64,000 nt of DNA from the NCBI GenBank assembly GCA_030583705.1, contig CP129471.1:734506-798505 (forward strand), read 5' to 3'. Within the stretch, counting starts at the first letter, position 1, and each line of letters starts with the position of its first letter. Source of the DNA: Patescibacteria group bacterium. Lineage in GTDB: Bacteria; Patescibacteriota; Patescibacteriia; Patescibacteriales; Patescibacteriaceae. Made by a program: the position numbers and the translations under genes. The notes under the pieces were generated by a model. It made no database searches and was not told where the DNA came from. It saw only the letters and a program-made list of their open reading frames with translations. Shown here piece by piece: positions 1 through 64,000 of this stretch.

Positions 1-411
1 ATGTTTATTCCCCATGAAGCTATCTATTATGATCTTTTAATTAACAAGATTGGTGGCAAAGGTGAAGAAAACGACAACCTAATCCAAAGAGCGGCTGGTA
101 CTTATAAGGTAATCATTGTTTCTCCTACGTCCTTCTTGGCTTATCTACAAACCGTCCTACAGGGTCTACGAGCTCTACAAATTGAAGAAAGTGCGCTGGC
201 TATTCGCGGCAACGTGGAAAAACTCCATAAACATATTTTAGTTTATGAAGATTATCTCCAAAAAATGGGTAATAGCCTAAATACTACAGTTAACCACTAC
301 AATAATGCTTACAAAGAATTTAAAAAAGTAGACAAAGACGTAGTTAAAATTACTGAACAAGAATCTACGGTAGAGCCGTTGATTGTAGATAAAGCTAATT
401 TGGAAGAATAA
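1..411 (+). CDS. rmuC: RmuC-like DNA recombination protein, C-terminal part
   Basis: The 136 residues match the C-terminal part of RmuC, a protein linked to limiting DNA rearrangement and related to PD-(D/E)XK nuclease folds. The segment VSPTSFLAYLQTV followed by a long helical stretch and a coiled-coil-like tail (YNNAYKEFKKVDKDV) is typical of the family's end. RmuC proteins are usually 300-450 residues, so the ATG at base 1 is internal and the 5' part lies before the window. Stop is TAA. The family assignment is from sequence recall; the function in this lineage is inferred. Confidence 0.8.
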   Translation: MFIPHEAIYYDLLINKIGGKGEENDNLIQRAAGTYKVIIVSPTSFLAYLQTVLQGLRALQIEESALAIRGNVEKLHKHILVYEDYLQKMGNSLNTTVNHYNNAYKEFKKVDKDVVKITEQESTVEPLIVDKANLEE

Positions 412-486
412 CCAAAACTTAAAAAAATAACCAAAAGGTAAATATTTTAAAACAATATTGAAGAGACCTAAGACATAATAAAAAAT

Positions 487-1380
487 ATGGACAATCTTAA
501 TTCTCATATCCTAAAGACCCTGGCCCTCTTTGATATTTTCAGTCGGCCTTTAACGGATTTTGAAATTTGGCAATATTTGACAGTACCAGCCTCTTATTCT
601 GAAGTAAGGAGAGTTTTAGAAAACAATGAAGTTAACTTTAATCTAGAAAATCAATATGGCTTTTTTTATTTACCAAATCGTTCAGACATTATTGAAACCA
701 GAAGACAAAGATACTCAGAGACAGATAAAAAGCTTAAAATCGCCCAAAGAAGGTTGCTCTTAATCAGCTGGCTACCGTGGATAAAGCTAATTTGTTTGGC
801 CAATAACATTGGTTCACGAAATATCCGTCGTGAAGGGGATCTGGATCTTTTTATTATCACCTCTGCTAACCGAATTTGGTTAACAAAATTATTAACTACC
901 ACAATTTTAGCTTTAAGTGGTCTTAGGCCTACTGAAAAAAGATTTCAAAACAAGCTTTGCCTGAGCTTTTTAGTGGATGAAACAAAACTTAATTTAGAAT
1001 CAATACTTTTAAGCGATGATCCTTATGTACCTTGTTGGCTGGCCGGTCTTATGCCCCTACGAGGAGACTGGAACGTCTATCTTAAACTAATGGATAATAA
1101 TCCATGGCTAAAAGAATCTTTACCTAACCTGGTTTACCCTGAAGCTGCCTCCAAATACTTTATCCAATCAAGGATAAGAAAATCACCAAAAAACTCTTTT
1201 AACTTCTTAGAAGTTTTAGCCAAAAAGTTTCATAAAAAAATTATGTCAAAAAAAATTCTTAGTCAAGCCGGCCAAGGTTCTTCGGTAATTATTGAAGATC
1301 ATATTATAAAACTCCATACCGAAGATCGTCGAGAAAAATTTAGAGAAGCTCTAAAAGAAAGACTCCAAAAATATGCTTAA
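487..1380 (+). CDS. Nucleotidyltransferase-like protein of unknown role
   Basis: A 297-residue soluble protein. The first ~75 residues look like a winged-helix domain (TLALFDIFSRPLTDFEIWQYL). Around residues 106-122 the sequence GSRNIRREGDLDLFII has the G-S-x(n)-D-x-D arrangement of the MNT/pol-beta nucleotidyltransferase fold. The remainder has helical segments of unknown fold. It overlaps the following O-antigen ligase gene by 8 bases, so the two are probably co-translated, hinting at an envelope or glycan context. The substrate cannot be told from the sequence; the fold call is moderate. Confidence 0.6.
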   Translation: MDNLNSHILKTLALFDIFSRPLTDFEIWQYLTVPASYSEVRRVLENNEVNFNLENQYGFFYLPNRSDIIETRRQRYSETDKKLKIAQRRLLLISWLPWIKLICLANNIGSRNIRREGDLDLFIITSANRIWLTKLLTTTILALSGLRPTEKRFQNKLCLSFLVDETKLNLESILLSDDPYVPCWLAGLMPLRGDWNVYLKLMDNNPWLKESLPNLVYPEAASKYFIQSRIRKSPKNSFNFLEVLAKKFHKKIMSKKILSQAGQGSSVIIEDHIIKLHTEDRREKFREALKERLQKYA

Positions 1381-2716
1381 TAAAATATTTAATTGGCTAG
1401 TCCTTGGTATACTTGTTTTATTGCCTTGGCAAACCAGGTTAATTATCGCTCCAGCCGAAATTAACGGCGCTTTTTGGGAGTACGGCACCATCAGCTTATG
1501 GCTAATTGATCTTTTAATTCTAGCGGCTTTATTTTTCTGGTCAATTAAGCAAAAAATTAATTTTACCTCTCTTCTTAAAAAACCCTCCAACCTTAAGGTA
1601 CTACTCCTCGGGCTAATTATTATCTTGATTATCTCAGTTAGCCAAGCCCTAATGCCGCTACCGGCTTTATTAAAAGCCGTTAATATTATATTAGCCATAG
1701 TTGCCGGTTATCTTATAACCCAGACCACCCTGTCTTATAAAACACTTTTAAAAACCTTTTTAATAAGCGCTTCTTTATGTGGTCTTTTGGGTATTGGGCA
1801 ATTTATCAGTCAAGAAGCTCCAGCTAACACCTGGCTTGGTCTTGGAGGACATGATCCAAAAGAACCGGGAGTTTCGGTAGTAGAAGCAACAGCCTCGGAT
1901 GGCGTTAACGAAAGATGGCTCCGCGCCTATGGTAGTCTTGATCATCCCAATGTCTTAGGAGGCTTAATGGCCATAGCCTTTCTCTTCTCGGTTTGGTTAC
2001 TTTATAACAGACAAGAACGAGAAGAAAAAGAAATTAAGATAAACAAAAGCCTGCAAGAAATAATACCTGTTTTGTCTTTGGTAATTTCTTTAGCGGCCTT
2101 GCTTTTATCTTTTTCCAGGGCCGCTTGGCTGGCCGCTCTCTTAGGTTTTATTTGGTTAAGTATTAGACAAATTATTAAAAAGAAAAATTTGTCCGAGATG
2201 ATAATTGTGATGGTTATCGCTATCTTTATCTTTGGCCTAATCTTTAGCCAGTACTCGCATCTTTTTACCGCTAGAATAGAACATAATTCCAGACTAGAGA
2301 TTAAATCAAGCGAAGAAAGAATTACCGGCTTTTCAGATAGTGTAGAAGTTATGGCCAAATATTACTTAACCGGTACCGGCCCCAATAGTTACACCAAGGC
2401 CTTAGCCTCTTCTGATGGCGCAAAACAACCAGCTTGGTTTTATCAACCGGTTCACTCTGTACCCCTACTCTTAATATCTGAATTTGGAGTTTTTAGTTTT
2501 GTTTGGCTTTTAACTTGTCTTTTTTATCTAACCATAGTCTTTCTTAAAAAGAATAAGTCAAATAAAGGTTTAAGTATTTCCCTTCTCATCTTAATTATTA
2601 TAATTTCCCTACTTGATCATTGGCCATACAGTCTGCATTTTGGACCAATCTTTTTGGCAACTACTTTCGCCTTAATTATAAAAATAAGTAAAGAAAGACT
2701 AAAAGAAAAACCTTAA
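1373..2716 (+). CDS. O-antigen ligase/polymerase family membrane protein
   Basis: A 447-residue polytopic membrane protein with about ten hydrophobic segments. Between them lies an extracytoplasmic loop with GSLDHPNVLGG (about residues 183-193) and, later, TGTGPNSY, both typical of the Wzy/WaaL (PF04932) superfamily that ligates or polymerises undecaprenyl-linked glycans at the membrane. The start overlaps the upstream gene by 8 bases. A weak hairpin terminator follows. CPR cells lack classical LPS, so the acceptor may be a surface protein or another glycan; that is inference. Confidence 0.8.
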   Translation: MLNKIFNWLVLGILVLLPWQTRLIIAPAEINGAFWEYGTISLWLIDLLILAALFFWSIKQKINFTSLLKKPSNLKVLLLGLIIILIISVSQALMPLPALLKAVNIILAIVAGYLITQTTLSYKTLLKTFLISASLCGLLGIGQFISQEAPANTWLGLGGHDPKEPGVSVVEATASDGVNERWLRAYGSLDHPNVLGGLMAIAFLFSVWLLYNRQEREEKEIKINKSLQEIIPVLSLVISLAALLLSFSRAAWLAALLGFIWLSIRQIIKKKNLSEMIIVMVIAIFIFGLIFSQYSHLFTARIEHNSRLEIKSSEERITGFSDSVEVMAKYYLTGTGPNSYTKALASSDGAKQPAWFYQPVHSVPLLLISEFGVFSFVWLLTCLFYLTIVFLKKNKSNKGLSISLLILIIIISLLDHWPYSLHFGPIFLATTFALIIKISKERLKEKP

Positions 2717-2739
2717 TTTAAAAGCAATAATTTAACCTT

Positions 2740-2768
2740 AAACTCTTTTTAAAAAGTTAAAGAGTTTT
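2740..2768 (+). terminator. Probable terminator after O-antigen ligase gene
   Basis: AAACTCTTT and AAAGAGTTT form a 9-base-pair stem (2740-2748 with 2759-2767) just before the glyS promoter. The T tract after the stem is short, so termination may be partial. Confidence 0.5.
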
Positions 2769-2778
2769 AAAAAACCAT

Positions 2779-2807
2779 TTGACAGATCATTCTTAATACC
2801 TCATAAT
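2779..2807 (+). promoter_or_regulatory. Sigma70-type promoter for glyS
   Basis: TTGACA at 2779-2784 and CATAAT at 2802-2807 are separated by 17 bases, about 35 bases before the glyS ATG. The position between a hairpin and a gene start supports it. Confidence 0.65.
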
Positions 2808-2842
2808 CTAAATATTATACAAGAAAAAATAATCCAAACACT

Positions 2843-4210
2843 ATGCAAGAAAAACCAGAAAACTTAATGGAAAAAATTATCTCCTTATGCAAAAGGCGCG
2901 GTTTTATTTTCCCTGGCTCGGAAATCTATGGTGGTCTGGCTAATAGCTGGGATTATGGTCCATATGGAGTTGAATTAAAAAACAATATTAAAAAACTTTG
3001 GTGGAAAACCTTTGTGACAGATAAAGACGATATGACGGGCCTAGACAGTGCTCTTTTAATGAACACCAAAGTTTGGGAAGCTAGTGGTCATTTAAGTCAT
3101 TTTACCGATCCCTTGGTGGAAGACGTTAAAACTCATGAAAGATTTAGATTGGATCACTTTCTGGAATACAACGGAGTTAACATTCAAGGCCTTGATCAGG
3201 CAGCCATGATTGATAAGCTTAAAGAACTCGGATTAAAAAGCCCTAAAGGTAATGACCTAAGTGAGCCAAAACAATTTAACATGATGCTTAAAACCCATTT
3301 GGGACCAATAGAGGAAACCGGCAGCTTGGTTTATTTTCGTCCGGAAACAGCCCAGGGTATTTTTGTTAATTTTAAAAACATCACTGACACCATGCGTCTT
3401 AAACCACCTTTTGGGGTGGGGCAAATCGGCAAAGCTTTTCGTAACGAAATAACTCCTGGTAACTTTATCTTCCGAACTAGAGAATTTGAACAAATGGAGA
3501 TTGAATACTTTATCCCAAAACCAACTAACGACCAAGCCTGGCAAGAAGTTTTTGAAGACTGGAGAGAAGCGATAAAAAAATGGATTATAAGCTTGGGTGT
3601 TGATTATGAAAAGTCAATTAAGGAAAACGAAATCTCGGAAAATGAGAGAGCACATTATTCCAAAAAGACCATTGACTTTGAATACCACTATCCTTTTGGC
3701 ACCAAAGAGCTTTATGGGCTCGCCTATCGCGGAGATTATGATTTAAGTAACCATAAAATAAGTTATACGAACGAAAAAGGAGAAACTTATGTACCGCATG
3801 TTATTGAACCATCTATGGGTGTAGACCGTACGGTACTGGCTGTTTTACTCTCCGCCTACCAAGAAGAAAAAGTTAAAGAAGATACTAGAAAAGTACTTAA
3901 ACTACCCATCTCTTTAGCCCCGGTTAAAGTGGCCATCTTCCCCCTTTTAAGAAATAAGCCGGAGTTAGTTAAAAAGGCCAAAGAAGTCTATGACATGATC
4001 AGAAAAGACTACCCTGCTGAATTTGATGACAACGGTAACGTCGGTAAACGCTACCGAAGACAAGACGAAATTGGTACACCATATTGCATAACCATAGATT
4101 TTGACACTTTAGAAAATGATGAAGTAACAATAAGGGATAGGGATACAATGGAACAAGCTAAAGTTAAGATTCAAGAATTACCTGATTTTCTAAAAAATAA
4201 ACTTTCATAA
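2843..4210 (+). CDS. glyS: Glycyl-tRNA synthetase (single-chain, class II)
   Basis: 455 residues, the usual length of the dimeric alpha2-type GlyRS that charges tRNA-Gly with glycine. The N-terminus (RRGFIFPGSEIYGG, WDYGPYG) is diagnostic. Class II core motifs follow: RPETAQGIFVNFKN, RNEITPGNFIFRTREFEQMEIEYF in pieces, and motif 3 near EPSMGVDRTVLAVL. The last ~100 residues (APVKVAIFPL, GKRYRRQDEIGTPYC) form the anticodon-binding domain. This is the eukaryote/archaea-like type, not the alpha2beta2 GlyQ/GlyS type. The M16 protease gene follows after 6 bases, so both share the promoter at 2779. Confidence 0.96.
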   Translation: MQEKPENLMEKIISLCKRRGFIFPGSEIYGGLANSWDYGPYGVELKNNIKKLWWKTFVTDKDDMTGLDSALLMNTKVWEASGHLSHFTDPLVEDVKTHERFRLDHFLEYNGVNIQGLDQAAMIDKLKELGLKSPKGNDLSEPKQFNMMLKTHLGPIEETGSLVYFRPETAQGIFVNFKNITDTMRLKPPFGVGQIGKAFRNEITPGNFIFRTREFEQMEIEYFIPKPTNDQAWQEVFEDWREAIKKWIISLGVDYEKSIKENEISENERAHYSKKTIDFEYHYPFGTKELYGLAYRGDYDLSNHKISYTNEKGETYVPHVIEPSMGVDRTVLAVLLSAYQEEKVKEDTRKVLKLPISLAPVKVAIFPLLRNKPELVKKAKEVYDMIRKDYPAEFDDNGNVGKRYRRQDEIGTPYCITIDFDTLENDEVTIRDRDTMEQAKVKIQELPDFLKNKLS

Positions 4211-4216
4211 AACAAT

Positions 4217-5497
4217 ATGTACAAAATCCAAAAACTTTCTAATGGTTTAAATCTTTTAACCGCACCCCAAAAAGGTGCTAAGACTACTGCCGTTTTAGTA
4301 ATGGTCGCTACCGGTTCAAAATATGAAGATCGCCGTACCAGTGGTCTATCTCACTTTCTTGAACACATGTTCTTTAAAGGAACAACTAAAAGACCGGACA
4401 CCTTAACTATTTCCACTGCCCTAGACAGAGTAGGCGGAGAATATAATGCCTTTACTTCTAAAGAATATACCGGGTACTGGGTTAAAACTGCCGGCAAGTC
4501 CGCCGAACTAGCCTTGGATGTTATCGCCGACATGCTCTTAAACTCCAAGTTTGAGGAAGAAGAAATAGCCAGAGAAAAAGGGGTTATCATTGAAGAAGTT
4601 AATATGTATCTAGATAACCCAATTATGAGAGTTGGAGAAGTTTTTGAAGAATGTCTATATGGAGATACCCCTGCCGGTTGGGACACTATTGGGACAAAAG
4701 AAACAATTAACGCTTTTAAGAGAAAAGATTTTATAAAATACTACCAAAGTCAATACAAAACCGGTAATTCTTTTGTTTGTCTAGCTGGCTATATACCACC
4801 CAAAGTAAAAAGCTTAGTGGAAAAACATTTTAATAAATATCCCAAGGGTCGCGCTCTACCTAAACAAGAAGTTAAAGAAAAACAAAACCAAGCACAAGTA
4901 AAATTGGAATATAAAAAAACAGATCAAGCACACTTAGTGCTAGGTGTACGCACTCCCGCCTATGGTAATCCAGATTACGCAGCTCTTAAAATGATCTCTT
5001 TAGCCTTGGGGGGCTCTATGAGTTCAAGGCTGTTTTTAAACTTAAGAGAAAGAAACGGACTTTGTTATTATGTCCGCTCGGGCTATGAAGCCTACACAGA
5101 TACCGGCTACCTAGCCACCCAAGCAGGAGTACCGGTGGATAAGATTAAAAAAGCTATAGCGATTATTGTGGAAGAATATAAGAAAATGGCGAAAGAAAAA
5201 ATATCCGATCAAGAACTTAAAAAGATTAAACAGTTTGTCTCCAACAAGACTCTTTTAAAACTTGAAGGAGCGGATCAGGTAGCCGGTTGGTATGGACAAC
5301 AACTAGTTATGCTTAGCCAACAAAAAGGCAAAAAACTTAAGCCAACTACCCCGTCAGAACACCTGAAAAAAATGAAAGCCGTTACCCCAGAAGACATCCA
5401 AAGAGTAGCCAAGAAAATCTTCACTACAAAGAACCTCAACCTGGCCATTATCGGACCATATAAGAAAACAGAGGAATTTAGAAAGTTATTGAAATAA
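4217..5497 (+). CDS. M16 family zinc protease (processing-peptidase-like)
   Basis: 426 residues, one M16 N-domain plus one C-domain. The inverted zinc motif HFLEH is at residues 46-50, and the distal glutamate lies in GVIIEEVNMY (E126/E127). The C-terminal half has GLCYYVRSGYEAY, the conserved R/Y region of the substrate chamber. Family members degrade or process short peptides; bacterial homologues resemble PqqL/YmxG. No signal peptide is visible, so it is probably cytoplasmic. It is co-transcribed with glyS (6-base gap) and followed by a strong terminator. Confidence 0.93.
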   Translation: MYKIQKLSNGLNLLTAPQKGAKTTAVLVMVATGSKYEDRRTSGLSHFLEHMFFKGTTKRPDTLTISTALDRVGGEYNAFTSKEYTGYWVKTAGKSAELALDVIADMLLNSKFEEEEIAREKGVIIEEVNMYLDNPIMRVGEVFEECLYGDTPAGWDTIGTKETINAFKRKDFIKYYQSQYKTGNSFVCLAGYIPPKVKSLVEKHFNKYPKGRALPKQEVKEKQNQAQVKLEYKKTDQAHLVLGVRTPAYGNPDYAALKMISLALGGSMSSRLFLNLRERNGLCYYVRSGYEAYTDTGYLATQAGVPVDKIKKAIAIIVEEYKKMAKEKISDQELKKIKQFVSNKTLLKLEGADQVAGWYGQQLVMLSQQKGKKLKPTTPSEHLKKMKAVTPEDIQRVAKKIFTTKNLNLAIIGPYKKTEEFRKLLK

Positions 5498-5511
5498 TAG
5501 GAATGAAAATA

Positions 5512-5547
5512 AAAAAAGAGAGCTTCCATTTGGTCGTTCTCTTTTTT
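5512..5547 (+). terminator. Rho-independent terminator after the M16 gene
   Basis: A 10-base-pair stem AAAAAAGAGA / TCTCTTTTTT with T-rich flank on both strands. It can serve the M16 gene (+) and the hypothetical gene at 5550 (-), which ends 2 bases away. Confidence 0.8.
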
Positions 5548-5549
5548 GT

Positions 5550-6077
5550 TTAGATTAAAGGTATGCCAAATGGTAATTGCCATTTAGAAATACCTGTTCT
5601 CAAAACTTTAATTTTTACCGCCTTTTTATCTAAAGAAAAAGCAAAAAATTTCATTTCTTTAGGGCCCTGGAGAATAGCTACTGGACCATTAAGGATAAGA
5701 GAGCAATACATCTTTTTATTATCATACTCTCTTATAAAACCAACTTGGTATTCTTGACTAAGATCTTCGGGGCATAAAATAGAACAAGTTTGCCATCCAA
5801 AGTTAGTTTGCCAAAAGTTACCCCAAAAAGTATCTCTAGGCCTGGCTTTTAAATCTCCCGGCGCCTCAACTTTCATCATCATCTGTTGATCATTAATGAA
5901 AGGATCTTTAATCCAGGTCCACCAATGAGACCTCTTTAAAGAAAAAGGTTCCCATAATAGTTTTACGAGCAACCAAAGTGGCCAGTAATATAAAGAAGGT
6001 AAGGGTCTTACTCTCCAAAGCATCCAAGACTCCAAAAATATTTTAAAGAAAAGATTGGTGATATTGAAATTTTTCAA
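5550..6077 (-). CDS. Hypothetical protein, promoter shared with DGR target
   Basis: 175 residues, no family recognised. The N-terminal ~45 residues are rich in Trp, Leu and Phe (FLESWMLWRVRPL, YYWPLWLLVKLLW) and could form a membrane-associated helix; the rest looks globular and Trp-rich. It has a consensus promoter about 60 bases upstream that is nearly identical to the promoter of the DGR target gene at 7601, so the two may be co-expressed. The stop is TAA at 5550-5552. Real coding is likely given the promoter and terminator but the role is unknown. Confidence 0.6.
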   Translation of the reverse strand: MKNFNITNLFFKIFLESWMLWRVRPLPSLYYWPLWLLVKLLWEPFSLKRSHWWTWIKDPFINDQQMMMKVEAPGDLKARPRDTFWGNFWQTNFGWQTCSILCPEDLSQEYQVGFIREYDNKKMYCSLILNGPVAILQGPKEMKFFAFSLDKKAVKIKVLRTGISKWQLPFGIPLI

Positions 6078-6135
6078 TTTTACTCTCTTTTTGAATTTTT
6101 TAAAACTTTTTATTGAATCAATTTAATTTAAAGTA

Positions 6136-6179
6136 CATTATCTAATTATATCACACACAATGAAATAAGTCAATAGGTG
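6136..6179 (-). promoter_or_regulatory. Promoter module, copy 1 (44-bp repeat)
   Basis: Read on the minus strand it has TTGACT (6168-6173), a 17-base spacer ending in TGTGTGA, and TATAAT (6145-6150). The whole 44 bases match 7674-7717 at 41 positions and in the same orientation. It points at the hypothetical gene starting at 6077. The open frame of the avd-like gene begins immediately on its upstream side. Confidence 0.8.
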
Positions 6180-6217
6180 AGGATTTTGAGCATATAATAC
6201 GAGCTGAAAAGTTACTA

Positions 6218-6436
6218 TTGGAAAATATGGAATTATTACTGGAAGCTTCTTTTGCCAATAAATCAGAAAAGTTAAAGCCTCTCCTCGGCGCTCGGATTAA
6301 AATTGAAGCTTTTAAGCGTTTTGTTAGACTCATGAAAGAAACGAACATTATTCAAGAAAAACATTACCTGCGCCTTACAAAATCAACCGAGGAAATATCA
6401 AAAATGACGAACGGTTGGATTAAATATCTCTCCTAA
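6218..6436 (+). CDS. avd: Avd-like DGR accessory protein, N-terminally short
   Basis: 72 residues from a TTG start; an ATG is available at 6227, and the frame is open back to 6164. The sequence matches the C-terminal two-thirds of the four-helix-bundle Avd protein, which binds the DGR reverse transcriptase and template RNA: helices around ARIKIEAFKRFVRLMKE and EKHYLRLTKSTEEISKM, then the family's terminal NGWIKYL. Avd proteins are usually about 110-130 residues, so the first helix is missing or the gene is a remnant cut where the promoter repeat at 6136-6179 begins. It converges on the TR, an unusual orientation. Assignment is family recall supported by the adjacent TR. Confidence 0.62.
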   Translation: MENMELLLEASFANKSEKLKPLLGARIKIEAFKRFVRLMKETNIIQEKHYLRLTKSTEEISKMTNGWIKYLS

Positions 6437-6440
6437 AGAT

Positions 6441-6467
6441 GAACGCTCTCTGAGTTAGAGAGCGTTC
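6441..6467. repeat. Hairpin next to the DGR template repeat
   Basis: GAACGCTCTCT and AGAGAGCGTTC form a perfect 11-base-pair stem with a 5-base loop, 4 bases from the TR. There is no T tract on either side, so it is not an obvious terminator. Its stem base GAACG/CGTTC is shared with the hairpin next to the VR. Confidence 0.75.
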
Positions 6468-6471
6468 ATGA

Positions 6472-6589
6472 AACTACCTCACGGCAACGCAAGTTGTCGT
6501 TGGCATTGTCAGGATTGTACCAATTGACGTTGAACTTGTCGTCGTTCCAGTTGGCGTTCAGCACGTTGCCGTCAGAATTACGGGAACCG
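6472..6589 (-). repeat. DGR template repeat (TR)
   Basis: 118 bases matching the VR at 6864-6981 with 20 mismatches. On the minus strand 19 of the 20 fall on adenines of this copy; the other lies 3 bases from the outer edge. In the VR frame this copy would encode mainly AAC/AAT (Asn) codons at the changing positions, e.g. GSRNSDGNV and NDNLRCREVV, the signature of a DGR template. The 22 bases at the 3' end (6472-6493) are identical in both copies, as expected for the site where homing starts. The copy lies 274 bases downstream of the VR on the same strand, as in other DGRs. Confidence 0.95.
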
Positions 6590-6807
6590 CCTATAAGAGT
6601 CTTTCCCCATCCTCAACACCTGCCTCACTCGCAAGCGAGGCATGAGTTATCCGAATCATTCGGCAGTCATACAAAGTACCGCTTGAAACAACAAACGGAC
6701 CTTCTTTAGGAAAAGACACGTAGTTTCTTATAAAGGCAAACCGCTACCCGGAATCGGACCGGTTTATTAGCCATTTTTAATATAACAAAAATATACAAAA
6801 AATAAAA
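6590..6807 (-). ncRNA. Probable 5' part of DGR template RNA region
   Basis: No gene is credible in this 218-base stretch; the open frame crossing it on the plus strand is an artefact of the TR. On the minus strand it leads into the TR and contains small hairpins, TGCCTC/GAGGCA (around 6620-6642) and CCGAA/TTCGG (around 6650-6663), plus AACCG/CGGTT near 6740-6765. It is likely transcribed with the TR, but the RNA ends are unknown. Confidence 0.4.
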
Positions 6808-6835
6808 GAACGTTTTTGCTAAAGCAAAAACGTTC
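6808..6835 (-). terminator. VR-proximal hairpin: DGR cruciform and/or terminator
   Basis: A perfect 12-base-pair stem with a 4-base loop begins 19 bases after the target gene's stop. On the minus strand the stem is GAACGTTTTTGC/GCAAAAACGTTC followed by a T-rich run, so it can act as a Rho-independent terminator. Its place and shape also match the hairpin that DGRs such as Bordetella phage BPP-1 need just downstream of the VR for target recognition. Both roles are compatible. Confidence 0.8.
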
Positions 6836-6854
6836 AAGATAAAAAGGTACAAGT

Positions 6855-7601
6855 CTAAAGTGTAACTACCTCACGGCAACGCAAGCTGCCGTCGGCATCG
6901 TCAGGATGGCACCAAACGACGCGGAACTCGTCGTCGCGCCAGTGGGCGATCAGCACGAAGCCGCCAGAATCACGGGAGCCGGAACACAGGGTGATATTCT
7001 CGATATCCAAGTGCTTCCCCGTTTCTTTAAAGTAACCCAACTCCAAAATCATTCTTTCGAGTAGGGTAATCCCTTTAATACCCTTAGCTTTCAGATCATT
7101 AGCTGACATATTCTTAAATTTCTCATCTGCCTCCACTGTGTCTCTTACCCATATAGCGTAAGTCTGATCCGAGGTGCGATCATTTTGAGTTACAGATTCA
7201 TCAAGGTCATCAGTATATTTCCAACATGGAAAATTACTTTGACAAACCTTAAAAACCTGGTTGAGGGTTAACCCTTCAGCAATAACTACAAGCCGGGTAA
7301 AATCAGCTTTTTTTTCGGGAATAGCAATCTTGGATATATCAACCTCTTTACCAAAAAATTCTCGGTAGAAATCCTGCCATTTAAGAAGCTGTTGATCATA
7401 TAAGGAACCTTTGACATACTTATCCCAAACCAATCTCATATCTTTGAGTAAATTATTTTTCTCTCCGATCACTGACTGAGCATCTGAATGACTTAAAAAA
7501 TTCGGGATGACATCCAGCATAGTTTTTTGGATATCTTTTAGTTGCGCTATACTGGCGCCAACTACTAGTTTTGGGACTGTTCCATGTGTTTTCTTTTTCA
7601 T
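6855..7601 (-). CDS. DGR target protein with C-terminal variable lectin-like domain
   Basis: 248 residues with a clear Shine-Dalgarno (AAGGAG) before ATG. The last ~45 residues (LCSGSRDSGG, DDEFRVVWCHPDDADG, LRCREVV) match the C-type-lectin-fold core of DGR variable proteins; the VR covers 39 codons and ends at the stop. The N-terminal ~190 residues are soluble, partly helical and unrecognised; LLERMILELGYFKETGKHLDIEN just before the VR is typical of CPR target proteins in my recollection (given here only as motif LGYFKETGKHLD). No signal peptide or membrane helix is visible, so export is unclear. Fifteen residues differ from the TR-encoded version, with the reading frame intact. Confidence 0.9.
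   Translation of the reverse strand: MKKKTHGTVPKLVVGASIAQLKDIQKTMLDVIPNFLSHSDAQSVIGEKNNLLKDMRLVWDKYVKGSLYDQQLLKWQDFYREFFGKEVDISKIAIPEKKADFTRLVVIAEGLTLNQVFKVCQSNFPCWKYTDDLDESVTQNDRTSDQTYAIWVRDTVEADEKFKNMSANDLKAKGIKGITLLERMILELGYFKETGKHLDIENITLCSGSRDSGGFVLIAHWRDDEFRVVWCHPDDADGSLRCREVVTL
6864..6981 (-). repeat. DGR variable repeat (VR)
   Basis: The 3' end of the target gene. Relative to the TR, 19 of about 32 template adenines are replaced by G, C or T, giving 15 amino-acid changes: Asn to D, F, I, H, R, V or S, Asp to Gly (twice), Lys to Glu and Tyr to Cys. No non-adenine site is changed except one at 6978, at the 5' boundary in gene sense. The Leu-Arg-Cys-Arg-Glu end is invariant. Confidence 0.95.
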
Positions 7602-7673
7602 GGACTATTCTCCTTATTTTTAAAGAATTTACCTGAATAAGATTGTCCTTTTTCAGGATGCAAGAATACCTCG

Positions 7674-7717
7674 CATTATCTAATTATATCACACCAAACG
7701 AAATAAGTCAATAGGTG
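7674..7717 (-). promoter_or_regulatory. Promoter module, copy 2, of the DGR target gene
   Basis: On the minus strand TTGACT (7706-7711), a 17-base spacer ending GGTGTGA, and TATAAT (7683-7688) lie about 75 bases before the target gene's ATG. It is 41/44 identical to copy 1 at 6136-6179. The 5' leader that follows contains a 6-base-pair hairpin CCTGAA/TTCAGG at 7632-7657. Confidence 0.85.
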
Positions 7718-7749
7718 TTAGGGGTTATTAGCTAATATTAGCCAATACC

Positions 7750-7778
7750 TTGTTTTATCTTTTGCTCTGTGATATGAT
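7750..7778 (+). promoter_or_regulatory. Promoter of the helicase-nuclease gene
   Basis: TTGTTT (7750-7755) and TATGAT (7773-7778) are 17 bases apart, with TGTGA just before the -10. The ATG follows 9 bases after the -10, with AGGAG only 3 bases before it, so the leader is extremely short or transcription starts at a second site. Confidence 0.5.
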
Positions 7779-7787
7779 TTAGGAGTT

Positions 7788-10730
7788 ATGAAAAAGCTTG
7801 ATATACTCTCCTCTCTTAATGATTCGCAAAAAAAAGCCGTTACTCACCAAGACGGCCCTTTGCTTATTGTAGCCGGCGCCGGTACTGGTAAAACCACGGT
7901 TTTAATTAACCGCCTAGCTTGGCTGATCCTTGAAAAAGGCGTTGATCCTGAAGAGATTCTTTTAACCACCTTTACAGAAAAAGGTGCCAATGAACTTGAA
8001 GAAAGGGCAGATAAACTTTTACCCTATGGTTATGTTAATCTTTGGATCAATACCTTCCACGGTCTATGTGAAAGAATTTTACGAGACCACGCTTTAGATA
8101 TAGGTTTATCTCCAAGCTTTACTCTTTTAAACCAAACCGAACAATGGATTTTTATAAGAAAACACATTACCGAACTAGGTCTTAATTATTACAAACCAAT
8201 CGGTGACCCGACAAAATTTATTCATGAAATAATCTCCCACTTCTCTCGTCTTAAGGACGAAAATATTGCCTCGTCTAAATATTTGGAATACGCACAAAAC
8301 CTTAAAGACGGGAAAGAAAGTCTCTTGAGTAGTAAAGATAAAGATAAAAAAAATAATGATGAAGAAGATAACCAAGCAGCCGAAGCCATGGAGCTTTCCC
8401 GAATTTATGAGTTAGCTGAGGCTTATCATTCATATAATCATTTAATGATTCAAGAAAACTTTTTAGATTTCGGGGATCTTATTGTTAAAACCATTGAACT
8501 TCTAAAAACCAGACCAAACATCTTAAAAAAATATCTTTCACGCTTTCGCTATATCATGGTAGATGAGTTTCAAGACACCAATAGTGCGCAGTATGAGCTT
8601 ATTAAACTCTTATCTGCTCCGAATAATAATTTAGTAGCAGTCGGAGATGATGACCAAAGTATCTATCGTTTCCGTGGTGCCGCCCTATCTAATATCATGC
8701 AATTTAAAGATGACTTTCCTAAAGCCAAACAAGTTGTTTTAACAGATAACTACCGCTCCGGACAAACTGTCCTTGATCATGCCTACCAACTAATCACCAA
8801 CAACAACCCGGATCGCTTGGAAGTAAAACTTAAACTTAACAAAAAACTAAAAAGCCAAACAGACTTTTCCGGTGAAGCCATTTATCTGGACTTTAATACC
8901 GAATACCAAGAATGCTTGGGAGTAGCCGAAAGAATTAAACTCTTAAAAGAAAGTGGCTTAGCTTCAAGCTGGGCACAAATCGCTGTTTTGGTTAGAGCTA
9001 ATGACACGGCCGATAAATTTGTTAAAGAATTGTCTCGACAAAATATCCCCAACCACTTTGTTTCTCTAAAGGGCCTTTATTACAAACCGATTATTCTAAA
9101 CGCTTTAGCCTATTTTAAACTCTTAGATCATTATCATGAACCAGCCGCTCTTTACCGCGTTCTGCGTATGCCCGCCTTTAGACTTAACCATGACGACCTC
9201 TTACTCCTTAACCTTTGGGCCAGAAAGAACGTTTTATCTCTCTTTGAAACCCTTAAACAAGCGGAAGCTGTACCTAAATTAAGTAAAGAAGCAGTTAAAA
9301 AGATTAATCATCTTCTGTCTTTAATTACTAGGCATACGGCCTTGGTTAATGATAAAAAAACCTCACGGGTCTTTTTGGCAGTGGTCCATGATTGTTTAAT
9401 TCCCTACCTAGATCAAGATCTTGATCATCTATCTTTTTCCTATCTTAACCAGTTTTATCATAAGATTAAAAAATTTGAAGAAGCAGACGAAGCTGGCACC
9501 CTAAAAGACTTTTTGGCTTTAATTAATCTGGAGATGGAAGCCGGCGAAACCGGTGGACTACGCTTTAATTTTGATGATGCTGATACGGTTAAAGTTATGA
9601 CTGTTCACGCCGCTAAGGGCTTGGAATTTGAACATGTCTTTATCGTTAACGCCGTTAATAAGCGCTTTCCCACCATTAACCGTTCGGATAAATTACCAAT
9701 ACCAGATGCTTTAGGTGTTAGTGCTGAACAAAATGTCCAAACTCATATTGCCGAAGAAAGACGTCTTTTCTACGTTGCCATGACCAGATCTAAAAAAGGT
9801 CTTTACGTAACCGGTGCTAAAGACTATGGTGGGGTACAAAAGAAAAAACCTTCAGCCTTTGTAGAAGAAGCCAAATTATCTACCTTGTCCGCTACTGGTG
9901 AAGAAGAAGACGAGCTTAGCCGCGATCTTAAAACTCTTAATAATCCGGAAGAAAAAACTAGCCTACCGTTACCCGTTAGCTACTCTTTTTCACAACTTGA
10001 GCTTTTTGAAAAATGCCCTTGGCAGTATAAGCTGATTTATCTTTTAAAACTACCTCAAGAAGAAAATCATTATTTTGTTTTCGGTAGAGTAATCCATTCT
10101 GTCTTAAAACAATTCTTTTTGCCTTTAACCGAAATTAACTCACAACAAAAAAATCTCTTTGGCCAAGCAGAAAAATCTTCAATTGATTTATCTTTAAAAA
10201 AACTCTTAGCTCTTTATGAACAGTACTGGATTAATAACGGCTACGAGGATAGACAACAAGCCGAGGATTATAAAGAAGCTGGACTAAAAATGCTTAAACA
10301 AATGCACGAAGAGATGGCGGAAGAAAAACCGGTTTGGTTGGAAAAGAAATTTAATCTGCCGCTTGGTAAATACAAATTAACCGGTGTTATTGACCGTGTA
10401 GATAAACTACCAGACGGCACTTATGAAATTATTGATTACAAAACAGGAAAAGCACCGGCTAAACTCACGCCGCAAAATAAAAAACAGCTTATTCTTTATC
10501 AGGCAGCCCTTGAAGAAATCTTTAAAATGAAAGTTAGCAAACTAACCTTCTACTATCTTAAAGACAATGAAAAAAAATCTTTTACCGCCAAAGGCGAAGA
10601 AATTATTACTCTAAAAGAACGTCTACTTGAATTAATAGAAGAAATTCAAACCTTTGACTTTACCGCCAGACCAGAAATCATGTGTAAAAACTGCCCCTAT
10701 AAGAGCCTGTGTGAATTTATTAGGATATAA
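7788..10730 (+). CDS. UvrD/Rep-family helicase fused to PD-(D/E)XK Fe-S nuclease
   Basis: 980 residues. An SF1A helicase fills the first ~680: Walker A GAGTGKTT (30-37), Walker B/motif II in MVDEFQDTN, VGDDDQSIYRFRGA, VMTVHAAKGLEFEHVFI and VAMTRSKKGLYV. The C-terminal ~250 residues are a RecB/AddB-type nuclease: C743 (FEKCPWQY), catalytic IIDYKTGK (D883, K885), and C966, C969, C975 in CKNCPYKSLC, which together give the four-cysteine Fe-S cluster arrangement. It probably processes DNA double-strand ends for recombination, acting as AdnB- or AddA-like subunit or alone. No partner subunit is adjacent. Confidence 0.9.
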   Translation: MKKLDILSSLNDSQKKAVTHQDGPLLIVAGAGTGKTTVLINRLAWLILEKGVDPEEILLTTFTEKGANELEERADKLLPYGYVNLWINTFHGLCERILRDHALDIGLSPSFTLLNQTEQWIFIRKHITELGLNYYKPIGDPTKFIHEIISHFSRLKDENIASSKYLEYAQNLKDGKESLLSSKDKDKKNNDEEDNQAAEAMELSRIYELAEAYHSYNHLMIQENFLDFGDLIVKTIELLKTRPNILKKYLSRFRYIMVDEFQDTNSAQYELIKLLSAPNNNLVAVGDDDQSIYRFRGAALSNIMQFKDDFPKAKQVVLTDNYRSGQTVLDHAYQLITNNNPDRLEVKLKLNKKLKSQTDFSGEAIYLDFNTEYQECLGVAERIKLLKESGLASSWAQIAVLVRANDTADKFVKELSRQNIPNHFVSLKGLYYKPIILNALAYFKLLDHYHEPAALYRVLRMPAFRLNHDDLLLLNLWARKNVLSLFETLKQAEAVPKLSKEAVKKINHLLSLITRHTALVNDKKTSRVFLAVVHDCLIPYLDQDLDHLSFSYLNQFYHKIKKFEEADEAGTLKDFLALINLEMEAGETGGLRFNFDDADTVKVMTVHAAKGLEFEHVFIVNAVNKRFPTINRSDKLPIPDALGVSAEQNVQTHIAEERRLFYVAMTRSKKGLYVTGAKDYGGVQKKKPSAFVEEAKLSTLSATGEEEDELSRDLKTLNNPEEKTSLPLPVSYSFSQLELFEKCPWQYKLIYLLKLPQEENHYFVFGRVIHSVLKQFFLPLTEINSQQKNLFGQAEKSSIDLSLKKLLALYEQYWINNGYEDRQQAEDYKEAGLKMLKQMHEEMAEEKPVWLEKKFNLPLGKYKLTGVIDRVDKLPDGTYEIIDYKTGKAPAKLTPQNKKQLILYQAALEEIFKMKVSKLTFYYLKDNEKKSFTAKGEEIITLKERLLELIEEIQTFDFTARPEIMCKNCPYKSLCEFIRI

Positions 10731-10734
10731 GTTA

Positions 10735-10763
10735 TTGTTTTAAGTTTAATTAAATGGTATTAT
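10735..10763 (+). promoter_or_regulatory. Promoter of the prepilin-fusion gene
   Basis: TTGTTT (10735-10740) and TATTAT (10758-10763) are separated by 17 bases, 31 bases before the ATG and directly after the helicase stop codon. Confidence 0.55.
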
Positions 10764-10793
10764 ACATAATATACAATAAACTTAAATTTAATC

Positions 10794-12242
10794 ATGTTAT
10801 ATAAGAAACTAAAGGCTTTTACTCTCATAGAGCTCTTGGTGGTAATAGCTATAATAGGTATACTCTCAACCTTGGTTATTATATCTTTAGGTGATTCAAG
10901 GGCTAGTGCCAGAGACGCTAAAAGACTTAATGATCTAAAAGCCATGGCTAATGCTCTGGAGCTGTATTATGCAGATAATAACTCTTACCCTGAAGCAGAT
11001 AACTTTTCTCCTGGACAGGCTTTGGAAGCTGGTGGAGTAGTCTACATGAGCAAAGTACCCAATAACCCTACTCCAAGAACGGATGGTGATTGCCAGGATA
11101 ATGAGTATATATACGAATCAAACACTACGACATATACCATATATGCTTGTATTGGAAGTGATGCTGGATTTTTGTTGGCCGGAAATATCGTAGCTACTCC
11201 AGCGGGTATAACCTCTCCCAATGAGTTTATTATCCTGGTTAAAACAGACAATGCCGGAACTTCCACCAGTACTCAATTCACAATTCCAACGACTGGAGCC
11301 GGTTATAATTACAATGTAGATTGGGGTGACGGTAATGCTTCCACCGGTTTAACAGGTGATTATACTCATACCTATGCTTCAGCCGGAACTTATAAAATAA
11401 AAATCAGTGGAAACTTCCCGAGAATATATTTTAATAATGGCGGAGATAGATTAAAACTTCTAGAAGTGCAAAATTGGGGCAATATAGCGTGGACATCTAT
11501 GCAATCAGCTTTTCATGGTGCAGCTAATATGGACATTACCGCTACCGACATACCTGATCTTTCTAATGTTACAAACATGGAGCAAATGATTAGGGGTTGT
11601 AATTCTTTAGTCGGAAACAGCTCTTTTTCTAGATGGGATACTTCTAATATAACCAATATGGGCTTTAATTGGTATACGCCTTTATTTAATCAAGACATTG
11701 GAGACTGGGATGTAAGTAATGTTACCAACATGCAAGAATCTTTTCGTTTTGCCACCGCCTTTAATCAGGATATAGGTAATTGGAATGTTAGCAAGGTTTC
11801 AGCTTTTTCTAACTTTATGGCCGGTAAAACAGCGGCTAATTATTCAGCCGAACATCTTGACTCTATTTACAACGGCTGGATTAGAAATCCTCTTATAACT
11901 GGTAGGTCAATTCAATTTGGCACTATAAAATACACAGCTGCCGGAGCGGAGGGTCGAGCATTATTAACTCGCGCTAACGCCACGGTCAATGTTTCTAACG
12001 TCGCTAATAACGGTAGTGGTTTAATTAGAGTAACCACATCCACTAGTCACGGCTTAACGACTAATAATAAAATATTTAATGCAAATATCGGAGGCACCAC
12101 CGAAGCTAATGGGCTCTGGGTAGTGACCGTAATTAACGCCACTACTATAGATCTTCAAGGTAGTACGTTTACTAATTCATATACCTCGGGTGGAACAGTT
12201 AGGACGGGTTATGGATGGACAGTTCAGGATGGAGGAATATAA
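10794..12242 (+). CDS. Prepilin-like surface protein with PKD and BspA-like repeats
   Basis: 482 residues. The N-terminus KAFTLIELLVVIAIIGIL is a type IV prepilin/pseudopilin signal with Glu at +5; the residue before the cleavage site is Ala instead of the usual Gly. Residues ~25-130 are a short pilin-like domain (RLNDLKAMANALELYY). A PKD-like segment follows (YNVDWGDG, YTHTYASAGTYKIKISG), then DUF285/BspA-like repeats (FNQDIGDWDVSNVTNMQ, FNQDIGNWNVSKV). Such modules bind ligands at the cell surface, so the protein is likely an adhesin displayed through a type IV pilus system. The repeat calls are strong; the role is inferred. Confidence 0.88.
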   Translation: MLYKKLKAFTLIELLVVIAIIGILSTLVIISLGDSRASARDAKRLNDLKAMANALELYYADNNSYPEADNFSPGQALEAGGVVYMSKVPNNPTPRTDGDCQDNEYIYESNTTTYTIYACIGSDAGFLLAGNIVATPAGITSPNEFIILVKTDNAGTSTSTQFTIPTTGAGYNYNVDWGDGNASTGLTGDYTHTYASAGTYKIKISGNFPRIYFNNGGDRLKLLEVQNWGNIAWTSMQSAFHGAANMDITATDIPDLSNVTNMEQMIRGCNSLVGNSSFSRWDTSNITNMGFNWYTPLFNQDIGDWDVSNVTNMQESFRFATAFNQDIGNWNVSKVSAFSNFMAGKTAANYSAEHLDSIYNGWIRNPLITGRSIQFGTIKYTAAGAEGRALLTRANATVNVSNVANNGSGLIRVTTSTSHGLTTNNKIFNANIGGTTEANGLWVVTVINATTIDLQGSTFTNSYTSGGTVRTGYGWTVQDGGI

Positions 12243-12262
12243 TAAAAGAAAAACAACCTTTA

Positions 12263-12292
12263 TTGAAAAAATATCATCTTCTGTGCTATAAT
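12263..12292 (+). promoter_or_regulatory. Promoter for the 12.37-13.57 kb genes
   Basis: TTGAAA (12263-12268) and TATAAT (12287-12292) with an 18-base spacer ending TGTGC. The TGTG-N-TATAAT form recurs elsewhere in the window. Confidence 0.7.
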
Positions 12293-12373
12293 AAAGGTAG
12301 GTAAAGGCACCTTCTAAAAAGCTTTACCAGTTAAAATAAAAAGTAATAAGTTACTCTAATATCGTTAAAAATT

Positions 12374-12766
12374 ATGACTCTGCGCGGCTACCTTATTATC
12401 ATGATCACCGCCACCGTAATGTTGTGGACCGGTTTTCTTCTGTTAATTATGAACATTAACCCGCAAGAAGCTGGGATGGCGGAGCTCGTTATTTTTTATG
12501 CGGTTTTGATTTTTGCCTTAACCGGTACTGGTTCAATTATCGGATTTCTGGTCAGATTCCTGGCTTTAAAAAGACGATTGGCCGGTTACGCAGTAGTAGT
12601 AGCTTTTAGACAAGCCTTTTTAACGGCTGTTCTACTTGGTGCCATTTTGTTCCTTTTTTCACAAAAACTTTTTAGTTTGTTTAACATTGGTCTGTTAATC
12701 GTCTGTTTAACGGCTTTAGAATTCTTTTTACTAAGTTATCATAACGAAAAAAAAGTTGAAAACTAA
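12374..12766 (+). CDS. Four-helix membrane protein, unknown function
   Basis: 130 residues with four hydrophobic segments (about 7-27, 39-61, 75-98, 101-122) and a charged C-terminus (HNEKKVEN). No family recognised. It has its own promoter and is followed by two more small genes on the same strand. A structural or transport role cannot be assigned. Confidence 0.7.
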   Translation: MTLRGYLIIMITATVMLWTGFLLLIMNINPQEAGMAELVIFYAVLIFALTGTGSIIGFLVRFLALKRRLAGYAVVVAFRQAFLTAVLLGAILFLFSQKLFSLFNIGLLIVCLTALEFFLLSYHNEKKVEN

Positions 12767-12826
12767 AAGAAAAAATTCTGATCAACTAAAAATTTTAATT
12801 ATTAATAAAATCATTAATTTAAACTT

Positions 12827-13213
12827 ATGTCTTTCTTACAAAAAATCCTTAAAGTCTTTAAGAGTAAATCATCAACCAATTTTCCCGGAGTGGTAGTGGG
12901 ACAGATTAAGAATATTGATACCCACCCTAATGCAGATAAACTCAGAGTGGTTAAAGTTGACGCTGGTAAAGAAATAACAGTGGTTTGCGGAGCCAATAAC
13001 ATTTGTGTTGGACAATTAGTGCCAACTGCTATGATCGGAGCGGCTTTGCCCGGAGGAATTGTTATCCAACAAGCTAATATCCGCGGTGTTGATTCCGAGG
13101 GCATGCTTTGTAGTGCCACCGAATTATGTGTCGGCGAAGATGATACCGGCATTTTAATACTTGAGCAAGGAGAAATCGGAGAACCGATAGACGCTTATAT
13201 TTTAAGGCAATAG
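12827..13213 (+). CDS. Stand-alone tRNA-binding OB-fold protein (PheT N-domain-like)
   Basis: 128 residues. Residues ~20-125 match the EMAP/PheT tRNA-binding OB fold: VVVGQIKNIDTHPNADKL, VVCGANNICVGQLVPTAMIGA, IRGVDSEGMLCSATEL. In bacterial PheRS this is the N-terminal domain of the ~800-residue beta subunit; here it stands alone with its own stop and no downstream PheT sequence. It may act as a tRNA-binding factor or chaperone, as for CsaA/Trbp111. The fold call is secure; the role is inferred. Confidence 0.85.
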   Translation: MSFLQKILKVFKSKSSTNFPGVVVGQIKNIDTHPNADKLRVVKVDAGKEITVVCGANNICVGQLVPTAMIGAALPGGIVIQQANIRGVDSEGMLCSATELCVGEDDTGILILEQGEIGEPIDAYILRQ

Positions 13214-13267
13214 AGAAGAAAAATAAAACTAAACTTAAATTTAAAATTAAATAAATAATTCAAACAT

Positions 13268-13573
13268 ATGTTTTTTATCAATACCAGTCAGGACATTTTT
13301 TACTTAGTGCTATCTTTTTGTATATTATGGTTTACCATCTTCTTACTCTGGATGATGTATTACGCCATTGCCGCCATTAAACAAACTTACCAAATAGTTA
13401 ACGGCTTTAAACAACGCTTGGAGACTTTGGATGAATTAATTAGACTAATGAAAGAAAAAATTACTGGAGCTTCTTCTTATATTACGGTTATCGCTTCTGG
13501 TGTTGGAAAACTGATCGGTATTTTATCTGGTATAAAAGAAACAAGCAAAAAAAAGACTGATAAAAAAAGCTAA
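13268..13573 (+). CDS. Small membrane-anchored protein, unknown
   Basis: 101 residues: one N-terminal membrane helix (about 10-36), then a polar helical region (IVNGFKQRLETLDELIRLM) and a Lys-rich tail (KKKTDKKS). The layout resembles DUF948-like membrane proteins, but I cannot assign a family. It ends 8 bases before the promoter of the M23 peptidase gene. Confidence 0.6.
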   Translation: MFFINTSQDIFYLVLSFCILWFTIFLLWMMYYAIAAIKQTYQIVNGFKQRLETLDELIRLMKEKITGASSYITVIASGVGKLIGILSGIKETSKKKTDKKS

Positions 13574-13581
13574 AAATAGCA

Positions 13582-13610
13582 TTGACACCGATAGTTCTTT
13601 TCGGTATGAT
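13582..13610 (+). promoter_or_regulatory. Promoter of the LysM/M23 peptidase gene
   Basis: TTGACA (13582-13587), a 17-base spacer and TATGAT (13605-13610). Transcription should start near 13617, which limits the choice of start codon for the next gene. Confidence 0.75.
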
Positions 13611-13669
13611 GGAAGCTTAATATTAACCCAAAAACTATAGCTACGCCAATTAAAAAAGCAGTTGTCGCC

Positions 13670-14956
13670 TTGACCCTGTTTTTGCTAAAAATCGTTATTT
13701 ACGCCAAAAAGCTCTTAACCGCTTTTTTTGTTAAGCTTATTTATCGCCCTCTGGTTTGGCTTTTTAATAAGCTGCTTATTTTGGTAGTAGTGCCTGTTTA
13801 TCGGTTATACGGGCTAATTGTTCGTACAGCCGGTGGTCCAGTTAAAACCAATAAACGTAGAGCTGAAAAAATGATCGGCAAGTGGTTATTACACGGCCTG
13901 ATCATTGTTTTAACCTTTACGGTATTAATCCATAATTTTACCAATAAAGCTTCAGCAATTTCTTCGGATGAACTGGTTGGTAGAACTGTTTTATCTAGAC
14001 TAGTGGTGGATACTTTAGGAGAAATGGAAGAGATAATTGAAGAAAAACAGAACTTTGAAAGATTAGTTTATGATTATGAAAAAGACGAACCAACCGGTCT
14101 TGAGTCTCCTGTTTCCATTTATACTAAAGAGCTGCCTCAAGATGAGGAAGAAGAACCATCCTCTTCAATTCCCACAGATAGAACGGAACCGATTAAATAC
14201 ACCGTACAAAGCGGAGATACAATTTCAGTTATCGCGCAACGTTTCGGTATTAGCGTGGCCACTATTTTGTGGGAAAACAATCTAACAGCCACCAGCATAA
14301 TTCGCCCTGGTACTGAACTAACAATTCTGCCAATGACTGGTGTTTCTCATGAAGTAGCCAGAGGACAAACCCTGGGACAAATCGCCCAACTATACAGTGT
14401 CTCAGAAAACGATATTATTGAAGGCAATTCTTTAGCCGATGCCAACCAACTAAGAATTGGTGCTAAGTTAATGATCCCTGGCGGTAGTAAAAGAGTTGAA
14501 ACACCGGTTCGTAGTGTAGCCGCACGACCGGCTACTGGTGCAGCTGCAACTATTAGAAGTTTAGTAAACGCACCGGCACCAGTTGTTCCCGCTGGAGATA
14601 AAATGGTCTGGCCGACCGTGGGTGCAAGAATTACCCAATATTACTCTTGGGCGCATGGTGGTATTGATATAGCCAACCGAACTGGTACTCCGATTTACGC
14701 GGCTGAAGCTGGAACTGTGGAAACCATAGGTTACAACCGTGGTGGTTATGGTAACCAAATATTGCTTAACCATGGAGGAGGCACCAAAACCCGCTACGCT
14801 CACCTTTCCACCTTTGGGGTAAGTACAGGCGAAAGAGTAGCTAAGGGGCAATATATCGGCGCTATGGGCTCTACCGGACGCTCTACCGGGCCACACCTTC
14901 ACTTTGAGGTTATCATTAACGGCCAACGTTATAACCCCTTGAATTATATTCGTTAA
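13670..14956 (+). CDS. LysM and M23 cell-wall endopeptidase
   Basis: 428 residues from a TTG start; the frame is open further upstream to the transcription start but with no ATG or GTG. A hydrophobic anchor lies near residues 64-84. Two LysM domains follow (YTVQSGDTISVIAQRFGIS; then VARGQTLGQIAQLYSVS), which bind peptidoglycan. The C-terminal domain is a complete M23 (LytM) peptidase with zinc ligands H329 and D333 (HGGID) and H411 in HLHFEV with H409 as catalytic partner. It likely cleaves peptide cross-links outside the membrane during growth or division, or activates another hydrolase. Confidence 0.92.
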   Translation: MTLFLLKIVIYAKKLLTAFFVKLIYRPLVWLFNKLLILVVVPVYRLYGLIVRTAGGPVKTNKRRAEKMIGKWLLHGLIIVLTFTVLIHNFTNKASAISSDELVGRTVLSRLVVDTLGEMEEIIEEKQNFERLVYDYEKDEPTGLESPVSIYTKELPQDEEEEPSSSIPTDRTEPIKYTVQSGDTISVIAQRFGISVATILWENNLTATSIIRPGTELTILPMTGVSHEVARGQTLGQIAQLYSVSENDIIEGNSLADANQLRIGAKLMIPGGSKRVETPVRSVAARPATGAAATIRSLVNAPAPVVPAGDKMVWPTVGARITQYYSWAHGGIDIANRTGTPIYAAEAGTVETIGYNRGGYGNQILLNHGGGTKTRYAHLSTFGVSTGERVAKGQYIGAMGSTGRSTGPHLHFEVIINGQRYNPLNYIR

Positions 14957-15013
14957 TACGCTATATTGTTAGAGAAGTTTTAAGGCTAAAATTTAAGGCT
15001 AAAAAATAAAGCT

Positions 15014-15262
15014 ATGAGTATACTTATCGGGCTTATCATGATTGTTATAGGCAGTCTGATAGTAATAAAGTCAGAAGCGATCCTTAACACTTTTGGTAGG
15101 ATGGAGTTTTTTGAAGATAAACTAGGTACTTCCGGAGGATCAAGACTGGGTTATAAGTTAATAGGTATTATTATAACTTTTTTAGGAATCTTAACCTTAA
15201 CCGGCTTAATCCAGGGTTTTATAATGTTTATCCTTAGTCCGATCTTAAGATACAATCAATAA
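15014..15262 (+). CDS. Small two-helix membrane protein, unknown
   Basis: 82 residues with hydrophobic segments at about 2-20 and 50-75 around a short polar loop (GRMEFFEDKLGTSGGSR). No family recognised. The gene ends just before tRNA-Ala. Confidence 0.6.
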   Translation: MSILIGLIMIVIGSLIVIKSEAILNTFGRMEFFEDKLGTSGGSRLGYKLIGIIITFLGILTLTGLIQGFIMFILSPILRYNQ

Positions 15263-15266
15263 TCAA

Positions 15267-15339
15267 GGGCCAGTAGCTCATCTGGTAGAGCACCTGCTTT
15301 GCAAGCAGGGGGTGGCAGGTTCGAGTCCTGTCTGGTCCA
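15267..15339 (+). tRNA. tRNA-Ala (anticodon TGC)
   Basis: 73 bases fold as a cloverleaf: acceptor GGGCCAG/CTGGTCC with the G3:U70 pair that identifies alanine tRNAs, D arm with AGCTC/GAGC, anticodon stem CCTGC/GCAGG around TTTGCAA (anticodon TGC), and T loop GGTTCGAGTCC. Discriminator is A; CCA is not encoded. The next start codon is only 4 bases downstream. Confidence 0.97.
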
Positions 15340-15342
15340 CTA

Positions 15343-16119
15343 ATGAAAAAACTTTTTATAAAAAATCGTCACCAAAAAGATATCTGTGTATTAGTGGGAG
15401 AAAAAAGCTCAGCCAAAGGTCTGGCTTTTGTTATGCACGGTCTGGGAGGTTTTAAAGAGCAAGACCACATAAGAACTCTCGCAGAAGCACTTTTGGAAAA
15501 AGGTTATACAGTAGTTAGTTTTGACACTACTAACTCCATTGGGGAAAGCAGTGGAAGATACGAAGAGGCTACTGTTACCAATTATTATGAAGATCTTGAA
15601 GATGTTGTTGCTTGGTCTAAAAATCAAGCCTGGTACCAAGAACCATTTATTATGGCGGGCCAAAGCTTGGGTGGTATTTGTATTTGTCTTTATGCAGAAA
15701 AATATCCGCAAAAGGTTCTAGCCCTCGCTCCAATTTCTACTGTTACTTCTGGTAAATTAAGTCTGGAAGCCCATCAAAAATATAAAAATGAACAACTCAT
15801 TAATTGGCAGAAAACCGGTTGGCTGGAAACTAAAAGTGAATCAAGACCAGGTCTAATAAAAAGACTACCTTGGTCTCATATGATAGACAGATTAAAATAT
15901 GATTTAACACCTGAGGCTTTAAAACTAACCATGCCCAAACTATTAATTGTGGGAGAGCATGATACTTCTACTCCCCCTGAACATGTTAAACAATTTTTTG
16001 ATATCCTACCGGAGCCTAAAGAGTACCACGTTATTAAAGATGCCCCTCATACTTTCAGAAAAAAAGAACATTTGGATCAGATTAAAAAAATAATCTTAGA
16101 TTGGTTAAATAAAATATAG
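15343..16119 (+). CDS. Alpha/beta hydrolase (serine esterase-like)
   Basis: 258 residues with the fold's landmarks: oxyanion region FVMHGLGGFKE, nucleophile elbow GQSLGG (S108), acid region LLIVGEHDTSTPPE and catalytic His in KDAPHTFRK. Similar to peptidase S9/DLH-type hydrolases; substrate unknown. No signal peptide. The ATG starts 4 bases after tRNA-Ala with no room for a Shine-Dalgarno outside the tRNA, so the mRNA is probably released by tRNA 3' processing and translated leaderless, unless it starts elsewhere. Confidence 0.88.
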   Translation: MKKLFIKNRHQKDICVLVGEKSSAKGLAFVMHGLGGFKEQDHIRTLAEALLEKGYTVVSFDTTNSIGESSGRYEEATVTNYYEDLEDVVAWSKNQAWYQEPFIMAGQSLGGICICLYAEKYPQKVLALAPISTVTSGKLSLEAHQKYKNEQLINWQKTGWLETKSESRPGLIKRLPWSHMIDRLKYDLTPEALKLTMPKLLIVGEHDTSTPPEHVKQFFDILPEPKEYHVIKDAPHTFRKKEHLDQIKKIILDWLNKI

Positions 16120-16287
16120 AAACCTTATGCTACATAACCGTAATACAAAAACCTGGTCAGGATTTACTCTAAATATTAACTTCTTCCACTAGGAGGTAGA
16201 GGTAATTATTTAATTTATTAAACTTTAAAACCCTACTTCTTAAGTGGGTTTTTTGTTTGTTCTTTATAAAAATAAAAAGGAGAAAAA
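16120..16287 (+). terminator. Intergenic stretch with probable terminator
   Basis: Within this 168-base gap AAAACCC-T-AC and GTGGGTTTT (about 16227-16253) form a stem with a bulged T followed by a T run, a likely terminator for the hydrolase gene. The NlpC/P60 gene's Shine-Dalgarno AAGGAG is at 16276-16283. I see no other gene. Confidence 0.55.
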
Positions 16288-16899
16288 ATGAAGTACAGAG
16301 CGGTTAATAATCGTTGCGCGGTAATTATTGATCATCTTAAGCTGCCAATTGATAGAGAAATGGCTTTGTCCATACTTAAAAACAAAGGGTTTGTCTTAAT
16401 TGAAGTGGATATTATCGAACTGGCTCGTCAATGTATCGATAGATCTAAATATCAAAGAGGAGCAAGGCTTTGTGAAGCTCCAAATATTGTGGATTGTTCT
16501 AGTTTTATCAAATGGCTTTACAGTCAAATAGGTATTTGGCTACCAAGGCGATCCATACAGCAAAAAGAATTGGGGGAAGAAATTAGCCTTAAAGATTTAA
16601 TAGCCGGAGATGTTATTTTTACATCCGGTTATATTAATTACTATCAAGACAATCCTAAAAAAGGCATAGGTCATGTCGGCATAGCCACAGGTAATAACAC
16701 CGTAATTCACGCAGCTAATAAAAGAGTTGGAATTACTGAGGTTTCTGTAAGTGAATTTATTAACAAAAACAAATTCCGTGGGATAAAACGTTATATACCC
16801 AAAGACTCACAAATAACGATTTTAAAAACTCCTCCCGACAGAGAAATTGAAACGTCCGATGACATAAGATGGGTTATTTTGCAAACCCTTAATAAATAA
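16288..16899 (+). CDS. NlpC/P60 family peptidase
   Basis: 203 residues with the cysteine peptidase triad of NlpC/P60: C70 in DCSSF, H129 in GHVGIA and H141 in VIHA. The family cleaves gamma-D-Glu-diamino acid bonds in peptidoglycan stems. No signal peptide or membrane helix is seen, which is unusual for a wall hydrolase; it might act on recycled muropeptides or be exported another way. A good Shine-Dalgarno precedes ATG and a terminator follows. Confidence 0.88.
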   Translation: MKYRAVNNRCAVIIDHLKLPIDREMALSILKNKGFVLIEVDIIELARQCIDRSKYQRGARLCEAPNIVDCSSFIKWLYSQIGIWLPRRSIQQKELGEEISLKDLIAGDVIFTSGYINYYQDNPKKGIGHVGIATGNNTVIHAANKRVGITEVSVSEFINKNKFRGIKRYIPKDSQITILKTPPDREIETSDDIRWVILQTLNK

Positions 16900-16922
16900 A
16901 TTATAATAAGCTATAAATAATA

Positions 16923-16953
16923 AGCCTCATCAATTAATGAGGCTTTAATTTTT
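16923..16953 (+). terminator. Rho-independent terminator after the NlpC/P60 gene
   Basis: AGCCTCAT/ATGAGGCT, an 8-base-pair stem with a 6-base loop, followed by TTAATTTTTTT. Confidence 0.85.
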
Positions 16954-17047
16954 TTAGAACATGCCTTGTGCACACTATGGAACAATTCTAAGGGTTCTAA
17001 ACTAGACATTCCTATGGTATAATGGGAATATGAAGCTGAAGAAGGAC

Positions 17048-17106
17048 TTGCTATTATTTCTATAATAGTATATAATTTAAACTAAAGGTACCCATATTTG
17101 GGTACC
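17048..17106 (+). promoter_or_regulatory. AbiE promoter with overlapping operator
   Basis: TTGCTA (17048-17053), a 17-base spacer and TATAAT (17071-17076). About ten bases after the -10 there is a perfect inverted repeat GGTACCCA-TATT-TGGGTACC (17087-17106). AbiEi antitoxins are known to bind inverted repeats at their own promoter, so this is a good candidate for autoregulation. Confidence 0.75.
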
Positions 17107-17129
17107 AATATAGCACAAATCAGCAATTT

Positions 17130-17729
17130 ATGGAAAAAGACTACCTTCTAGACATAATGAGATCCAAAAAAACAGTCTTTACTTTTAAAGACCTTGTCTT
17201 ACTTTGGAGAGAATCTGATGTAAATTTCGTAAAAAAGAAAATTCACCGCTATATTAAGGCGGGGAAAATGAATTCTATTCGCCGAGGCATTTACTCTAAA
17301 GACAAAGATTACGATAGATATGAATTGGCCACAAAAATATATACTCCATCGTATGTTAGCTTTGAGACAACTTTAGGAGCAGCTGGAGTTACGTTTCAAT
17401 TCTACGGTCAAATTTTTGTAGCTTCTTACACCACAAAAGAAATTGAGTGTGATGGACAGAAATATTCATACAAAAAAATCAAAGATACTATTCTAACTAA
17501 TCATATCGGTATAGAATCCAGAGAGAACTATAGTATCGCCTCACCCGAGCGCGCCTTTTTAGATGTTATCTATCTCAATAAAAACTATTATTTTGATAAT
17601 CTCTCAGCTTTGGATTGGGAAAAAATATATGAGATTCTACCTATTTATGGAGGGAACAAACGAATGGCAAAAATGGTAAAAATGTATCACGAAGCCTTTA
17701 AAAAAGATTTTAAACTAACAAACGAGTAA
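17130..17729 (+). CDS. abiEi: AbiEi-type antitoxin (type IV TA)
   Basis: 199 residues. An N-terminal winged helix (FTFKDLVLLWRESDVNFVKKKIHRYIKAGKMNSIRRGIYS) is followed by the AbiEi C-terminal fold (YVSFETTLGAAG, YSIASPERAFLDVIYL). In AbiE systems the antitoxin represses transcription and counteracts the toxin indirectly. The toxin gene follows after 16 bases, and an inverted repeat overlaps the promoter. Assignment rests on motif recall and gene order. Confidence 0.82.
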   Translation: MEKDYLLDIMRSKKTVFTFKDLVLLWRESDVNFVKKKIHRYIKAGKMNSIRRGIYSKDKDYDRYELATKIYTPSYVSFETTLGAAGVTFQFYGQIFVASYTTKEIECDGQKYSYKKIKDTILTNHIGIESRENYSIASPERAFLDVIYLNKNYYFDNLSALDWEKIYEILPIYGGNKRMAKMVKMYHEAFKKDFKLTNE

Positions 17730-17745
17730 GTAAAACAATAATCAT

Positions 17746-18450
17746 ATGGCTCTTGACGCTACAAAACATAAAACTATTATGGTAAAAATCCTCAAGGATA
17801 TTTACACTGATCCAACAATCAGTGCTAGTTTAGGATTTAAAGGCGGAACGGCCGCTACATTGTTCTACGATCTTGATCGCTTCTCTGTTGATTTGGATTT
17901 TGATTTACTGGATACAAAAAAAGAAGAGTACGTATTTAAACGTGTTAAAAAGATTATAGAAAATTACGGTAAAATAAAAGAGGCTGAGAAGAAAAGGTTT
18001 AATTTTCTTTACATTCTTGCCTATGATAATAAAAATATTAACGCTCAAAATATTAAGGTGGAAATTAATCGTCGTAAATTTGGATCCAACTATTCAATAA
18101 AGTCATATCTAGGTATTTCTATGCAAGTAATGGTAAAAGAAGATATGGCGGCCCACAAATTATGTGCCATGTATGAGCGAATCGGTAAGACAAACCGTGA
18201 TATTTTTGATGTTCAATTTTTTCTTTCTCACGATTGGCCAGTCAATAAAAAGATTATTGAGGATCGCATGGGGATTACTTATGTGGAGTTTTTAAAAAAA
18301 TGTATTAAGGTAATGGATAAATTTGATGACAGCAATATTCTCTCTGGTATGGGTGAATTACTCACCGAGAAACAAAAGTTATGGGCAAAAGCAAAACTTA
18401 AATCAGAAACATTATTTTTACTTAGACTCGCTTTAGAAAAAGAAAAATAA
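17746..18450 (+). CDS. abiEii: AbiEii-type nucleotidyltransferase toxin
   Basis: 234 residues with nucleotidyltransferase signatures: FKGGTA (31-36), then DRFSVDLDFDL (D49 and D51 as metal ligands) and KVEINRR. AbiEii/MenA-type toxins block translation by nucleotide transfer to tRNA or related targets and act in phage abortive infection or persistence. It is paired with an AbiEi antitoxin. The stop is 2 bases before the polA ATG, so toxin, antitoxin and polA appear to be one transcript. Confidence 0.87.
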   Translation: MALDATKHKTIMVKILKDIYTDPTISASLGFKGGTAATLFYDLDRFSVDLDFDLLDTKKEEYVFKRVKKIIENYGKIKEAEKKRFNFLYILAYDNKNINAQNIKVEINRRKFGSNYSIKSYLGISMQVMVKEDMAAHKLCAMYERIGKTNRDIFDVQFFLSHDWPVNKKIIEDRMGITYVEFLKKCIKVMDKFDDSNILSGMGELLTEKQKLWAKAKLKSETLFLLRLALEKEK

Positions 18451-18452
18451 AT

Positions 18453-21275
18453 ATGTCCCCTTCCAAAAAACTCCCCAAACTTCTAGTTCTAGACGGTAAT
18501 GCCTTAATCCATAGGAGTTTTCACGCCTTGCCAGAAACTATGAAAACCAGCCGTGGAGAAACGGTTAATGCCCTCTATGGCTTTACAGCCTTTCTTTTAC
18601 GCGCCTTAAAGGAATTTAAGCCCCAGATGGTAGTTTTGGCTTTAGATCATAAGGGTAAGCATTTCCGACATGAAGCATATAAAGAATACAAAGCTACTAG
18701 AAAAGCCGCACCAGACAGTCTATATGAACAAATTCCTAAAGCCAAAGAAGTGGGCGAAGCTCTGGGTATACCGGTTTTCCAGATACCTGGTTGTGAGGCC
18801 GATGACGTTATCGGTACGATAGTTACAAAAATGGGGGCCACAACAGAAAATATTATCGTGACCGGTGACATGGATACTTTGCAGTTAGTAAATGATACCA
18901 CCAAAATTTATACTATGAGTCGTGGCTTAAACGAAAGCCTAATTTATGACAAAGCACAAATTATGGAACGCTACGGCCTAACCCCTGAGCAGATTATTGA
19001 TTACAAAGCTCTACGTGGCGACCCTAGCGACAATATTCCCGGCGTGCGAGGTATTGGAGAAAAAACCGCCATTGAATTACTTAAAGAATTTAAGACTTTG
19101 GATAACCTTTATAAAAAACTACCAAAAAATCAAACTATCAAACCCCGTCTTAAAGAACTTTTACTTGGAGAAGAAAAAGAAGCCAGGCTTAGTAGGGAGC
19201 TAGCGACTATTAGACGAGATATAGAACTAGAATTTAAACAAAGCGATCTTTTATTTGGAGACTTTAATCGTCAAGCGGCCGTTAAACTGTTTGAGCATTT
19301 TGAATTCCGCTCTCTCTTACCCAGGCTACTTGACCTAGTCGGCAAAAAAGAAGATAAAGAAACGCGCATAGCAGATAAATTCAGTCGTAATGAGGAAAAG
19401 TTTTCTTACCAAGTAATCACTGAAGAAAAAGATTTTAAAATATTTTTAAAAAAACTATCTTCAATTAAACGCCTAGCCTTTGACACGGAAACCAGCGGCT
19501 TTGATTGCTTTACCTCAGATCTTTTGGGTATAAGCTTTTCTTTTAAAGCCGGTGAAGCTTACTTTCTTTCCCTTCGCCAACCCTCTTTCAATAAGAACAA
19601 AAAAAGCCGCCAAATTAATCTTTTTTCAGCTAAAGAAGAAAGCAATGGAAATGACTCAGTAACTCACCCTTGGCTTAAAAAACTCAAACCGATTTTAGAG
19701 GATGAAAAAATTAAGAAAGTGGCCCATAACGGCAAATTTGACCTTAAAATTCTTAAACAATTCGGTATTGAGGTAGCCGGTTTTGATTTTGATACCATGT
19801 TGGCCGCCTATCTTTTAAATCCTGGTGATCGCCAATACAGTCTGGACGCCTTGGCCGTCCGACGCTTTGGTTTGGAAAAGATAAGCTCACAAGACCTGTT
19901 AGGGCAAGGTAAAAACAAGCTAGAATTTAGCGAAATCCCCATAGATAAACTAGGCAACTATGCCTGTGAAGACGCTGATGTTACCTGGCGGCTTTATGAG
20001 GTTTTAAAAAAAGAGCTTGATCAAAAAACCGAATTAAAAAAAGTTTTTGTTGAAATGGAAATGCCTTTAATAGACTGTCTAATGGAAATGGAAACTAACG
20101 GTCTCGCCCTAGATAAAGAATTTTTAGCCAAACTTAAAAAAGTCGTAGAGCAAGACATTAAAAAACTTGAGAAAAAAATTTGGCAACTAGCTGGCCGAGA
20201 ATTTAATATTGCCTCACCCAAACAGATGAAGGAAATTCTATTTGACGAATTAAAAATTTCTTCAGCCGGCTTAGGTAAAACTAAAACCGGTATTTCCACC
20301 GGTGCGGAAGAGCTTCTTAAACTTAAAGGCCAACATCCCATTATTGAACCGATTCTTGCCTACCGTGAACTCACCAAGCTAGAATCCACTTATATCTCCA
20401 CTTTGCCGCTCTTGCTTAATCCAGTAACCAATCGTCTACATACCAGTTTTAATCAAACCATTGCCGCTACCGGCAGACTTTCTTCCACTGAACCAAACCT
20501 CCAAAATATTCCCATCCGTACCGAACTGGGACGCCGTATTCGCCGCGCCTTTATACCAACAACCGGCAAAAAACTATTGTGTCTGGATTACTCACAAATG
20601 GAACTCCGCCTGGCCGCCCATTTGTCCGAAGACAAGGGACTAATTAAAGCCTTTAGGGAAAAACAAGACATTCACACTGCTACGGCCGCCACTATTAATC
20701 ATGTGGAAATTAATCAAGTAACCCCAGAGATGCGCAGACAAGCCAAAGCCATAAACTTCGGTATTCTGTATGGACAAGGTCCGCATGGTCTAGCTCAAAC
20801 CGCCGACATCCCCTACCAAGAAGCTCGCCAATTTATTGAAGAATATTTTGCCGCCTATAGTGGCATAAAAAAATACATAGATAAAACCATCGCCGAGGCG
20901 GTAGAAACAGGCTCTGTTAAAACAATTTTCGGGCGACAAAGACAATTAGAAAATATTACGGCCAGTAACGCTATGATTCGTAAAGCTGCTGAAAGAATGG
21001 CTATTAATACCCCGATTCAAGGCTCAGCCGCGGATATTATTAAACTGGCCATGATTAAAATACATAAAATGATCCAAGAAAAATGGCCCAATGATCTTAA
21101 AATGCTCCTACAAGTACATGACGAATTAATCTTTGAGGCAAAGCTGGAAGTTATCACTAAAGTAGCGCCAGAGATAAAAAAAATAATGGAGAATGTCATT
21201 AAATTATCCGTACCGATTGTAGTTGAAGCTAAGATCGGAGATAACTGGGAAGAGCTTGAAGAGTTTAAAATATAA
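18453..21275 (+). CDS. polA: DNA polymerase I (three-domain)
   Basis: 940 residues, full length. The 5'-3' nuclease domain (1-~290) has GYDLNGNALIH-type start (LDGNALIHRSF), DDVIGTI and the helix-hairpin-helix GVRGIGEKTA. The 3'-5' exonuclease is intact: D344/E346 in FDTETSG and EDADVTWRLYE; many CPR-like and thermophile enzymes lose it. The polymerase has DYSQMELRLAAH (D712), RRQAKAINFGILYGQG and QVHDELIFEA (D890). It removes primers and fills gaps. The start is 2 bases after the AbiEii gene and 22 bases before murD. Confidence 0.97.
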   Translation: MSPSKKLPKLLVLDGNALIHRSFHALPETMKTSRGETVNALYGFTAFLLRALKEFKPQMVVLALDHKGKHFRHEAYKEYKATRKAAPDSLYEQIPKAKEVGEALGIPVFQIPGCEADDVIGTIVTKMGATTENIIVTGDMDTLQLVNDTTKIYTMSRGLNESLIYDKAQIMERYGLTPEQIIDYKALRGDPSDNIPGVRGIGEKTAIELLKEFKTLDNLYKKLPKNQTIKPRLKELLLGEEKEARLSRELATIRRDIELEFKQSDLLFGDFNRQAAVKLFEHFEFRSLLPRLLDLVGKKEDKETRIADKFSRNEEKFSYQVITEEKDFKIFLKKLSSIKRLAFDTETSGFDCFTSDLLGISFSFKAGEAYFLSLRQPSFNKNKKSRQINLFSAKEESNGNDSVTHPWLKKLKPILEDEKIKKVAHNGKFDLKILKQFGIEVAGFDFDTMLAAYLLNPGDRQYSLDALAVRRFGLEKISSQDLLGQGKNKLEFSEIPIDKLGNYACEDADVTWRLYEVLKKELDQKTELKKVFVEMEMPLIDCLMEMETNGLALDKEFLAKLKKVVEQDIKKLEKKIWQLAGREFNIASPKQMKEILFDELKISSAGLGKTKTGISTGAEELLKLKGQHPIIEPILAYRELTKLESTYISTLPLLLNPVTNRLHTSFNQTIAATGRLSSTEPNLQNIPIRTELGRRIRRAFIPTTGKKLLCLDYSQMELRLAAHLSEDKGLIKAFREKQDIHTATAATINHVEINQVTPEMRRQAKAINFGILYGQGPHGLAQTADIPYQEARQFIEEYFAAYSGIKKYIDKTIAEAVETGSVKTIFGRQRQLENITASNAMIRKAAERMAINTPIQGSAADIIKLAMIKIHKMIQEKWPNDLKMLLQVHDELIFEAKLEVITKVAPEIKKIMENVIKLSVPIVVEAKIGDNWEELEEFKI

Positions 21276-21297
21276 AAAGTTAAAACTATTACTAAAT

Positions 21298-22626
21298 ATG
21301 AAAAAAGTTGATCTAAAAACCATGGAAAAAGAAATTGCCTGTCTGGGGCTTGGCTCTGAGATGGAAGCTATGCTGGGGTATTGGCACAAAAATAACTTTA
21401 AACCAAAAATCATTGTCTTTGATTTTTTATCATATAAACAACTCTTGAAAAAATACCCGACTATAAAAGAATGGGATAATGTAAGCTGGACCTCTACTAA
21501 GCCTAATTTTACCAACCTTCAAAAATACGAAACAATTATTCGCTCACCAGGAGTATTTCTATCCCCTGAACTAAGAAAAAAACTGGCTAAGAAAAATCTT
21601 AAAATTATCTCTCCAATGCAACTCTTTCTTGAAGCTTGTCCTAGTAAAAAGATAATCGGCATAACCGGTACTAAAGGTAAAGGCACTACCGCTAGTCTAC
21701 TTTATGAAATTATTAAAAAAAGCGGAAAAAAAGCTTGGTTAGGAGGTAATATCGGAGTAGCGCCCTTTACTTTTTTAGAAAAAATAAAAGAACAAGATTA
21801 CATAATATTAGAACTTTCAAGTTTTCAGTTAGAAGATATGACAACTAGTCCAGCAATAGCCGTTATGACTAATTTTTACCCCGAACATCTATCCCCAGCT
21901 GATCCCAATAATCCCAACTACCATGTTTCGTTAAAAGACTATTGGCAAGCCAAGGCTAAACTGTGGCAAAACCAAAATAAAAATGACATCTTAATCGCTA
22001 ATGTAAAAATTAAAGAAAAAATTATAAAAACCAAACCAAAGGGACAGGTTTTTTATACAAACAAAGGCAAGCTAGTTAACCAACTACCAGGAGAACATAA
22101 TAAAGAAAATATCGCCCTGGCCGAAGAAGTGGCTAAAAGACTTAAAATTAAAAAAGAAACTTACACTAAAGCAATTAAAAACTTTAAAGGACTTGAACAC
22201 CGTCTGGAATACATAGGTAAAAAATATGACGCTCTTTGGTATAACGATAGTTTTGCGACTACTCCAGAATCAGCCATAACCGCTCTTAAGTCATTTAAAC
22301 AATCAGTAATTCTTTTAGCCGGTGGTGCAGATAAAGGATCGGATTTTTCCCAAATGGCTAAAGAAATTAAGAAAAGAAAAGTTAAACAAGTTATACTTTT
22401 CCAAGGCAAAGGCTCAGATAAAATCCTTAAAGAACTTAAAAAAGTTAAATATCCAAAAGAAAAAATAACTGTAGTTAAAAGCATGCAAGAGGCGGGAAGA
22501 ACAGTTAAAAAAATAGTGTCTAAAGAAAATATAATATTACTCTCCCCTGGCTGTGCCAGTTTCGGAGTTTTTAAAAATTACAAAGAAAGAGGAGAAAAAT
22601 TTAAGCAACTCCTTAAAAAACAATAA
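21298..22626 (+). CDS. murD: UDP-N-acetylmuramoyl-alanine--D-glutamate ligase
   Basis: 442 residues from ATG 21298; the frame is open further upstream but would overlap polA. Mur ligase domains in order: an N-terminal Rossmann-like part (IACLGLGSEMEAMLGYW), central ATPase with P-loop GTKGKGTT (124-131) and ELSSFQLEDM, then the C-terminal domain beginning near GLEHRLEYIG with LLAGGADKGSDF and LLSPGCASFGVFKNYKERGE. It adds D-Glu to UDP-MurNAc-L-Ala in the cytoplasm. A strong terminator overlaps the stop codon. Confidence 0.94.
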   Translation: MKKVDLKTMEKEIACLGLGSEMEAMLGYWHKNNFKPKIIVFDFLSYKQLLKKYPTIKEWDNVSWTSTKPNFTNLQKYETIIRSPGVFLSPELRKKLAKKNLKIISPMQLFLEACPSKKIIGITGTKGKGTTASLLYEIIKKSGKKAWLGGNIGVAPFTFLEKIKEQDYIILELSSFQLEDMTTSPAIAVMTNFYPEHLSPADPNNPNYHVSLKDYWQAKAKLWQNQNKNDILIANVKIKEKIIKTKPKGQVFYTNKGKLVNQLPGEHNKENIALAEEVAKRLKIKKETYTKAIKNFKGLEHRLEYIGKKYDALWYNDSFATTPESAITALKSFKQSVILLAGGADKGSDFSQMAKEIKKRKVKQVILFQGKGSDKILKELKKVKYPKEKITVVKSMQEAGRTVKKIVSKENIILLSPGCASFGVFKNYKERGEKFKQLLKKQ

Positions 22627-22655
22627 ATGCGCCAAGTGGTTGACGCATTTATTTT
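22622..22655 (+). terminator. Terminator of the AbiE-polA-murD operon
   Basis: A perfect 10-base-pair stem AATAAATGCG/CGCATTTATT with T residues after it; it includes the murD stop codon. On the minus strand it could also end the LysW-like transcript. Confidence 0.8.
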
Positions 22656-22707
22656 AGCTGATGATAAAACCAACCTAAAGGAAGTAGATTGATAAAAATC
22701 CTTAAAA

Positions 22708-22860
22708 CTATTCTTCTTCAACTGCCTCAAGACATAAAGGAGACAAAGATGCCACCTCCAAGTCTTTCCCACAGTTTGAACAAGTAAGCAAATCTTGTTC
22801 ATAAACTTCGTCATCCAAGATAACGTCGCTATGACACAAGGGGCAAGATCCTATGATCAT
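22708..22860 (-). CDS. LysW-like zinc-ribbon carrier protein (50 residues)
   Basis: A 50-residue gene found by reading the minus strand: it starts ATG at 22860 and ends TAG at 22708. It has two CxxC knuckles (CPLC at 6-9, CSNC at 27-30), then GKDLEVASLSPLCLEAVEEE, closely like LysW (CPECGAEIE, LEVVSLDPP, acidic end). LysW is the amino-group carrier of the alpha-aminoadipate lysine/arginine routes; its terminal residue is Glu, as here. No LysX/LysZ-type enzymes are in the window, so a carrier role is unproven; a short zinc-ribbon of other use is possible. A TATAAT-like box lies at 22887-22892. Confidence 0.72.
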   Translation of the reverse strand: MIIGSCPLCHSDVILDDEVYEQDLLTCSNCGKDLEVASLSPLCLEAVEEE

Positions 22861-22902
22861 AAAAAATAAATAATTAAGTTGCTTTTATTATAACATATTC
22901 TT

Positions 22903-22956
22903 AAAAACAAAAAAACCGCCAAAATTACTTATAATATAAGTGTTTTTTGATGGTTT
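22903..22956 (-). terminator. Terminator of the ATP synthase operon
   Basis: On the minus strand AAACC-AT-CAAAA pairs with TTTTG-GC-GGTTT around an inner palindrome ACTTATA-A-TATAAGT (22927-22941), followed by a seven-T run. It separates the atp operon and its 3' tail from the LysW-like gene. Confidence 0.75.
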
Positions 22957-23094
22957 ACTCAGTATGCACTAATTTTCTTATAAAATAACTGTCCCCAATT
23001 TTTTGGTTTTATCACCAAATTACCTGAGAGGCCTTTAGCAAATAGGGATTATTTTTATTGAGACCCTTGGCGCCAAAATCATGGTCACTTAAAC
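22957..23094 (-). other. Structured 3' tail after atpC
   Basis: No gene. On the minus strand the stretch carries a palindrome TTGGCGCCAA, a run GGCCTCTCAGGTAA, a hairpin TTTGGT/ACCAAA (about 22997-23014) and GGGGACAG before the terminator; AAATAGG at the atpC stop can pair with CCTATTT at 23040-23046. Parts recall the glycine riboswitch core, but the GAGAG partner is missing. Function unknown. Confidence 0.3.
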
Positions 23095-23529
23095 CTATTT
23101 CGGCAAATTACGCCAACGTTTTAAACTTCTTTCTCTAGCCAAAGCTTTTTCCAACTTAGCACTTAAAGCTGCGAAGTCTACATCATCACCTTGGCGAATT
23201 CTTTCTTTAAGTTTCTCTGCTTCACTCTTGGCCTGTGCGATCAATTCTTCATCCAACTCATCTGCTCTTTCGGCAGTATCCGCTAAAATCACCACCTTAC
23301 CCAAAACCACTTCAACTAAACCACCAGACACAGACATAATCTCAATATCTCCATTCTCGGTTTCAGCTTCAACCACCCCAGGTGCCAAAATAGAAACCAA
23401 GGGAATATGGTGGGGTAAAATAGTAATCTCACCGCTAACCGTCGGGACGGTTACCCGACTAACGCGGCTTTTTAAAACCACTCTTTCGGGAGAAACTATT
23501 TCAAAAGTGAAAAAATCTTTATCTGACAT
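23095..23529 (-). CDS. atpC: ATP synthase F1 epsilon subunit
   Basis: 144 residues: a beta-sandwich N-terminus (FEIVSPERVV, VTVPTVSGEITILPHHIPL) and a C-terminal helical hairpin (ADELDEELIAQAKSEAEKL in pieces), the epsilon fold. It is part of the central stalk and inhibits ATP hydrolysis. Last gene of the atp operon; atpD ends 5 bases upstream. Confidence 0.96.
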   Translation of the reverse strand: MSDKDFFTFEIVSPERVVLKSRVSRVTVPTVSGEITILPHHIPLVSILAPGVVEAETENGDIEIMSVSGGLVEVVLGKVVILADTAERADELDEELIAQAKSEAEKLKERIRQGDDVDFAALSAKLEKALARERSLKRWRNLPK

Positions 23530-23534
23530 ATTAT

Positions 23535-24944
<1,410 letters not shown>

Positions 24945-25883
24945 TTATTCAAGCGCCGCCACCCCGGCCGTAATTTCGGCAATCTCACCGGTAATGGAAG
25001 CTTGCCTGGCTTTGTTGTAGAACAAAGTCAATTCTCCAACCAAATCACCGGCCGCTTTAGTGGCCTGATGCATAGCGGACATACGAGCACTATGCTCCGA
25101 AGCGCTTGACTCAAGCATGGCTTGCAAAAGTTGGACTTCCACCAAACGAGGTGCCACGGTTTTTAACACTTCATGAGCCGAAGGCTCAAAAGTGTATTCA
25201 TAAGACAAACCTTGTCCAGACAAATGTTTTTTCTCCTTAGACTCAAGCATCTCAGGAGTTAAACCAACTTTATCATCGCGGTCAAAAAGACCAAAAGCCC
25301 CATCAGTCGGACGAGTTTCAATCGGCAAAAGTTGCCTAATCCTCGGAGACTGTTTAACAGCGTTGATAAAATCAGTATAAGCTACTAGAACTTGATCATA
25401 TTTCTTTTCAATAAAACCGTCCATAATAAACTTAGCCAAAGCGGTTACTGAAGAAGAATCAATTAAAGCTTCTTCTTTAGGAAAACGAGCAGATACCTCA
25501 AACTCGGAAGCTAGAACTTCTCCCTTACGCCCAACTAAGACCAAATCTGTTTTTGAATCATCTTGGCGAGCTGCTTGTTTTACTTCAGTTAATAAAGCAG
25601 AATTAAAACCACCACACAAACCGCGATTGGAAGTAATAACCACAATAGCCTGACGCTTCATCTCCTTGGGTTTTTCCAAAAGAGGATGAACACCTTGTCC
25701 ATTTTTGGTTTCAGCTACGTGCAAAAGCGTTTCCCAACTTAAGTTGGCATAAGTTCTGGTAGCCAAAGCCGCTTCCACTGCTTTACGCATCTTGGCAGCC
25801 GCCACCATCTCCATCGCCCTGGTAATCTTTTTAGTACTGGCAACAGATTTTATTCTTCTTTGGATGTCTTTGGTTTTGGCCAT
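24945..25883 (-). CDS. atpG: ATP synthase F1 gamma subunit
   Basis: 312 residues, slightly longer than the usual ~285 because of extra residues around FGLFDRDDKVGLTPEMLESKEKK (only its core DRDDKVGLTPEML quoted as motif). The N-terminal RRIKSVASTKKITRAMEMVA and the C-terminal SEHSARMSAMHQATKAAGDL helices form the rotor coiled coil. Starts 6 bases after atpA. Confidence 0.97.
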   Translation of the reverse strand: MAKTKDIQRRIKSVASTKKITRAMEMVAAAKMRKAVEAALATRTYANLSWETLLHVAETKNGQGVHPLLEKPKEMKRQAIVVITSNRGLCGGFNSALLTEVKQAARQDDSKTDLVLVGRKGEVLASEFEVSARFPKEEALIDSSSVTALAKFIMDGFIEKKYDQVLVAYTDFINAVKQSPRIRQLLPIETRPTDGAFGLFDRDDKVGLTPEMLESKEKKHLSGQGLSYEYTFEPSAHEVLKTVAPRLVEVQLLQAMLESSASEHSARMSAMHQATKAAGDLVGELTLFYNKARQASITGEIAEITAGVAALE

Positions 25884-25889
25884 ATAAAA

Positions 25890-27416
25890 TTAAACAATAA
25901 GGTAATCCACCGTAGTTTTATAATCAAGCACTGCTTGCTTTAAAGCTTCAACTGTTTCATCACTTAAAACTCCAGATTTTTCAATTTCAGCTAATAACTC
26001 ACCATGAGACAAATTAAGGTAATGTCTTAAACCGTGTTCAAACTCTACAATTTTTTCCACTGGTACATTATCCAATTCTCCGGCAGTAGCGGCCCAGAAA
26101 ATAACCGTCTGTTCAGCTACCGGCACCGGTGAATATTGAGGTTGTTTGAAGACTTCAAAAAGTCTCTTACCTCTCTCTAGTTTTCGTCTTGTTTCATCAT
26201 CCAAATCTGAACCAAACTGGGAAAAGGCGGCTAACTCACGATACTGAGCCGCTTCTAAACGAAGTTGTCCGGCTACTTTTTTCATAGCCTTAATTTGGGC
26301 GGCTGAACCGACACGGGAAACAGATAAACCGGCGTTAATGGCTGGGCGAATACCTTGGTAGAATAGATCCGGCTCAAGATAAATCTGTCCATCGGTAATG
26401 GAAATGACGTTAGTTGGAATATAGGCGCTACTGTCTCCGGCTTGGGTTTCAATAATCGGCAAAGCGGTAATGGAGCCACCACCGTGTTCGCGATTAAGCT
26501 TACAAGCTCTTTCTAAAAGACGAGAGTGAAGATAGAAAACATCACCAGGATAAGCTTCACGTCCAGGAGGACGACGCAAAAGCAAGGCGATTTCTCGGTA
26601 AGCAACCGCGTGCTTAGATAAATCATCATAAACGATCAGGCTGTCTTTGCCTTGGTCTAAAAAGTATTCAGCCATAGCGCAACCGGCATAAGGAGCGATA
26701 TACAAAAGAGGAGAAGGATCAGAAGCTCCGGCTAAAACTATAGTGGTGTATTCCATGGCTCCGGCTTCTTCTAATTTAGATAAAATACTAGCTACCTTAG
26801 ATTCTTTTTGTCCAATGGCTACATAAATACAATTAATATTCTTACCTTTTTGGTTAATAATAGCATCAATGGCAATGGCAGTTTTTCCTACCTGACGATC
26901 TCCAATAATAAGCTCACGTTGTCCCCGTCCAATCGGTACCATAGCGTCAATGGATTTAATACCAGTTTGCAGAGGTTCATTAACAGATTGTCTGGTAATA
27001 ACCCCAGGGGCTATTTTTTCCACCGGATAGTGCGCAGAGGCCGCTACCGCACCTTTTCCGTCCAAAGCCTCACCCAAAGGGTTAACTACTCTACCAACCA
27101 CTCCCTCTCCCACTGGTACTTCAAGAATACGGCCCATAGGCTTAACTTCATCACCCTCCTTAACAAAACGACTATCGCCTAAAATAATAGCTCCAACTTC
27201 GTCTTCGCCCAAGTTAAGCGCTACGGCAGTAACCGAACCGTTTGAAGTTTTAATTTCAAGCATTTCCGACATTCTGGCTTCACTTAAGCCGGTAATGGCG
27301 GCAATACCATCGCCCAGACGAATAACTCGTCCAACCGAACTGCGAGTAGCTCCTTCCTCAAAAGAAGCAATACGCTCTTTAATCTGCTCTACTAAAAAAT
27401 CTTTGGTTTGTGACAT
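25890..27416 (-). CDS. atpA: ATP synthase F1 alpha subunit
   Basis: 508 residues. Non-catalytic nucleotide-binding subunit with P-loop GDRQVGKTA, the arginine-finger region [11 protein letters not shown] (here [11 protein letters not shown]) and the N-terminal crown domain ([19 protein letters not shown]). Full length. Precedes atpG and follows atpH by about 60 bases. Confidence 0.98.
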
Positions 27417-27475
27417 ACAATTGATAATAATGATCTTAATGATTTAAAATTATTTTTATTTTAAATTAATTTAAT

Positions 27476-27901
27476 TTAAACTTTTAATTCTCTTTCTACC
27501 GGAGCCAAGATAGCCTTCTTTAAGCTTAACAGCTTATGGCGTAAATCAGCCTCAATTACCTTATCCTCATATCTGATAATTACGCCTCCTAAAAGCTCTG
27601 GCTCTAAAACTTGCTCCCAAACAACTTCTTTAACTTTGGTTTGTTTTAAAACCGTTTCGGTAATAATCTTCATAGCTTCACTATCCATCTTATAGGCAGA
27701 AGATAACTTGGCTCTACATAAACCAGCCGCCAAATCGTTTTGTTTTTGCACTTCATTCATAATCGCCTCCAACCTCTTATAATCTCCCGATTTCTTTATC
27801 AGCCTAAGCCAACCGTCTATAATGGACGGGAAATCTTTATTTGGTCTTTCGGCCAAAATTTCTCGTAAGGCTTTAGCGTAAACGGAAGAAGGATAAGACA
27901 T
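27476..27901 (-). CDS. atpH: ATP synthase F1 delta subunit
   Basis: 141 residues, shorter than the usual ~175. The C-terminal consensus is clear: EPELLGGVIIRYEDKVIEADLRHKL (core GGVIIRYEDKVIEADL), which binds the b subunit, while the N-terminal helical domain that caps alpha is reduced. Links F1 to the peripheral stalk. 1 base from atpF. Confidence 0.9.
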   Translation of the reverse strand: MSYPSSVYAKALREILAERPNKDFPSIIDGWLRLIKKSGDYKRLEAIMNEVQKQNDLAAGLCRAKLSSAYKMDSEAMKIITETVLKQTKVKEVVWEQVLEPELLGGVIIRYEDKVIEADLRHKLLSLKKAILAPVERELKV

Positions 27902-27902
27902 A

Positions 27903-28397
27903 TTAGAGGTTCTTTAAAGACTTTTCAATAATTTTTTTATCTTTTTCTTTATCCATTTTTTCAGCCAAAATCTTGGGCCAACTTAAAGCAATCATCTCGG
28001 CCACTTCTTTTTTAATCTCTTCAAGAATTTCAGCTTTTTCAGTTTGCATTCTGGCTTTTTCTCGGTTAATTAAAACTCCGATCTCTTCTTTGGCCTTAGC
28101 TATTAATTCATCCTTTTTCAGATCGGCTTTATGTTGAGCTTGTTCTAAAATAGCCGCTGCTTCAGCTTTGGTGGATTGCAATAAAACAGTTTGTTCTTCT
28201 TTCGTTTTGGTTAAACGTTCTTCAATTTCTTGTGCTGACTTTAAACTATGTTCAATTTTAGCCGAACGATCGCCCATTACCTTAAACAAAGGCTTAAAAA
28301 CAAAGAAATAAAGAATAAGAAAAACAATAGCAAAGTTAACCGCCTGAGCGATCAACAACTTAATATCTAGATAAAAATTGGAAATCAAAGAATCCAT
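27903..28397 (-). CDS. atpF: ATP synthase Fo b subunit
   Basis: 164 residues: an N-terminal membrane helix (LLIAQAVNFAIVFLILYFFVF) and a long charged coiled coil that forms the peripheral stalk. One b gene only, so a homodimer is expected. Confidence 0.95.
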   Translation of the reverse strand: MDSLISNFYLDIKLLIAQAVNFAIVFLILYFFVFKPLFKVMGDRSAKIEHSLKSAQEIEERLTKTKEEQTVLLQSTKAEAAAILEQAQHKADLKKDELIAKAKEEIGVLINREKARMQTEKAEILEEIKKEVAEMIALSWPKILAEKMDKEKDKKIIEKSLKNL

Positions 28398-28473
28398 AAA
28401 AGGGAAATTTAATAATCTTTTAACGTCTGCCCCATCTAATCTAGAACGGAGCAGGTGGTCAAAAGACCATTAC

Positions 28474-28704
<231 letters not shown>

Positions 28705-28791
28705 TTAATAACTGATCTTTATCCTAAAAACTCAAATAACCGGGTTTTAAGGGCAAAGATTAGGCATTAAACCATCTTAATATTTTAAAAA

Positions 28792-29622
28792 CTAATGCTC
28801 CTCCGCTGAGGTACTAATGGAAACATATATCAAAACCAATATAGCAAAGATCAGCGCTTGAATCAAGCCGACGATTATTTCCAAGAATATAAAAGGGATA
28901 GGTACAACAAAAGCAAAGATAGCGGCCATGGAAGCTAAAAGCACTTCACCGGCAAAAACATTGCCGAATAAACGAAAAGACAAAGAGGCAACCTTGGCAG
29001 CTTCTCCGATAATCTCCACTAACCCCACAAAGGCTTTAATCGGATTAACCAAAATAATGGTTGGCTCTTTAAGGATTTTTTTAGGAATCTCCAAAAAGGC
29101 CTTGATGTTAATAAACTTATTAAGATAACTCCAAGCCCCGACAGCAGCTACTCCGAAAATATGGCTGGCTACTACTCCAATGGAAGCTAGGGCTAAAGTG
29201 GTATTTAAATCAGCAGTACCACCTCGCAACCAAGGAATAAAGTGCGGATAACCGTCTTGAATAACAATATGACCAAAAGATCCCATGCCTGGTATTAAAC
29301 CCATCCAGTTGTTGATCAGAATAAGGAAAAAGAAACTTAAGGCAAAAGGAGCAAACTTTAAAGTTTTTTGCCTAGAGCCGGTAATTAAATCAAAAATCTC
29401 AAAGAACTTTTCAAAAAGCATTTCAAAAACATTTTGTAACTTACCTGGCACGGTTTTAATTTTTGAACGAAGAGACAATGCGACCAAAATGATAACCAAC
29501 AAAGCCAAAGCAGAAGTAAACAAAGAATTGGTTACAGGAAAATCACCGATATTAAAAATCGGTTCAGCATAGAGCATATGCTCATGTTTCATTTCTTGGC
29601 TTGAATCAGCGGAAGCGGCCAT
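28792..29622 (-). CDS. atpB: ATP synthase Fo a subunit
   Basis: 276 residues, five to six membrane helices. The conserved stator Arg lies in VASLSFRLFGNVFAGEVLL, and the last helix has the usual polar pattern (GLIQALIFAILVLIYVS). Forms the proton half-channels against the c ring. Confidence 0.97.
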   Translation of the reverse strand: MAASADSSQEMKHEHMLYAEPIFNIGDFPVTNSLFTSALALLVIILVALSLRSKIKTVPGKLQNVFEMLFEKFFEIFDLITGSRQKTLKFAPFALSFFFLILINNWMGLIPGMGSFGHIVIQDGYPHFIPWLRGGTADLNTTLALASIGVVASHIFGVAAVGAWSYLNKFINIKAFLEIPKKILKEPTIILVNPIKAFVGLVEIIGEAAKVASLSFRLFGNVFAGEVLLASMAAIFAFVVPIPFIFLEIIVGLIQALIFAILVLIYVSISTSAEEH

Positions 29623-29676
29623 CTTGTTAGAATAACTAAGTTAATTAAAAATTAAGTCAACTGTTATAATTGTATT

Positions 29677-29961
29677 TTATTTTTCTTTATGATCTGAGTC
29701 TTTTACTGAACTATCTTTATTTTTACTTGAAACATCAAAAATCGCAAACTCACGTTTAGCTTGGACAGCCAGCCCGATCATGGAGATGACAAAAGCTAGG
29801 CCAGTAACAATTAAAAACCAGCGCGGAGAAGAAGCATATCGGTTATCTAGCCAACGACCTAGAAAAACTCCGGCTAAAAGCGGCAGAAAAACCCAACCAG
29901 ATAAACGGCTGAAGATACGTAAGGCTTCTTGCCATAAAGAATTATCCTGAGAAGAGCTCAT
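29677..29961 (-). CDS. AtpZ/AtpI-like small membrane protein
   Basis: 94 residues with two hydrophobic helices (WVFLPLLAGVFLGRWLD and FLIVTGLAFVISMIGLAVQ) and a charged tail. Size, GxxLGxWLD pattern and position as first gene of the atp operon match the AtpZ/AtpI group, which help c-ring assembly or ion supply. Confidence 0.75.
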   Translation of the reverse strand: MSSSQDNSLWQEALRIFSRLSGWVFLPLLAGVFLGRWLDNRYASSPRWFLIVTGLAFVISMIGLAVQAKREFAIFDVSSKNKDSSVKDSDHKEK

Positions 29962-30027
29962 AGCGAAAAAAATAAAAACAAGGAAATGATCCTTGGGAAA
30001 GAAAGTCCTCTTGGGCTTCCCTGATTA

Positions 30028-30055
30028 ATTTTACTTGATTTACGGTAAAAGTCAA
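30028..30055 (-). promoter_or_regulatory. Promoter of the ATP synthase operon
   Basis: On the minus strand TTGACT (30050-30055), 16 bases, then TAAAAT (30028-30033), about 67 bases before the first gene's start. Confidence 0.65.
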
Positions 30056-30146
30056 TGATTTTACTGTGTATAAAGAGATAATATGAAAAAAAGAGAAAAA
30101 GTAGGGAAAGAAACAAAGAAAGAGATAAATAAAAAAACTTCTTCTA

Positions 30147-30175
30147 TTGACAAATTATATTATGTGTGATATAAT
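30147..30175 (+). promoter_or_regulatory. Near-consensus promoter without a gene
   Basis: TTGACA (30147-30152), 17 bases ending TGTGTGA, TATAAT (30170-30175). The next ~80 bases hold only an 18-codon frame starting at 30188 (ATG), then the 3' end of tatD on the other strand. It shares its -10 region with the DGR-locus promoters. It may drive a short RNA or be a relic. Confidence 0.6.
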
Positions 30176-30258
30176 TAAAGGTTATCTATGTTATCTATTT
30201 CTAATTATAATACGAATTTAAACTGTTTCCATTTCGAGAAATAGTTGTTAAAAACCCC

Positions 30259-31089
30259 CTACACCCCAAACAATCTCCTAGCATTCTCTGTGGTGGCTTG
30301 GGCTATACTCTCTTCGGAGACTCCCCTTATTTGGGCCATTCTCTCAGCTACTCTCTTAACCAATACAGGCTCATTGCGTTTACCCCTATGAGGTTCAGGA
30401 GTCATATAAGGCGCATCTGTTTCAATCATCATCTTATCCAAGGGTACTTTACGAATCAAATCATCCCAGCGTTGGCTAAAAGTAATCAGTCCAGTAAAGG
30501 AGATTATTAAACCAGCATTAAAGTAATTCCAGGCGGTATTCTCGTCAGCAGAAAAACAATGCACCACACCCCAAGGCTTGTCTTTGGGTAATCTTTCTCT
30601 AAAATCCGCCCTGAACTTTTCTATTATTTTCCAAAGATCATCATGTGCTTGGCGACAATGGATAATTACCGGGAGATTATAGTTCAAAGCCAACTCCAGT
30701 TGTTGTCTAAAAACTTTTTGTTGTAATTCTTTTCTTTGTTCAATATTATCCTCATCCCCATGCCAAGCATAATCCAAGCCAATCTCCCCAATAGCCACCG
30801 TCTTGGGCATATCGGCCAGTACTTGATACATGTCCAGACTAAAAACTTCCGCCGGTATGGTTTCTCCATCTTCTCCTTGAAACGAAAAAAGCGAAGTCGG
30901 GTGTAAACCCACAGCAGCGTAAACACCAGACTCAAAACGATTAGCTAATTCCAAAGCTTTCTTAGAGCTTTTATAATCCAACCCAATAATATTCATCCAA
31001 GTAGCTTCGGCTAAGGCTCGGCGAATTACTTCATCCGCATCATTGGAAAAAGCTTTAGAATTTAGGTGACAATGAGTATCAAAAAACAT
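30259..31089 (-). CDS. tatD: TatD family metal-dependent DNase
   Basis: 276 residues, a TIM-barrel amidohydrolase-type nuclease. Metal ligands: DTHCHL at the N-terminus, AIGEIGLDY, VIIHCRQ, VVHCFS and the terminal-side ETDAPYMTP. TatD enzymes act as 3'-5' exonucleases on damaged DNA or RNA. Followed (upstream on the map) by the ATP operon's opposite promoters; the gene precedes no partner. cvpA-like starts its own frame 33 bases before it. Confidence 0.95.
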   Translation of the reverse strand: MFFDTHCHLNSKAFSNDADEVIRRALAEATWMNIIGLDYKSSKKALELANRFESGVYAAVGLHPTSLFSFQGEDGETIPAEVFSLDMYQVLADMPKTVAIGEIGLDYAWHGDEDNIEQRKELQQKVFRQQLELALNYNLPVIIHCRQAHDDLWKIIEKFRADFRERLPKDKPWGVVHCFSADENTAWNYFNAGLIISFTGLITFSQRWDDLIRKVPLDKMMIETDAPYMTPEPHRGKRNEPVLVKRVAERMAQIRGVSEESIAQATTENARRLFGV

Positions 31090-31122
31090 GAGAGTATAAT
31101 TTCTAAATGATAAAAACGTTAA

Positions 31123-31638
31123 TTAAATAAAACCTTTAACTTTCTTAAATAATTCAGGCAACATGGGAGCAATAATCTTAGAAAAGCCCACCAAAAAACC
31201 AACAATCGCCGAGGTCTCTATCCATTGCCCGAAAGCAGTATTCTCCGGCACATACCTCCCAATAACAAACAAAATTAAACCGCAAACAATAGCGCCCTCT
31301 AAGAAGCCAAAAGCCGCTCCTAAAAGACGATTAAAACTCTTAAGAAAAGGCAAGACCGCAGCCACATTAAAAGCTCCTTCAATAATGGCAAAGATCCAGC
31401 CCACTAACATGCTGGCCAGTGTAAAGCAAAGGATAAAGCTCAGGATCTTGCCAATGTGTTCCTGCCAAATCCACCATTGAGAAAACCAACTAAAAACTGT
31501 TAGATAATAATTGGCAGCCAACCAAGCACCGGCAATAATACCCAAAAGAGCGCCTACCGCTCTAATTAATCCTACGGAAAAACCGTAAAAGATAAAGCCA
31601 GCTAAAATAATAATTAAAACAACGTCCAAAATAGGCAT
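31123..31638 (-). CDS. CvpA family membrane protein
   Basis: 171 residues with four membrane helices; the N-terminus MPILDVVLIIILAGFIFYGF and GLIRAVGALLGIIAGAWLA are typical of CvpA. The family is tied to colicin V production and envelope homeostasis; its molecular role is not settled. Same strand and close spacing to tatD. Confidence 0.85.
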   Translation of the reverse strand: MPILDVVLIIILAGFIFYGFSVGLIRAVGALLGIIAGAWLAANYYLTVFSWFSQWWIWQEHIGKILSFILCFTLASMLVGWIFAIIEGAFNVAAVLPFLKSFNRLLGAAFGFLEGAIVCGLILFVIGRYVPENTAFGQWIETSAIVGFLVGFSKIIAPMLPELFKKVKGFI

Positions 31639-31751
31639 ATATTTAGATGTTTAAATTAAAAATAAATAAAATAATAAATAAAATGAATAAATGACTTAAT
31701 GAATAACCAACCGATTAAATTAAAAACATCATTGCTTTAAAAACCAAAAAA

Positions 31752-33446
31752 TTATAATTCATCCTTGCGTTCTCTAACGTATTTGGTCCACTGTTCAGCT
31801 ACTTCAATTAGAATCTTTAATGGTGCTTCAATGATAAAGTCAAGGATAAAGGCAAAAACGTTTAAGCGAGCAAATTTACCGGATAACCATTTACCGGTCG
31901 CTACCACTGGTACCGAGAAAAAGTCCACCAAAAACCGAATAAAGTTTTCTTTGGGCGGAACAACAATCCACTCTTTAGCTGTGCGACGAATACGAATGAT
32001 AAAGAAGCTTACAAAAGCCAAAAAGAAAACAAAGATTATAATACTTACCCAACTAAATTGGATGGAGTCAAGAATCCAGATTACTCCACCAAAGGTAATA
32101 AAAAAGGTTACGGTATAAATTAAACCAAAGATCACATTAATTACCGGATGACGTCCGACCGGCTTACGCAAAGTAATGGGCTCTTGTTTACGCTTTTTCA
32201 TAAAAACAATTTCTTCTATACCAGCTAAAATTCTATCGGTATTTTCCTTGCCAGGTAATCTGGTTATGGCAATAGCAAAGAAAAGCAAGGCGGCCGGAAA
32301 AGCGATATTAATAAGCAAAGATAAAGCATTGGTGTGTTGTCCGAAAAACTCGGTTGCCGGTACTTCTAAAAGAACCACAAAGACCGATTTAGTTAATAAA
32401 ATATAAATAATACTCCGCACAGCCGCTCGCCAAAGCTTACGCTTAGCTTGAGTATACCTTTTATTACAAGCCTTACGAACCAAATGAGCAAAAGAAGCGG
32501 GATCAGCCGCTAAAGCATCATAGACCGCGACCGGATCTTCTCTAGCCACGTCTTCCAAAATACGAAAATAAACAGTGTAAGAAGAAACAACTCGTTTTAA
32601 TTGCGCAGATAAAGGATGCTCCAGCTGATCATCAACGGCCTTTTTCATAGTCGCTAAATTTTTGGCGATTTTTTTTAACTCTGTCGGCGAAGGTTCATCC
32701 CATTCTTCGTTAAAATAACGCATCAAAACCAAAGATAACATATCTTCGTCCAAACGACCAAAAACTCTGCTAATAGCCAGATAAAGTTGAATCGGTAAGT
32801 CTCTTTCATAAGGCAAGCTAACAGGTAGCTCAACTCTTTTTTCCAATAACTTAAACATAACGGTGGTAACGGTTTTAACCACCTGATCAGGCTCAACTTT
32901 TTCCTCTATCTCAGAAGCAGCTAGACCCAAAAGCCAGTTAGTTAAATCAGAACGACTATCTAGAGTATTATACGAATTCTTAGCGGAAAAGAAATTAAAG
33001 CGTCCTGTTGAATCAGACAAAAAAATCTTTTTTAAAGCTACATATTTTTGGATCAAAATAGAAACTTCCTCAGTCATGGTTTCTGGTAAAGTATTGTTTG
33101 GCAGATAACCGGCCCGAATAAGTTCTGTTAAAAGATGTTCAGCAATTAGTTTAGTGTCATTGGGCTTAACTAACCGCAAACTACCCTCAATAACCAATTG
33201 TCTTTTTAAGATACGAAAGATCGCATCTTTGCGTAAAAGATGTTCTTCGGTGTAATGAACGGCGTTACGAATTTTTTCATAATAAAAAGAGATCTTAGAG
33301 ATCATATCCGAAACTTGTATTTTCGGTATATTTTCATTAGTCTCTTCTCTAGGATTTTTAGCCAAATATAAAGCCCTGAACAATTTTTTTGCTCCAGGGG
33401 TAATTTCGGAAACCGCCGATTTTTGTTGCGTTGAATGAAGGGGCAT
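31752..33446 (-). CDS. Large membrane protein, unknown function
   Basis: 564 residues. The first ~370 residues are soluble and mostly helical, with no motif I know. The last ~200 contain about four to five hydrophobic helices (IIYILLTKSVFVVLLEV, LLINIAFPAALLFFAIAI, VIFGLIYTVTFFITFGGVIWI, IIIFVFFLAFVSFFII) and a final amphipathic helix near the C-terminus. No signal peptide. It is probably a lineage-conserved protein; the neighbours (DHH phosphoesterase, rbfA, infB) do not suggest a role. Confidence 0.7.
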   Translation of the reverse strand: MPLHSTQQKSAVSEITPGAKKLFRALYLAKNPREETNENIPKIQVSDMISKISFYYEKIRNAVHYTEEHLLRKDAIFRILKRQLVIEGSLRLVKPNDTKLIAEHLLTELIRAGYLPNNTLPETMTEEVSILIQKYVALKKIFLSDSTGRFNFFSAKNSYNTLDSRSDLTNWLLGLAASEIEEKVEPDQVVKTVTTVMFKLLEKRVELPVSLPYERDLPIQLYLAISRVFGRLDEDMLSLVLMRYFNEEWDEPSPTELKKIAKNLATMKKAVDDQLEHPLSAQLKRVVSSYTVYFRILEDVAREDPVAVYDALAADPASFAHLVRKACNKRYTQAKRKLWRAAVRSIIYILLTKSVFVVLLEVPATEFFGQHTNALSLLINIAFPAALLFFAIAITRLPGKENTDRILAGIEEIVFMKKRKQEPITLRKPVGRHPVINVIFGLIYTVTFFITFGGVIWILDSIQFSWVSIIIFVFFLAFVSFFIIRIRRTAKEWIVVPPKENFIRFLVDFFSVPVVATGKWLSGKFARLNVFAFILDFIIEAPLKILIEVAEQWTKYVRERKDEL

Positions 33447-33492
33447 ATAACTTTTAACTTACCTAATTACCTTAACTTTACCCTTAATACGG

Positions 33493-34509
33493 TTATTTTT
33501 CAAGTGTCCAGCCTTTTGGAGTAAGTTTAAGTCTTCCAGCTATACTAAAGCCCGAAGCTTTGGTATGACCGCCGCCGCCAAAGAGCTTAGCTAAAGCCGA
33601 GACATCAACATCGTCTCTGGTGGTACGTAAACTACCCCGGACGAAACCATCTTCTTCGTGTAAGACCAAAACAGCGGCAAACTCAGGAGAAGAAGTAATA
33701 AAACCAGCCAAACCTGAAATAGCTTCATGATCAGCACCCGTCTCTTTCATGTCTTCTTCGGTAATTACCGTAAAAGCCAGATTATAAAGAGGGTTAACAC
33801 TTAGACGAGCTAAAGCCAGGCCCCAAAGACGCAAATCCGGTAAAGATTTAGTGCGCCAAGTATTGTCCATAATTTTAAAAACATTGGCACCCCGTGAAAG
33901 CATCTGGGAAGCAGCGAACATGGTTTGTCGGCTGGTAGCCGGATAAATAAAACCACCGGTATCAGTAACCAGACCAGTTAAAAGACAACGAGCTAAGGGA
34001 GGGGAAGGAACATAGCCGGCAGCTTTAATTATCTGCTCAAGAATTTCAGTGGTGGAAGCAGCCAGGGGATCACGTAGGACAAAATCACTTAAACCCTCCT
34101 CAGAAGTATGATGATCTATTTCCATAAAAAACTGTCCGTCCAAACGCGCGTTTATCTCCTCTAATAAATTTGTTCTTTTAACACTACCACAATCCAAACT
34201 AACAATTAGATCATAATTAGCGAGTTTTAATAGACTTTTATCCGTAATAATTTCGGAAAAATAAGGCAAGAAAGAAAAGTGATCTGGTAGGGGTCCAGCA
34301 CAATAGGCGGTATATTTAATGCCCTTATCTTTTAATAAACCAATAGTAAAACATAAAGAACCCAAAGCATCACCATCCGGATTAAGGTGAGTAACCAATA
34401 AGACATTTTTAGCCTTAAGAAGAAGTTCAAAGGCTCGTTGATATAAAAAAAGATCAAGCTTAATATCTTGCGAATTATTCATTAGAGTTATTGACTTATT
34501 ATTAATCAT
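33493..34509 (-). CDS. DHH-family phosphoesterase (NrnA-like)
   Basis: 338 residues; alternative ATG at 34482. DHH motifs: THLNPDGDALGS, LIVSLDCGS, EIDHHTSEEG, and DHHA1 GGGGHTKASGFSI near the C-terminus. NrnA-type enzymes degrade nanoRNA and pAp or c-di-nucleotide products. The start overlaps the rbfA stop by 8 bases, suggesting translational coupling; the infB-rbfA-nrnA order is common in bacteria. Confidence 0.92.
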   Translation of the reverse strand: MINNKSITLMNNSQDIKLDLFLYQRAFELLLKAKNVLLVTHLNPDGDALGSLCFTIGLLKDKGIKYTAYCAGPLPDHFSFLPYFSEIITDKSLLKLANYDLIVSLDCGSVKRTNLLEEINARLDGQFFMEIDHHTSEEGLSDFVLRDPLAASTTEILEQIIKAAGYVPSPPLARCLLTGLVTDTGGFIYPATSRQTMFAASQMLSRGANVFKIMDNTWRTKSLPDLRLWGLALARLSVNPLYNLAFTVITEEDMKETGADHEAISGLAGFITSSPEFAAVLVLHEEDGFVRGSLRTTRDDVDVSALAKLFGGGGHTKASGFSIAGRLKLTPKGWTLEK

Positions 34510-34915
34510 CCGTCTTTTTAGTCTCTTGGTTTTCTATGCCTCCCAACTCGCTATTTTCCGTACTTCCCTTCTTTTTATCTTGTTCACTTTCTTCAACCTC
34601 TTTAAAAACTTTATCAAGCTCAGAAGCGCGACTAGCGGTGGAATCAATTAGCCAGTTAATTTTAGGTAAGCGCTTAAAAACTAAACGACGACGCAGGCTT
34701 TCGGAAAGTTGTCCGGTTTTTTGTCTTAGTTCGGTTAAAACCGTACCATTGTATTTTTCCGGTAAAACAGAAACTCTAACATTAGCCCAACGCAAATCCG
34801 GCGTACAAACAACGCTAATAACCGTTACTAAAGCTTTAGGGAAAATCGCCTGTCGAGCTAGAGCTAAAGAAAGCTCCCGCTGCATGGCGGAATTTACTTG
34901 ATCAAGACGAGACAT
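34502..34915 (-). CDS. rbfA: Ribosome-binding factor A
   Basis: 137 residues with the KH-like fold: VNSAMQRELSLALARQA, VTVISVVCTPDLRWANVRVSV and LRRRLVFKRLPKINWLIDST (core RLPKINWLID). Helps 16S rRNA maturation in the 30S subunit. The C-terminus is charged and low-complexity. 15 bases after infB. Confidence 0.92.
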   Translation of the reverse strand: MSRLDQVNSAMQRELSLALARQAIFPKALVTVISVVCTPDLRWANVRVSVLPEKYNGTVLTELRQKTGQLSESLRRRLVFKRLPKINWLIDSTASRASELDKVFKEVEESEQDKKKGSTENSELGGIENQETKKTDD

Positions 34916-34930
34916 GAAATTAAAAATAAA

Positions 34931-36910
34931 TTATTGTACCTTTCTGGTAATCTTTTTTTCTTCGTAATAAACCAGAATATCATCCACTTCTACCGGAACC
35001 TTACCTTCATAAAGCACACCACATTCGCTACCGGCTTCCACCTGATCCACGTCTATTTTACCACTTTGCAAAGTCGGAGCCTGACCTTGGCCGATCATTT
35101 CCTTATTACGCATAAGTTCAACAAAAGCACCTGGTTTTAAAAGGCCGTCCAAAACCTTACCCCCGATAATCTGTTTACCAGACTCTGTCCTGAAAATTTG
35201 CAGTACCTTAAGTCTACCTAAATCAATACGTTCTACTTCTGGCTTAACCAATTCTTGAATCTCTTTTTTAACATCACTAATTAAGTCGTAAATTATTTTA
35301 TAAAGTTTAACCGCCACTTGCTTGTCTCTAGCTAGAATTTCAGCCTTAGGAGAAAGCTTGACGTTAAAACCGATCACTCGGCAACTACCAGCCTCAGCTC
35401 TTTCAATATCTCCTTCGGCAATATTACCAAGTCCTTTACTAACAATCTTTAAACGAACTCCTTGGCTGTCTATCTTAGATAAGGAGTTTTCAATAGCTTC
35501 ACCAGAACCCAAAGTGTCACTCTTAATTATAAAATTAATGGCTTCACCGGTTTCTTCTTTTTCTTCTTCATTACCGGTATTAACCGCCGCAACGGTCTTT
35601 TCCAACTTGTATTGCTTAAGCCCTTTTTGTCCGACACCTACTTCCAAGATGTCTCCCACTGAAGGTACCATTTTAAGGCCGATTAGTTTAGCCGGAGAAC
35701 CAGGTAAAGCTTTATCTATCATGGCTCCGGTGTGATCTTTTAAGGCTCTTACTTTACCGGCAGCAAAACCGTTAAAAATAATACTATCCCCTACGGACAG
35801 GGTGCCGTTTTGTACCAGTACGGTAGCGGTTGGACCTTCGCTTTTGTCCAAACGAGATTCAATAACAGTACCCAAAGCTGAAACTTTGGGATTGGCTTTA
35901 AGGGTTTCCGCTTGCACTTCAGCTACTAAAAGAATCATATCTAAAAGATCGTTAACTCCCTCACCGTTTAAAGCAGACAAAGGCACACAAACTATTTTAC
36001 CACCCCAGTCTTCGGGAATGATATTTAATTTAGAAGACAATTCTTGTTTGGTTTTATCTAAATTAGCTTCGCTTTTATCTATTTTGTTAATAGCTACTAA
36101 AAAGGGAAGTTTAGCGGCTTCAATAATACGATAAGCTTCAACGGTTTGCGGTTTAACTCCATCATCGGCGGCTACCACTAAAACGGCAATGTCCGCCACT
36201 TTGGCTCCACGGTTACGCATGGCTGTAAAAGCCTCGTGTCCGGGAGTGTCAATAAAAGTAATGGGCTGATCTTTATGAATAATTTGGTAGGCACCAATGT
36301 GTTGGGTAATACCACCGGCTTCGGAAGCTGTAACATTACTATGACGAATGGTGTCCAATAATTTGGTTTTTCCGTGATCAACATGACCCATGATAACTAT
36401 CACTGGTGCACGAGAAACAACATCCAGATTTTCGCCTTCTCCAACTAAGCTGGCTTTAATTTTTTCCTGGGCAGATTCATTAAGATCTTGTCCAATAGCT
36501 TCTTCTTCACCCAAAGCCTCAACTTCCACACCCAGATCCGCACCAATAACCGAAGCGGTGTCAAAATCTATCTTTTCGTTTAAAGAAGCAAAGATGTTAT
36601 TTTTCATTAGCTCGGCCAAAATCTTGTTAATTGGTAATTTAACCAAAGCAGCAAAATCTTTAACCGTAATAAAGGGCGGTACAGTGATACTAGTAACTTC
36701 GGGTGGAGCAGTTAACTTAACTTTTTCTTCTGGCGCACGACGACTGGCTAAACGCCTAGATAAAACACTCCAACTCCTGATTATTTTATTAGCAGTATGG
36801 TTATCTATCTTAATGGCTTTTTGCCCAATATCAAAACCAAGCTTCGGTAAGTTATCCCGAAGCTCTTGGGGAGGGATCTTTAAAATACGCGCTAACTCTG
36901 ATATATTCAT
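34931..36910 (-). CDS. infB: Translation initiation factor IF-2
   Basis: 659 residues, short for IF-2 because the N-terminal region is reduced. Two N2-type helix motifs ([15 protein letters not shown] and [16 protein letters not shown]), then the GTPase with G1 [11 protein letters not shown]3 DTPGHEAF and G4 NKIDK, followed by the beta-barrel and C2 fMet-tRNA-binding domains ([26 protein letters not shown]). Places initiator tRNA on the 30S. Heads an infB-rbfA-DHH operon with a promoter at 36944. Confidence 0.97.
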
Positions 36911-36943
36911 GAAAGAAATTAAAATATTACTTAAGATTATTTA

Positions 36944-37004
36944 ATATTACAACAATTTTTTGGAAAAGTCAATGATTGACTTACCAATCAACCTAATATA
37001 TTAT
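36944..37004. promoter_or_regulatory. Divergent promoters built on a palindrome
   Basis: The palindrome AAGTCAAT-G-ATTGACTT (36966-36982) supplies a TTGACT -35 to each strand. Leftward: 17 bases to TAATAT (36944-36949) for infB. Rightward: 17 bases to TATTAT (36999-37004), overlapping a TATAAT at 37002-37007, for the retron-like RNA. Simultaneous use by two polymerases would be hindered. Confidence 0.7.
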
Positions 37005-37013
37005 AATTAGATA

Positions 37014-37236
37014 GGTCGGGATATCAAAGCCTCAGGTATATCTTAAGTGATACACCGAGTAGGTTAGCTTAAATAGCAAATAAGTATAATTCGGGCGGTT
37101 AGCATCTAGCCGCTTCATAAAAGATGAGTTTTTGTCCGTCTTGAAGACCAAAAGAACAAGACTTAAAGACAAAGACTGAATAAATCGAAATAATAAAGCT
37201 CAACCTTGGAGCCGCCGTTGACGGCTCCTCCCGATT
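37014..37236 (+). ncRNA. Retron-like msr-msd RNA (predicted)
   Basis: A 223-base structured region between promoter and reverse transcriptase. Ends pair: GGTCGGGA (37014-37021) with TCCCGATT (37229-37236), six Watson-Crick and two G-U pairs, as retron a1/a2. An AGC with a candidate branch G at 37029 lies next. Then hairpin 37035-37056 (one mismatch), hairpin 37095-37113 (8 pairs, one G-U), a long interrupted stem 37127-37143 with 37157-37177 (10 plus 6 pairs) as msd-like arm, and hairpin GGAGCCG/CGGCTCC 37208-37228. Pairings are read by eye; retron identity is inferred from these and the RT. Confidence 0.65.
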
Positions 37237-37262
37237 CTTTCTTTAAAAATCAAACCTTAAAA

Positions 37263-38465
37263 ATGGAAAAAATTAATGTTCCGTACAGTGGATTCAAATT
37301 ACTCATGGATCTTACGGAATATAAAGATCCATTTGAGTTAAGGGAAATAATTTCCGAGGCAGAATCAAGTTACACAATCGCCTCAATAAAAAAAAGATCT
37401 GGGGGAATAAGAAAATTATCAATCCCATCAGATGATTTAAAAGAATTCCAAGGAAGATTCTTAAGAATGTTCTTAAGAAGAATTGAAAAAAGAGGACTGT
37501 TGGATGAAGATTTAACCGCCGGTAAAAGCAAGGGGCCAATAGTAAATGCTCATATACATAATTTTTTATACATGGGCAATGTAATTAAGATTGACCTTAA
37601 AGATGCCTATACTTCGGTCAAAGACTCGGTAATAATAGATGCCCTAAGAAGCATCTTGGTAAACGAGGTAAATGAATGTCGAGAACTAGCGAAAAAAAGA
37701 GCTGAGAAAAGAATTTCATTCAAAAACTATCCAAGACCCCCTATACTCTCCAATAGAAAGGTGCCGTGGTTTAGATGGCTTATCAGACAAGAAGGTAAAG
37801 AGTATTTGATCAATACATATATAGAAGACTTCTTATCCGAGTTAAAACCTCTAATTACCAACGAGGGTTGTTTACCACAAGGTCCACCCACTTCTCCTTT
37901 TTTAATGGCTCTGGTACTTACCCATCTTAATGTTATCAATGACATAAAAAGATTCCTTTCTGAGAATACAAAAGGCAAATGCCTTGTAACAATATATGCT
38001 GATGACATTGTTATATCATCAAGTAGCGACCAACGAGACAAGATAAATGAGATAATAGAAATTATTGAGTCAAACGGAATCCTAAAAGTTAATAAGGAAA
38101 AAACAAGGGTATACTCCAAAAAAAGAGGGGGTGCCCTAATAACTGGTTTAAGAGTCAGTGAACAAAATGTCTCCGGAGAAAAGCTTTCTTCTTTGATTAA
38201 CACTATGAAGAAAAAATCTGTCAGGAAAAAAGCTAGACAAAATCTTGAGCAAAATAAATCTTTTAAAGTTAGTTCAGTTGGCTTTCCCAAAAAAATCATA
38301 AAAAAAGTCAGAGGAATAATCAACAGGGCAATTTATGATAAAACTCTTACCAACACAGCAAAAGGCTATATCAGTTTAGCCCGAGGAGTTTATAAAAATC
38401 AGACTATGCCCAACCAACTGAAAAAAGTCATTTCAAAATTTGAAAACAATAAAGCCACCTCTTAA
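37263..38465 (+). CDS. Retron-type reverse transcriptase
   Basis: 400 residues from ATG 37263; the longer TTG start at 37206 would lie in the RNA hairpin. RT motifs: GGIRKLSIPSDDLKEFQ (47-63), retron-type NAHIH (95-99), IDLKDAYTSV (D111; DAY where most have DFF), LPQGPPTSP (204-212), active site YADD (245-248), LKVNKEKTR and the retron VTG-like ITGLRV (293-298). The thumb ends with a basic region. Retron RTs copy their upstream RNA into msDNA and act in phage defence with an effector. The DGR RT signature (QGNxxSQ) is absent. A group of unclassified retron-like RTs is the main alternative. Confidence 0.85.
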   Translation: MEKINVPYSGFKLLMDLTEYKDPFELREIISEAESSYTIASIKKRSGGIRKLSIPSDDLKEFQGRFLRMFLRRIEKRGLLDEDLTAGKSKGPIVNAHIHNFLYMGNVIKIDLKDAYTSVKDSVIIDALRSILVNEVNECRELAKKRAEKRISFKNYPRPPILSNRKVPWFRWLIRQEGKEYLINTYIEDFLSELKPLITNEGCLPQGPPTSPFLMALVLTHLNVINDIKRFLSENTKGKCLVTIYADDIVISSSSDQRDKINEIIEIIESNGILKVNKEKTRVYSKKRGGALITGLRVSEQNVSGEKLSSLINTMKKKSVRKKARQNLEQNKSFKVSSVGFPKKIIKKVRGIINRAIYDKTLTNTAKGYISLARGVYKNQTMPNQLKKVISKFENNKATS

Positions 38466-38491
38466 TAACCAAATAAGGAGGTGGCTATTTT
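38453..38491 (+). terminator. Terminator of the reverse transcriptase gene
   Basis: AGCCACCTC/GAGGTGGCT, a 9-base-pair stem including the last codons, then ATTTTTAT. Confidence 0.85.
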
Positions 38492-38505
38492 TATAACAAA
38501 ATAAA

Positions 38506-38531
38506 AAAGAGTTACCCGAGAGCAACTCTTT
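38506..38531 (-). terminator. Terminator for the 38.6-kb membrane gene
   Basis: AAAGAGTT/AACTCTTT stem with a 10-base loop, followed on the minus strand by TTTTTTAT. Confidence 0.7.
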
Positions 38532-38555
38532 ATAATCAATGCTATTGTTGAATTA

Positions 38556-38885
38556 TCATTCATCGTAAAAACAACTTAACGCTTCGTTATGTTTTTTGTA
38601 TTCTGCCGGATTTGAAGCTATCCAAAGATCTTTTACTATTTTAATCCTTTTATCTAATTTTTCTAAGATAATCCACTTAATTAAAAGCCCCAATACAGCT
38701 ATTGTGAAACTTATAGATGTAATTTGAAAAAACAATTGTGAATCTTGCATACTAGAGCTGGGTAAAAAAAATGAAATAAGGCAAATAGTAAAGGCTACCC
38801 ATGAAACAATGGTAAATGGTAAAGTCTTTCTAAAATAATCTTGCCTAATAGTTTCAATCCACCAAAGATACTCTGTAGTTTTCAT
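38556..38885 (-). CDS. Two-helix membrane protein beside the retron-like RT
   Basis: 109 residues. Two membrane helices (about 21-40 and 50-70: TIVSWVAFTICLISFF and ISFTIAVLGLLIKWIIL), with a cytoplasmic helical tail (EKLDKRIKIVKDLWIASN). No family recognised. It converges on the RT gene. Some retrons (e.g. Ec48) use two-helix membrane effectors, so an effector role is possible but not shown. It is the only complete gene here that ends in TGA. Preceded by GGAA-type Shine-Dalgarno and an inverted repeat over its promoter. Confidence 0.6.
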   Translation of the reverse strand: MKTTEYLWWIETIRQDYFRKTLPFTIVSWVAFTICLISFFLPSSSMQDSQLFFQITSISFTIAVLGLLIKWIILEKLDKRIKIVKDLWIASNPAEYKKHNEALSCFYDE

Positions 38886-38929
38886 TCTTAGTTTCCTTTT
38901 TAAGTTTTATACAAAAATTTGTTTAAAGA

Positions 38930-38970
38930 ACAATACTTTATATTCTTGCATAATTTGTAAGTATTGTCAA
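38930..38970 (-). promoter_or_regulatory. Promoter/operator of the two-helix membrane gene
   Basis: ACAATACTT (38930-38938) and AAGTATTGT (38959-38967) are perfect 9-base arms. The right arm overlaps a minus-strand TTGACA (38965-38970); AAGAAT lies 17 bases after it. A regulator binding the arms would block the promoter. Confidence 0.55.
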
Positions 38971-39083
38971 GGACAAAAATGTTATCTGCTCTTTTTCTTA
39001 TAACTAATCATCTTTATATTAATATTACAAAAAATGATCAATAATTAGGAATAGGCCAAAAGACAACTTAACTGGAGCAACAC

Positions 39084-39112
39084 TTGCATTTAATCATATA
39101 ATCACATATAAT
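39084..39112 (+). promoter_or_regulatory. Promoter of the Fic gene
   Basis: TTGCAT (39084-39089), 17 bases, TATAAT (39107-39112). The spacer and -10 contain two near-tandem copies of ATAATCACAT, a possible binding site. The stretch from 38971 to 39083 shows no gene. Confidence 0.65.
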
Positions 39113-39140
39113 CACATATATAACCTATATTAGTAAATTT

Positions 39141-40205
39141 ATGAAAAACATTACTCAAAAGTTTGATCTCAGGATCAAGAACCCCGAGCCACACATCGTT
39201 ACTCTCTTGGCAGAGATCGATGGTATTAGAGGTGAGTTTAAGTCAGGTTTGCGAATGACTCCGCAAGCCATTACTAGTTTAAAGCGCTCGGTGATTATTA
39301 CTTCTGCCGGTTCGTCCACTCGTATAGAGGGTGCAAAACTAACGGATAAACAGGTTGAGAAAGTCATGCAGGGACTTTCAGTCTCAAAATTTTCCGATCG
39401 TGATTCACAAGAGGTTCAGGGCTATCTTGAAGTACTTCAAAATGTGTTCGACAGCTTTCAGACCTTGCCACTTCGGGAAAGTATGATCACCTCACTTCAT
39501 AATCAGCTTCTTAAATACTCCCGCAAAGACGACACACATCGTGGCGGTTACAAAAAGAAAGAGAACACTGTTGGTGTACTTGGGCCTGATGGTCAAGTCA
39601 CCAAGATAATTTTCGAGACCACCCCCGCCTTTCTTACTGGAAAAGAAATGGGGGAGCTTATTGATTGGACAACGGATGCTTTTGAGAAGAACCGTTTCCA
39701 TCCTTTGCTTCTTATCGCAAATTTTATAATTGAGTTTCTAAAAATCCACCCCTTTGAAGACGGCAATGGGCGTCTTTCACGTGTACTTACAAATCTTTTA
39801 CTACTCCAATCCGGCTATCAGTTTGTGCAATATGTCTCGCACGAACAAATTATAGAACGTCGCAAAGATGAATACTATTTGGCACTTCGCAAATCTCAAG
39901 AAACATTTAAGACCAAACACGATACCATCGTGCCATGGCTTAATTTCTTTTTGTCAGTCGTAAAAGAGCAAGCAACAAAGACTCTCTCATATCTACAAGA
40001 CGAGAAAGTCGAAGATACTCTATCTCCCAAGCAATACCAGGTCTGGAAATATCTCTCCAGTGTAGGTGAGGCCGCTCCAGGTGAGATTGCAAAAACTACC
40101 GGGATCATAACTGTTACGGTCAGTCAAGCACTAGAAAGATTAATCGAGCTTAGACTAATTAAACGGATCGGACGTGGTCGTGGAACACGGTATGTGAAAT
40201 TATAA
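39141..40205 (+). CDS. Fic family AMP-transferase, class II
   Basis: 354 residues. N-terminal Fic_N domain carries the self-inhibitory motif S-x3-E-G (S59 to G64 in SSTRIEG), which blocks ATP until relieved. The catalytic motif HPFEDGNGRLSR (from H203) is intact. The last ~70 residues form a winged helix (SPKQYQVWKYLSSVGEAAPGEIAKTTG in pieces), suggesting DNA binding or autoregulation. Such stand-alone Fic proteins AMPylate cellular proteins; the target is unknown. Base composition looks slightly richer in GC than neighbours, fitting transfer. Confidence 0.92.
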   Translation: MKNITQKFDLRIKNPEPHIVTLLAEIDGIRGEFKSGLRMTPQAITSLKRSVIITSAGSSTRIEGAKLTDKQVEKVMQGLSVSKFSDRDSQEVQGYLEVLQNVFDSFQTLPLRESMITSLHNQLLKYSRKDDTHRGGYKKKENTVGVLGPDGQVTKIIFETTPAFLTGKEMGELIDWTTDAFEKNRFHPLLLIANFIIEFLKIHPFEDGNGRLSRVLTNLLLLQSGYQFVQYVSHEQIIERRKDEYYLALRKSQETFKTKHDTIVPWLNFFLSVVKEQATKTLSYLQDEKVEDTLSPKQYQVWKYLSSVGEAAPGEIAKTTGIITVTVSQALERLIELRLIKRIGRGRGTRYVKL

Positions 40206-40242
40206 TACTCCCACAAAAACAAAAATAAGAATTTATCCTAAA

Positions 40243-41262
40243 TTATTGAGCTGCTTCATAGATTGCTCTAATCTCAATCTCAGATAAAATACTGTCATAA
40301 ATCTGAATATCATCTATCCTACCCTGAAACATTCTTTGTGTTCCATCAACCGTACCTATGTAAGCTGGAACATAACCTCCGCTGTAGGTTGAAGCTATAC
40401 CATCAAATCTAATAGTTCCATTTAAATAAATTTTCATTTCTTTGGTAATTAGATGAGAAGTAATTGCAATATGTTGCCATTGATTAGCAAAAACTGTTGA
40501 TGGTCCGGTAGATAAATAAGAAGCTCCAGTATGAAAGAAAAATGCCCCACTTTGAACTGCCGGATACCTAAAAGTGTTAGAAGGATTATATTGCCCACCC
40601 ACAATATTTCTTAAAGAAGCTACATCTGTCGGGTAAATCCAGGCAGTTAAGGTTACCTCAGTTAGGGTGGGAGCTTGAGCTCCTCCGTGTAAATAATCGT
40701 TAGTACCATTAAAAGAAGCTGCGTAATTACCCACCTTGCCCTGACCATACCTTGGGCCTGAGCCGTACCATAATTTAGTATTACCTCCCACTGTACCAAG
40801 GCTTGTTATGCTAGCTGTTTGTTCCTCAAAATTAAACCAATGAATGGGCTTAAAGTTTCCTCTAGCAGACTGAAGATATGGTCCGTCTTGACTAAGATAA
40901 GTAAATAAAGCATATTCTCCTCCCCCAGAAGCATAACCATATTCCTCGGAATAACCACTACCACCAGACCAAGCTGTTGATGGAACACTGGAAAGATAAA
41001 TATTGTCATTACTGTCTATAAGGGGTTCTCCTACTGTTAAAGATGAAGGGTATTCATTATTGTTAGCATAATAAAGCTCAAGAGAAGTAGACAAAGAACG
41101 AAGATTAGCAAGCCTTTTACTATCCTCGGCTTTAAAGCGACTGCCAGAAAGAGAGATTATAGCTAAGGTAGCTATAATACCAATAATGGCAATAGTTACC
41201 AATAACTCTATTAAAGTAAATCCCGCCCGAACTTGGCGAGACTTGGAATTAAGTAAAAACAT
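40243..41262 (-). CDS. Prepilin-like protein with LamG/concanavalin domain
   Basis: 339 residues. N-terminal prepilin signal RAGFTLIELLVTIAIIGII with Gly before the cleavage site. A short pilin domain with SYYANNNEYPSSL-type region (LELYYANNNEYP) follows. The C-terminal ~200 residues are a LamG-like jelly roll (NYAASFNGTNDYL, VTLTAWIYPTD, WQHIAITSH, MKIYLNGTIRFDG, GRIDDIQIYDSILSEIEI), typical of carbohydrate or protein binding on the surface. Probably an adhesive pseudopilin. Confidence 0.9.
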   Translation of the reverse strand: MFLLNSKSRQVRAGFTLIELLVTIAIIGIIATLAIISLSGSRFKAEDSKRLANLRSLSTSLELYYANNNEYPSSLTVGEPLIDSNDNIYLSSVPSTAWSGGSGYSEEYGYASGGGEYALFTYLSQDGPYLQSARGNFKPIHWFNFEEQTASITSLGTVGGNTKLWYGSGPRYGQGKVGNYAASFNGTNDYLHGGAQAPTLTEVTLTAWIYPTDVASLRNIVGGQYNPSNTFRYPAVQSGAFFFHTGASYLSTGPSTVFANQWQHIAITSHLITKEMKIYLNGTIRFDGIASTYSGGYVPAYIGTVDGTQRMFQGRIDDIQIYDSILSEIEIRAIYEAAQ

Positions 41263-41279
41263 AATTAAAGCTAATATTC

Positions 41280-41852
41280 TTAAACCGTTTCACTACTAGT
41301 AACCGGACCTGTTTGTTGTCCGCTCTTCTTTGCGGCTTCATGTGCTAACTTAATAATTAAATCTCTTATATGATCAGGATGAGGAACTTGTTCAAAATAA
41401 AGCTTGTTCATTTGTCCAGCAGACTGGACTGTAACATCACCGTAACGGAACATGGTTTCCATTATACCATGTGTGTCGGTTGAGACATCTTGTACTCTGG
41501 ATAAATACTGTTCAGAAACCGTTCTGGAAAAAAAACCGTTTTGTTTAACATCAATTATTCTCTGATCAGTGATAAACCAAACATCAAGAATATAGTCTAT
41601 AATCATAAAGAATAAAAAGAGCCAGATAAAAAGCAGATAAGCGCTAATGGCCAAAAGGATAGCTGGCCAAAGCCAAACATGGTTCATAATGCTCGGAAAA
41701 AGATTAATCATCATGTAAACTAAAACCGCCGGTAAAGCTACCAGTATAAAAAACAAACCAACCTTCTTTAAGGCAATAATAGGGTCCCGATGAACAATCA
41801 TCTTAACCTCCTCTTCGGGTAAAACATGGGCTATACGATAAAGTTTTAACAT
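41280..41852 (-). CDS. PH-domain (bPH2-like) membrane protein
   Basis: 190 residues: two membrane helices (about 30-53 and 62-85) then a bacterial PH domain (ILDVWFITDQRIIDVKQNGFFSR in pieces; SRVQDVSTDTHGIMETMFRYGDVTVQSAG). The DxxVxTDQRI pattern is typical of DUF304/YdbS-type domains. Envelope function unknown. It is 3 bases from the next gene. Confidence 0.82.
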   Translation of the reverse strand: MLKLYRIAHVLPEEEVKMIVHRDPIIALKKVGLFFILVALPAVLVYMMINLFPSIMNHVWLWPAILLAISAYLLFIWLFLFFMIIDYILDVWFITDQRIIDVKQNGFFSRTVSEQYLSRVQDVSTDTHGIMETMFRYGDVTVQSAGQMNKLYFEQVPHPDHIRDLIIKLAHEAAKKSGQQTGPVTSSETV

Positions 41853-41855
41853 AAA

Positions 41856-42119
41856 CTAGAAATTTGAAAAATCAGGAGGAGCGGTGTCTATAAAACCACC
41901 AAAAGGTGAGACTATCATGCCCCAATCTACATTCATAAGATAAACAAATGTCAGGTTAAAGATAATACCAGCACCAATTAAATAAATAGTTACCAAAATA
42001 GTCCCTGAACCAACACGTCCATACCTCATTAAATGATAAAACCCGATCAGGCTAGCAATAGCCCAAATCAGGACAAAAAAGAGATAAACAAATAATAAAT
42101 AAGATAGAGAGAAAGTCAT
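41856..42119 (-). CDS. Small two-helix membrane protein, unknown
   Basis: 87 residues with two hydrophobic helices (YLLFVYLFFVLIWAIASLIG and GTILVTIYLIGAGIIFNLTFVY). No family. Likely translated together with the PH-domain gene that starts 3 bases after its stop. Confidence 0.65.
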   Translation of the reverse strand: MTFSLSYLLFVYLFFVLIWAIASLIGFYHLMRYGRVGSGTILVTIYLIGAGIIFNLTFVYLMNVDWGMIVSPFGGFIDTAPPDFSNF

Positions 42120-42240
42120 GTCTTTATTATAATATATGAGGGTTTTTTAGGCAATAAGTGTTTAGATTATAAAATTATGAACCATTATTCTTGTAAAGAA
42201 TAGCTTACAGTAGTAATGAACGGAAAGGGTCTTTTTACTA

Positions 42241-43401
42241 TTAGGAACCTTCTTGTTTATACGGCCGAATAAGCTCATCAATAACTGTATGTTTGGAAAT
42301 AATAGCCAAACTTGATTCCGGATAATTTTTACGCCAGGCTTGAGGGATACTCGCTTTGGCTCTGTCCCATTTGCACTCAAAAAGCTTATATTCCTCACCA
42401 GCTCTATACTCTTCAACATAATCAATTTCCTGACCACTCTTGGTTCTCCAAAAATAATTCTTATAAGAAATATCGCTATACATTTTTTCTTTCATTTTTT
42501 CAGCAATAAAAAAGTTTTCTAATAACACACCACTATCGTTTCGTAATTCGAACGGATTATAATTATCAATTAGAGTATTTCGTATACCAACATCATAAAA
42601 ATATATTTTTTTAAGCTTAGTAACCTCACTGTATTTATTAGTGGCAAGTGGCGAAAGTGTAAAGATGATAAAGGCCTGTTCAAGTAGGCGAATATAAGAT
42701 TCTATTGTTACACTACTTACTGAGAGTTCTTTAGCAAGCTTAAAATATGAAACTTCATTACCTATTTGCAAAGCAAGTAAGCGAAGTAGCTTTGACAGCA
42801 GTTCTGGTTTACGTACTCCCTGGTAGCTCAATAAATCACGATACAGATAATCACTGGCGATTTCAGAAATAATTGCACGTGCCCGCTTAGGTTGTGCAAC
42901 AAGTTCAGGGTAACTTCCATATATCAATCGTTCAGTTAACCGATCACGTAACTCGTGTAGAGAAAAAGTGTTAGCTAGTTCTTTGATTGAAAGTGGAAAA
43001 AGATAATATTTTATGTTTCGTCCAGTTAAGGGTTCATTAATCGTATTAGCTAACTCAAAGGAGCTTGAACCAGTGGCAATAATTTGAATATCCGGATAAT
43101 TATCAGCTAGAATTTTTAAGGTTAAGCCGATATTTTCCACTCTCTGTGCTTCATCCAAAATAAATAGATTTCCCTCACCAAGATACTGACGCAAGGCCTC
43201 GGCTGACTTTGGAGCTAAGCTCTGCGCAACCGCTGGATTATCGCACGACAAATAAACCCCGTTATGTTTTTTAAGGATTTCCCTGCATAACGTAGTTTTT
43301 CCCACTTGTCTGGGGCCATAGATAATAATAACCTTGCCAAAAAAGAGGTTTTTTAATATTGGTTCTAGATTTTTTCGTTGAAAAATAAGGGTATTATGCA
43401 T
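42241..43401 (-). CDS. AAA_14/DUF4143 ATPase
   Basis: 386 residues. Walker A GPRQVGKT (29-36), Walker B LFILDEAQRV, sensor IIATGSSSFEL, then the C-terminal DUF4143 domain (YSEVTKLKKIYFYDVGIRN in pieces; NYFWRTKSGQEIDYVEEYRAGEEYKLFECKW ends with a PD-(D/E)XK-like D...E-K). Widespread in archaea and bacteria, often mobile-like and patchy; function unknown. A 19-base palindrome lies just upstream. Confidence 0.88.
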   Translation of the reverse strand: MHNTLIFQRKNLEPILKNLFFGKVIIIYGPRQVGKTTLCREILKKHNGVYLSCDNPAVAQSLAPKSAEALRQYLGEGNLFILDEAQRVENIGLTLKILADNYPDIQIIATGSSSFELANTINEPLTGRNIKYYLFPLSIKELANTFSLHELRDRLTERLIYGSYPELVAQPKRARAIISEIASDYLYRDLLSYQGVRKPELLSKLLRLLALQIGNEVSYFKLAKELSVSSVTIESYIRLLEQAFIIFTLSPLATNKYSEVTKLKKIYFYDVGIRNTLIDNYNPFELRNDSGVLLENFFIAEKMKEKMYSDISYKNYFWRTKSGQEIDYVEEYRAGEEYKLFECKWDRAKASIPQAWRKNYPESSLAIISKHTVIDELIRPYKQEGS

Positions 43402-43420
43402 AAATTTAAGTTTTTTAATT

Positions 43421-43439
43421 ATACTATAAATTATAGTAT
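43421..43439. promoter_or_regulatory. Palindrome upstream of the DUF4143 ATPase gene
   Basis: ATACTATAA-A-TTATAGTAT, a perfect 19-base palindrome centred about 29 bases before the start codon, with TATAAT/TAGTAT -10-like boxes in it. A plausible autoregulatory operator. Confidence 0.5.
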
Positions 43440-43504
43440 CATTTTTTTAATTATAATGCAAATACTGAGAAAATATCAACTAATTTAATCATTTATATCT
43501 AGAA

Positions 43505-44509
43505 TTAATTATCGTCCTCCTTTTCCTTAAAATGTTCATAGGCTCTGGGGGTTACTTGTCTGCCTCTCGGGGTTCTTTCCAGAAAACCTAGACGGATAAG
43601 GTATGGTTCATATACTTCTTCAATGGTGGCTATATCTTCCCCAATAGCTGCGGCAATCGTGGAAAGTCCCACCGGTCCACCTGAGAAATTATCCATAATG
43701 GTTTTAAGTATTTTTCTATCTAACTTATCCAACCCAACTTCATCAACCTCTAAAAGTGCCATAGCTTCTTCAGATAGACTCTCGGTAATCTTCCCCTCAC
43801 CCTTAACCTCACAATAATCCCTAACTCTTCTTAAAAGACGATTAGCAATTCTCGGGGTACGCCTTGAACGATTAGCCAACAATTTCCCGGACTGATTCTC
43901 CAGTCCCACACCTAAAATTCTGGCGCTCCTTTCCAGTATTTTTTCCAAATCTTCAACTTCATAAAAATCCAGATGATAAGTCATACCAAAACGATCTCGC
44001 AAGGGTGAGGATAAAAGACTGGCCTTGGTAGTTGCCCCGATAATCGTAAAACGAGGTAGATCAAGTCTAAGCATCTTAGCTGAAGGACCTTTACCGATTA
44101 CAATATCTAAGGCATAATCTTCCATCGCCGGATAAAGCACTTCTTCAATTAATCTCGGTAAGCGATGTATCTCATCAATAAAAAGAATATCTCCTGGCTG
44201 GAGGTTGGTTAAAATGGCAGCTAAATCTCCAGCTTTTTCCAAAGCCGGTCCTGAAGTAACTCTAATTTGCGCACCTAACTCTTTAGCTACAATATGAGCC
44301 AAAGTTGTCTTACCCAAACCGGGAGGACCATATAAAAGAACATGATCTATGGGCTCACCCCGAGCCTTAGCTGCTTTAATTAAAATTTCCAAATTAGCTT
44401 TAACTCTTTCTTGTCCAACATAATCTTCCAAACTACGCGGACGCAAACCCACCTCAGCCGAGGCTTCGTCGTTCTCTGTCGTTAAACGAGGGTCAATGGG
44501 TTTAGACAT
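43505..44509 (-). CDS. ruvB: Holliday junction branch-migration helicase RuvB
   Basis: 334 residues, full length. [19 protein letters not shown], Walker [10 protein letters not shown], Walker [11 protein letters not shown], sensor [18 protein letters not shown] and the C-terminal winged helix ([18 protein letters not shown]). Drives branch migration with RuvA; ruvA and ruvC are not in this window. Confidence 0.97.
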
Positions 44510-44525
44510 AGGAAATACTTAAAGA

Positions 44526-44990
44526 TTAATAAAAGATAAGGTAAAGGAGAAGAATGGCGGAATAGCCGAATAACAAAAACCATTTATTAGACCAACCGAT
44601 ACCGGAAAAATGAAATTTAGATAAAGGCCAAATGATCGGGGTAGGAAAAGCTTTGCCGGAATGAGTAAAGATATCTATTAAAATATGCAATCCCCAACCG
44701 CACCAAGCTAAAGCTAACCAATCTAAAGAAAAAAGTTTAAATAAGATAAAGATAACCAACCAAACTAATAGGCTATGCGAAATATTATACAGCTTAAAAA
44801 CAAAGGGCGGGAAAATGGATTGTGGAGGTTTTTTAAAAAATAAAATCTTATGTAAAAAAGCACTATTAAACATGCCACCAAAACTAACCAAATCCGGCAA
44901 GATGCCGAATAAAATTGTAACTGTTCTTTGGGTAGTTGGCATATCTTTAAAAACCAAATTGGTTAAAAGAATATGAGAAATCATGTCCAT
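44526..44990 (-). CDS. YdjM-like membrane metal-dependent hydrolase
   Basis: 154 residues with about four hydrophobic helices and the PF04307-type residues: an early His (MISHILL), GILPDL, NISHSLLVW and HILIDIFTHSG. Predicted membrane-bound metal-dependent hydrolase of unknown substrate; E. coli YdjM is LexA-regulated. Stop lies 16 bases before ruvB. Confidence 0.75.
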   Translation of the reverse strand: MDMISHILLTNLVFKDMPTTQRTVTILFGILPDLVSFGGMFNSAFLHKILFFKKPPQSIFPPFVFKLYNISHSLLVWLVIFILFKLFSLDWLALAWCGWGLHILIDIFTHSGKAFPTPIIWPLSKFHFSGIGWSNKWFLLFGYSAILLLYLIFY

Positions 44991-45048
44991 AAAGAAAATT
45001 TGAGATAAATATTTAACTTACAACAATCTTAGAATCTAAAATCAAAGA

Positions 45049-45831
45049 CTATTGCTTAGTCGGGGTTTTGCCTCGCAGAGCATCTTTAACAAGGTCTTTT
45101 ACTTCATCGGAAAAATCGGCGTTAAGAATCCATTGCAGGAAACCGGGTTCAGTTTGGGCTACCGCTGCCAGGCTCTGATTCTTAAACTTGGAAAAACCAA
45201 AATAAAGGACACCGTCTTTCCAATAGAACTTACCTTCAACATCAGCACGGTCTTCGCACATTTCTTCATGCGCCCGTCTAACCTCTTCCCAACCGTATTT
45301 TGCCAATTGGGCGATAATCACTTCATCCGTAGCTTTAACATCCACTAAGGCGTCATGGGCTCCCACTAACTCTTTACCACAATAAAGACGATAGGCAGTG
45401 GTTAGGTTACGAGGCTCCATGTAATGATAAATAACTTTTCCATCTATAATCCTCTCCGGACTATAACTAAAGGCCAAACCAGAGCGCATAAATTCTCTTT
45501 TTAAAAGAGGTAGATCAAAACCCACTACATTAAATCCTCCGTAATAAGAATCTTTAAAAAGATCAAAGATCTCTTGAGCCTGTTCTTTAAAAAGCGGTTG
45601 ATCTAATAAATCTTGGTTAACATAGCCATGGGTCTTGGAAGCTTCGGGAGAAATCGGGTAATCTGGATTAAAAAGACGCATTTCACTAATCGCCTCACCC
45701 TGTCCCGGGCGATGCAGAACATAAGCCAATTGAATAATCCGATCATCATTAACCGACAAACCAGTAGTTTCAAGGTCAAAAACGATTAAGGGCTTATCTA
45801 AACCCAAATGATCCGCCTGATTAAGTTTCAT
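45049..45831 (-). CDS. DEDDh 3'-5' exonuclease (DnaQ/ExoX-like)
   Basis: 260 residues. ExoI FDLETTGL (D19, E21), ExoII FNVVGFDLPLL and ExoIII GAHDALVDVKATDE form a complete DEDDh site. The C-terminal ~70 residues (YFGFSKFKNQSL, TEPGFLQWILNADFSDEVKDLV) match the small domain found after such exonucleases (ExoX C-terminal/DUF3820 type). May proofread or repair DNA or trim RNA. Confidence 0.88.
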   Translation of the reverse strand: MKLNQADHLGLDKPLIVFDLETTGLSVNDDRIIQLAYVLHRPGQGEAISEMRLFNPDYPISPEASKTHGYVNQDLLDQPLFKEQAQEIFDLFKDSYYGGFNVVGFDLPLLKREFMRSGLAFSYSPERIIDGKVIYHYMEPRNLTTAYRLYCGKELVGAHDALVDVKATDEVIIAQLAKYGWEEVRRAHEEMCEDRADVEGKFYWKDGVLYFGFSKFKNQSLAAVAQTEPGFLQWILNADFSDEVKDLVKDALRGKTPTKQ

Positions 45832-45983
45832 AACTTATAATATAAATATAAAAACGATAAACCCTCCTATATCTTAATATCAGTATATCTTAAGATAAGG
45901 AAAATTGCTAATTTATAAAAAACAGCCTCATAGTGTTAAATGAAGCCGTAAATTTTATTAAGTTTTAACAACTAATCCTAAAA

Positions 45984-46364
45984 TTAAGATGATAACCAAA
46001 CAATAACGAATATAATTATTGCTAATAAACAAAAAGCTAAAAATCCTATAAAAATCATCAGTAATAATCTCTTGAAGCTTATCTCGCGGGTAAAGTCATT
46101 AGAATAACTTTTTAATTTACGATATTTTTTTACTGGTATAAGTCCTAATCTACCTGGAGCGGTGTTTGGAATAACAATTAATATAATAGTAATTATATAC
46201 AAAAGAATAAACAAAACTGGGCTAAAAATCTTATCATACCACATGAGCTCACCCTCTGAGTCTTTAAGAATATTTTTCTCAACATACTCCTGGTACTCTT
46301 TATTTTTCTGAGCTTCTCTCTCAAACCAATCCATCTTCTTGGGAGATTTTTGTATATCGTCCAT
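45984..46364 (-). CDS. Two-helix membrane protein, unknown
   Basis: 126 residues: a charged N-terminus (SPKKMDWFEREAQKNKEYQ), one helix around 53-70 (FILLYIITIILIVIP), a basic loop and a final helix (LLLMIFIGFLAFCLLAIIIFVIVWL). No family recognised; stop TAA. Confidence 0.6.
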   Translation of the reverse strand: MDDIQKSPKKMDWFEREAQKNKEYQEYVEKNILKDSEGELMWYDKIFSPVLFILLYIITIILIVIPNTAPGRLGLIPVKKYRKLKSYSNDFTREISFKRLLLMIFIGFLAFCLLAIIIFVIVWLSS

Positions 46365-46379
46365 AGATATAATTAATTA

Positions 46380-46735
46380 ATAGCAGAAAACTAACCTGAC
46401 AAATTACTAATGACTTTCTTTAATAATTCCATTGTATCATATTTTTTATCACAAAGGAATTCATATTCTTAGCAATAAAATATAATATAAAACCCCAAAA
46501 AACCATCCCCTTGCCAAGCCTTAAAAGACATGATAGCATAGGATTATCACCTTATTAATAACTGTTTCCTTTTGTTGCGGTGATCTGTTTATACCTCAGT
46601 TATGCTTTGTTTAAACCTTTTTATTACTAAATCTCTTCATCTCCCTTTAAAATCAGAGGGGATTTTGACGTTTTCCTCGGTTAAAAAACATCTTTAATTT
46701 GGTATACGATCAGCGCGGCCAAGGAGTTTATCCTT
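46380..46735 (+). promoter_or_regulatory. Long 5' region of rny
   Basis: No gene is visible in these 356 bases. TTGCCA (46511-46516) and TAGCAT (46534-46539), 17 bases apart, could be the rny promoter, leaving a ~195-base leader that holds a hairpin AAAATC/GATTTT near 46659-46676. AAGGAG at 46721 is the rny ribosome-binding site. Confidence 0.4.
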
Positions 46736-48250
46736 ATGCCATATCTTATCTACGGCGGCATAGCTTTGCTATCTTTGGCTTTGGGCTACTGGCTACGTAA
46801 ACAACGTGCCCTGTCTGAAACCAATAGTGCGGAATTACGCGCCGAAAAAATTATTACCGAAGCTAAAAGTAAAGAAAAACAAATTATCCTGGAGACCCAG
46901 GATAAAGCTTTAACGATCATTGAACAAGCTAAAATGGAGGCGGCTAATCGTCATAAAGAAGTAACCGAAATACAAGCTAGATTAGAACAAAGAGAAAACA
47001 CTTTCTCCCAAAAACTACTTGAACTCCAAGACAAACAACAAGCTCTTTATGATAAGATCGCCAAAATAGAAGAGACCAAAGAAAAGATTAAAAAGATCCA
47101 AGAAGAACAAACCGCGGCTTTAGAAAAAATAGCCGGCATGAGTAAAGAAGAAGCCCAAGAGACTTTGTTGAAAAAAGTTGAAAACGTTAGCAAGGAAGCT
47201 TTGGAATCTCGCTTAAAGAAAATGGACCAAGAAACCAGCGAAGCGATTGATGAAAAAACTCGCGAAATGGTCTCAGCCTCCATGCAAAGACTATCCTCTA
47301 ACTTTATCACCGAACTTACCACCACTACCGTTGACCTACCCAGTGATGACATGAAAGGCAGAATTATCGGGAAAGAAGGTAGGAATATTAAATCAATAGA
47401 ACAATTAACCGGCGTGGAAATTATTGTAGACGATACACCTAACGCCATTACCATCTCCGGTTTTTCAGCCATTAGACGACATATTGCCAAAAAAGCTTTA
47501 GAATATTTAATTAAAGACGGACGTATTCACCCTGGAAAAATTGAAGACGCGGTAGAGCAGGCTAAAAAAGAATTAGCACTGGATATTAAAAAAGCCGGTG
47601 AAGAAGCTTTATATGAACTGGGTATTACCGGCTTTGATCCTAAACTGGTACAGATTATCGGGCGACTTAAATACCGTACTAGCTACGGACAAAACGCCCT
47701 AAAGCACGCAGTGGAAGTTGCTCACTTAAGCGGCCTCTTAGCCGAAAGCCTGGGCGCTGATACAAGCATAGCTAAAAAAGGCGGACTATTACATGACATC
47801 GGTAAAGCCATAGATCATGAAGTAAAAGGTTCTCATCCGGAAATCGGTGGGCAAATTGCCCGTAAATTCGGCTTAAGCCAAGAAATTATTAACCCAATTG
47901 AAAAACACCATGATGATAGACCAGAAGATCTAATCACTGTTATTGTTAAAGTAGCAGACGCCATTTCATCTTCCAGACCAGGCGCCAGACACGACAGCTT
48001 TGAACAATATGTCCAAAGACTAGAAGAACTCGAAAAAATTACCCAATCATTTGTTGGAGTAGAAAAGGTCTACGCTATTCAAGCCGGTAGGGAAATCCGA
48101 GTATTTGTTAAACCTGAAGAGGTTAGCGATATGACTGCCAGAGAACTAGCTAGAGATATTGCCAAGAAAATTGAACAAGAAATGACTTATCCGGGAGAAA
48201 TTAAGGTAAATCTTCTAAGAGAAACCAGAGTTATTGAATATGCTCGTTAA
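46736..48250 (+). CDS. rny: Ribonuclease Y
   Basis: 504 residues. N-terminal membrane anchor (LIYGGIALLSLALGYWL), long coiled coil to ~190, KH domain (MKGRIIGKEGRNIKSIE) and HD domain with GGLLHDIGKAIDHE plus KHHDDRPED. Membrane-bound endonuclease that starts mRNA decay. RNase J lies 2.3 kb downstream, so both main decay enzymes are here. Confidence 0.97.
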   Translation: MPYLIYGGIALLSLALGYWLRKQRALSETNSAELRAEKIITEAKSKEKQIILETQDKALTIIEQAKMEAANRHKEVTEIQARLEQRENTFSQKLLELQDKQQALYDKIAKIEETKEKIKKIQEEQTAALEKIAGMSKEEAQETLLKKVENVSKEALESRLKKMDQETSEAIDEKTREMVSASMQRLSSNFITELTTTTVDLPSDDMKGRIIGKEGRNIKSIEQLTGVEIIVDDTPNAITISGFSAIRRHIAKKALEYLIKDGRIHPGKIEDAVEQAKKELALDIKKAGEEALYELGITGFDPKLVQIIGRLKYRTSYGQNALKHAVEVAHLSGLLAESLGADTSIAKKGGLLHDIGKAIDHEVKGSHPEIGGQIARKFGLSQEIINPIEKHHDDRPEDLITVIVKVADAISSSRPGARHDSFEQYVQRLEELEKITQSFVGVEKVYAIQAGREIRVFVKPEEVSDMTARELARDIAKKIEQEMTYPGEIKVNLLRETRVIEYAR

Positions 48251-48353
48251 TTAAACAGTAAATAAGCCAAGGAATGTTATCTATGAATCATAAAATCTTA
48301 ATAAATAAATATGGCTATAAAAAGGCTAAAGTAAGCCATTATATTAATGCCTC

Positions 48354-48382
48354 TTTACAGACAAAAAAATCTGTGCTATAAT
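48354..48382 (+). promoter_or_regulatory. Promoter of the substrate-binding protein gene
   Basis: TTTACA (48354-48359), 17 bases ending CTGTGC, TATAAT (48377-48382). Same TGTG-N-TATAAT form as at 12287. Confidence 0.7.
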
Positions 48383-48398
48383 TAAACAATAGCTCAAT

Positions 48399-50357
48399 AT
48401 GCACCTCTTCTCTTTTTTTAGACGAAACAAGGCCAAGGAAAATATTAATAATCTTGATCAACAGCTGGTTTTCCATTTGTCCAAGTCAAGAATCCCAAGC
48501 CTCAAACAACTAAAATATCTTAGAACTTACTTAAGCTCAAAAGAAAAATTGTTGCTTAATTTTTGTCTTGTCTTAGTTTTAGTAAGCTTAGGTTATCTGG
48601 GAATTAAAACCTACCTTAATGCCACCGAACTGACTCCAAAAAACGGCGGTAGATATACCGAGGGTATTGTTGGTAATCCACAATACATTAATCCCCTATA
48701 TAGCTTGCTTAACCCAACCGACGCCGACCTGGAAAGACTGATGTTCTCTCGTTTATTTACCACTAACGAAAACGGAGCTACCATACCTGAATTAGCCTCT
48801 TCTTTGGAGGTTTCCGAAGATGAGAAAACTTATACCATTACCTTAAAAAATGCTCTGTGGCACACCGGCGACGCCTTAACAGCTGATGACGTTGTCTTTA
48901 CTTTTGAAAGAATACAAGACCCAAGCTACCATTCTCCACTACGTAATCGTTTTGCCGGAGTAAGTATTGAAAAGCTTGAAGATAATAAAGTTGCCTTTAC
49001 TCTAAGAGAGCCCTTTGGAAGATTCCCGTCTCTACTTAATTTCGGTATTATGCCGAAAATAATCTGGGAAAGCACTAATCCGGAAACAGTTACTTTAGCG
49101 GAATACAATATAAAACCTATCGGCTCAGGACCATATCGTTTTAAAGTCTTAACTAAAACAAAGTCAGGTACCATCCGTTCTTACACTTTGGAAAGAAACC
49201 CGGACTATTATGAACAATCTCCTTATATTGATGAAATAGTCTTTAAGTTTTTCCCAAGCGGACAAGAAATGGTGGCAGCCCTAAATAACGGACAAATAAA
49301 CGGAGTAGCTTCTTTACCACCAGAATTAAGAAATTCCTTAATTGCTCCCAATACCCTAACAACCCAAACAATTGCTCTACCAGAGTTAACAGGAGTTTTC
49401 TTTAATACTAAATCAGCCGCTCCTTCGGGACAATCTTTAGTTAGAAGAGCCTTGAGAATGGCGATTCCAAGAGAAACTATTCTTAATAACCTAAGCGATG
49501 AAACATATGGTTTAACCGCTACTGGACCCCTACCTCCCTATTATCCCGGAGCTCGTTTTGACTCAGGAGAAGATAGACAAAGAGCAGAAGAAATTCTAAA
49601 AGAAGACGGCTGGATAGCGGTTGAAATAAAAGGAGAGGGTAATGAGCAAGAAGGAACAGAAGGAGAAGAAGAACAAACTGAAGAAACTTCTTCACCAACC
49701 ACCGATGAACAATCTGAAGGAGAAGGAGAAGGAGAAGTTGAAAACGAAACTGAAGGAGAAGAAAATAACTCTTCTGATTCTTCTACACAAACCCCCCAAA
49801 CAATACCTGAAAAAGACAGATTGGGCGAAGGACGATGGCTAGTTAAGGGAGATAAGGCTTTAATTGTTAGGCTAGTAGCTCCAGAAAACCTTGAAAAGGC
49901 CGCTGAAGAAGTGGCGATGGCTTGGGAGTCGCTAGGAATAAAGACCGAAATAACCCTAAGATCTGAAGAGGTAATTAAAGAAACTATTATCCCCAACAGG
50001 CAGTTTGATGCTCTGTTAATTACCCAAAGCTTGCCCGGTGGAGATATTTATCCCCTCTGGCATTCAGCCGCCGCTGTACAGTTAACTGGTTTAAGTAATG
50101 AAACTATTGATACTCTTTTAGAAGAGGCTCGCTTAACCGGACATATTGAAGCTATGGCAGAAAGATACGGCAAGCTCCAAGATATCTTTGAGGAAGAAGC
50201 TCCCCTTATTCCCCTATACTGGCAAGCCCATGGTTATCTTCAACCCAAGAAACTTAAAGGTTTTAACCGAAACTTTATGCTGGGTAGAGCAGATAGATTT
50301 AATCAAATAACAAATTGGCATCTTAACCAAAAAAGAATTAGAAGCTTAGCAGATTAA
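48399..50357 (+). CDS. Peptide ABC transporter substrate-binding protein (SBP_bac_5)
   Basis: 652 residues. A membrane helix near residues 50-68 (LLNFCLVLVLVSLGYLGI) anchors it; there is no lipobox. The SBP family 5 core is clear: GNPQYINPLYS, LASSLEVSEDEKTYTI, DALTADDVVFTFERI, KPIGSGPYRF and YPLWHSAAAVQ. A Glu/Gly-rich low-complexity insert of ~55 residues (about 410-465) breaks the second half. No permease or ATPase genes are nearby, so it may work with a remote transporter or act as a surface binder. Confidence 0.88.
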   Translation: MHLFSFFRRNKAKENINNLDQQLVFHLSKSRIPSLKQLKYLRTYLSSKEKLLLNFCLVLVLVSLGYLGIKTYLNATELTPKNGGRYTEGIVGNPQYINPLYSLLNPTDADLERLMFSRLFTTNENGATIPELASSLEVSEDEKTYTITLKNALWHTGDALTADDVVFTFERIQDPSYHSPLRNRFAGVSIEKLEDNKVAFTLREPFGRFPSLLNFGIMPKIIWESTNPETVTLAEYNIKPIGSGPYRFKVLTKTKSGTIRSYTLERNPDYYEQSPYIDEIVFKFFPSGQEMVAALNNGQINGVASLPPELRNSLIAPNTLTTQTIALPELTGVFFNTKSAAPSGQSLVRRALRMAIPRETILNNLSDETYGLTATGPLPPYYPGARFDSGEDRQRAEEILKEDGWIAVEIKGEGNEQEGTEGEEEQTEETSSPTTDEQSEGEGEGEVENETEGEENNSSDSSTQTPQTIPEKDRLGEGRWLVKGDKALIVRLVAPENLEKAAEEVAMAWESLGIKTEITLRSEEVIKETIIPNRQFDALLITQSLPGGDIYPLWHSAAAVQLTGLSNETIDTLLEEARLTGHIEAMAERYGKLQDIFEEEAPLIPLYWQAHGYLQPKKLKGFNRNFMLGRADRFNQITNWHLNQKRIRSLAD

Positions 50358-50378
50358 AATTACTTTAAAAAAACAATA

Positions 50379-50462
50379 GCCGAAGTGGCGGAATTGGTAG
50401 ACGCGCAGCGTTCAGGTCGCTGTAAAGGCAACTTTGTGAGGGTTCGAGTCCCTCCTTCGGCA
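50379..50462 (+). tRNA. tRNA-Leu (anticodon CAG)
   Basis: 84 bases, class II tRNA with long variable arm. Acceptor GCCGAAG/CTTCGGC, anticodon stem CAGCG/CGCTG around TTCAGGT, T arm GAGGGTTCGAGTCCCTC, discriminator A; CCA not encoded in full. Confidence 0.96.
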
Positions 50463-50593
50463 CAGAAAATATTTTAATTGTTTGCGTGACAGACAACTTT
50501 TAAAAATTCTTCTGAGAAATTTATTTCTCATATATTTAATTAATTTATTAATCCCTCTGATCGTGTTTATTTAATGCGAAGAGATTTTTAAGT

Positions 50594-52486
50594 ATGATAA
50601 CAAAATACAAAAACCAGGATCAAAAAAGATCCTCAAGTCGGCTTAGAACAAGCCAAGACGTTTCATCTTCTAAAAAGAACGAAACAAATCCTCGGACAAA
50701 TGTCCGAAAAACACAGGGCGGTTCTTTACCTAAACCTGTTCTTAAAAGAAGAAGTGGTGGTAATACCGCTCCAAAAATTAACATTGTTCCCGGACAAAAA
50801 GTTTCAACAGTTGGCAAACTGCGGATAATCCCAGTGGGCGGCTGTGAAGAAGTCGGAAGGAACATGACAATCTTTGAGTATGAAAACGATATTGTAATCG
50901 TGGACATGGGACTGCAATTTCCCGAAGAAGATATGATGGGTATTGACTACATCATTCCCAACATTGAATACCTTAAAGGCAAAGAAAGAAATATCCGAGG
51001 AGTTATTTTCTCCCACGGACACCTTGATCACATAGGTGCTGCTCCAATTCTCTTAGAAAGATTGGGCAACCCCCCGATTATTGGCAGACCAATGACCATT
51101 GCCATGGTTAAACATAGAGTAGAAGACTATAAGCCAAACTCCTCTAAAAATCTTAAGGTTAGTATGATTAAAAACCTTAGCGATAAAATGAACTTAGGAG
51201 TTTTTAAGGCCAGCTACTACCAAGTAGAACACTCTATCATGGATGCGGTTGGTATTATTTTATCTACACCTTGTGGTACGGTTATTCATCCAGGCGACTG
51301 GACTATGGAAAGAGATAAAAAAACTAATGAGCCGATGATTGATTACACTCACCTAGCCCAACTACCTCGTCCAACTATCCTGATGCTTGAAAGCTTGGCG
51401 GTAGTTAGTACTAAACCAAGCCCCACAGCTGAAGACCTTAAAATTAACCTAGAAAAAATTATTGCACCCTCTCCTGGTAGAATAATTATCGGAACCTTTT
51501 CTTCCCAGGTGGAAAGAGTGGGCTGGATTATTGAAATAGCCGAGAGAACTGGTAAGAAGGTAGCTCTGGACGGCTATAGCATGAAAACCAACGTGGAGAT
51601 AGCCAGAGAATTGGGTTATATTAAAGCCAAAAAAGAAACCTTCATTAAAATTGATCAGATAGGTCAATATCCGGATAATAAGATAGTAATCATTTGTACT
51701 GGCGCACAGGGTGAAGAAAACGCTGTTTTATCCAGAGTTATAGACGGTAGCCACCGCTCCCTGAAAATTCAAAGGAATGATACCATAGTTTTATCTTCTT
51801 CTATTATCCCAGGTAATGAAAGAACTATCCAAAGACTAATAGATAACCTCTATCGCCAATGCGATAACGTCATCCACGGCAACCTAATGGATATTCATAT
51901 ATCAGGACACGGCACCAGAGACGATCTGGCTTTTATGCTTAAAGCCATTAAGCCAGATTACTTTATCCCTGTGTATGGTAACTACTTCATGCTTAAAGAA
52001 GCGGAAAAACTAGCTAAAGGCATAGGTTTTAGTCCGCAAAGAATAATTGTACCAGATAACGGTATGGTAATTGAATTCAATAAACAAGGAAATGTGCCAA
52101 CTAAAGAAAAAATACCAGCTAACTACGTCTTTGTAGACGGGATGGGCGTAGCTGACTCAAGCCATAATATAGTTTTACGAGATCGTAAGATGATGTCCGA
52201 AGACGGTATGATTGTCTTAATAACAACCATAGATTCAAAAACCGGCGAACTCTTAAGTAGCCCGGATATAATCTCCAGAGGTTTTGTTCATATGAAAGAA
52301 AGTAGAGAACTAATCCAAGAAACCAGAAATAGAATAAGAGCCATAATTAAAAAGAGACCAACCCCTCAACCAGGTATGACCGAAGACGATTATCTTAAAA
52401 GCCGCCTAAGAACGGAAATAGGGCAATTCCTTTTCCAGCAAACCAAGAGAAGGCCCCTCCTTATGCCGGTAGTTATTAGGGTTTAG
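50594..52486 (+). CDS. rnj: Ribonuclease J
   Basis: 630 residues. A basic, disordered extension (~75 residues: KNQDQKRSSSRLRTSQ and KPVLKRRSGGN) precedes the beta-CASP metallo-beta-lactamase core, with VGGCEEVGRNM, SHGHLDH (H141, H143, D145, H146), VIHPGDW and ISGHGTRDDL. 5'-3' exonuclease and endonuclease in rRNA and mRNA processing. The extension may bind RNA; it is longer than usual. Confidence 0.96.
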   Translation: MITKYKNQDQKRSSSRLRTSQDVSSSKKNETNPRTNVRKTQGGSLPKPVLKRRSGGNTAPKINIVPGQKVSTVGKLRIIPVGGCEEVGRNMTIFEYENDIVIVDMGLQFPEEDMMGIDYIIPNIEYLKGKERNIRGVIFSHGHLDHIGAAPILLERLGNPPIIGRPMTIAMVKHRVEDYKPNSSKNLKVSMIKNLSDKMNLGVFKASYYQVEHSIMDAVGIILSTPCGTVIHPGDWTMERDKKTNEPMIDYTHLAQLPRPTILMLESLAVVSTKPSPTAEDLKINLEKIIAPSPGRIIIGTFSSQVERVGWIIEIAERTGKKVALDGYSMKTNVEIARELGYIKAKKETFIKIDQIGQYPDNKIVIICTGAQGEENAVLSRVIDGSHRSLKIQRNDTIVLSSSIIPGNERTIQRLIDNLYRQCDNVIHGNLMDIHISGHGTRDDLAFMLKAIKPDYFIPVYGNYFMLKEAEKLAKGIGFSPQRIIVPDNGMVIEFNKQGNVPTKEKIPANYVFVDGMGVADSSHNIVLRDRKMMSEDGMIVLITTIDSKTGELLSSPDIISRGFVHMKESRELIQETRNRIRAIIKKRPTPQPGMTEDDYLKSRLRTEIGQFLFQQTKRRPLLMPVVIRV

Positions 52487-52547
52487 TAAAGATAAAAGAT
52501 AAAAAAGAGCTAAAGAATAAACCAAAAAATAACTATAGTGGATAACT

Positions 52548-52575
52548 AAAAAACACGCATAATAGCGTGTTTTTT
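52548..52575. terminator. Bidirectional terminator after rnj
   Basis: AAAAAACACGC/GCGTGTTTTTT, an 11-base-pair stem with a 6-base loop, T-rich on the plus side and A-rich before it, between two convergent genes. Confidence 0.9.
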
Positions 52576-52595
52576 ATTTATAGTATTTTAACAAA

Positions 52596-53582
52596 CTAAC
52601 CAAGAGTTCTTTCAAGCTTTGAGACAACCTTACTGGTGTTAATATTGTTAAATAAATTAACCCAGGCGTTTGTTTGAATAACCGTTAGAACAGCTCCTCC
52701 GATAATAATTAACGCCAGTAGGGCAATAGCTCCCAAAAAGGCAACAATGTAAAAGAATAATAGTGACTTAACAACTACGGCGATTAAGGCTAAAGCTACA
52801 AAAGGAATTGCCAAAGAAACTACTAATAACAAAATAATTAAAGTACCAATTATGCTTATAGCAAAAAGAATAAAGGCCATTTCTAAACTAATAAGCCAAT
52901 TAGCAACAAAAAGTTTAAGGCCAGCTCTAATGGATTCCATTAAAGATTTCTTCTTTAATACCAAATAAGCCATAGCATATTTAACTGTTAAAGCGGCGCA
53001 AAGGGATAGGCCGATCATGAAGATAAATAATACCCAATAGGCGAAACTAACCCAAATTCCTTCATTCCAAATTAATAGCGGTAAAACGGCAATCACCGTA
53101 AAGATGTAAATTACCGCATAAGATAATAGATAAAGCCCCAAAGCTGGCCAAAAGTATTTTATACCCTCCCTGAAACCCAAAGACATATCATGTTTTCTCT
53201 CAGAAGAATTCAATTTATGACCACTAGCAATAGCTCTATCTGAATTATTAATCAAAGCAACTTGTGAAACAGTGGAAAGCCAAATTAAGGCACAAGAAAA
53301 AGCTAACACAAAAAGAGTTAACGCCAAAAGACCAAAGAAATCTCCAGGATTGGTTACCATTAAATCATTAAATCCTCTAAAAAGACTACCATCAAAAAGT
53401 CCAGTGGACGACCACTTTTGCCAATCGTTTAATATTCCTTGATCACGATTAAGGAATCTAGAAAAAAATTGAAACTCAAAATTACTAGACAATAAAGTTG
53501 CGAACAAACCAAAGAACCAAAGGTACTTGTGGTTCCAGGCTACAATAAAGGCCTGTTTAATAATTGTTCTATAAAGAGTCAT
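52596..53582 (-). CDS. Multi-pass membrane protein, unknown
   Basis: 328 residues with about six hydrophobic helices (NHKYLWFFGLFATLL, LLALTLFVLAFSCALIWL, LGLYLLSYAVIYIFTVIAVLPLLIW in part, VLFIFMIGLSLCAALTV, FILFAISIIGTLIILLLVV, LFFYIVAFLGAIALLALIIIGG). It resembles DUF7544/glycerophosphodiester-phosphodiesterase membrane-domain proteins common in CPR; I cannot give a role. Confidence 0.65.
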   Translation of the reverse strand: MTLYRTIIKQAFIVAWNHKYLWFFGLFATLLSSNFEFQFFSRFLNRDQGILNDWQKWSSTGLFDGSLFRGFNDLMVTNPGDFFGLLALTLFVLAFSCALIWLSTVSQVALINNSDRAIASGHKLNSSERKHDMSLGFREGIKYFWPALGLYLLSYAVIYIFTVIAVLPLLIWNEGIWVSFAYWVLFIFMIGLSLCAALTVKYAMAYLVLKKKSLMESIRAGLKLFVANWLISLEMAFILFAISIIGTLIILLLVVSLAIPFVALALIAVVVKSLLFFYIVAFLGAIALLALIIIGGAVLTVIQTNAWVNLFNNINTSKVVSKLERTLG

Positions 53583-53622
53583 ATGACAAGCATGTTATAA
53601 TTTAATAATCTTATTATAGCAT

Positions 53623-53659
53623 AAAAAACCAAAAGCCGGCAAGATAAGGCCGACTTTTG
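53623..53659 (-). terminator. Terminator of ftsH
   Basis: On the minus strand CAAAAGTCGGC pairs with GCCGGCTTTTG (11 pairs, one T-G) around an 8-base loop, then GTTTTTTAT. Confidence 0.85.
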
Positions 53660-53703
53660 ATTTTATTATCTATAATTATGGCTCTTTTTATCCTATTATC
53701 ATC

Positions 53704-55569
53704 TTATTCTTCACTGTCCCCATCCTTATCTTTCGCCTTTTCTTCAGTCTTTCTATCATTCATTAAAGCTAAGAATTCTTCTTGTTCAATAGTCTCTTTT
53801 TCTAGTAATTTATCAGTAATTTTCTGTAAATCATCCCTGTATTTAATAATAATCTCCTCAGCTTTTTTCATACCCATATCAATAAAGCCGGATATTTCCT
53901 TATCAATCTCCTCAGCAGTCTTTTCGCTATAATCTCTAGCCTCGTAATCACTCTTGCCAAGATAACCAGCTTCTTCTTTATCGCCAAAAGTTCTTGGGCC
54001 AAGGTTTTCCGACATACCATAATCGGTAATCAAACGACGAGCCAAAACCGTAGCGCGACGTAAGTCGGAGGTGGCACCGGTAGTTACTTCTCCATAAACA
54101 TTTTTTTCAGCCATATAGCCTCCTAATAAAACAGCGATCTCTTCAATAAAGTCTGATTTGGTATGCAAATGCTTATCTTCACTCGGTAACTTTAAGGTAT
54201 AACCCCCTGCTCGGCCACGAGCGATAATAGAAACTTTATGAACATCATCTGCTCTTGGTGATTTATGAGCTACTAAAGCATGGCCAGCTTCATGATAGGC
54301 GGTTATTTCTTTCTCTTTAGGAGAAAGAATACGAGATCTTCTTTCTGGACCAAGCATAACTTTTTCAATGGAATCAAAAAGATCTTCCATTAAAATAACT
54401 TTTCTACCCCTTCTAGCCGCCAACAAAGCCGCTTCATTTAAAGCATTCGCTAAATCAGCACCGCTAAAACCAGGAGTTCTTTCGGCTATTTTTCTTAGAG
54501 CAACTTCTTTATCCAAAGGTTTTTGCCTGGAGTGAATTTTTAAAATAGCTTCTCTGTCATTAATATCCGGCTCATCCAAAACCACTTGTCGATCAAAACG
54601 CCCAGGACGAAGTAAGGCCGCATCTAAAACATCAGGGCGATTGGTAGCTGCCATAACAATTACTCCGGCGTTAACTTCAAAACCATCCATCTCAACCAAT
54701 ATCTGGTTAAGTGTCTGTTCTCTTTCATCATGAGAACCTCCAACACCTGTACCTCTTTTACGACCAACAGCGTCAATTTCATCAATAAAAATTATACAAG
54801 GAGCACTGCGCTTGGCTTTACGAAAAAGATCTCTTACCCTTGAGGCTCCTACCCCAACAAACATTTCTACAAATTCCGAACCAGAAATACTAAAAAATGG
54901 GACATTAGCTTCACCGGCTACCGCTCTAGCTAACAACGTCTTCCCCGTACCAGGACTACCAAGCAGCAAAACACCACGAGGTATTTTAGCTCCTAGTTCG
55001 GTAAATTTATTGGGGTACTTAAGAAAATCAACCACTTCACCTAATTCTTCCTTAGCTTCTCTAACTCCGGCTACATCATTAAAGGTTATTTTATCTTTCG
55101 GGGACTGTAAATTAACTTCTCTGGCTTGAGATTGCCCAAACATCATGGCCTTGCTATTGGAACCTTGGACAGAACGATACATTAAGAAAAGGAAAAGTCC
55201 CAACAAAAGAACCGGAAAAAGAAAAGGCAAAAGAGTGCCCAACCAAACAGATGCTCCAGTTGGAGCCTCTACGGTAATAGACAAAGAGCTCATTTCTTCA
55301 GCAGTTACTCCATAGTTAGCCAAAAGTTCGGTTAAAGCTTGTCCAGTTTCCTTAAGAGCGGTTTGTTCTTGTCCGTCTCTAAGCTTAATAAAAAGCTCAT
55401 CAGCGCGTACCTCTACTGATTCAACCTTATCTTCTTTAATATTTGAAACCAAAGAAGCCAGATCTGTTTTATCCGGCTCTTGGCGATTGTTTCCTATTAA
55501 AGAGAATAAAACTCCCAAAAAGATAAAACAAAAAACAATCAGTAAGAAATTCTTTAAAAAAAGCTTCAT
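53704..55569 (-). CDS. ftsH: ATP-dependent zinc metalloprotease FtsH
   Basis: 621 residues. Two N-terminal helices ([19 protein letters not shown] and [19 protein letters not shown]) flank a small extracytoplasmic domain. AAA module: [19 protein letters not shown], second region of homology RPGRFDRQV. Zinc site HEAGH, with a later Asp. Degrades membrane and short-lived proteins. Ends with an acidic, Lys-rich tail ([15 protein letters not shown]). Confidence 0.97.
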
Positions 55570-55587
55570 AAATTAATAACCACTCAA

Positions 55588-55800
55588 TTACTCAATCATC
55601 TTACGAATGGAATGAATCTTATAAGCAACGTAAAAAAGACTGTAGGCGATAAGAAGAATTATCAAGCCTATTAAGAGTCTAACTAAAAAAGTGTCCCAAA
55701 CTACCACTACGGCCATAATCAACAAGAATAAGCCGTTAGCGATAAAGATCCACATAAGATCCGTTAAACGCTGCTTAATAAGCGTAATGATGTTTTGCAT
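55588..55800 (-). CDS. Two-helix membrane protein before ftsH
   Basis: 70 residues, two hydrophobic helices (LMWIFIANGLFLLIMAVVVVW and LLIGLIILLIAYSLFYVAYKI). No family known. The stop is 18 bases before the ftsH start, so it is probably in the same operon and could interact with FtsH, though that is only context. Confidence 0.65.
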   Translation of the reverse strand: MQNIITLIKQRLTDLMWIFIANGLFLLIMAVVVVWDTFLVRLLIGLIILLIAYSLFYVAYKIHSIRKMIE

Positions 55801-55946
55801 ATGATTAAAATTAAAGTGAATAAAATTCTCTTTAATTATACCAAAAAAGCTTTAAAAGTTCAAATGAGTTGCTAGGGTTATTCTATATCAACTTAGCTAA
55901 CTTAACATCAATAATTTAATCGCCACCAATAAATAATACAAACTTA

Positions 55947-57299
55947 TTATGAATTAGTATCGTCCGAATTGCCTTCTTCGTCTACTTCATCTTCCCTAAC
56001 CACTTCATCCTTATCCTTATCTTCCGGAGTTTCTTCTTTTTCCTTATCCTTTTTTTCTTCTGATTCACCTTTTACGTCCTCTTCTTTACCTTTCTTGTCC
56101 TTCTTGTCTTCTTTATCTTCTCCATCTTTTGTATTTTCTTCTACCTCATCTTCTGTTGTATCTTCTTTGTCTTTATTCTTTTCATTTTTTGGTTTACGTG
56201 AACGAGCTTTACCTGGTACAGCCAAACCTAAACGATGTTCTTTAGAATCAAGTGAAATAACTTCAAAAGTTGCAGTTTCCCCAGCCTTAAAAGCATCTTC
56301 TATTTTTTTACCAGCCGTTAAACCAAGTTGACTAATATGAGCCAAACCATGAATGTCTTGATCAAGTTCAATAAACAAACCAAAAGGATTTACCTTAAGG
56401 ATCTTTCCTTCAACATTTTTACCAACAGCATATTTTTCCTCAACGTTTTTCCAAGGGTCATCTAAGAGATTCTTAACGGAAAGAAAAATCTTTGCTCCTT
56501 CAATACCGATAATCTGGGCTTTAACATTATCTCCGACTTTATAAAGATCAGACGGATCTTCAATACGTTGCCAAGCTAACTGACTAATATGAATTAAACC
56601 TTCAAGGTTACCTCCAAAGTTAACAAAGACACCAAAACCGGTAACGGCAATAACCGAACCTTCCACTGAGTCGCCAACTGCATATTGGGAAATAACATCT
56701 TTTTGTTTTTCCTGCCAAGCATCCTTTTCACTAACCACTAGTTTTTCTTCCTTGCGATCCAAAGCAATAATTCTAACTTCAGCTTCCGTTCCAACTAGAG
56801 ATTTCAGTTTTTCAAAAATTTTGGTTTTATCTCCACCTGAAACACGAGGGTAGTTTTCCGGAGAGAGCTGAGAAACAGGCAAGAAGGCTTGAATTTGTGC
56901 ATAGCTTACCATTAAGCCACCGCGATTAGCCGCGTTAATTTTAACACTAATCGGTTGTTTCTTTTCATAAGCCTCGGTTAAACTCTGCCAAGCTTTTTCT
57001 TGTCCAGCAAAACGGAAAGATAATTCAAGTTCACCGTTTTCATTTTCAGGTTCAATAACCGTTGCTTCAATTTCTTCACCAGGCTTAAGACCAGCAAACT
57101 CACTAGCCTCAAAATAAAGTTCACGTCCACGTACTACACCGGTTAAAAAACCGCCGATATCAATTTTAACTTCCGCCTTAGAGGCAGACAGAATCTTGCC
57201 CTTAACGGTATCTCCGACCTGGGGAATGGTTATTTTACCCTCACGTTCTTTAAGTAAGGCAGCAAAATCTTGGCCAGCACTTTTTGTTTGATTACTCAT
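55947..57299 (-). CDS. rpsA: Ribosomal protein S1 (four S1 domains)
   Basis: 450 residues. Four S1 repeats start near residues 24, 107, 205 and 292 (GDTVKGKILSASKAEV; ISVKINAANRGGLMV; GDSVEGSVIAVTGFGVFVNF; GKNVEGKILKVNPFGLFIEL). The last ~90 residues are a highly charged Glu/Lys/Asp tail (KEEDVKGESEEKKDKEKEE within it), unusual for S1. It binds mRNA on the 30S. A structured leader precedes the gene. Some shorter proteins of this type act as general RNA-binding proteins. Confidence 0.92.
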   Translation of the reverse strand: MSNQTKSAGQDFAALLKEREGKITIPQVGDTVKGKILSASKAEVKIDIGGFLTGVVRGRELYFEASEFAGLKPGEEIEATVIEPENENGELELSFRFAGQEKAWQSLTEAYEKKQPISVKINAANRGGLMVSYAQIQAFLPVSQLSPENYPRVSGGDKTKIFEKLKSLVGTEAEVRIIALDRKEEKLVVSEKDAWQEKQKDVISQYAVGDSVEGSVIAVTGFGVFVNFGGNLEGLIHISQLAWQRIEDPSDLYKVGDNVKAQIIGIEGAKIFLSVKNLLDDPWKNVEEKYAVGKNVEGKILKVNPFGLFIELDQDIHGLAHISQLGLTAGKKIEDAFKAGETATFEVISLDSKEHRLGLAVPGKARSRKPKNEKNKDKEDTTEDEVEENTKDGEDKEDKKDKKGKEEDVKGESEEKKDKEKEETPEDKDKDEVVREDEVDEEGNSDDTNS

Positions 57300-57327
57300 A
57301 AAATAAAAAAAGAGTTTCTTAACCTCT

Positions 57328-57387
57328 GCTCCAATAAGAGCTTGGGTCTTTCGGCCACCCGGACGATATACGTCTTTCTCCCGAAAG
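57328..57387 (-). promoter_or_regulatory. Structured rpsA leader with possible pseudoknot
   Basis: On the minus strand, before rpsA: CTTTCGG (57381-57387), hairpin GACG/CGTC (57362-57374), hairpin GGGT/ACCC (57344-57360) whose loop holds CCGAAAG (57348-57354), complementary to the first element, and hairpin GCTC/GAGC (57328-57341). Loop-to-upstream pairing would make a pseudoknot. A candidate for S1 autoregulation or another ligand. Confidence 0.5.
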
Positions 57388-57475
57388 GTTATTAAAGGTG
57401 GTATTCAATTTATTACCTATTATTTATAGCATAGAGGAAAAGAAAAAGCAAGGGTTAATTAAAAGCCTCTTTTTC

Positions 57476-57507
57476 AATAAAACCTCCCTTAATAGGGAGG
57501 TTTTATT
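57476..57507. terminator. Bidirectional terminator upstream of the rpsA leader
   Basis: AATAAAACCTCCCT/AGGGAGGTTTTATT, a perfect 14-base-pair stem with a 4-base loop. It ends the DsbA/GILT-like gene's transcript on the minus strand. Confidence 0.9.
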
Positions 57508-57564
57508 GATATTTTGTTCAAAGATTTAATCTTTTTGCTTAACTTTTCATCCTTACTTTTAATC

Positions 57565-58695
57565 TTACATAGGTACTCCACAAGCAGCTGAGTTAGCGTT
57601 ACTGGCGGCTGTACCTTCACCAAAACCAGGAGAAGGTGTACCAGCAGGCATAGCTTCGGAACACTCTGAAGGTTGATTATTAAAAGCGGCACAAATGGTA
57701 GCCATTAAGCTTTGGCTGTCTCTACCAGTGTTAACTTCTTTACCATTAATAACCAAAGTTGGTGAACCCTGGACTCCGTATTTTTTATTATCCGCATCAT
57801 GAATAGAAAAAGGAGGGAACTGTCCGTTATAGGTAGTGCGGTCATTATAATTAGCAGTTAACTTGTAGTCTGAATCAGCTTTAGAAACACAAGAAGAAAT
57901 TTTGCCTTCATCTAAACCAGCTTGTGTACCACAAGCAGCTGAATCACCAGCTTTAACAAAACAATTAAGATAGCCAACTAACTTTTCTGGTTGTTCTTTA
58001 TCAATACAGTATTGGCGAGCTTGTTCATCGATTTCAATCTTGTCATGCATGGCATAGTTAACAAATTTAGGTTGGAAGTCCATCTTATCACCCAAAGCGG
58101 CGACTACTGGTAAAATACCTTTTTGCATTTGTAGACCAAATGGACAATGACTCATAACAAACAACTCAACTACTGGTTTCTCTGATTTAGGCAAATCGGC
58201 AGGAATAACTGGAGCTGAAGCAGTTGAGGGGGCGCCGTCCACTCCTTGAGAAGCCAAGGAAACCGAAGTATCCATACCTTGAGGGAAGAACATCTTACCA
58301 TCCTTTGACATAAAAGATTCAATGGAATCTCCCTCCAACATAACGGTTAACTTATAAAGAGTCTTATTATAATCCGTTACCTCAGAAACAGTAGCGGTAG
58401 AGCCAGAAACAAGCTCTGAATTAATATATTTTTCAGCTAAGGTCTTAGCTTCTTCAGGTGAAAGCTTTTTAGCACTGCTAAAATTTCCATCGCCAAAGTT
58501 AGCTACCGCCACAATAACCAAAACCACCGCAATGGCGATAACGGCTATTAAAGTGTTAGAATTTTGCGACTTGGTCGCTGGGCTACCATGGCTGCCTTGA
58601 TGGGCATGTCCCTCATGAGAAGGCTTATGTTCATGATGGGCATGTCCCTCATGAGAAGGCTTATGTTCACCATGGTGTTGGTGATTATTTTCCAT
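57565..58695 (-). CDS. Membrane-anchored DsbA/GILT-like thiol protein
   Basis: 376 residues. A His-rich N-terminus (a tandem 12-residue unit HEHKPSHEGHAH) precedes one membrane helix (TLIAVIAIAVVLVIVAVANF), giving an N-in anchor. Outside, a linker domain (LSPEEAKTLAEKYINSELV) is followed by a thioredoxin-like domain with FVMSHCPFGLQMQKGILPV, then YCIDKEQ, LNCFV and CGTQ, and cis-Pro loop VQGSPTLVING. The first motif is CxxG, not CxxC, so it cannot be a classical DsbA site; Cys partners elsewhere may act as in GILT. Role in disulfide handling is inferred. Confidence 0.82.
   Translation of the reverse strand: MENNHQHHGEHKPSHEGHAHHEHKPSHEGHAHQGSHGSPATKSQNSNTLIAVIAIAVVLVIVAVANFGDGNFSSAKKLSPEEAKTLAEKYINSELVSGSTATVSEVTDYNKTLYKLTVMLEGDSIESFMSKDGKMFFPQGMDTSVSLASQGVDGAPSTASAPVIPADLPKSEKPVVELFVMSHCPFGLQMQKGILPVVAALGDKMDFQPKFVNYAMHDKIEIDEQARQYCIDKEQPEKLVGYLNCFVKAGDSAACGTQAGLDEGKISSCVSKADSDYKLTANYNDRTTYNGQFPPFSIHDADNKKYGVQGSPTLVINGKEVNTGRDSQSLMATICAAFNNQPSECSEAMPAGTPSPGFGEGTAASNANSAACGVPM
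58599..58670 (-). repeat. Tandem 36-bp repeat coding the His-rich unit
   Basis: Two adjacent 36-base units (58599-58634 and 58635-58670) differ at one base. Each encodes 12 residues rich in His, Glu and Lys in the cytoplasmic N-terminus of the thiol protein. A recent in-frame duplication. Confidence 0.85.
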
Positions 58696-58762
58696 ATATT
58701 TATGTATGTTATTAAAAAGCCCTAAAAGCTTATTTAAAAATAATTAATAAAATTATAAAATT

Positions 58763-58780
58763 ATTGGTTAAATAACCAAT
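58763..58780. repeat. Small inverted repeat before the thiol-protein gene
   Basis: ATTGGTTA-AA-TAACCAAT lies just after a minus-strand TATAAT (58785-58790) with TTACTT 18 bases upstream. It could be an operator of the gene starting at 58695. The rest of the 165-base gap shows nothing. Confidence 0.4.
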
Positions 58781-58860
58781 GGTTATTATAGTTATTACAG
58801 TATACCTTAAGTAAGCCAAGGGGTCAAATAAAAAGCTTAATCTGAGATTAACCTAATTAA

Positions 58861-61407
58861 TTAAACCCAGGTAACACAGGCTACCGAGTCTCCTTCTTCC
58901 TTAAAGCGCATTAAGCGTACCCCTTGGGTATCCCGACCAGATTCGCTAACCGTCTTAAATGGCAAACGAATAACCTGTCCTTTAGTAGAGATAATGATCA
59001 GATCCTTATTGCTCATAGCCTCAATATTAACAACATAAGCGTTAGTTAAAGTACCAGTTTTCGTGGTTACTTTAGCGGTCTTAATACCACTGCCGCCTCT
59101 AGATTGAACCTTATAAAGAGCTAAAGGCGTACGTTTACCATAGCCACCAGCCATAACGGAGAGGATTTGCATATCTTTGGATTTTTTCTGCTCCTCGGCA
59201 ATAATACCCATACCAATAACACTGTCGTCTTTTTTAAGGCGAAGCCCGATAACTCCGGCCGCACTGCGACCCATTGGTCTAACATCGCTTTCTTTAAAGC
59301 GAATAGCTTGTCCGGCGGAAGTGATTAACTGTATTTCATCTTTACCGGAAGTTGGTTTAGCCCAGATTAACTCATCATCATCTCTAATAGTTAAAGCAAT
59401 TAAGCCAGAACGACGAACTTTACCAAATTCGCTTAATTCTACTTTCTTAACCACGCCCTTTTTAGTGGCAAAGAATAAGAATTTGCTTTTATTCATTTTA
59501 TCCAAAGGCAAAACCGAAGTTACTTTTTCACCGGGTGAAAGCTGCAGGAAGTTAACAATTGCTTGTCCTTTAGCTGTTCTTTGGGCCGAAGGGATTTCAT
59601 AAGCTTTAAGTTGGAAAACTCGTCCGCGAGTGGTAAAGAAAAGTAAATCATCATGAGTTAGGGTGGTAAGCATAAATTCCACCATGTCTTCTTCTTTAGT
59701 AGTTAAGCCTATAACTCCCTTCCCGCCCCTGGCCTGAGTTTTAAACATGGAAGGAGCTAGACGTTTAATATAGCCATCTCTGGTCATAACCACTACCACC
59801 TCTTCGTTGGGTACAAAATCTTCCACATTAAACTCTCCAACCGGATGATCAACCAACCTTGTTCTTCTTTCATCACCGTATTCTTCTCGCAATAAATTCA
59901 TATCTTCCCTAATAATTTGTAAAATCTTTTTGCGAGAACCCAAAATACCTTCCAACTCTTTAATTAAAGCTTTTTTGTCTTTAAGTTCGTTTTCAATTAG
60001 CAAGCGTTCAAGGTTAGCTAAAGATCCAAGTTTCATTTCCACAATAGCCAAAGCTTGCTTATCCGATAATTTAAATTTCTTAACCAAATTAATTTTAGCT
60101 TCATCTCGATTACGGGAAGCTTTAATTAACTTAATTACTTGATCAATATGCAAAAGAGCTATCATTAAACCATCCAAAATATGAGCTCTGTCTTTGGCTT
60201 TTTCCAAATCAAATTCCGTTCTTCTTCTAATAACGACCTCGCGATGCTTAATATATTCTTCTAAAACAGATTTAAGATTTAAAACACGAGGTTGGATACC
60301 ATTAATTAGAGCTAATAAGTTAAGGTGAAAAGTTTCTTGTAGCTGCGTCATCTTATAAAGACTATTTAAAATCTTTTTTGGAAAAGCATCTTTTTTAAGT
60401 TCAATTACCACCCGAACACCGGCTTTATCTGATTCATCGCGCAAATCTCTAATACCTTCAAGTTTTTTCTCTCGTACCAAATCGGCGATTTTTTCTACCA
60501 AGTTAGCTTTGTTAACCTGAAAAGGAATCTCACTGATTATTATATTATAAGTATCCTGTTTAGCTTCAACAATCTCGGCTACTCCACGTGTAACAATACC
60601 GCCTTTACCGGTGGTATAAGCTTTAATAATAGCTTCGCGATCATAAATAATACCACCGGTCGGGAAATCCGGACCCTTAACATGCTCCATTAAATCTTCA
60701 ACAGTAGCTTCGGGTTTTTCAATTAAGTGTTCAATGGCATTAATCAATTCATTAAGATTATGAGGAGGAATATTAGTTGCCATACCGACGGCAATACCCA
60801 TGCTACCGTTTAGAAGAAGGTTGGGGAGTCTGGCTGGCAAAACAGTGGGTTCTCTATATGAGCCATCATAGTTGGCCACAAAGTCCACAGTTTTTCTATC
60901 TATATCAGATAAAAGTTCTTCAGAAATACGTGCCAATTTAGCTTCGGTATAACGCATGGCCGCCGCGTTATCTCCGTCCATTGAACCAAAGTTACCTTGT
61001 CCACGAACCAAAGGGTAGCGCATGGAAAAATCCTGAGCCATACGAACCATAGCATCATAAACCGCCGAATCGCCGTGCGGATGATACTTAGCCAAAACTT
61101 CTCCGACCACTGCAGCGGATTTTCTAAACTTAGCACTGGAGCGTAAACCCAACTGCCACATGGCGTATAAAATACGACGATGAACCGGTTTAAGTCCATC
61201 TCTAACATCAGGTAAAGCGCGGGCAACTATAACACTCATGGCATAGTCCAAATAAGAACGCTTCATTTCCTCCACAATCGGTTGGGGTTCAATATGTCCA
61301 CGATTATTGTTTGAATCTACCGTATCATTATTATCCGGCGGCACAAGTCCTTGTTCGGCAGAGGTTTTTTTATCGTCCATTTTGGATGATTTTTTTTCTT
61401 TAGGCAT
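58861..61407 (-). CDS. gyrA: DNA gyrase subunit A
   Basis: 848 residues. Catalytic Tyr Y153 ([10 protein letters not shown]), quinolone region [10 protein letters not shown] with S114 and D118 (the residues of susceptible enzymes), coiled-coil arm, and a C-terminal pinwheel with the GyrA box QARGGKG, which marks it as gyrase rather than topoisomerase IV. A ~40-residue polar N-terminal extension is added. gyrB is not in the window. Confidence 0.97.
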
Positions 61408-61450
61408 AAACTGTTTAATTTTAATTACTAATGAATAGAATACCTGTTAA

Positions 61451-62278
61451 TTAATTATTCGGCAAGGTACCCGGTATATTCTTTGGCTCTTCATTTGTCT
61501 GTTGTTCATTTAATTCCCCTTCACTCAACTGTTCCTCACTCTGACCTTTATTTTCTGCTTTTTCAGTATTTTCAGTATTAAAACCATTATTATCATCCGA
61601 AAGATTTTCTTCAAGGTTGGCTTTTAATTTTTCCAAGGCCCTGGCTTCAGCCTCAGCGGCTGTTTCTTGTTCAACCGCTTGATCAAGGTTTTGCGTCATA
61701 GCTCCAAAATCCTGTATATCCATTTTTATTTCACCCATTGCCTTGCTAAACTCTTCTCTTAAACTACCAATGTCCGATGAAGCTTCATTATCTGAATTGG
61801 ATAAAAGCTTCATATCTGAACTAATTAAAGAACGTAGACTAACAATCCAAGCAAAAAAGATCAAGAGCATTAAAGAACTAACACCAATCCATATAATCAA
61901 ATTTTTATTATTTTTTATCTCATTTTTACGCCTAAGAGGGCCAGAAGCTGGACGATGGGCTTCATAGCCATGTAAAACCGAATGACTTGAGGTTGTTTTT
62001 TTAGGCTCAACCTCCAAAACAAGATCAGGGAAATTTTTAACGAAATCACGATGTCCACTCGCAGTAGTTGTAGCAGCTTTAACCTCTATCGGTACAACAA
62101 AATCAAGATGGTTGTTTTTTCCGGAAATTACTGTTTTGGATTTTTTAGCAGTCCCAACCCTACCAGTTCGCTTAGCAGTTTTTTTAACAGCCGGCTTCTT
62201 TGTTTTAGCTTTGACCCCAGCCCTAGCTTTAGACTTGGACTTAACTTCTTCTTTTTTGTTTTCAGAACTTTTTACCAT
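61451..62278 (-). CDS. Membrane protein with Lys/Ala-rich N-terminus
   Basis: 275 residues. Residues 1-60 are Lys- and Ala-rich like a histone-H1-type tail (KSKARAGVKAKTKKPAVKK), residues ~130-152 a membrane helix (LIIWIGVSSLMLLIFFAWIVSL), then a coiled coil (EEFSKAMGEIKMDIQDFGAM) and an acidic Gln/Asn/Glu-rich tail. The layout suggests DNA or RNA binding inside and an outer coiled coil, but no family is known. Confidence 0.65.
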   Translation of the reverse strand: MVKSSENKKEEVKSKSKARAGVKAKTKKPAVKKTAKRTGRVGTAKKSKTVISGKNNHLDFVVPIEVKAATTTASGHRDFVKNFPDLVLEVEPKKTTSSHSVLHGYEAHRPASGPLRRKNEIKNNKNLIIWIGVSSLMLLIFFAWIVSLRSLISSDMKLLSNSDNEASSDIGSLREEFSKAMGEIKMDIQDFGAMTQNLDQAVEQETAAEAEARALEKLKANLEENLSDDNNGFNTENTEKAENKGQSEEQLSEGELNEQQTNEEPKNIPGTLPNN

Positions 62279-62285
62279 AAAAGTT

Positions 62286-62936
62286 TTAATTAAGTACTAC
62301 TAAATCCATACCATCTTGCGGTAAATCTTTTCTAACAATTTTTAATTTTTCTTCATAACGAGGTTTAACAGCAATAGCTTTTAAGAAATTATCCAAGGGA
62401 TCCAAATTTTTAGATAATTTTAAACCGCTTACATGATAATGCATGGGAATAACTAATCTTGGTTCAATTTGGTTAATTACCTTAACGGCGGTTTGGGCAT
62501 TAATGGTATAAACTCCGCCTACGGGAATAATTAAAATATCAGTACCTTCAAGTTTTTCAAGTTGTGAATTATCTAACTCACAACCCAAATCTCCCAGGTG
62601 GGTAATGGAAATTCCCTCAAGCTCTATTCTATACATAACATTTTTACCACGCTCCGCTCCTTCCGAAGAATCGTGATAAGAGCTAACTCCTTCAATAAAG
62701 ACACCCTTAACCTCATACTCTCCCGGACCACTAATAACAAAAGGATTACCAATAACAGCCGCCACATTATTATGATCATCGTGATCATGACTAATAGTAA
62801 CTATATCTGCTTCAAGCTTAGGTAACTTTAAACCAACCTTCTCAGGCTTAAAAGGATCGGTAACTACCGTTACAATATCATTTTCATGTTTAGCTTGGAG
62901 TTTAAAACAGGAGTGATTGATTTTTACAATTTGCAT
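62286..62936 (-). CDS. MBL-fold metal-dependent hydrolase (UPF0173-like)
   Basis: 216 residues from ATG 62936. An in-frame ATG at 62978 would sit on the expected transcription start, so it is less likely. Motifs: NHSCFKL, TISHDHDDHNN (metal site), GPGEYEVKGVFI, THLGDLG and IPMHYHVSG. Similar to YtkL/UlaG-like hydrolases of unknown substrate. Confidence 0.85.
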   Translation of the reverse strand: MQIVKINHSCFKLQAKHENDIVTVVTDPFKPEKVGLKLPKLEADIVTISHDHDDHNNVAAVIGNPFVISGPGEYEVKGVFIEGVSSYHDSSEGAERGKNVMYRIELEGISITHLGDLGCELDNSQLEKLEGTDILIIPVGGVYTINAQTAVKVINQIEPRLVIPMHYHVSGLKLSKNLDPLDNFLKAIAVKPRYEEKLKIVRKDLPQDGMDLVVLN

Positions 62937-62984
62937 AAAATAAGGTTTAAAAACGGCCCTTAAATGGCGCCGCAGCATACTTTA

Positions 62985-63013
62985 AATATACTGCATTTAA
63001 GAAGAAGAGTCAA
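62985..63013 (-). promoter_or_regulatory. Promoter of the MBL-gyrA-side operon
   Basis: On the minus strand TTGACT (63008-63013), 17 bases, TATATT (62985-62990). Predicted start near 62977. Confidence 0.65.
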
Positions 63014-63068
63014 TCTAAAAAACAAGAGAAAAAACAACTTAATAAAAAACTTTTCGGTTTTTACTAAT

Positions 63069-63098
63069 TTGACAAAAAATCAATTTTTATCCTATCCT
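63069..63098 (+). promoter_or_regulatory. Promoter of the LCP gene
   Basis: TTGACA (63069-63074), 18 bases, TATCCT (63093-63098), about 75 bases before the ATG. Confidence 0.5.
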
Positions 63099-63173
63099 TG
63101 ATATTTGCCAAAAAGGCTTAAACAGTATAAAGTATAAAAGTATCTTAAATATATTAAAGAATAAAAAACCCCT

Positions 63174-64000
63174 ATGGATCATAACCACAATTTGCTTAAT
63201 AATATTGAAAAACCCCAACAACGTCGTAAGAAGTCTATTTTTAAAAGAATTAGAAAAATATTCGTAAGTTTTTTAATTCTTTTAGTTGTTCTTTATGCCT
63301 TTTTCTACTTTAAACAACTCTTCTTTGGTAGTAATGAAGAAGGTGGTACCTCTTGGATCGATCGTATTCCCCTTATCGGGCAAGTTAAACATTTAGCAGA
63401 GAGCTCAGACAGACCCCTAAAAGGCGAAGAAAGAGACAGAATCAATATTCTTCTTTTAGGTATTGGCGGCGCCCAACATGACGGAGGTCTTTTAACGGAT
63501 ACTATTATGGTAGCCAGCTTAAAACCATCCACCAACCAAGTTTCCATGCTTTCTATCCCCAGAGATCTGGTAGTCCGTGTTGAAGGTTCTTCCGATTACC
63601 GTAAGATAAACAGTGTTCATTCTTTAGCTGAACAAAGAGATAAGGGCAGTGGAGGCTTAGCTGTTAGTCAAACTGTTAGCCGCCTACTTGATGAACCAAT
63701 TGATTACTATGTTAGAATAGATTTCGATGGCTTTGAGAAAATTATAGACCAAATTGGAGGTGTTAGTGTTTATGTGGAAAATACACTAGATGACTATAGT
63801 TACCCAATCAGAGGACGCGAAGATAATCCGGATTATTACAGTCGTTTTGAACATTTGCATATACCCCAAGGCTGGCAAGAAATGGACGGTAGTCTAGCTC
63901 TTAAATACGCCCGTTCCAGACACGGTCTGCGCGGTGAAGGCTCGGATTTTGCCAGAGCCAGAAGACAACAAAATATCATGGTAGCTGCTAAAGAAAAGAT
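63174..64000 (+). CDS. LytR-CpsA-Psr (LCP) family protein, 3' end missing
   Basis: At least 275 residues; the gene runs past the window end. A basic N-terminus and one membrane helix (IFVSFLILLVVLYAFFYF) precede the LCP catalytic domain: INILLLGIGG, GLLTDTIMVASL, MLSIPRDLVV, RKINSVHSL, YYVRIDFDGFEKIID and LKYARSRH followed by ARARRQQ. LCP enzymes transfer undecaprenyl-linked polymers to the cell wall. May connect with the O-antigen ligase-like protein at 1.4 kb in surface glycan display. Confidence 0.92.
   Translation, partial: MDHNHNLLNNIEKPQQRRKKSIFKRIRKIFVSFLILLVVLYAFFYFKQLFFGSNEEGGTSWIDRIPLIGQVKHLAESSDRPLKGEERDRINILLLGIGGAQHDGGLLTDTIMVASLKPSTNQVSMLSIPRDLVVRVEGSSDYRKINSVHSLAEQRDKGSGGLAVSQTVSRLLDEPIDYYVRIDFDGFEKIIDQIGGVSVYVENTLDDYSYPIRGREDNPDYYSRFEHLHIPQGWQEMDGSLALKYARSRHGLRGEGSDFARARRQQNIMVAAKEK

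Follow-up and report, generated by a model that had tools for sequence, protein, structure and literature searches.

CPR bacteria commonly carry DGRs, which are usually counted through their RT. The locus described here lies in a window of 64,000 nucleotides, which is the whole stretch of DNA that was analysed. It shares with the BPP-1 DGR (mtd, avd, TR, brt) the TR/VR logic, an Avd gene, adenine mutagenesis and a hairpin near the 3' end of the VR. However, its RT is absent, its Avd is truncated and lies on the strand opposite to the TR, and its target is unrelated in sequence to that of BPP-1. It has been reported that DGR cassettes occur in varied orders and that some DGRs have two TRs (PMC6642488). 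A survey that described a CPR-restricted RT clade also stated that targets remote from an RT would be missed (PMC8144416). Remote variable proteins have been described for cyanobacterial DGRs and, as in the window, they are encoded far from any RT gene. The cyanobacterial remote genes have homology to the TR of a DGR in the same genome, whereas the window target has its own TR and no match to another one (PMC7517822).

Degenerate, RT-less DGR loci were previously found beside intact ones in Thiohalocapsa PB-PSB1. Trans activity was proposed where a VR matched the TR of another locus, and population variants with an intact RT were proposed for the remaining cases. These loci resemble the window locus in that the RT is missing or broken near the target and an intact DGR is present elsewhere in the genome. 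Transposons and MITE-like repeats were blamed in PB-PSB1, whereas no mobile element was seen at the window locus (PMC10907252). In addition, several orphan VRs of PB-PSB1 match the TR of another locus, whereas the TR and VR of the window lie at one locus and have no match but each other. RT-less DGR loci are already known from PB-PSB1, and the window locus is a cleanly resolved further case.

CPR DGRs such as L009 (Kazan bacterium), L011 (Giovannonibacteria) and L012 have a homologous target and the TR position in common with the window locus. Like it, they also have an opposite-strand Avd facing the TR, a hairpin after the TR and adenine-only TR/VR differences. The window locus differs from them in lacking the RT and the N-terminus of Avd. 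In this study, we found that the window locus carries a genuine DGR signature and is probably an incomplete, silenced DGR.

The TR/VR pair, its target and the flanking repeats

The features of the locus are collected in Table 1. The TR and VR lie in a direct repeat of 83% identity (6469-6589 and 6861-6981, spacing 392). The sequence-only reading had reported 20 differences between them, 19 of which fall on minus-strand TR adenines, and our re-count over 118 nt gave exactly the same coordinates and numbers. The TR has 32 adenines, and the concentration of differences on them is highly significant (hypergeometric P = 1.5e-12). No difference was found at the 31 C or the 29 G of the TR, and one was found among the 26 T. 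This sole non-adenine difference, which the reading had placed at the edge, is a T to C change 4 nt from the 5' edge. The core of the pair has no change at any of its 85 non-adenine sites. The mutated adenines occupy codon position 1 (10 of 12) and codon position 2 (9 of 19). As had also been claimed, the VR frame is still open and 15 residues are altered. The repeat ends sharply at GTAGTT, past which the flanking sequences are unrelated, and 6 bases separate the VR end from the stop codon of the 248-aa frame. The TR 3' end is TGCGTTGCC. The TR encodes the peptide GSRNSDGNVLNANWNDDKFNVNWYNPDNANDNLRCREVV, which by eye resembles DGR lectin variable regions and is a lead.

Table 1. Coordinates of the features of the DGR locus and its borders in the window.
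Feature	Position	Strand	Remarks
175-aa ORF	5550..6077	minus	downstream of left promoter copy, where relatives carry RT
Left 44-bp direct repeat copy	6136..6179	minus	sigma-70 promoter TTGACT-17-TATAAT; abuts Avd truncation
Truncated Avd gene	6164..6436	plus	open frame; first ATG 6227; Avd homology from about 6179-6190
13-bp hairpin	6439..6469	minus	directly after TR; fold z = -6.6
TR	6472..6589	minus	non-coding; 19 adenine-only differences to VR and one edge T/C
12-bp hairpin with T-run, terminator-like	6808..6835	minus	after target stop codon
DGR target (variable protein), 248 aa	6855..7601	minus	ORF and homologs; CPR DGR target family
VR	6864..6981	minus	3' end of target gene
Right 44-bp direct repeat copy	7674..7717	minus	73 nt upstream of target start codon

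These results indicate that the TR/VR pair is a genuine DGR signature. Mutagenic retrohoming, which the reading had proposed as the source of the pattern, is the right explanation. The clean non-adenine sites suggest that the last copying event was recent.

The target was described in the sequence-only reading as a 248-residue protein whose N-terminal part is unrecognised. This agrees with its open minus-strand frame and with the absence of above-cut-off matches in Pfam and NCBIfam. No credible hit came from the sequence profiles of Pfam, NCBIfam, PHROGs or PDB. Homologs were found in 17 related genomes besides the source genome. The named relatives are all from CPR or unclassified metagenome bacteria; one is from a Kazan bacterium (59% over the best segment), and others are from Yanofskybacteria, Giovannonibacteria and further groups. 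Together with the genome size, these relatives suggest that the window comes from a CPR organism. The full-length model of the target was unusable (pLDDT 39). An AlphaFold model of its C-terminal 179 residues, made from 11 sequences, was confident (pLDDT 81.5, pTM 0.83) and gave no significant structural match (best E 0.27 in PDB and 0.05 among viral structures). A herpesvirus C-type lectin ranked top in BFVD with E 0.05, below significance, and a mouse C-type-lectin domain was among the PDB matches with E 3. The Mtd/TvpA lectin fold, which the reading had expected in the C-terminus, was neither confirmed nor excluded by these searches, as there was no sequence match and no significant fold match.

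Solo homologs of the variable C-terminal domain were also observed on three putative viral IMG/VR contigs of 31-43 kb (L073 3653-4465, L074 3842-4477 and L075 3893-4408). No TR/VR repeat was detected within 4 kb of them, and no DGR RT was detected on these contigs. If variation at TR adenines is allowed for, about 90% of sites in the VRs of L073 and L074 match the TRs of this family. These observations raise the question of whether phage targets may be diversified by a host DGR.

The hairpin after the TR is a common feature. A strong hairpin starts about 0-25 nt from the TR end in nearly all of the 22 TRs compared, including those that face an antisense Avd and the one in the second DGR of the source genome. 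The TR-end hairpin may end or cap the TR RNA. An Rfam search gave nothing above threshold.

The 44-bp direct repeat brackets the unit 6180-7673 and forms a near-consensus sigma-70 promoter on the minus strand. The left copy is directed into the 175-aa ORF. The repeat was rejected as a dispersed mobile element because the whole genome contains only two copies. Three of the 44 sites differ between the promoter copies, compared with 0 of 85 non-adenine sites in the TR/VR core (Fisher P = 0.04). If the promoter duplication accompanied RT loss, this would weakly suggest that copying into the VR continued after the rearrangement. The contrast is weak because the changes are in the promoter spacer and the duplication may predate RT loss. 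Similar duplications were observed in two other cassettes. In L031, a second copy of the target promoter and start codon lies past the RT (126 bp, 98%, 5050-5175 and 7712-7837); it is located at the contig end and probably represents another target or a tandem cassette. In the second DGR of the source genome (L008), a copy of the target promoter and start with 80-85% identity also lies past the RT. Both cassettes are intact and keep the RT despite their duplicated promoters. We therefore read the left copy in the window as an older duplication at which the deletion ended.

Truncated Avd and the search for an RT

The Avd gene matched bAvd (E 7e-7) and DivGenRetAVD (E 8e-7). The bAvd match spans only model positions 39-106 of 107. 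Alignment and a genome search showed that helix 1, about 40 N-terminal residues, is absent and that the C-terminal two thirds are kept, so that no intact Avd is present at the locus. The remnant of 69 codons is open and is 45-48% identical to its homologs, which are about 50-60% identical to each other; this fits a recent loss.

No RT similarity was found across 4201-7800, and no DGR-type RT with the [LIV]GxxxSQ motif is present at the locus. The 175-aa ORF has a homolog in only one other genome of the family. This ORF, or a hidden or decayed RT beside the locus, was rejected as the enzyme because there was no RT similarity. The source genome, a single contig of 869,590 bases, has two RT genes, and an RT profile search detected a single DGR RT, 87 kb from the window locus. 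An RT at 37206-38465 (plus strand) of the window matched retron_St85_RT (E 3e-27, below the curated cut-off) and has the motif QGPPTSP. It was rejected as the missing DGR enzyme because it is retron-like, with an St85-type profile and this motif.

The sequence-only reading had called the DGR pair complete. This is correct for the TR/VR pair but not for the DGR, which has lost the N-terminal third of Avd and has no DGR RT. The recent activity that it suggested, if read as likely current, is not supported, given the truncated Avd and a DGR RT that is absent from the window and found only 87 kb away. The reading did not mention the truncated Avd beside the TR, the absent DGR RT or the 44-bp flanking repeats.

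The second DGR, at 827.7-829.6 kb of the genome (G000:C1:827.5-831 kb; L008 7516-10991), is intact. Its RT lies at 827.7-828.9 kb and has the motifs IGNLTSQ and YMDD, and its Avd is full. The cassette order is target, then Avd-TR-RT on one strand, and the target has a type IV pilin N-terminus and a FISUMP domain. Over 179 nt, its TR and VR differ at 15 adenines and at no other site. The RT shares 30-34% identity with the RTs found beside window-like TRs, and the TR codes for a domain unlike that of the window TR. Both TRs end in TGCGTTGCC with a strong hairpin immediately after, and this 3' sequence is ordinary within the TR family of the window. A distant TR serving the window VR was rejected, since an A-compatible scan matched this VR to the local TR only.

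Related loci and the origin of the window locus

Related loci were scanned for TR/VR pairs with adenine-compatible mismatches allowed. Among 21 other pairs, 19 had an adjacent RT and 2 ran off the contig end. Of the TRs compared, only that of the window lacked an RT although its contig extended far enough on both sides. The relatives have the target (VR) first, followed by the TR, by an Avd gene that faces the TR from the opposite strand and by the RT on the target strand (L009, L010, L011, L012, L014, L031 and L032). The window locus follows this plan as far as Avd and then breaks off. A single TR sometimes serves two VRs (L014, L070, L011 with L013, and L067 with L068).

RT-less targets without any TR were frequent (L033, L036, L037, L038 and L063-L066). 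In the same genus, genome G002 has a distant homolog of the target between the M16 peptidase gene and uvrD and lacks the VR, TR, Avd and RT there. In G009, the VR end of the target lies 46 bp from an RT fragment, and the TR and Avd are deleted. Since the RT-less homolog of G002 is at the equivalent site, decay at the window locus has parallels. Together with the RT-less targets, G002 and G009 suggest that targets in this lineage have repeatedly outlived the DGR machinery around them.

The gene content of the region between the M16 peptidase gene and uvrD (5500-7790 in the window) is variable across the genus. This spacer holds the DGR remnant and the 175-aa ORF in the source genome, several membrane-protein genes and the target homolog in G002, and an unrelated ORF in G003.

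The reading we favour, and regard as fairly probable, is that the locus is the surviving half of a CPR-type DGR that mutated its target recently and then lost its RT, leaving the VR frozen. Judging from the relatives, the ancestral order would have been target (VR), TR, opposite-strand Avd and RT. During copying of the TR RNA, the RT would have made errors at adenines. The resulting cDNA would then have taken the place of the VR in the 3' end of the target, so that 15 residues of the C-terminal domain were changed. The adenine pattern is seen directly, and we infer the copying process from established DGR biology. A later deletion would have removed the RT together with roughly 40 codons from the start of Avd, ending at the second copy of the target promoter. 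This deletion is visible in the anatomy of the locus, and the relatives suggest the direction of the change. The VR is most likely frozen, since the RT is gone and Avd is broken. The RT would have been lost recently, because the non-adenine sites of the TR/VR core are identical and the Avd remnant is still open.

An ordinary diverged duplication with no DGR is hardly credible as the source of the repeat pair, since 19 of 20 differences fall on the adenines of one strand, an Avd remnant adjoins the pair, and seven CPR loci show matching anatomy with an RT. It is very unlikely that a 1.5-kb fragment (truncated Avd, TR and target) was inserted whole in the M16-uvrD spacer, duplicating the 44-bp promoter, and that an RT was never present. 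The sharp, unique direct repeats flanking 6180-7673 and the variable gene content of the spacer within the genus would fit such an insertion. However, promoter duplications also surround the cassettes that keep their RT (L031 at 5050/7712 and L008), and the G002 homolog at the equivalent site favours an old resident cassette. We also considered whether other cells have an intact RT at this locus, with the contig representing one RT-less variant, or whether the contig was misjoined. Intact and disrupted DGR variants coexist in PB-PSB1 (PMC10907252), and DGR loci often break assemblies, as in L011 and L013, whose contigs break inside the VR. We judge this improbable: the genome is one contig, and the junction joins Avd to the promoter repeat. 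The flanks of the missing part have no repeat in common, so that nothing points to a simple repeat-driven misjoin.

Trans use of the window TR is possible. The RT and Avd of the second DGR would then use the window TR RNA and still diversify the window pair, which we regard as unlikely, with a small but real chance of being correct. The distant cassette looks functional from its RT motifs, full Avd and clean TR/VR pair, both TRs share the 3' sequence and the hairpin directly after it, and the TR/VR core is cleaner than the promoter repeat. For PB-PSB1, DGR loci within the genome were also proposed to act on each other in trans (PMC10907252). However, the trans cases of PB-PSB1 match the TR of the acting locus, whereas the window VR matches its own TR alone. 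The distant RT is only distantly similar to the RTs of window-like TRs, its cassette differs in order and in its FISUMP/pilin target, and the 3' sequence common to both TRs is nothing unusual in the window TR family. Moreover, the bRT-Avd complex of BPP-1 is recruited by the structured spacer that follows its own TR on the 3' side (PMC12875486). Such activity would imply that an unrelated DGR class, 87 kb away, supplies the RT and Avd that keep an RT-less TR/VR/target module variable, with TR recognition looser than in the BPP-1 model and one RT for two TR families. We consider this full scenario quite improbable. Trans activity, if true, would do away with the assumption that every RT is confined to its own template.

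RT-based searches miss the window locus, and its VR nonetheless keeps an unblurred record of mutagenesis. If the locus is inactive, as in the favoured reading of a DGR that lost its RT, it would be a clean snapshot of a DGR being switched off with its last variant kept.
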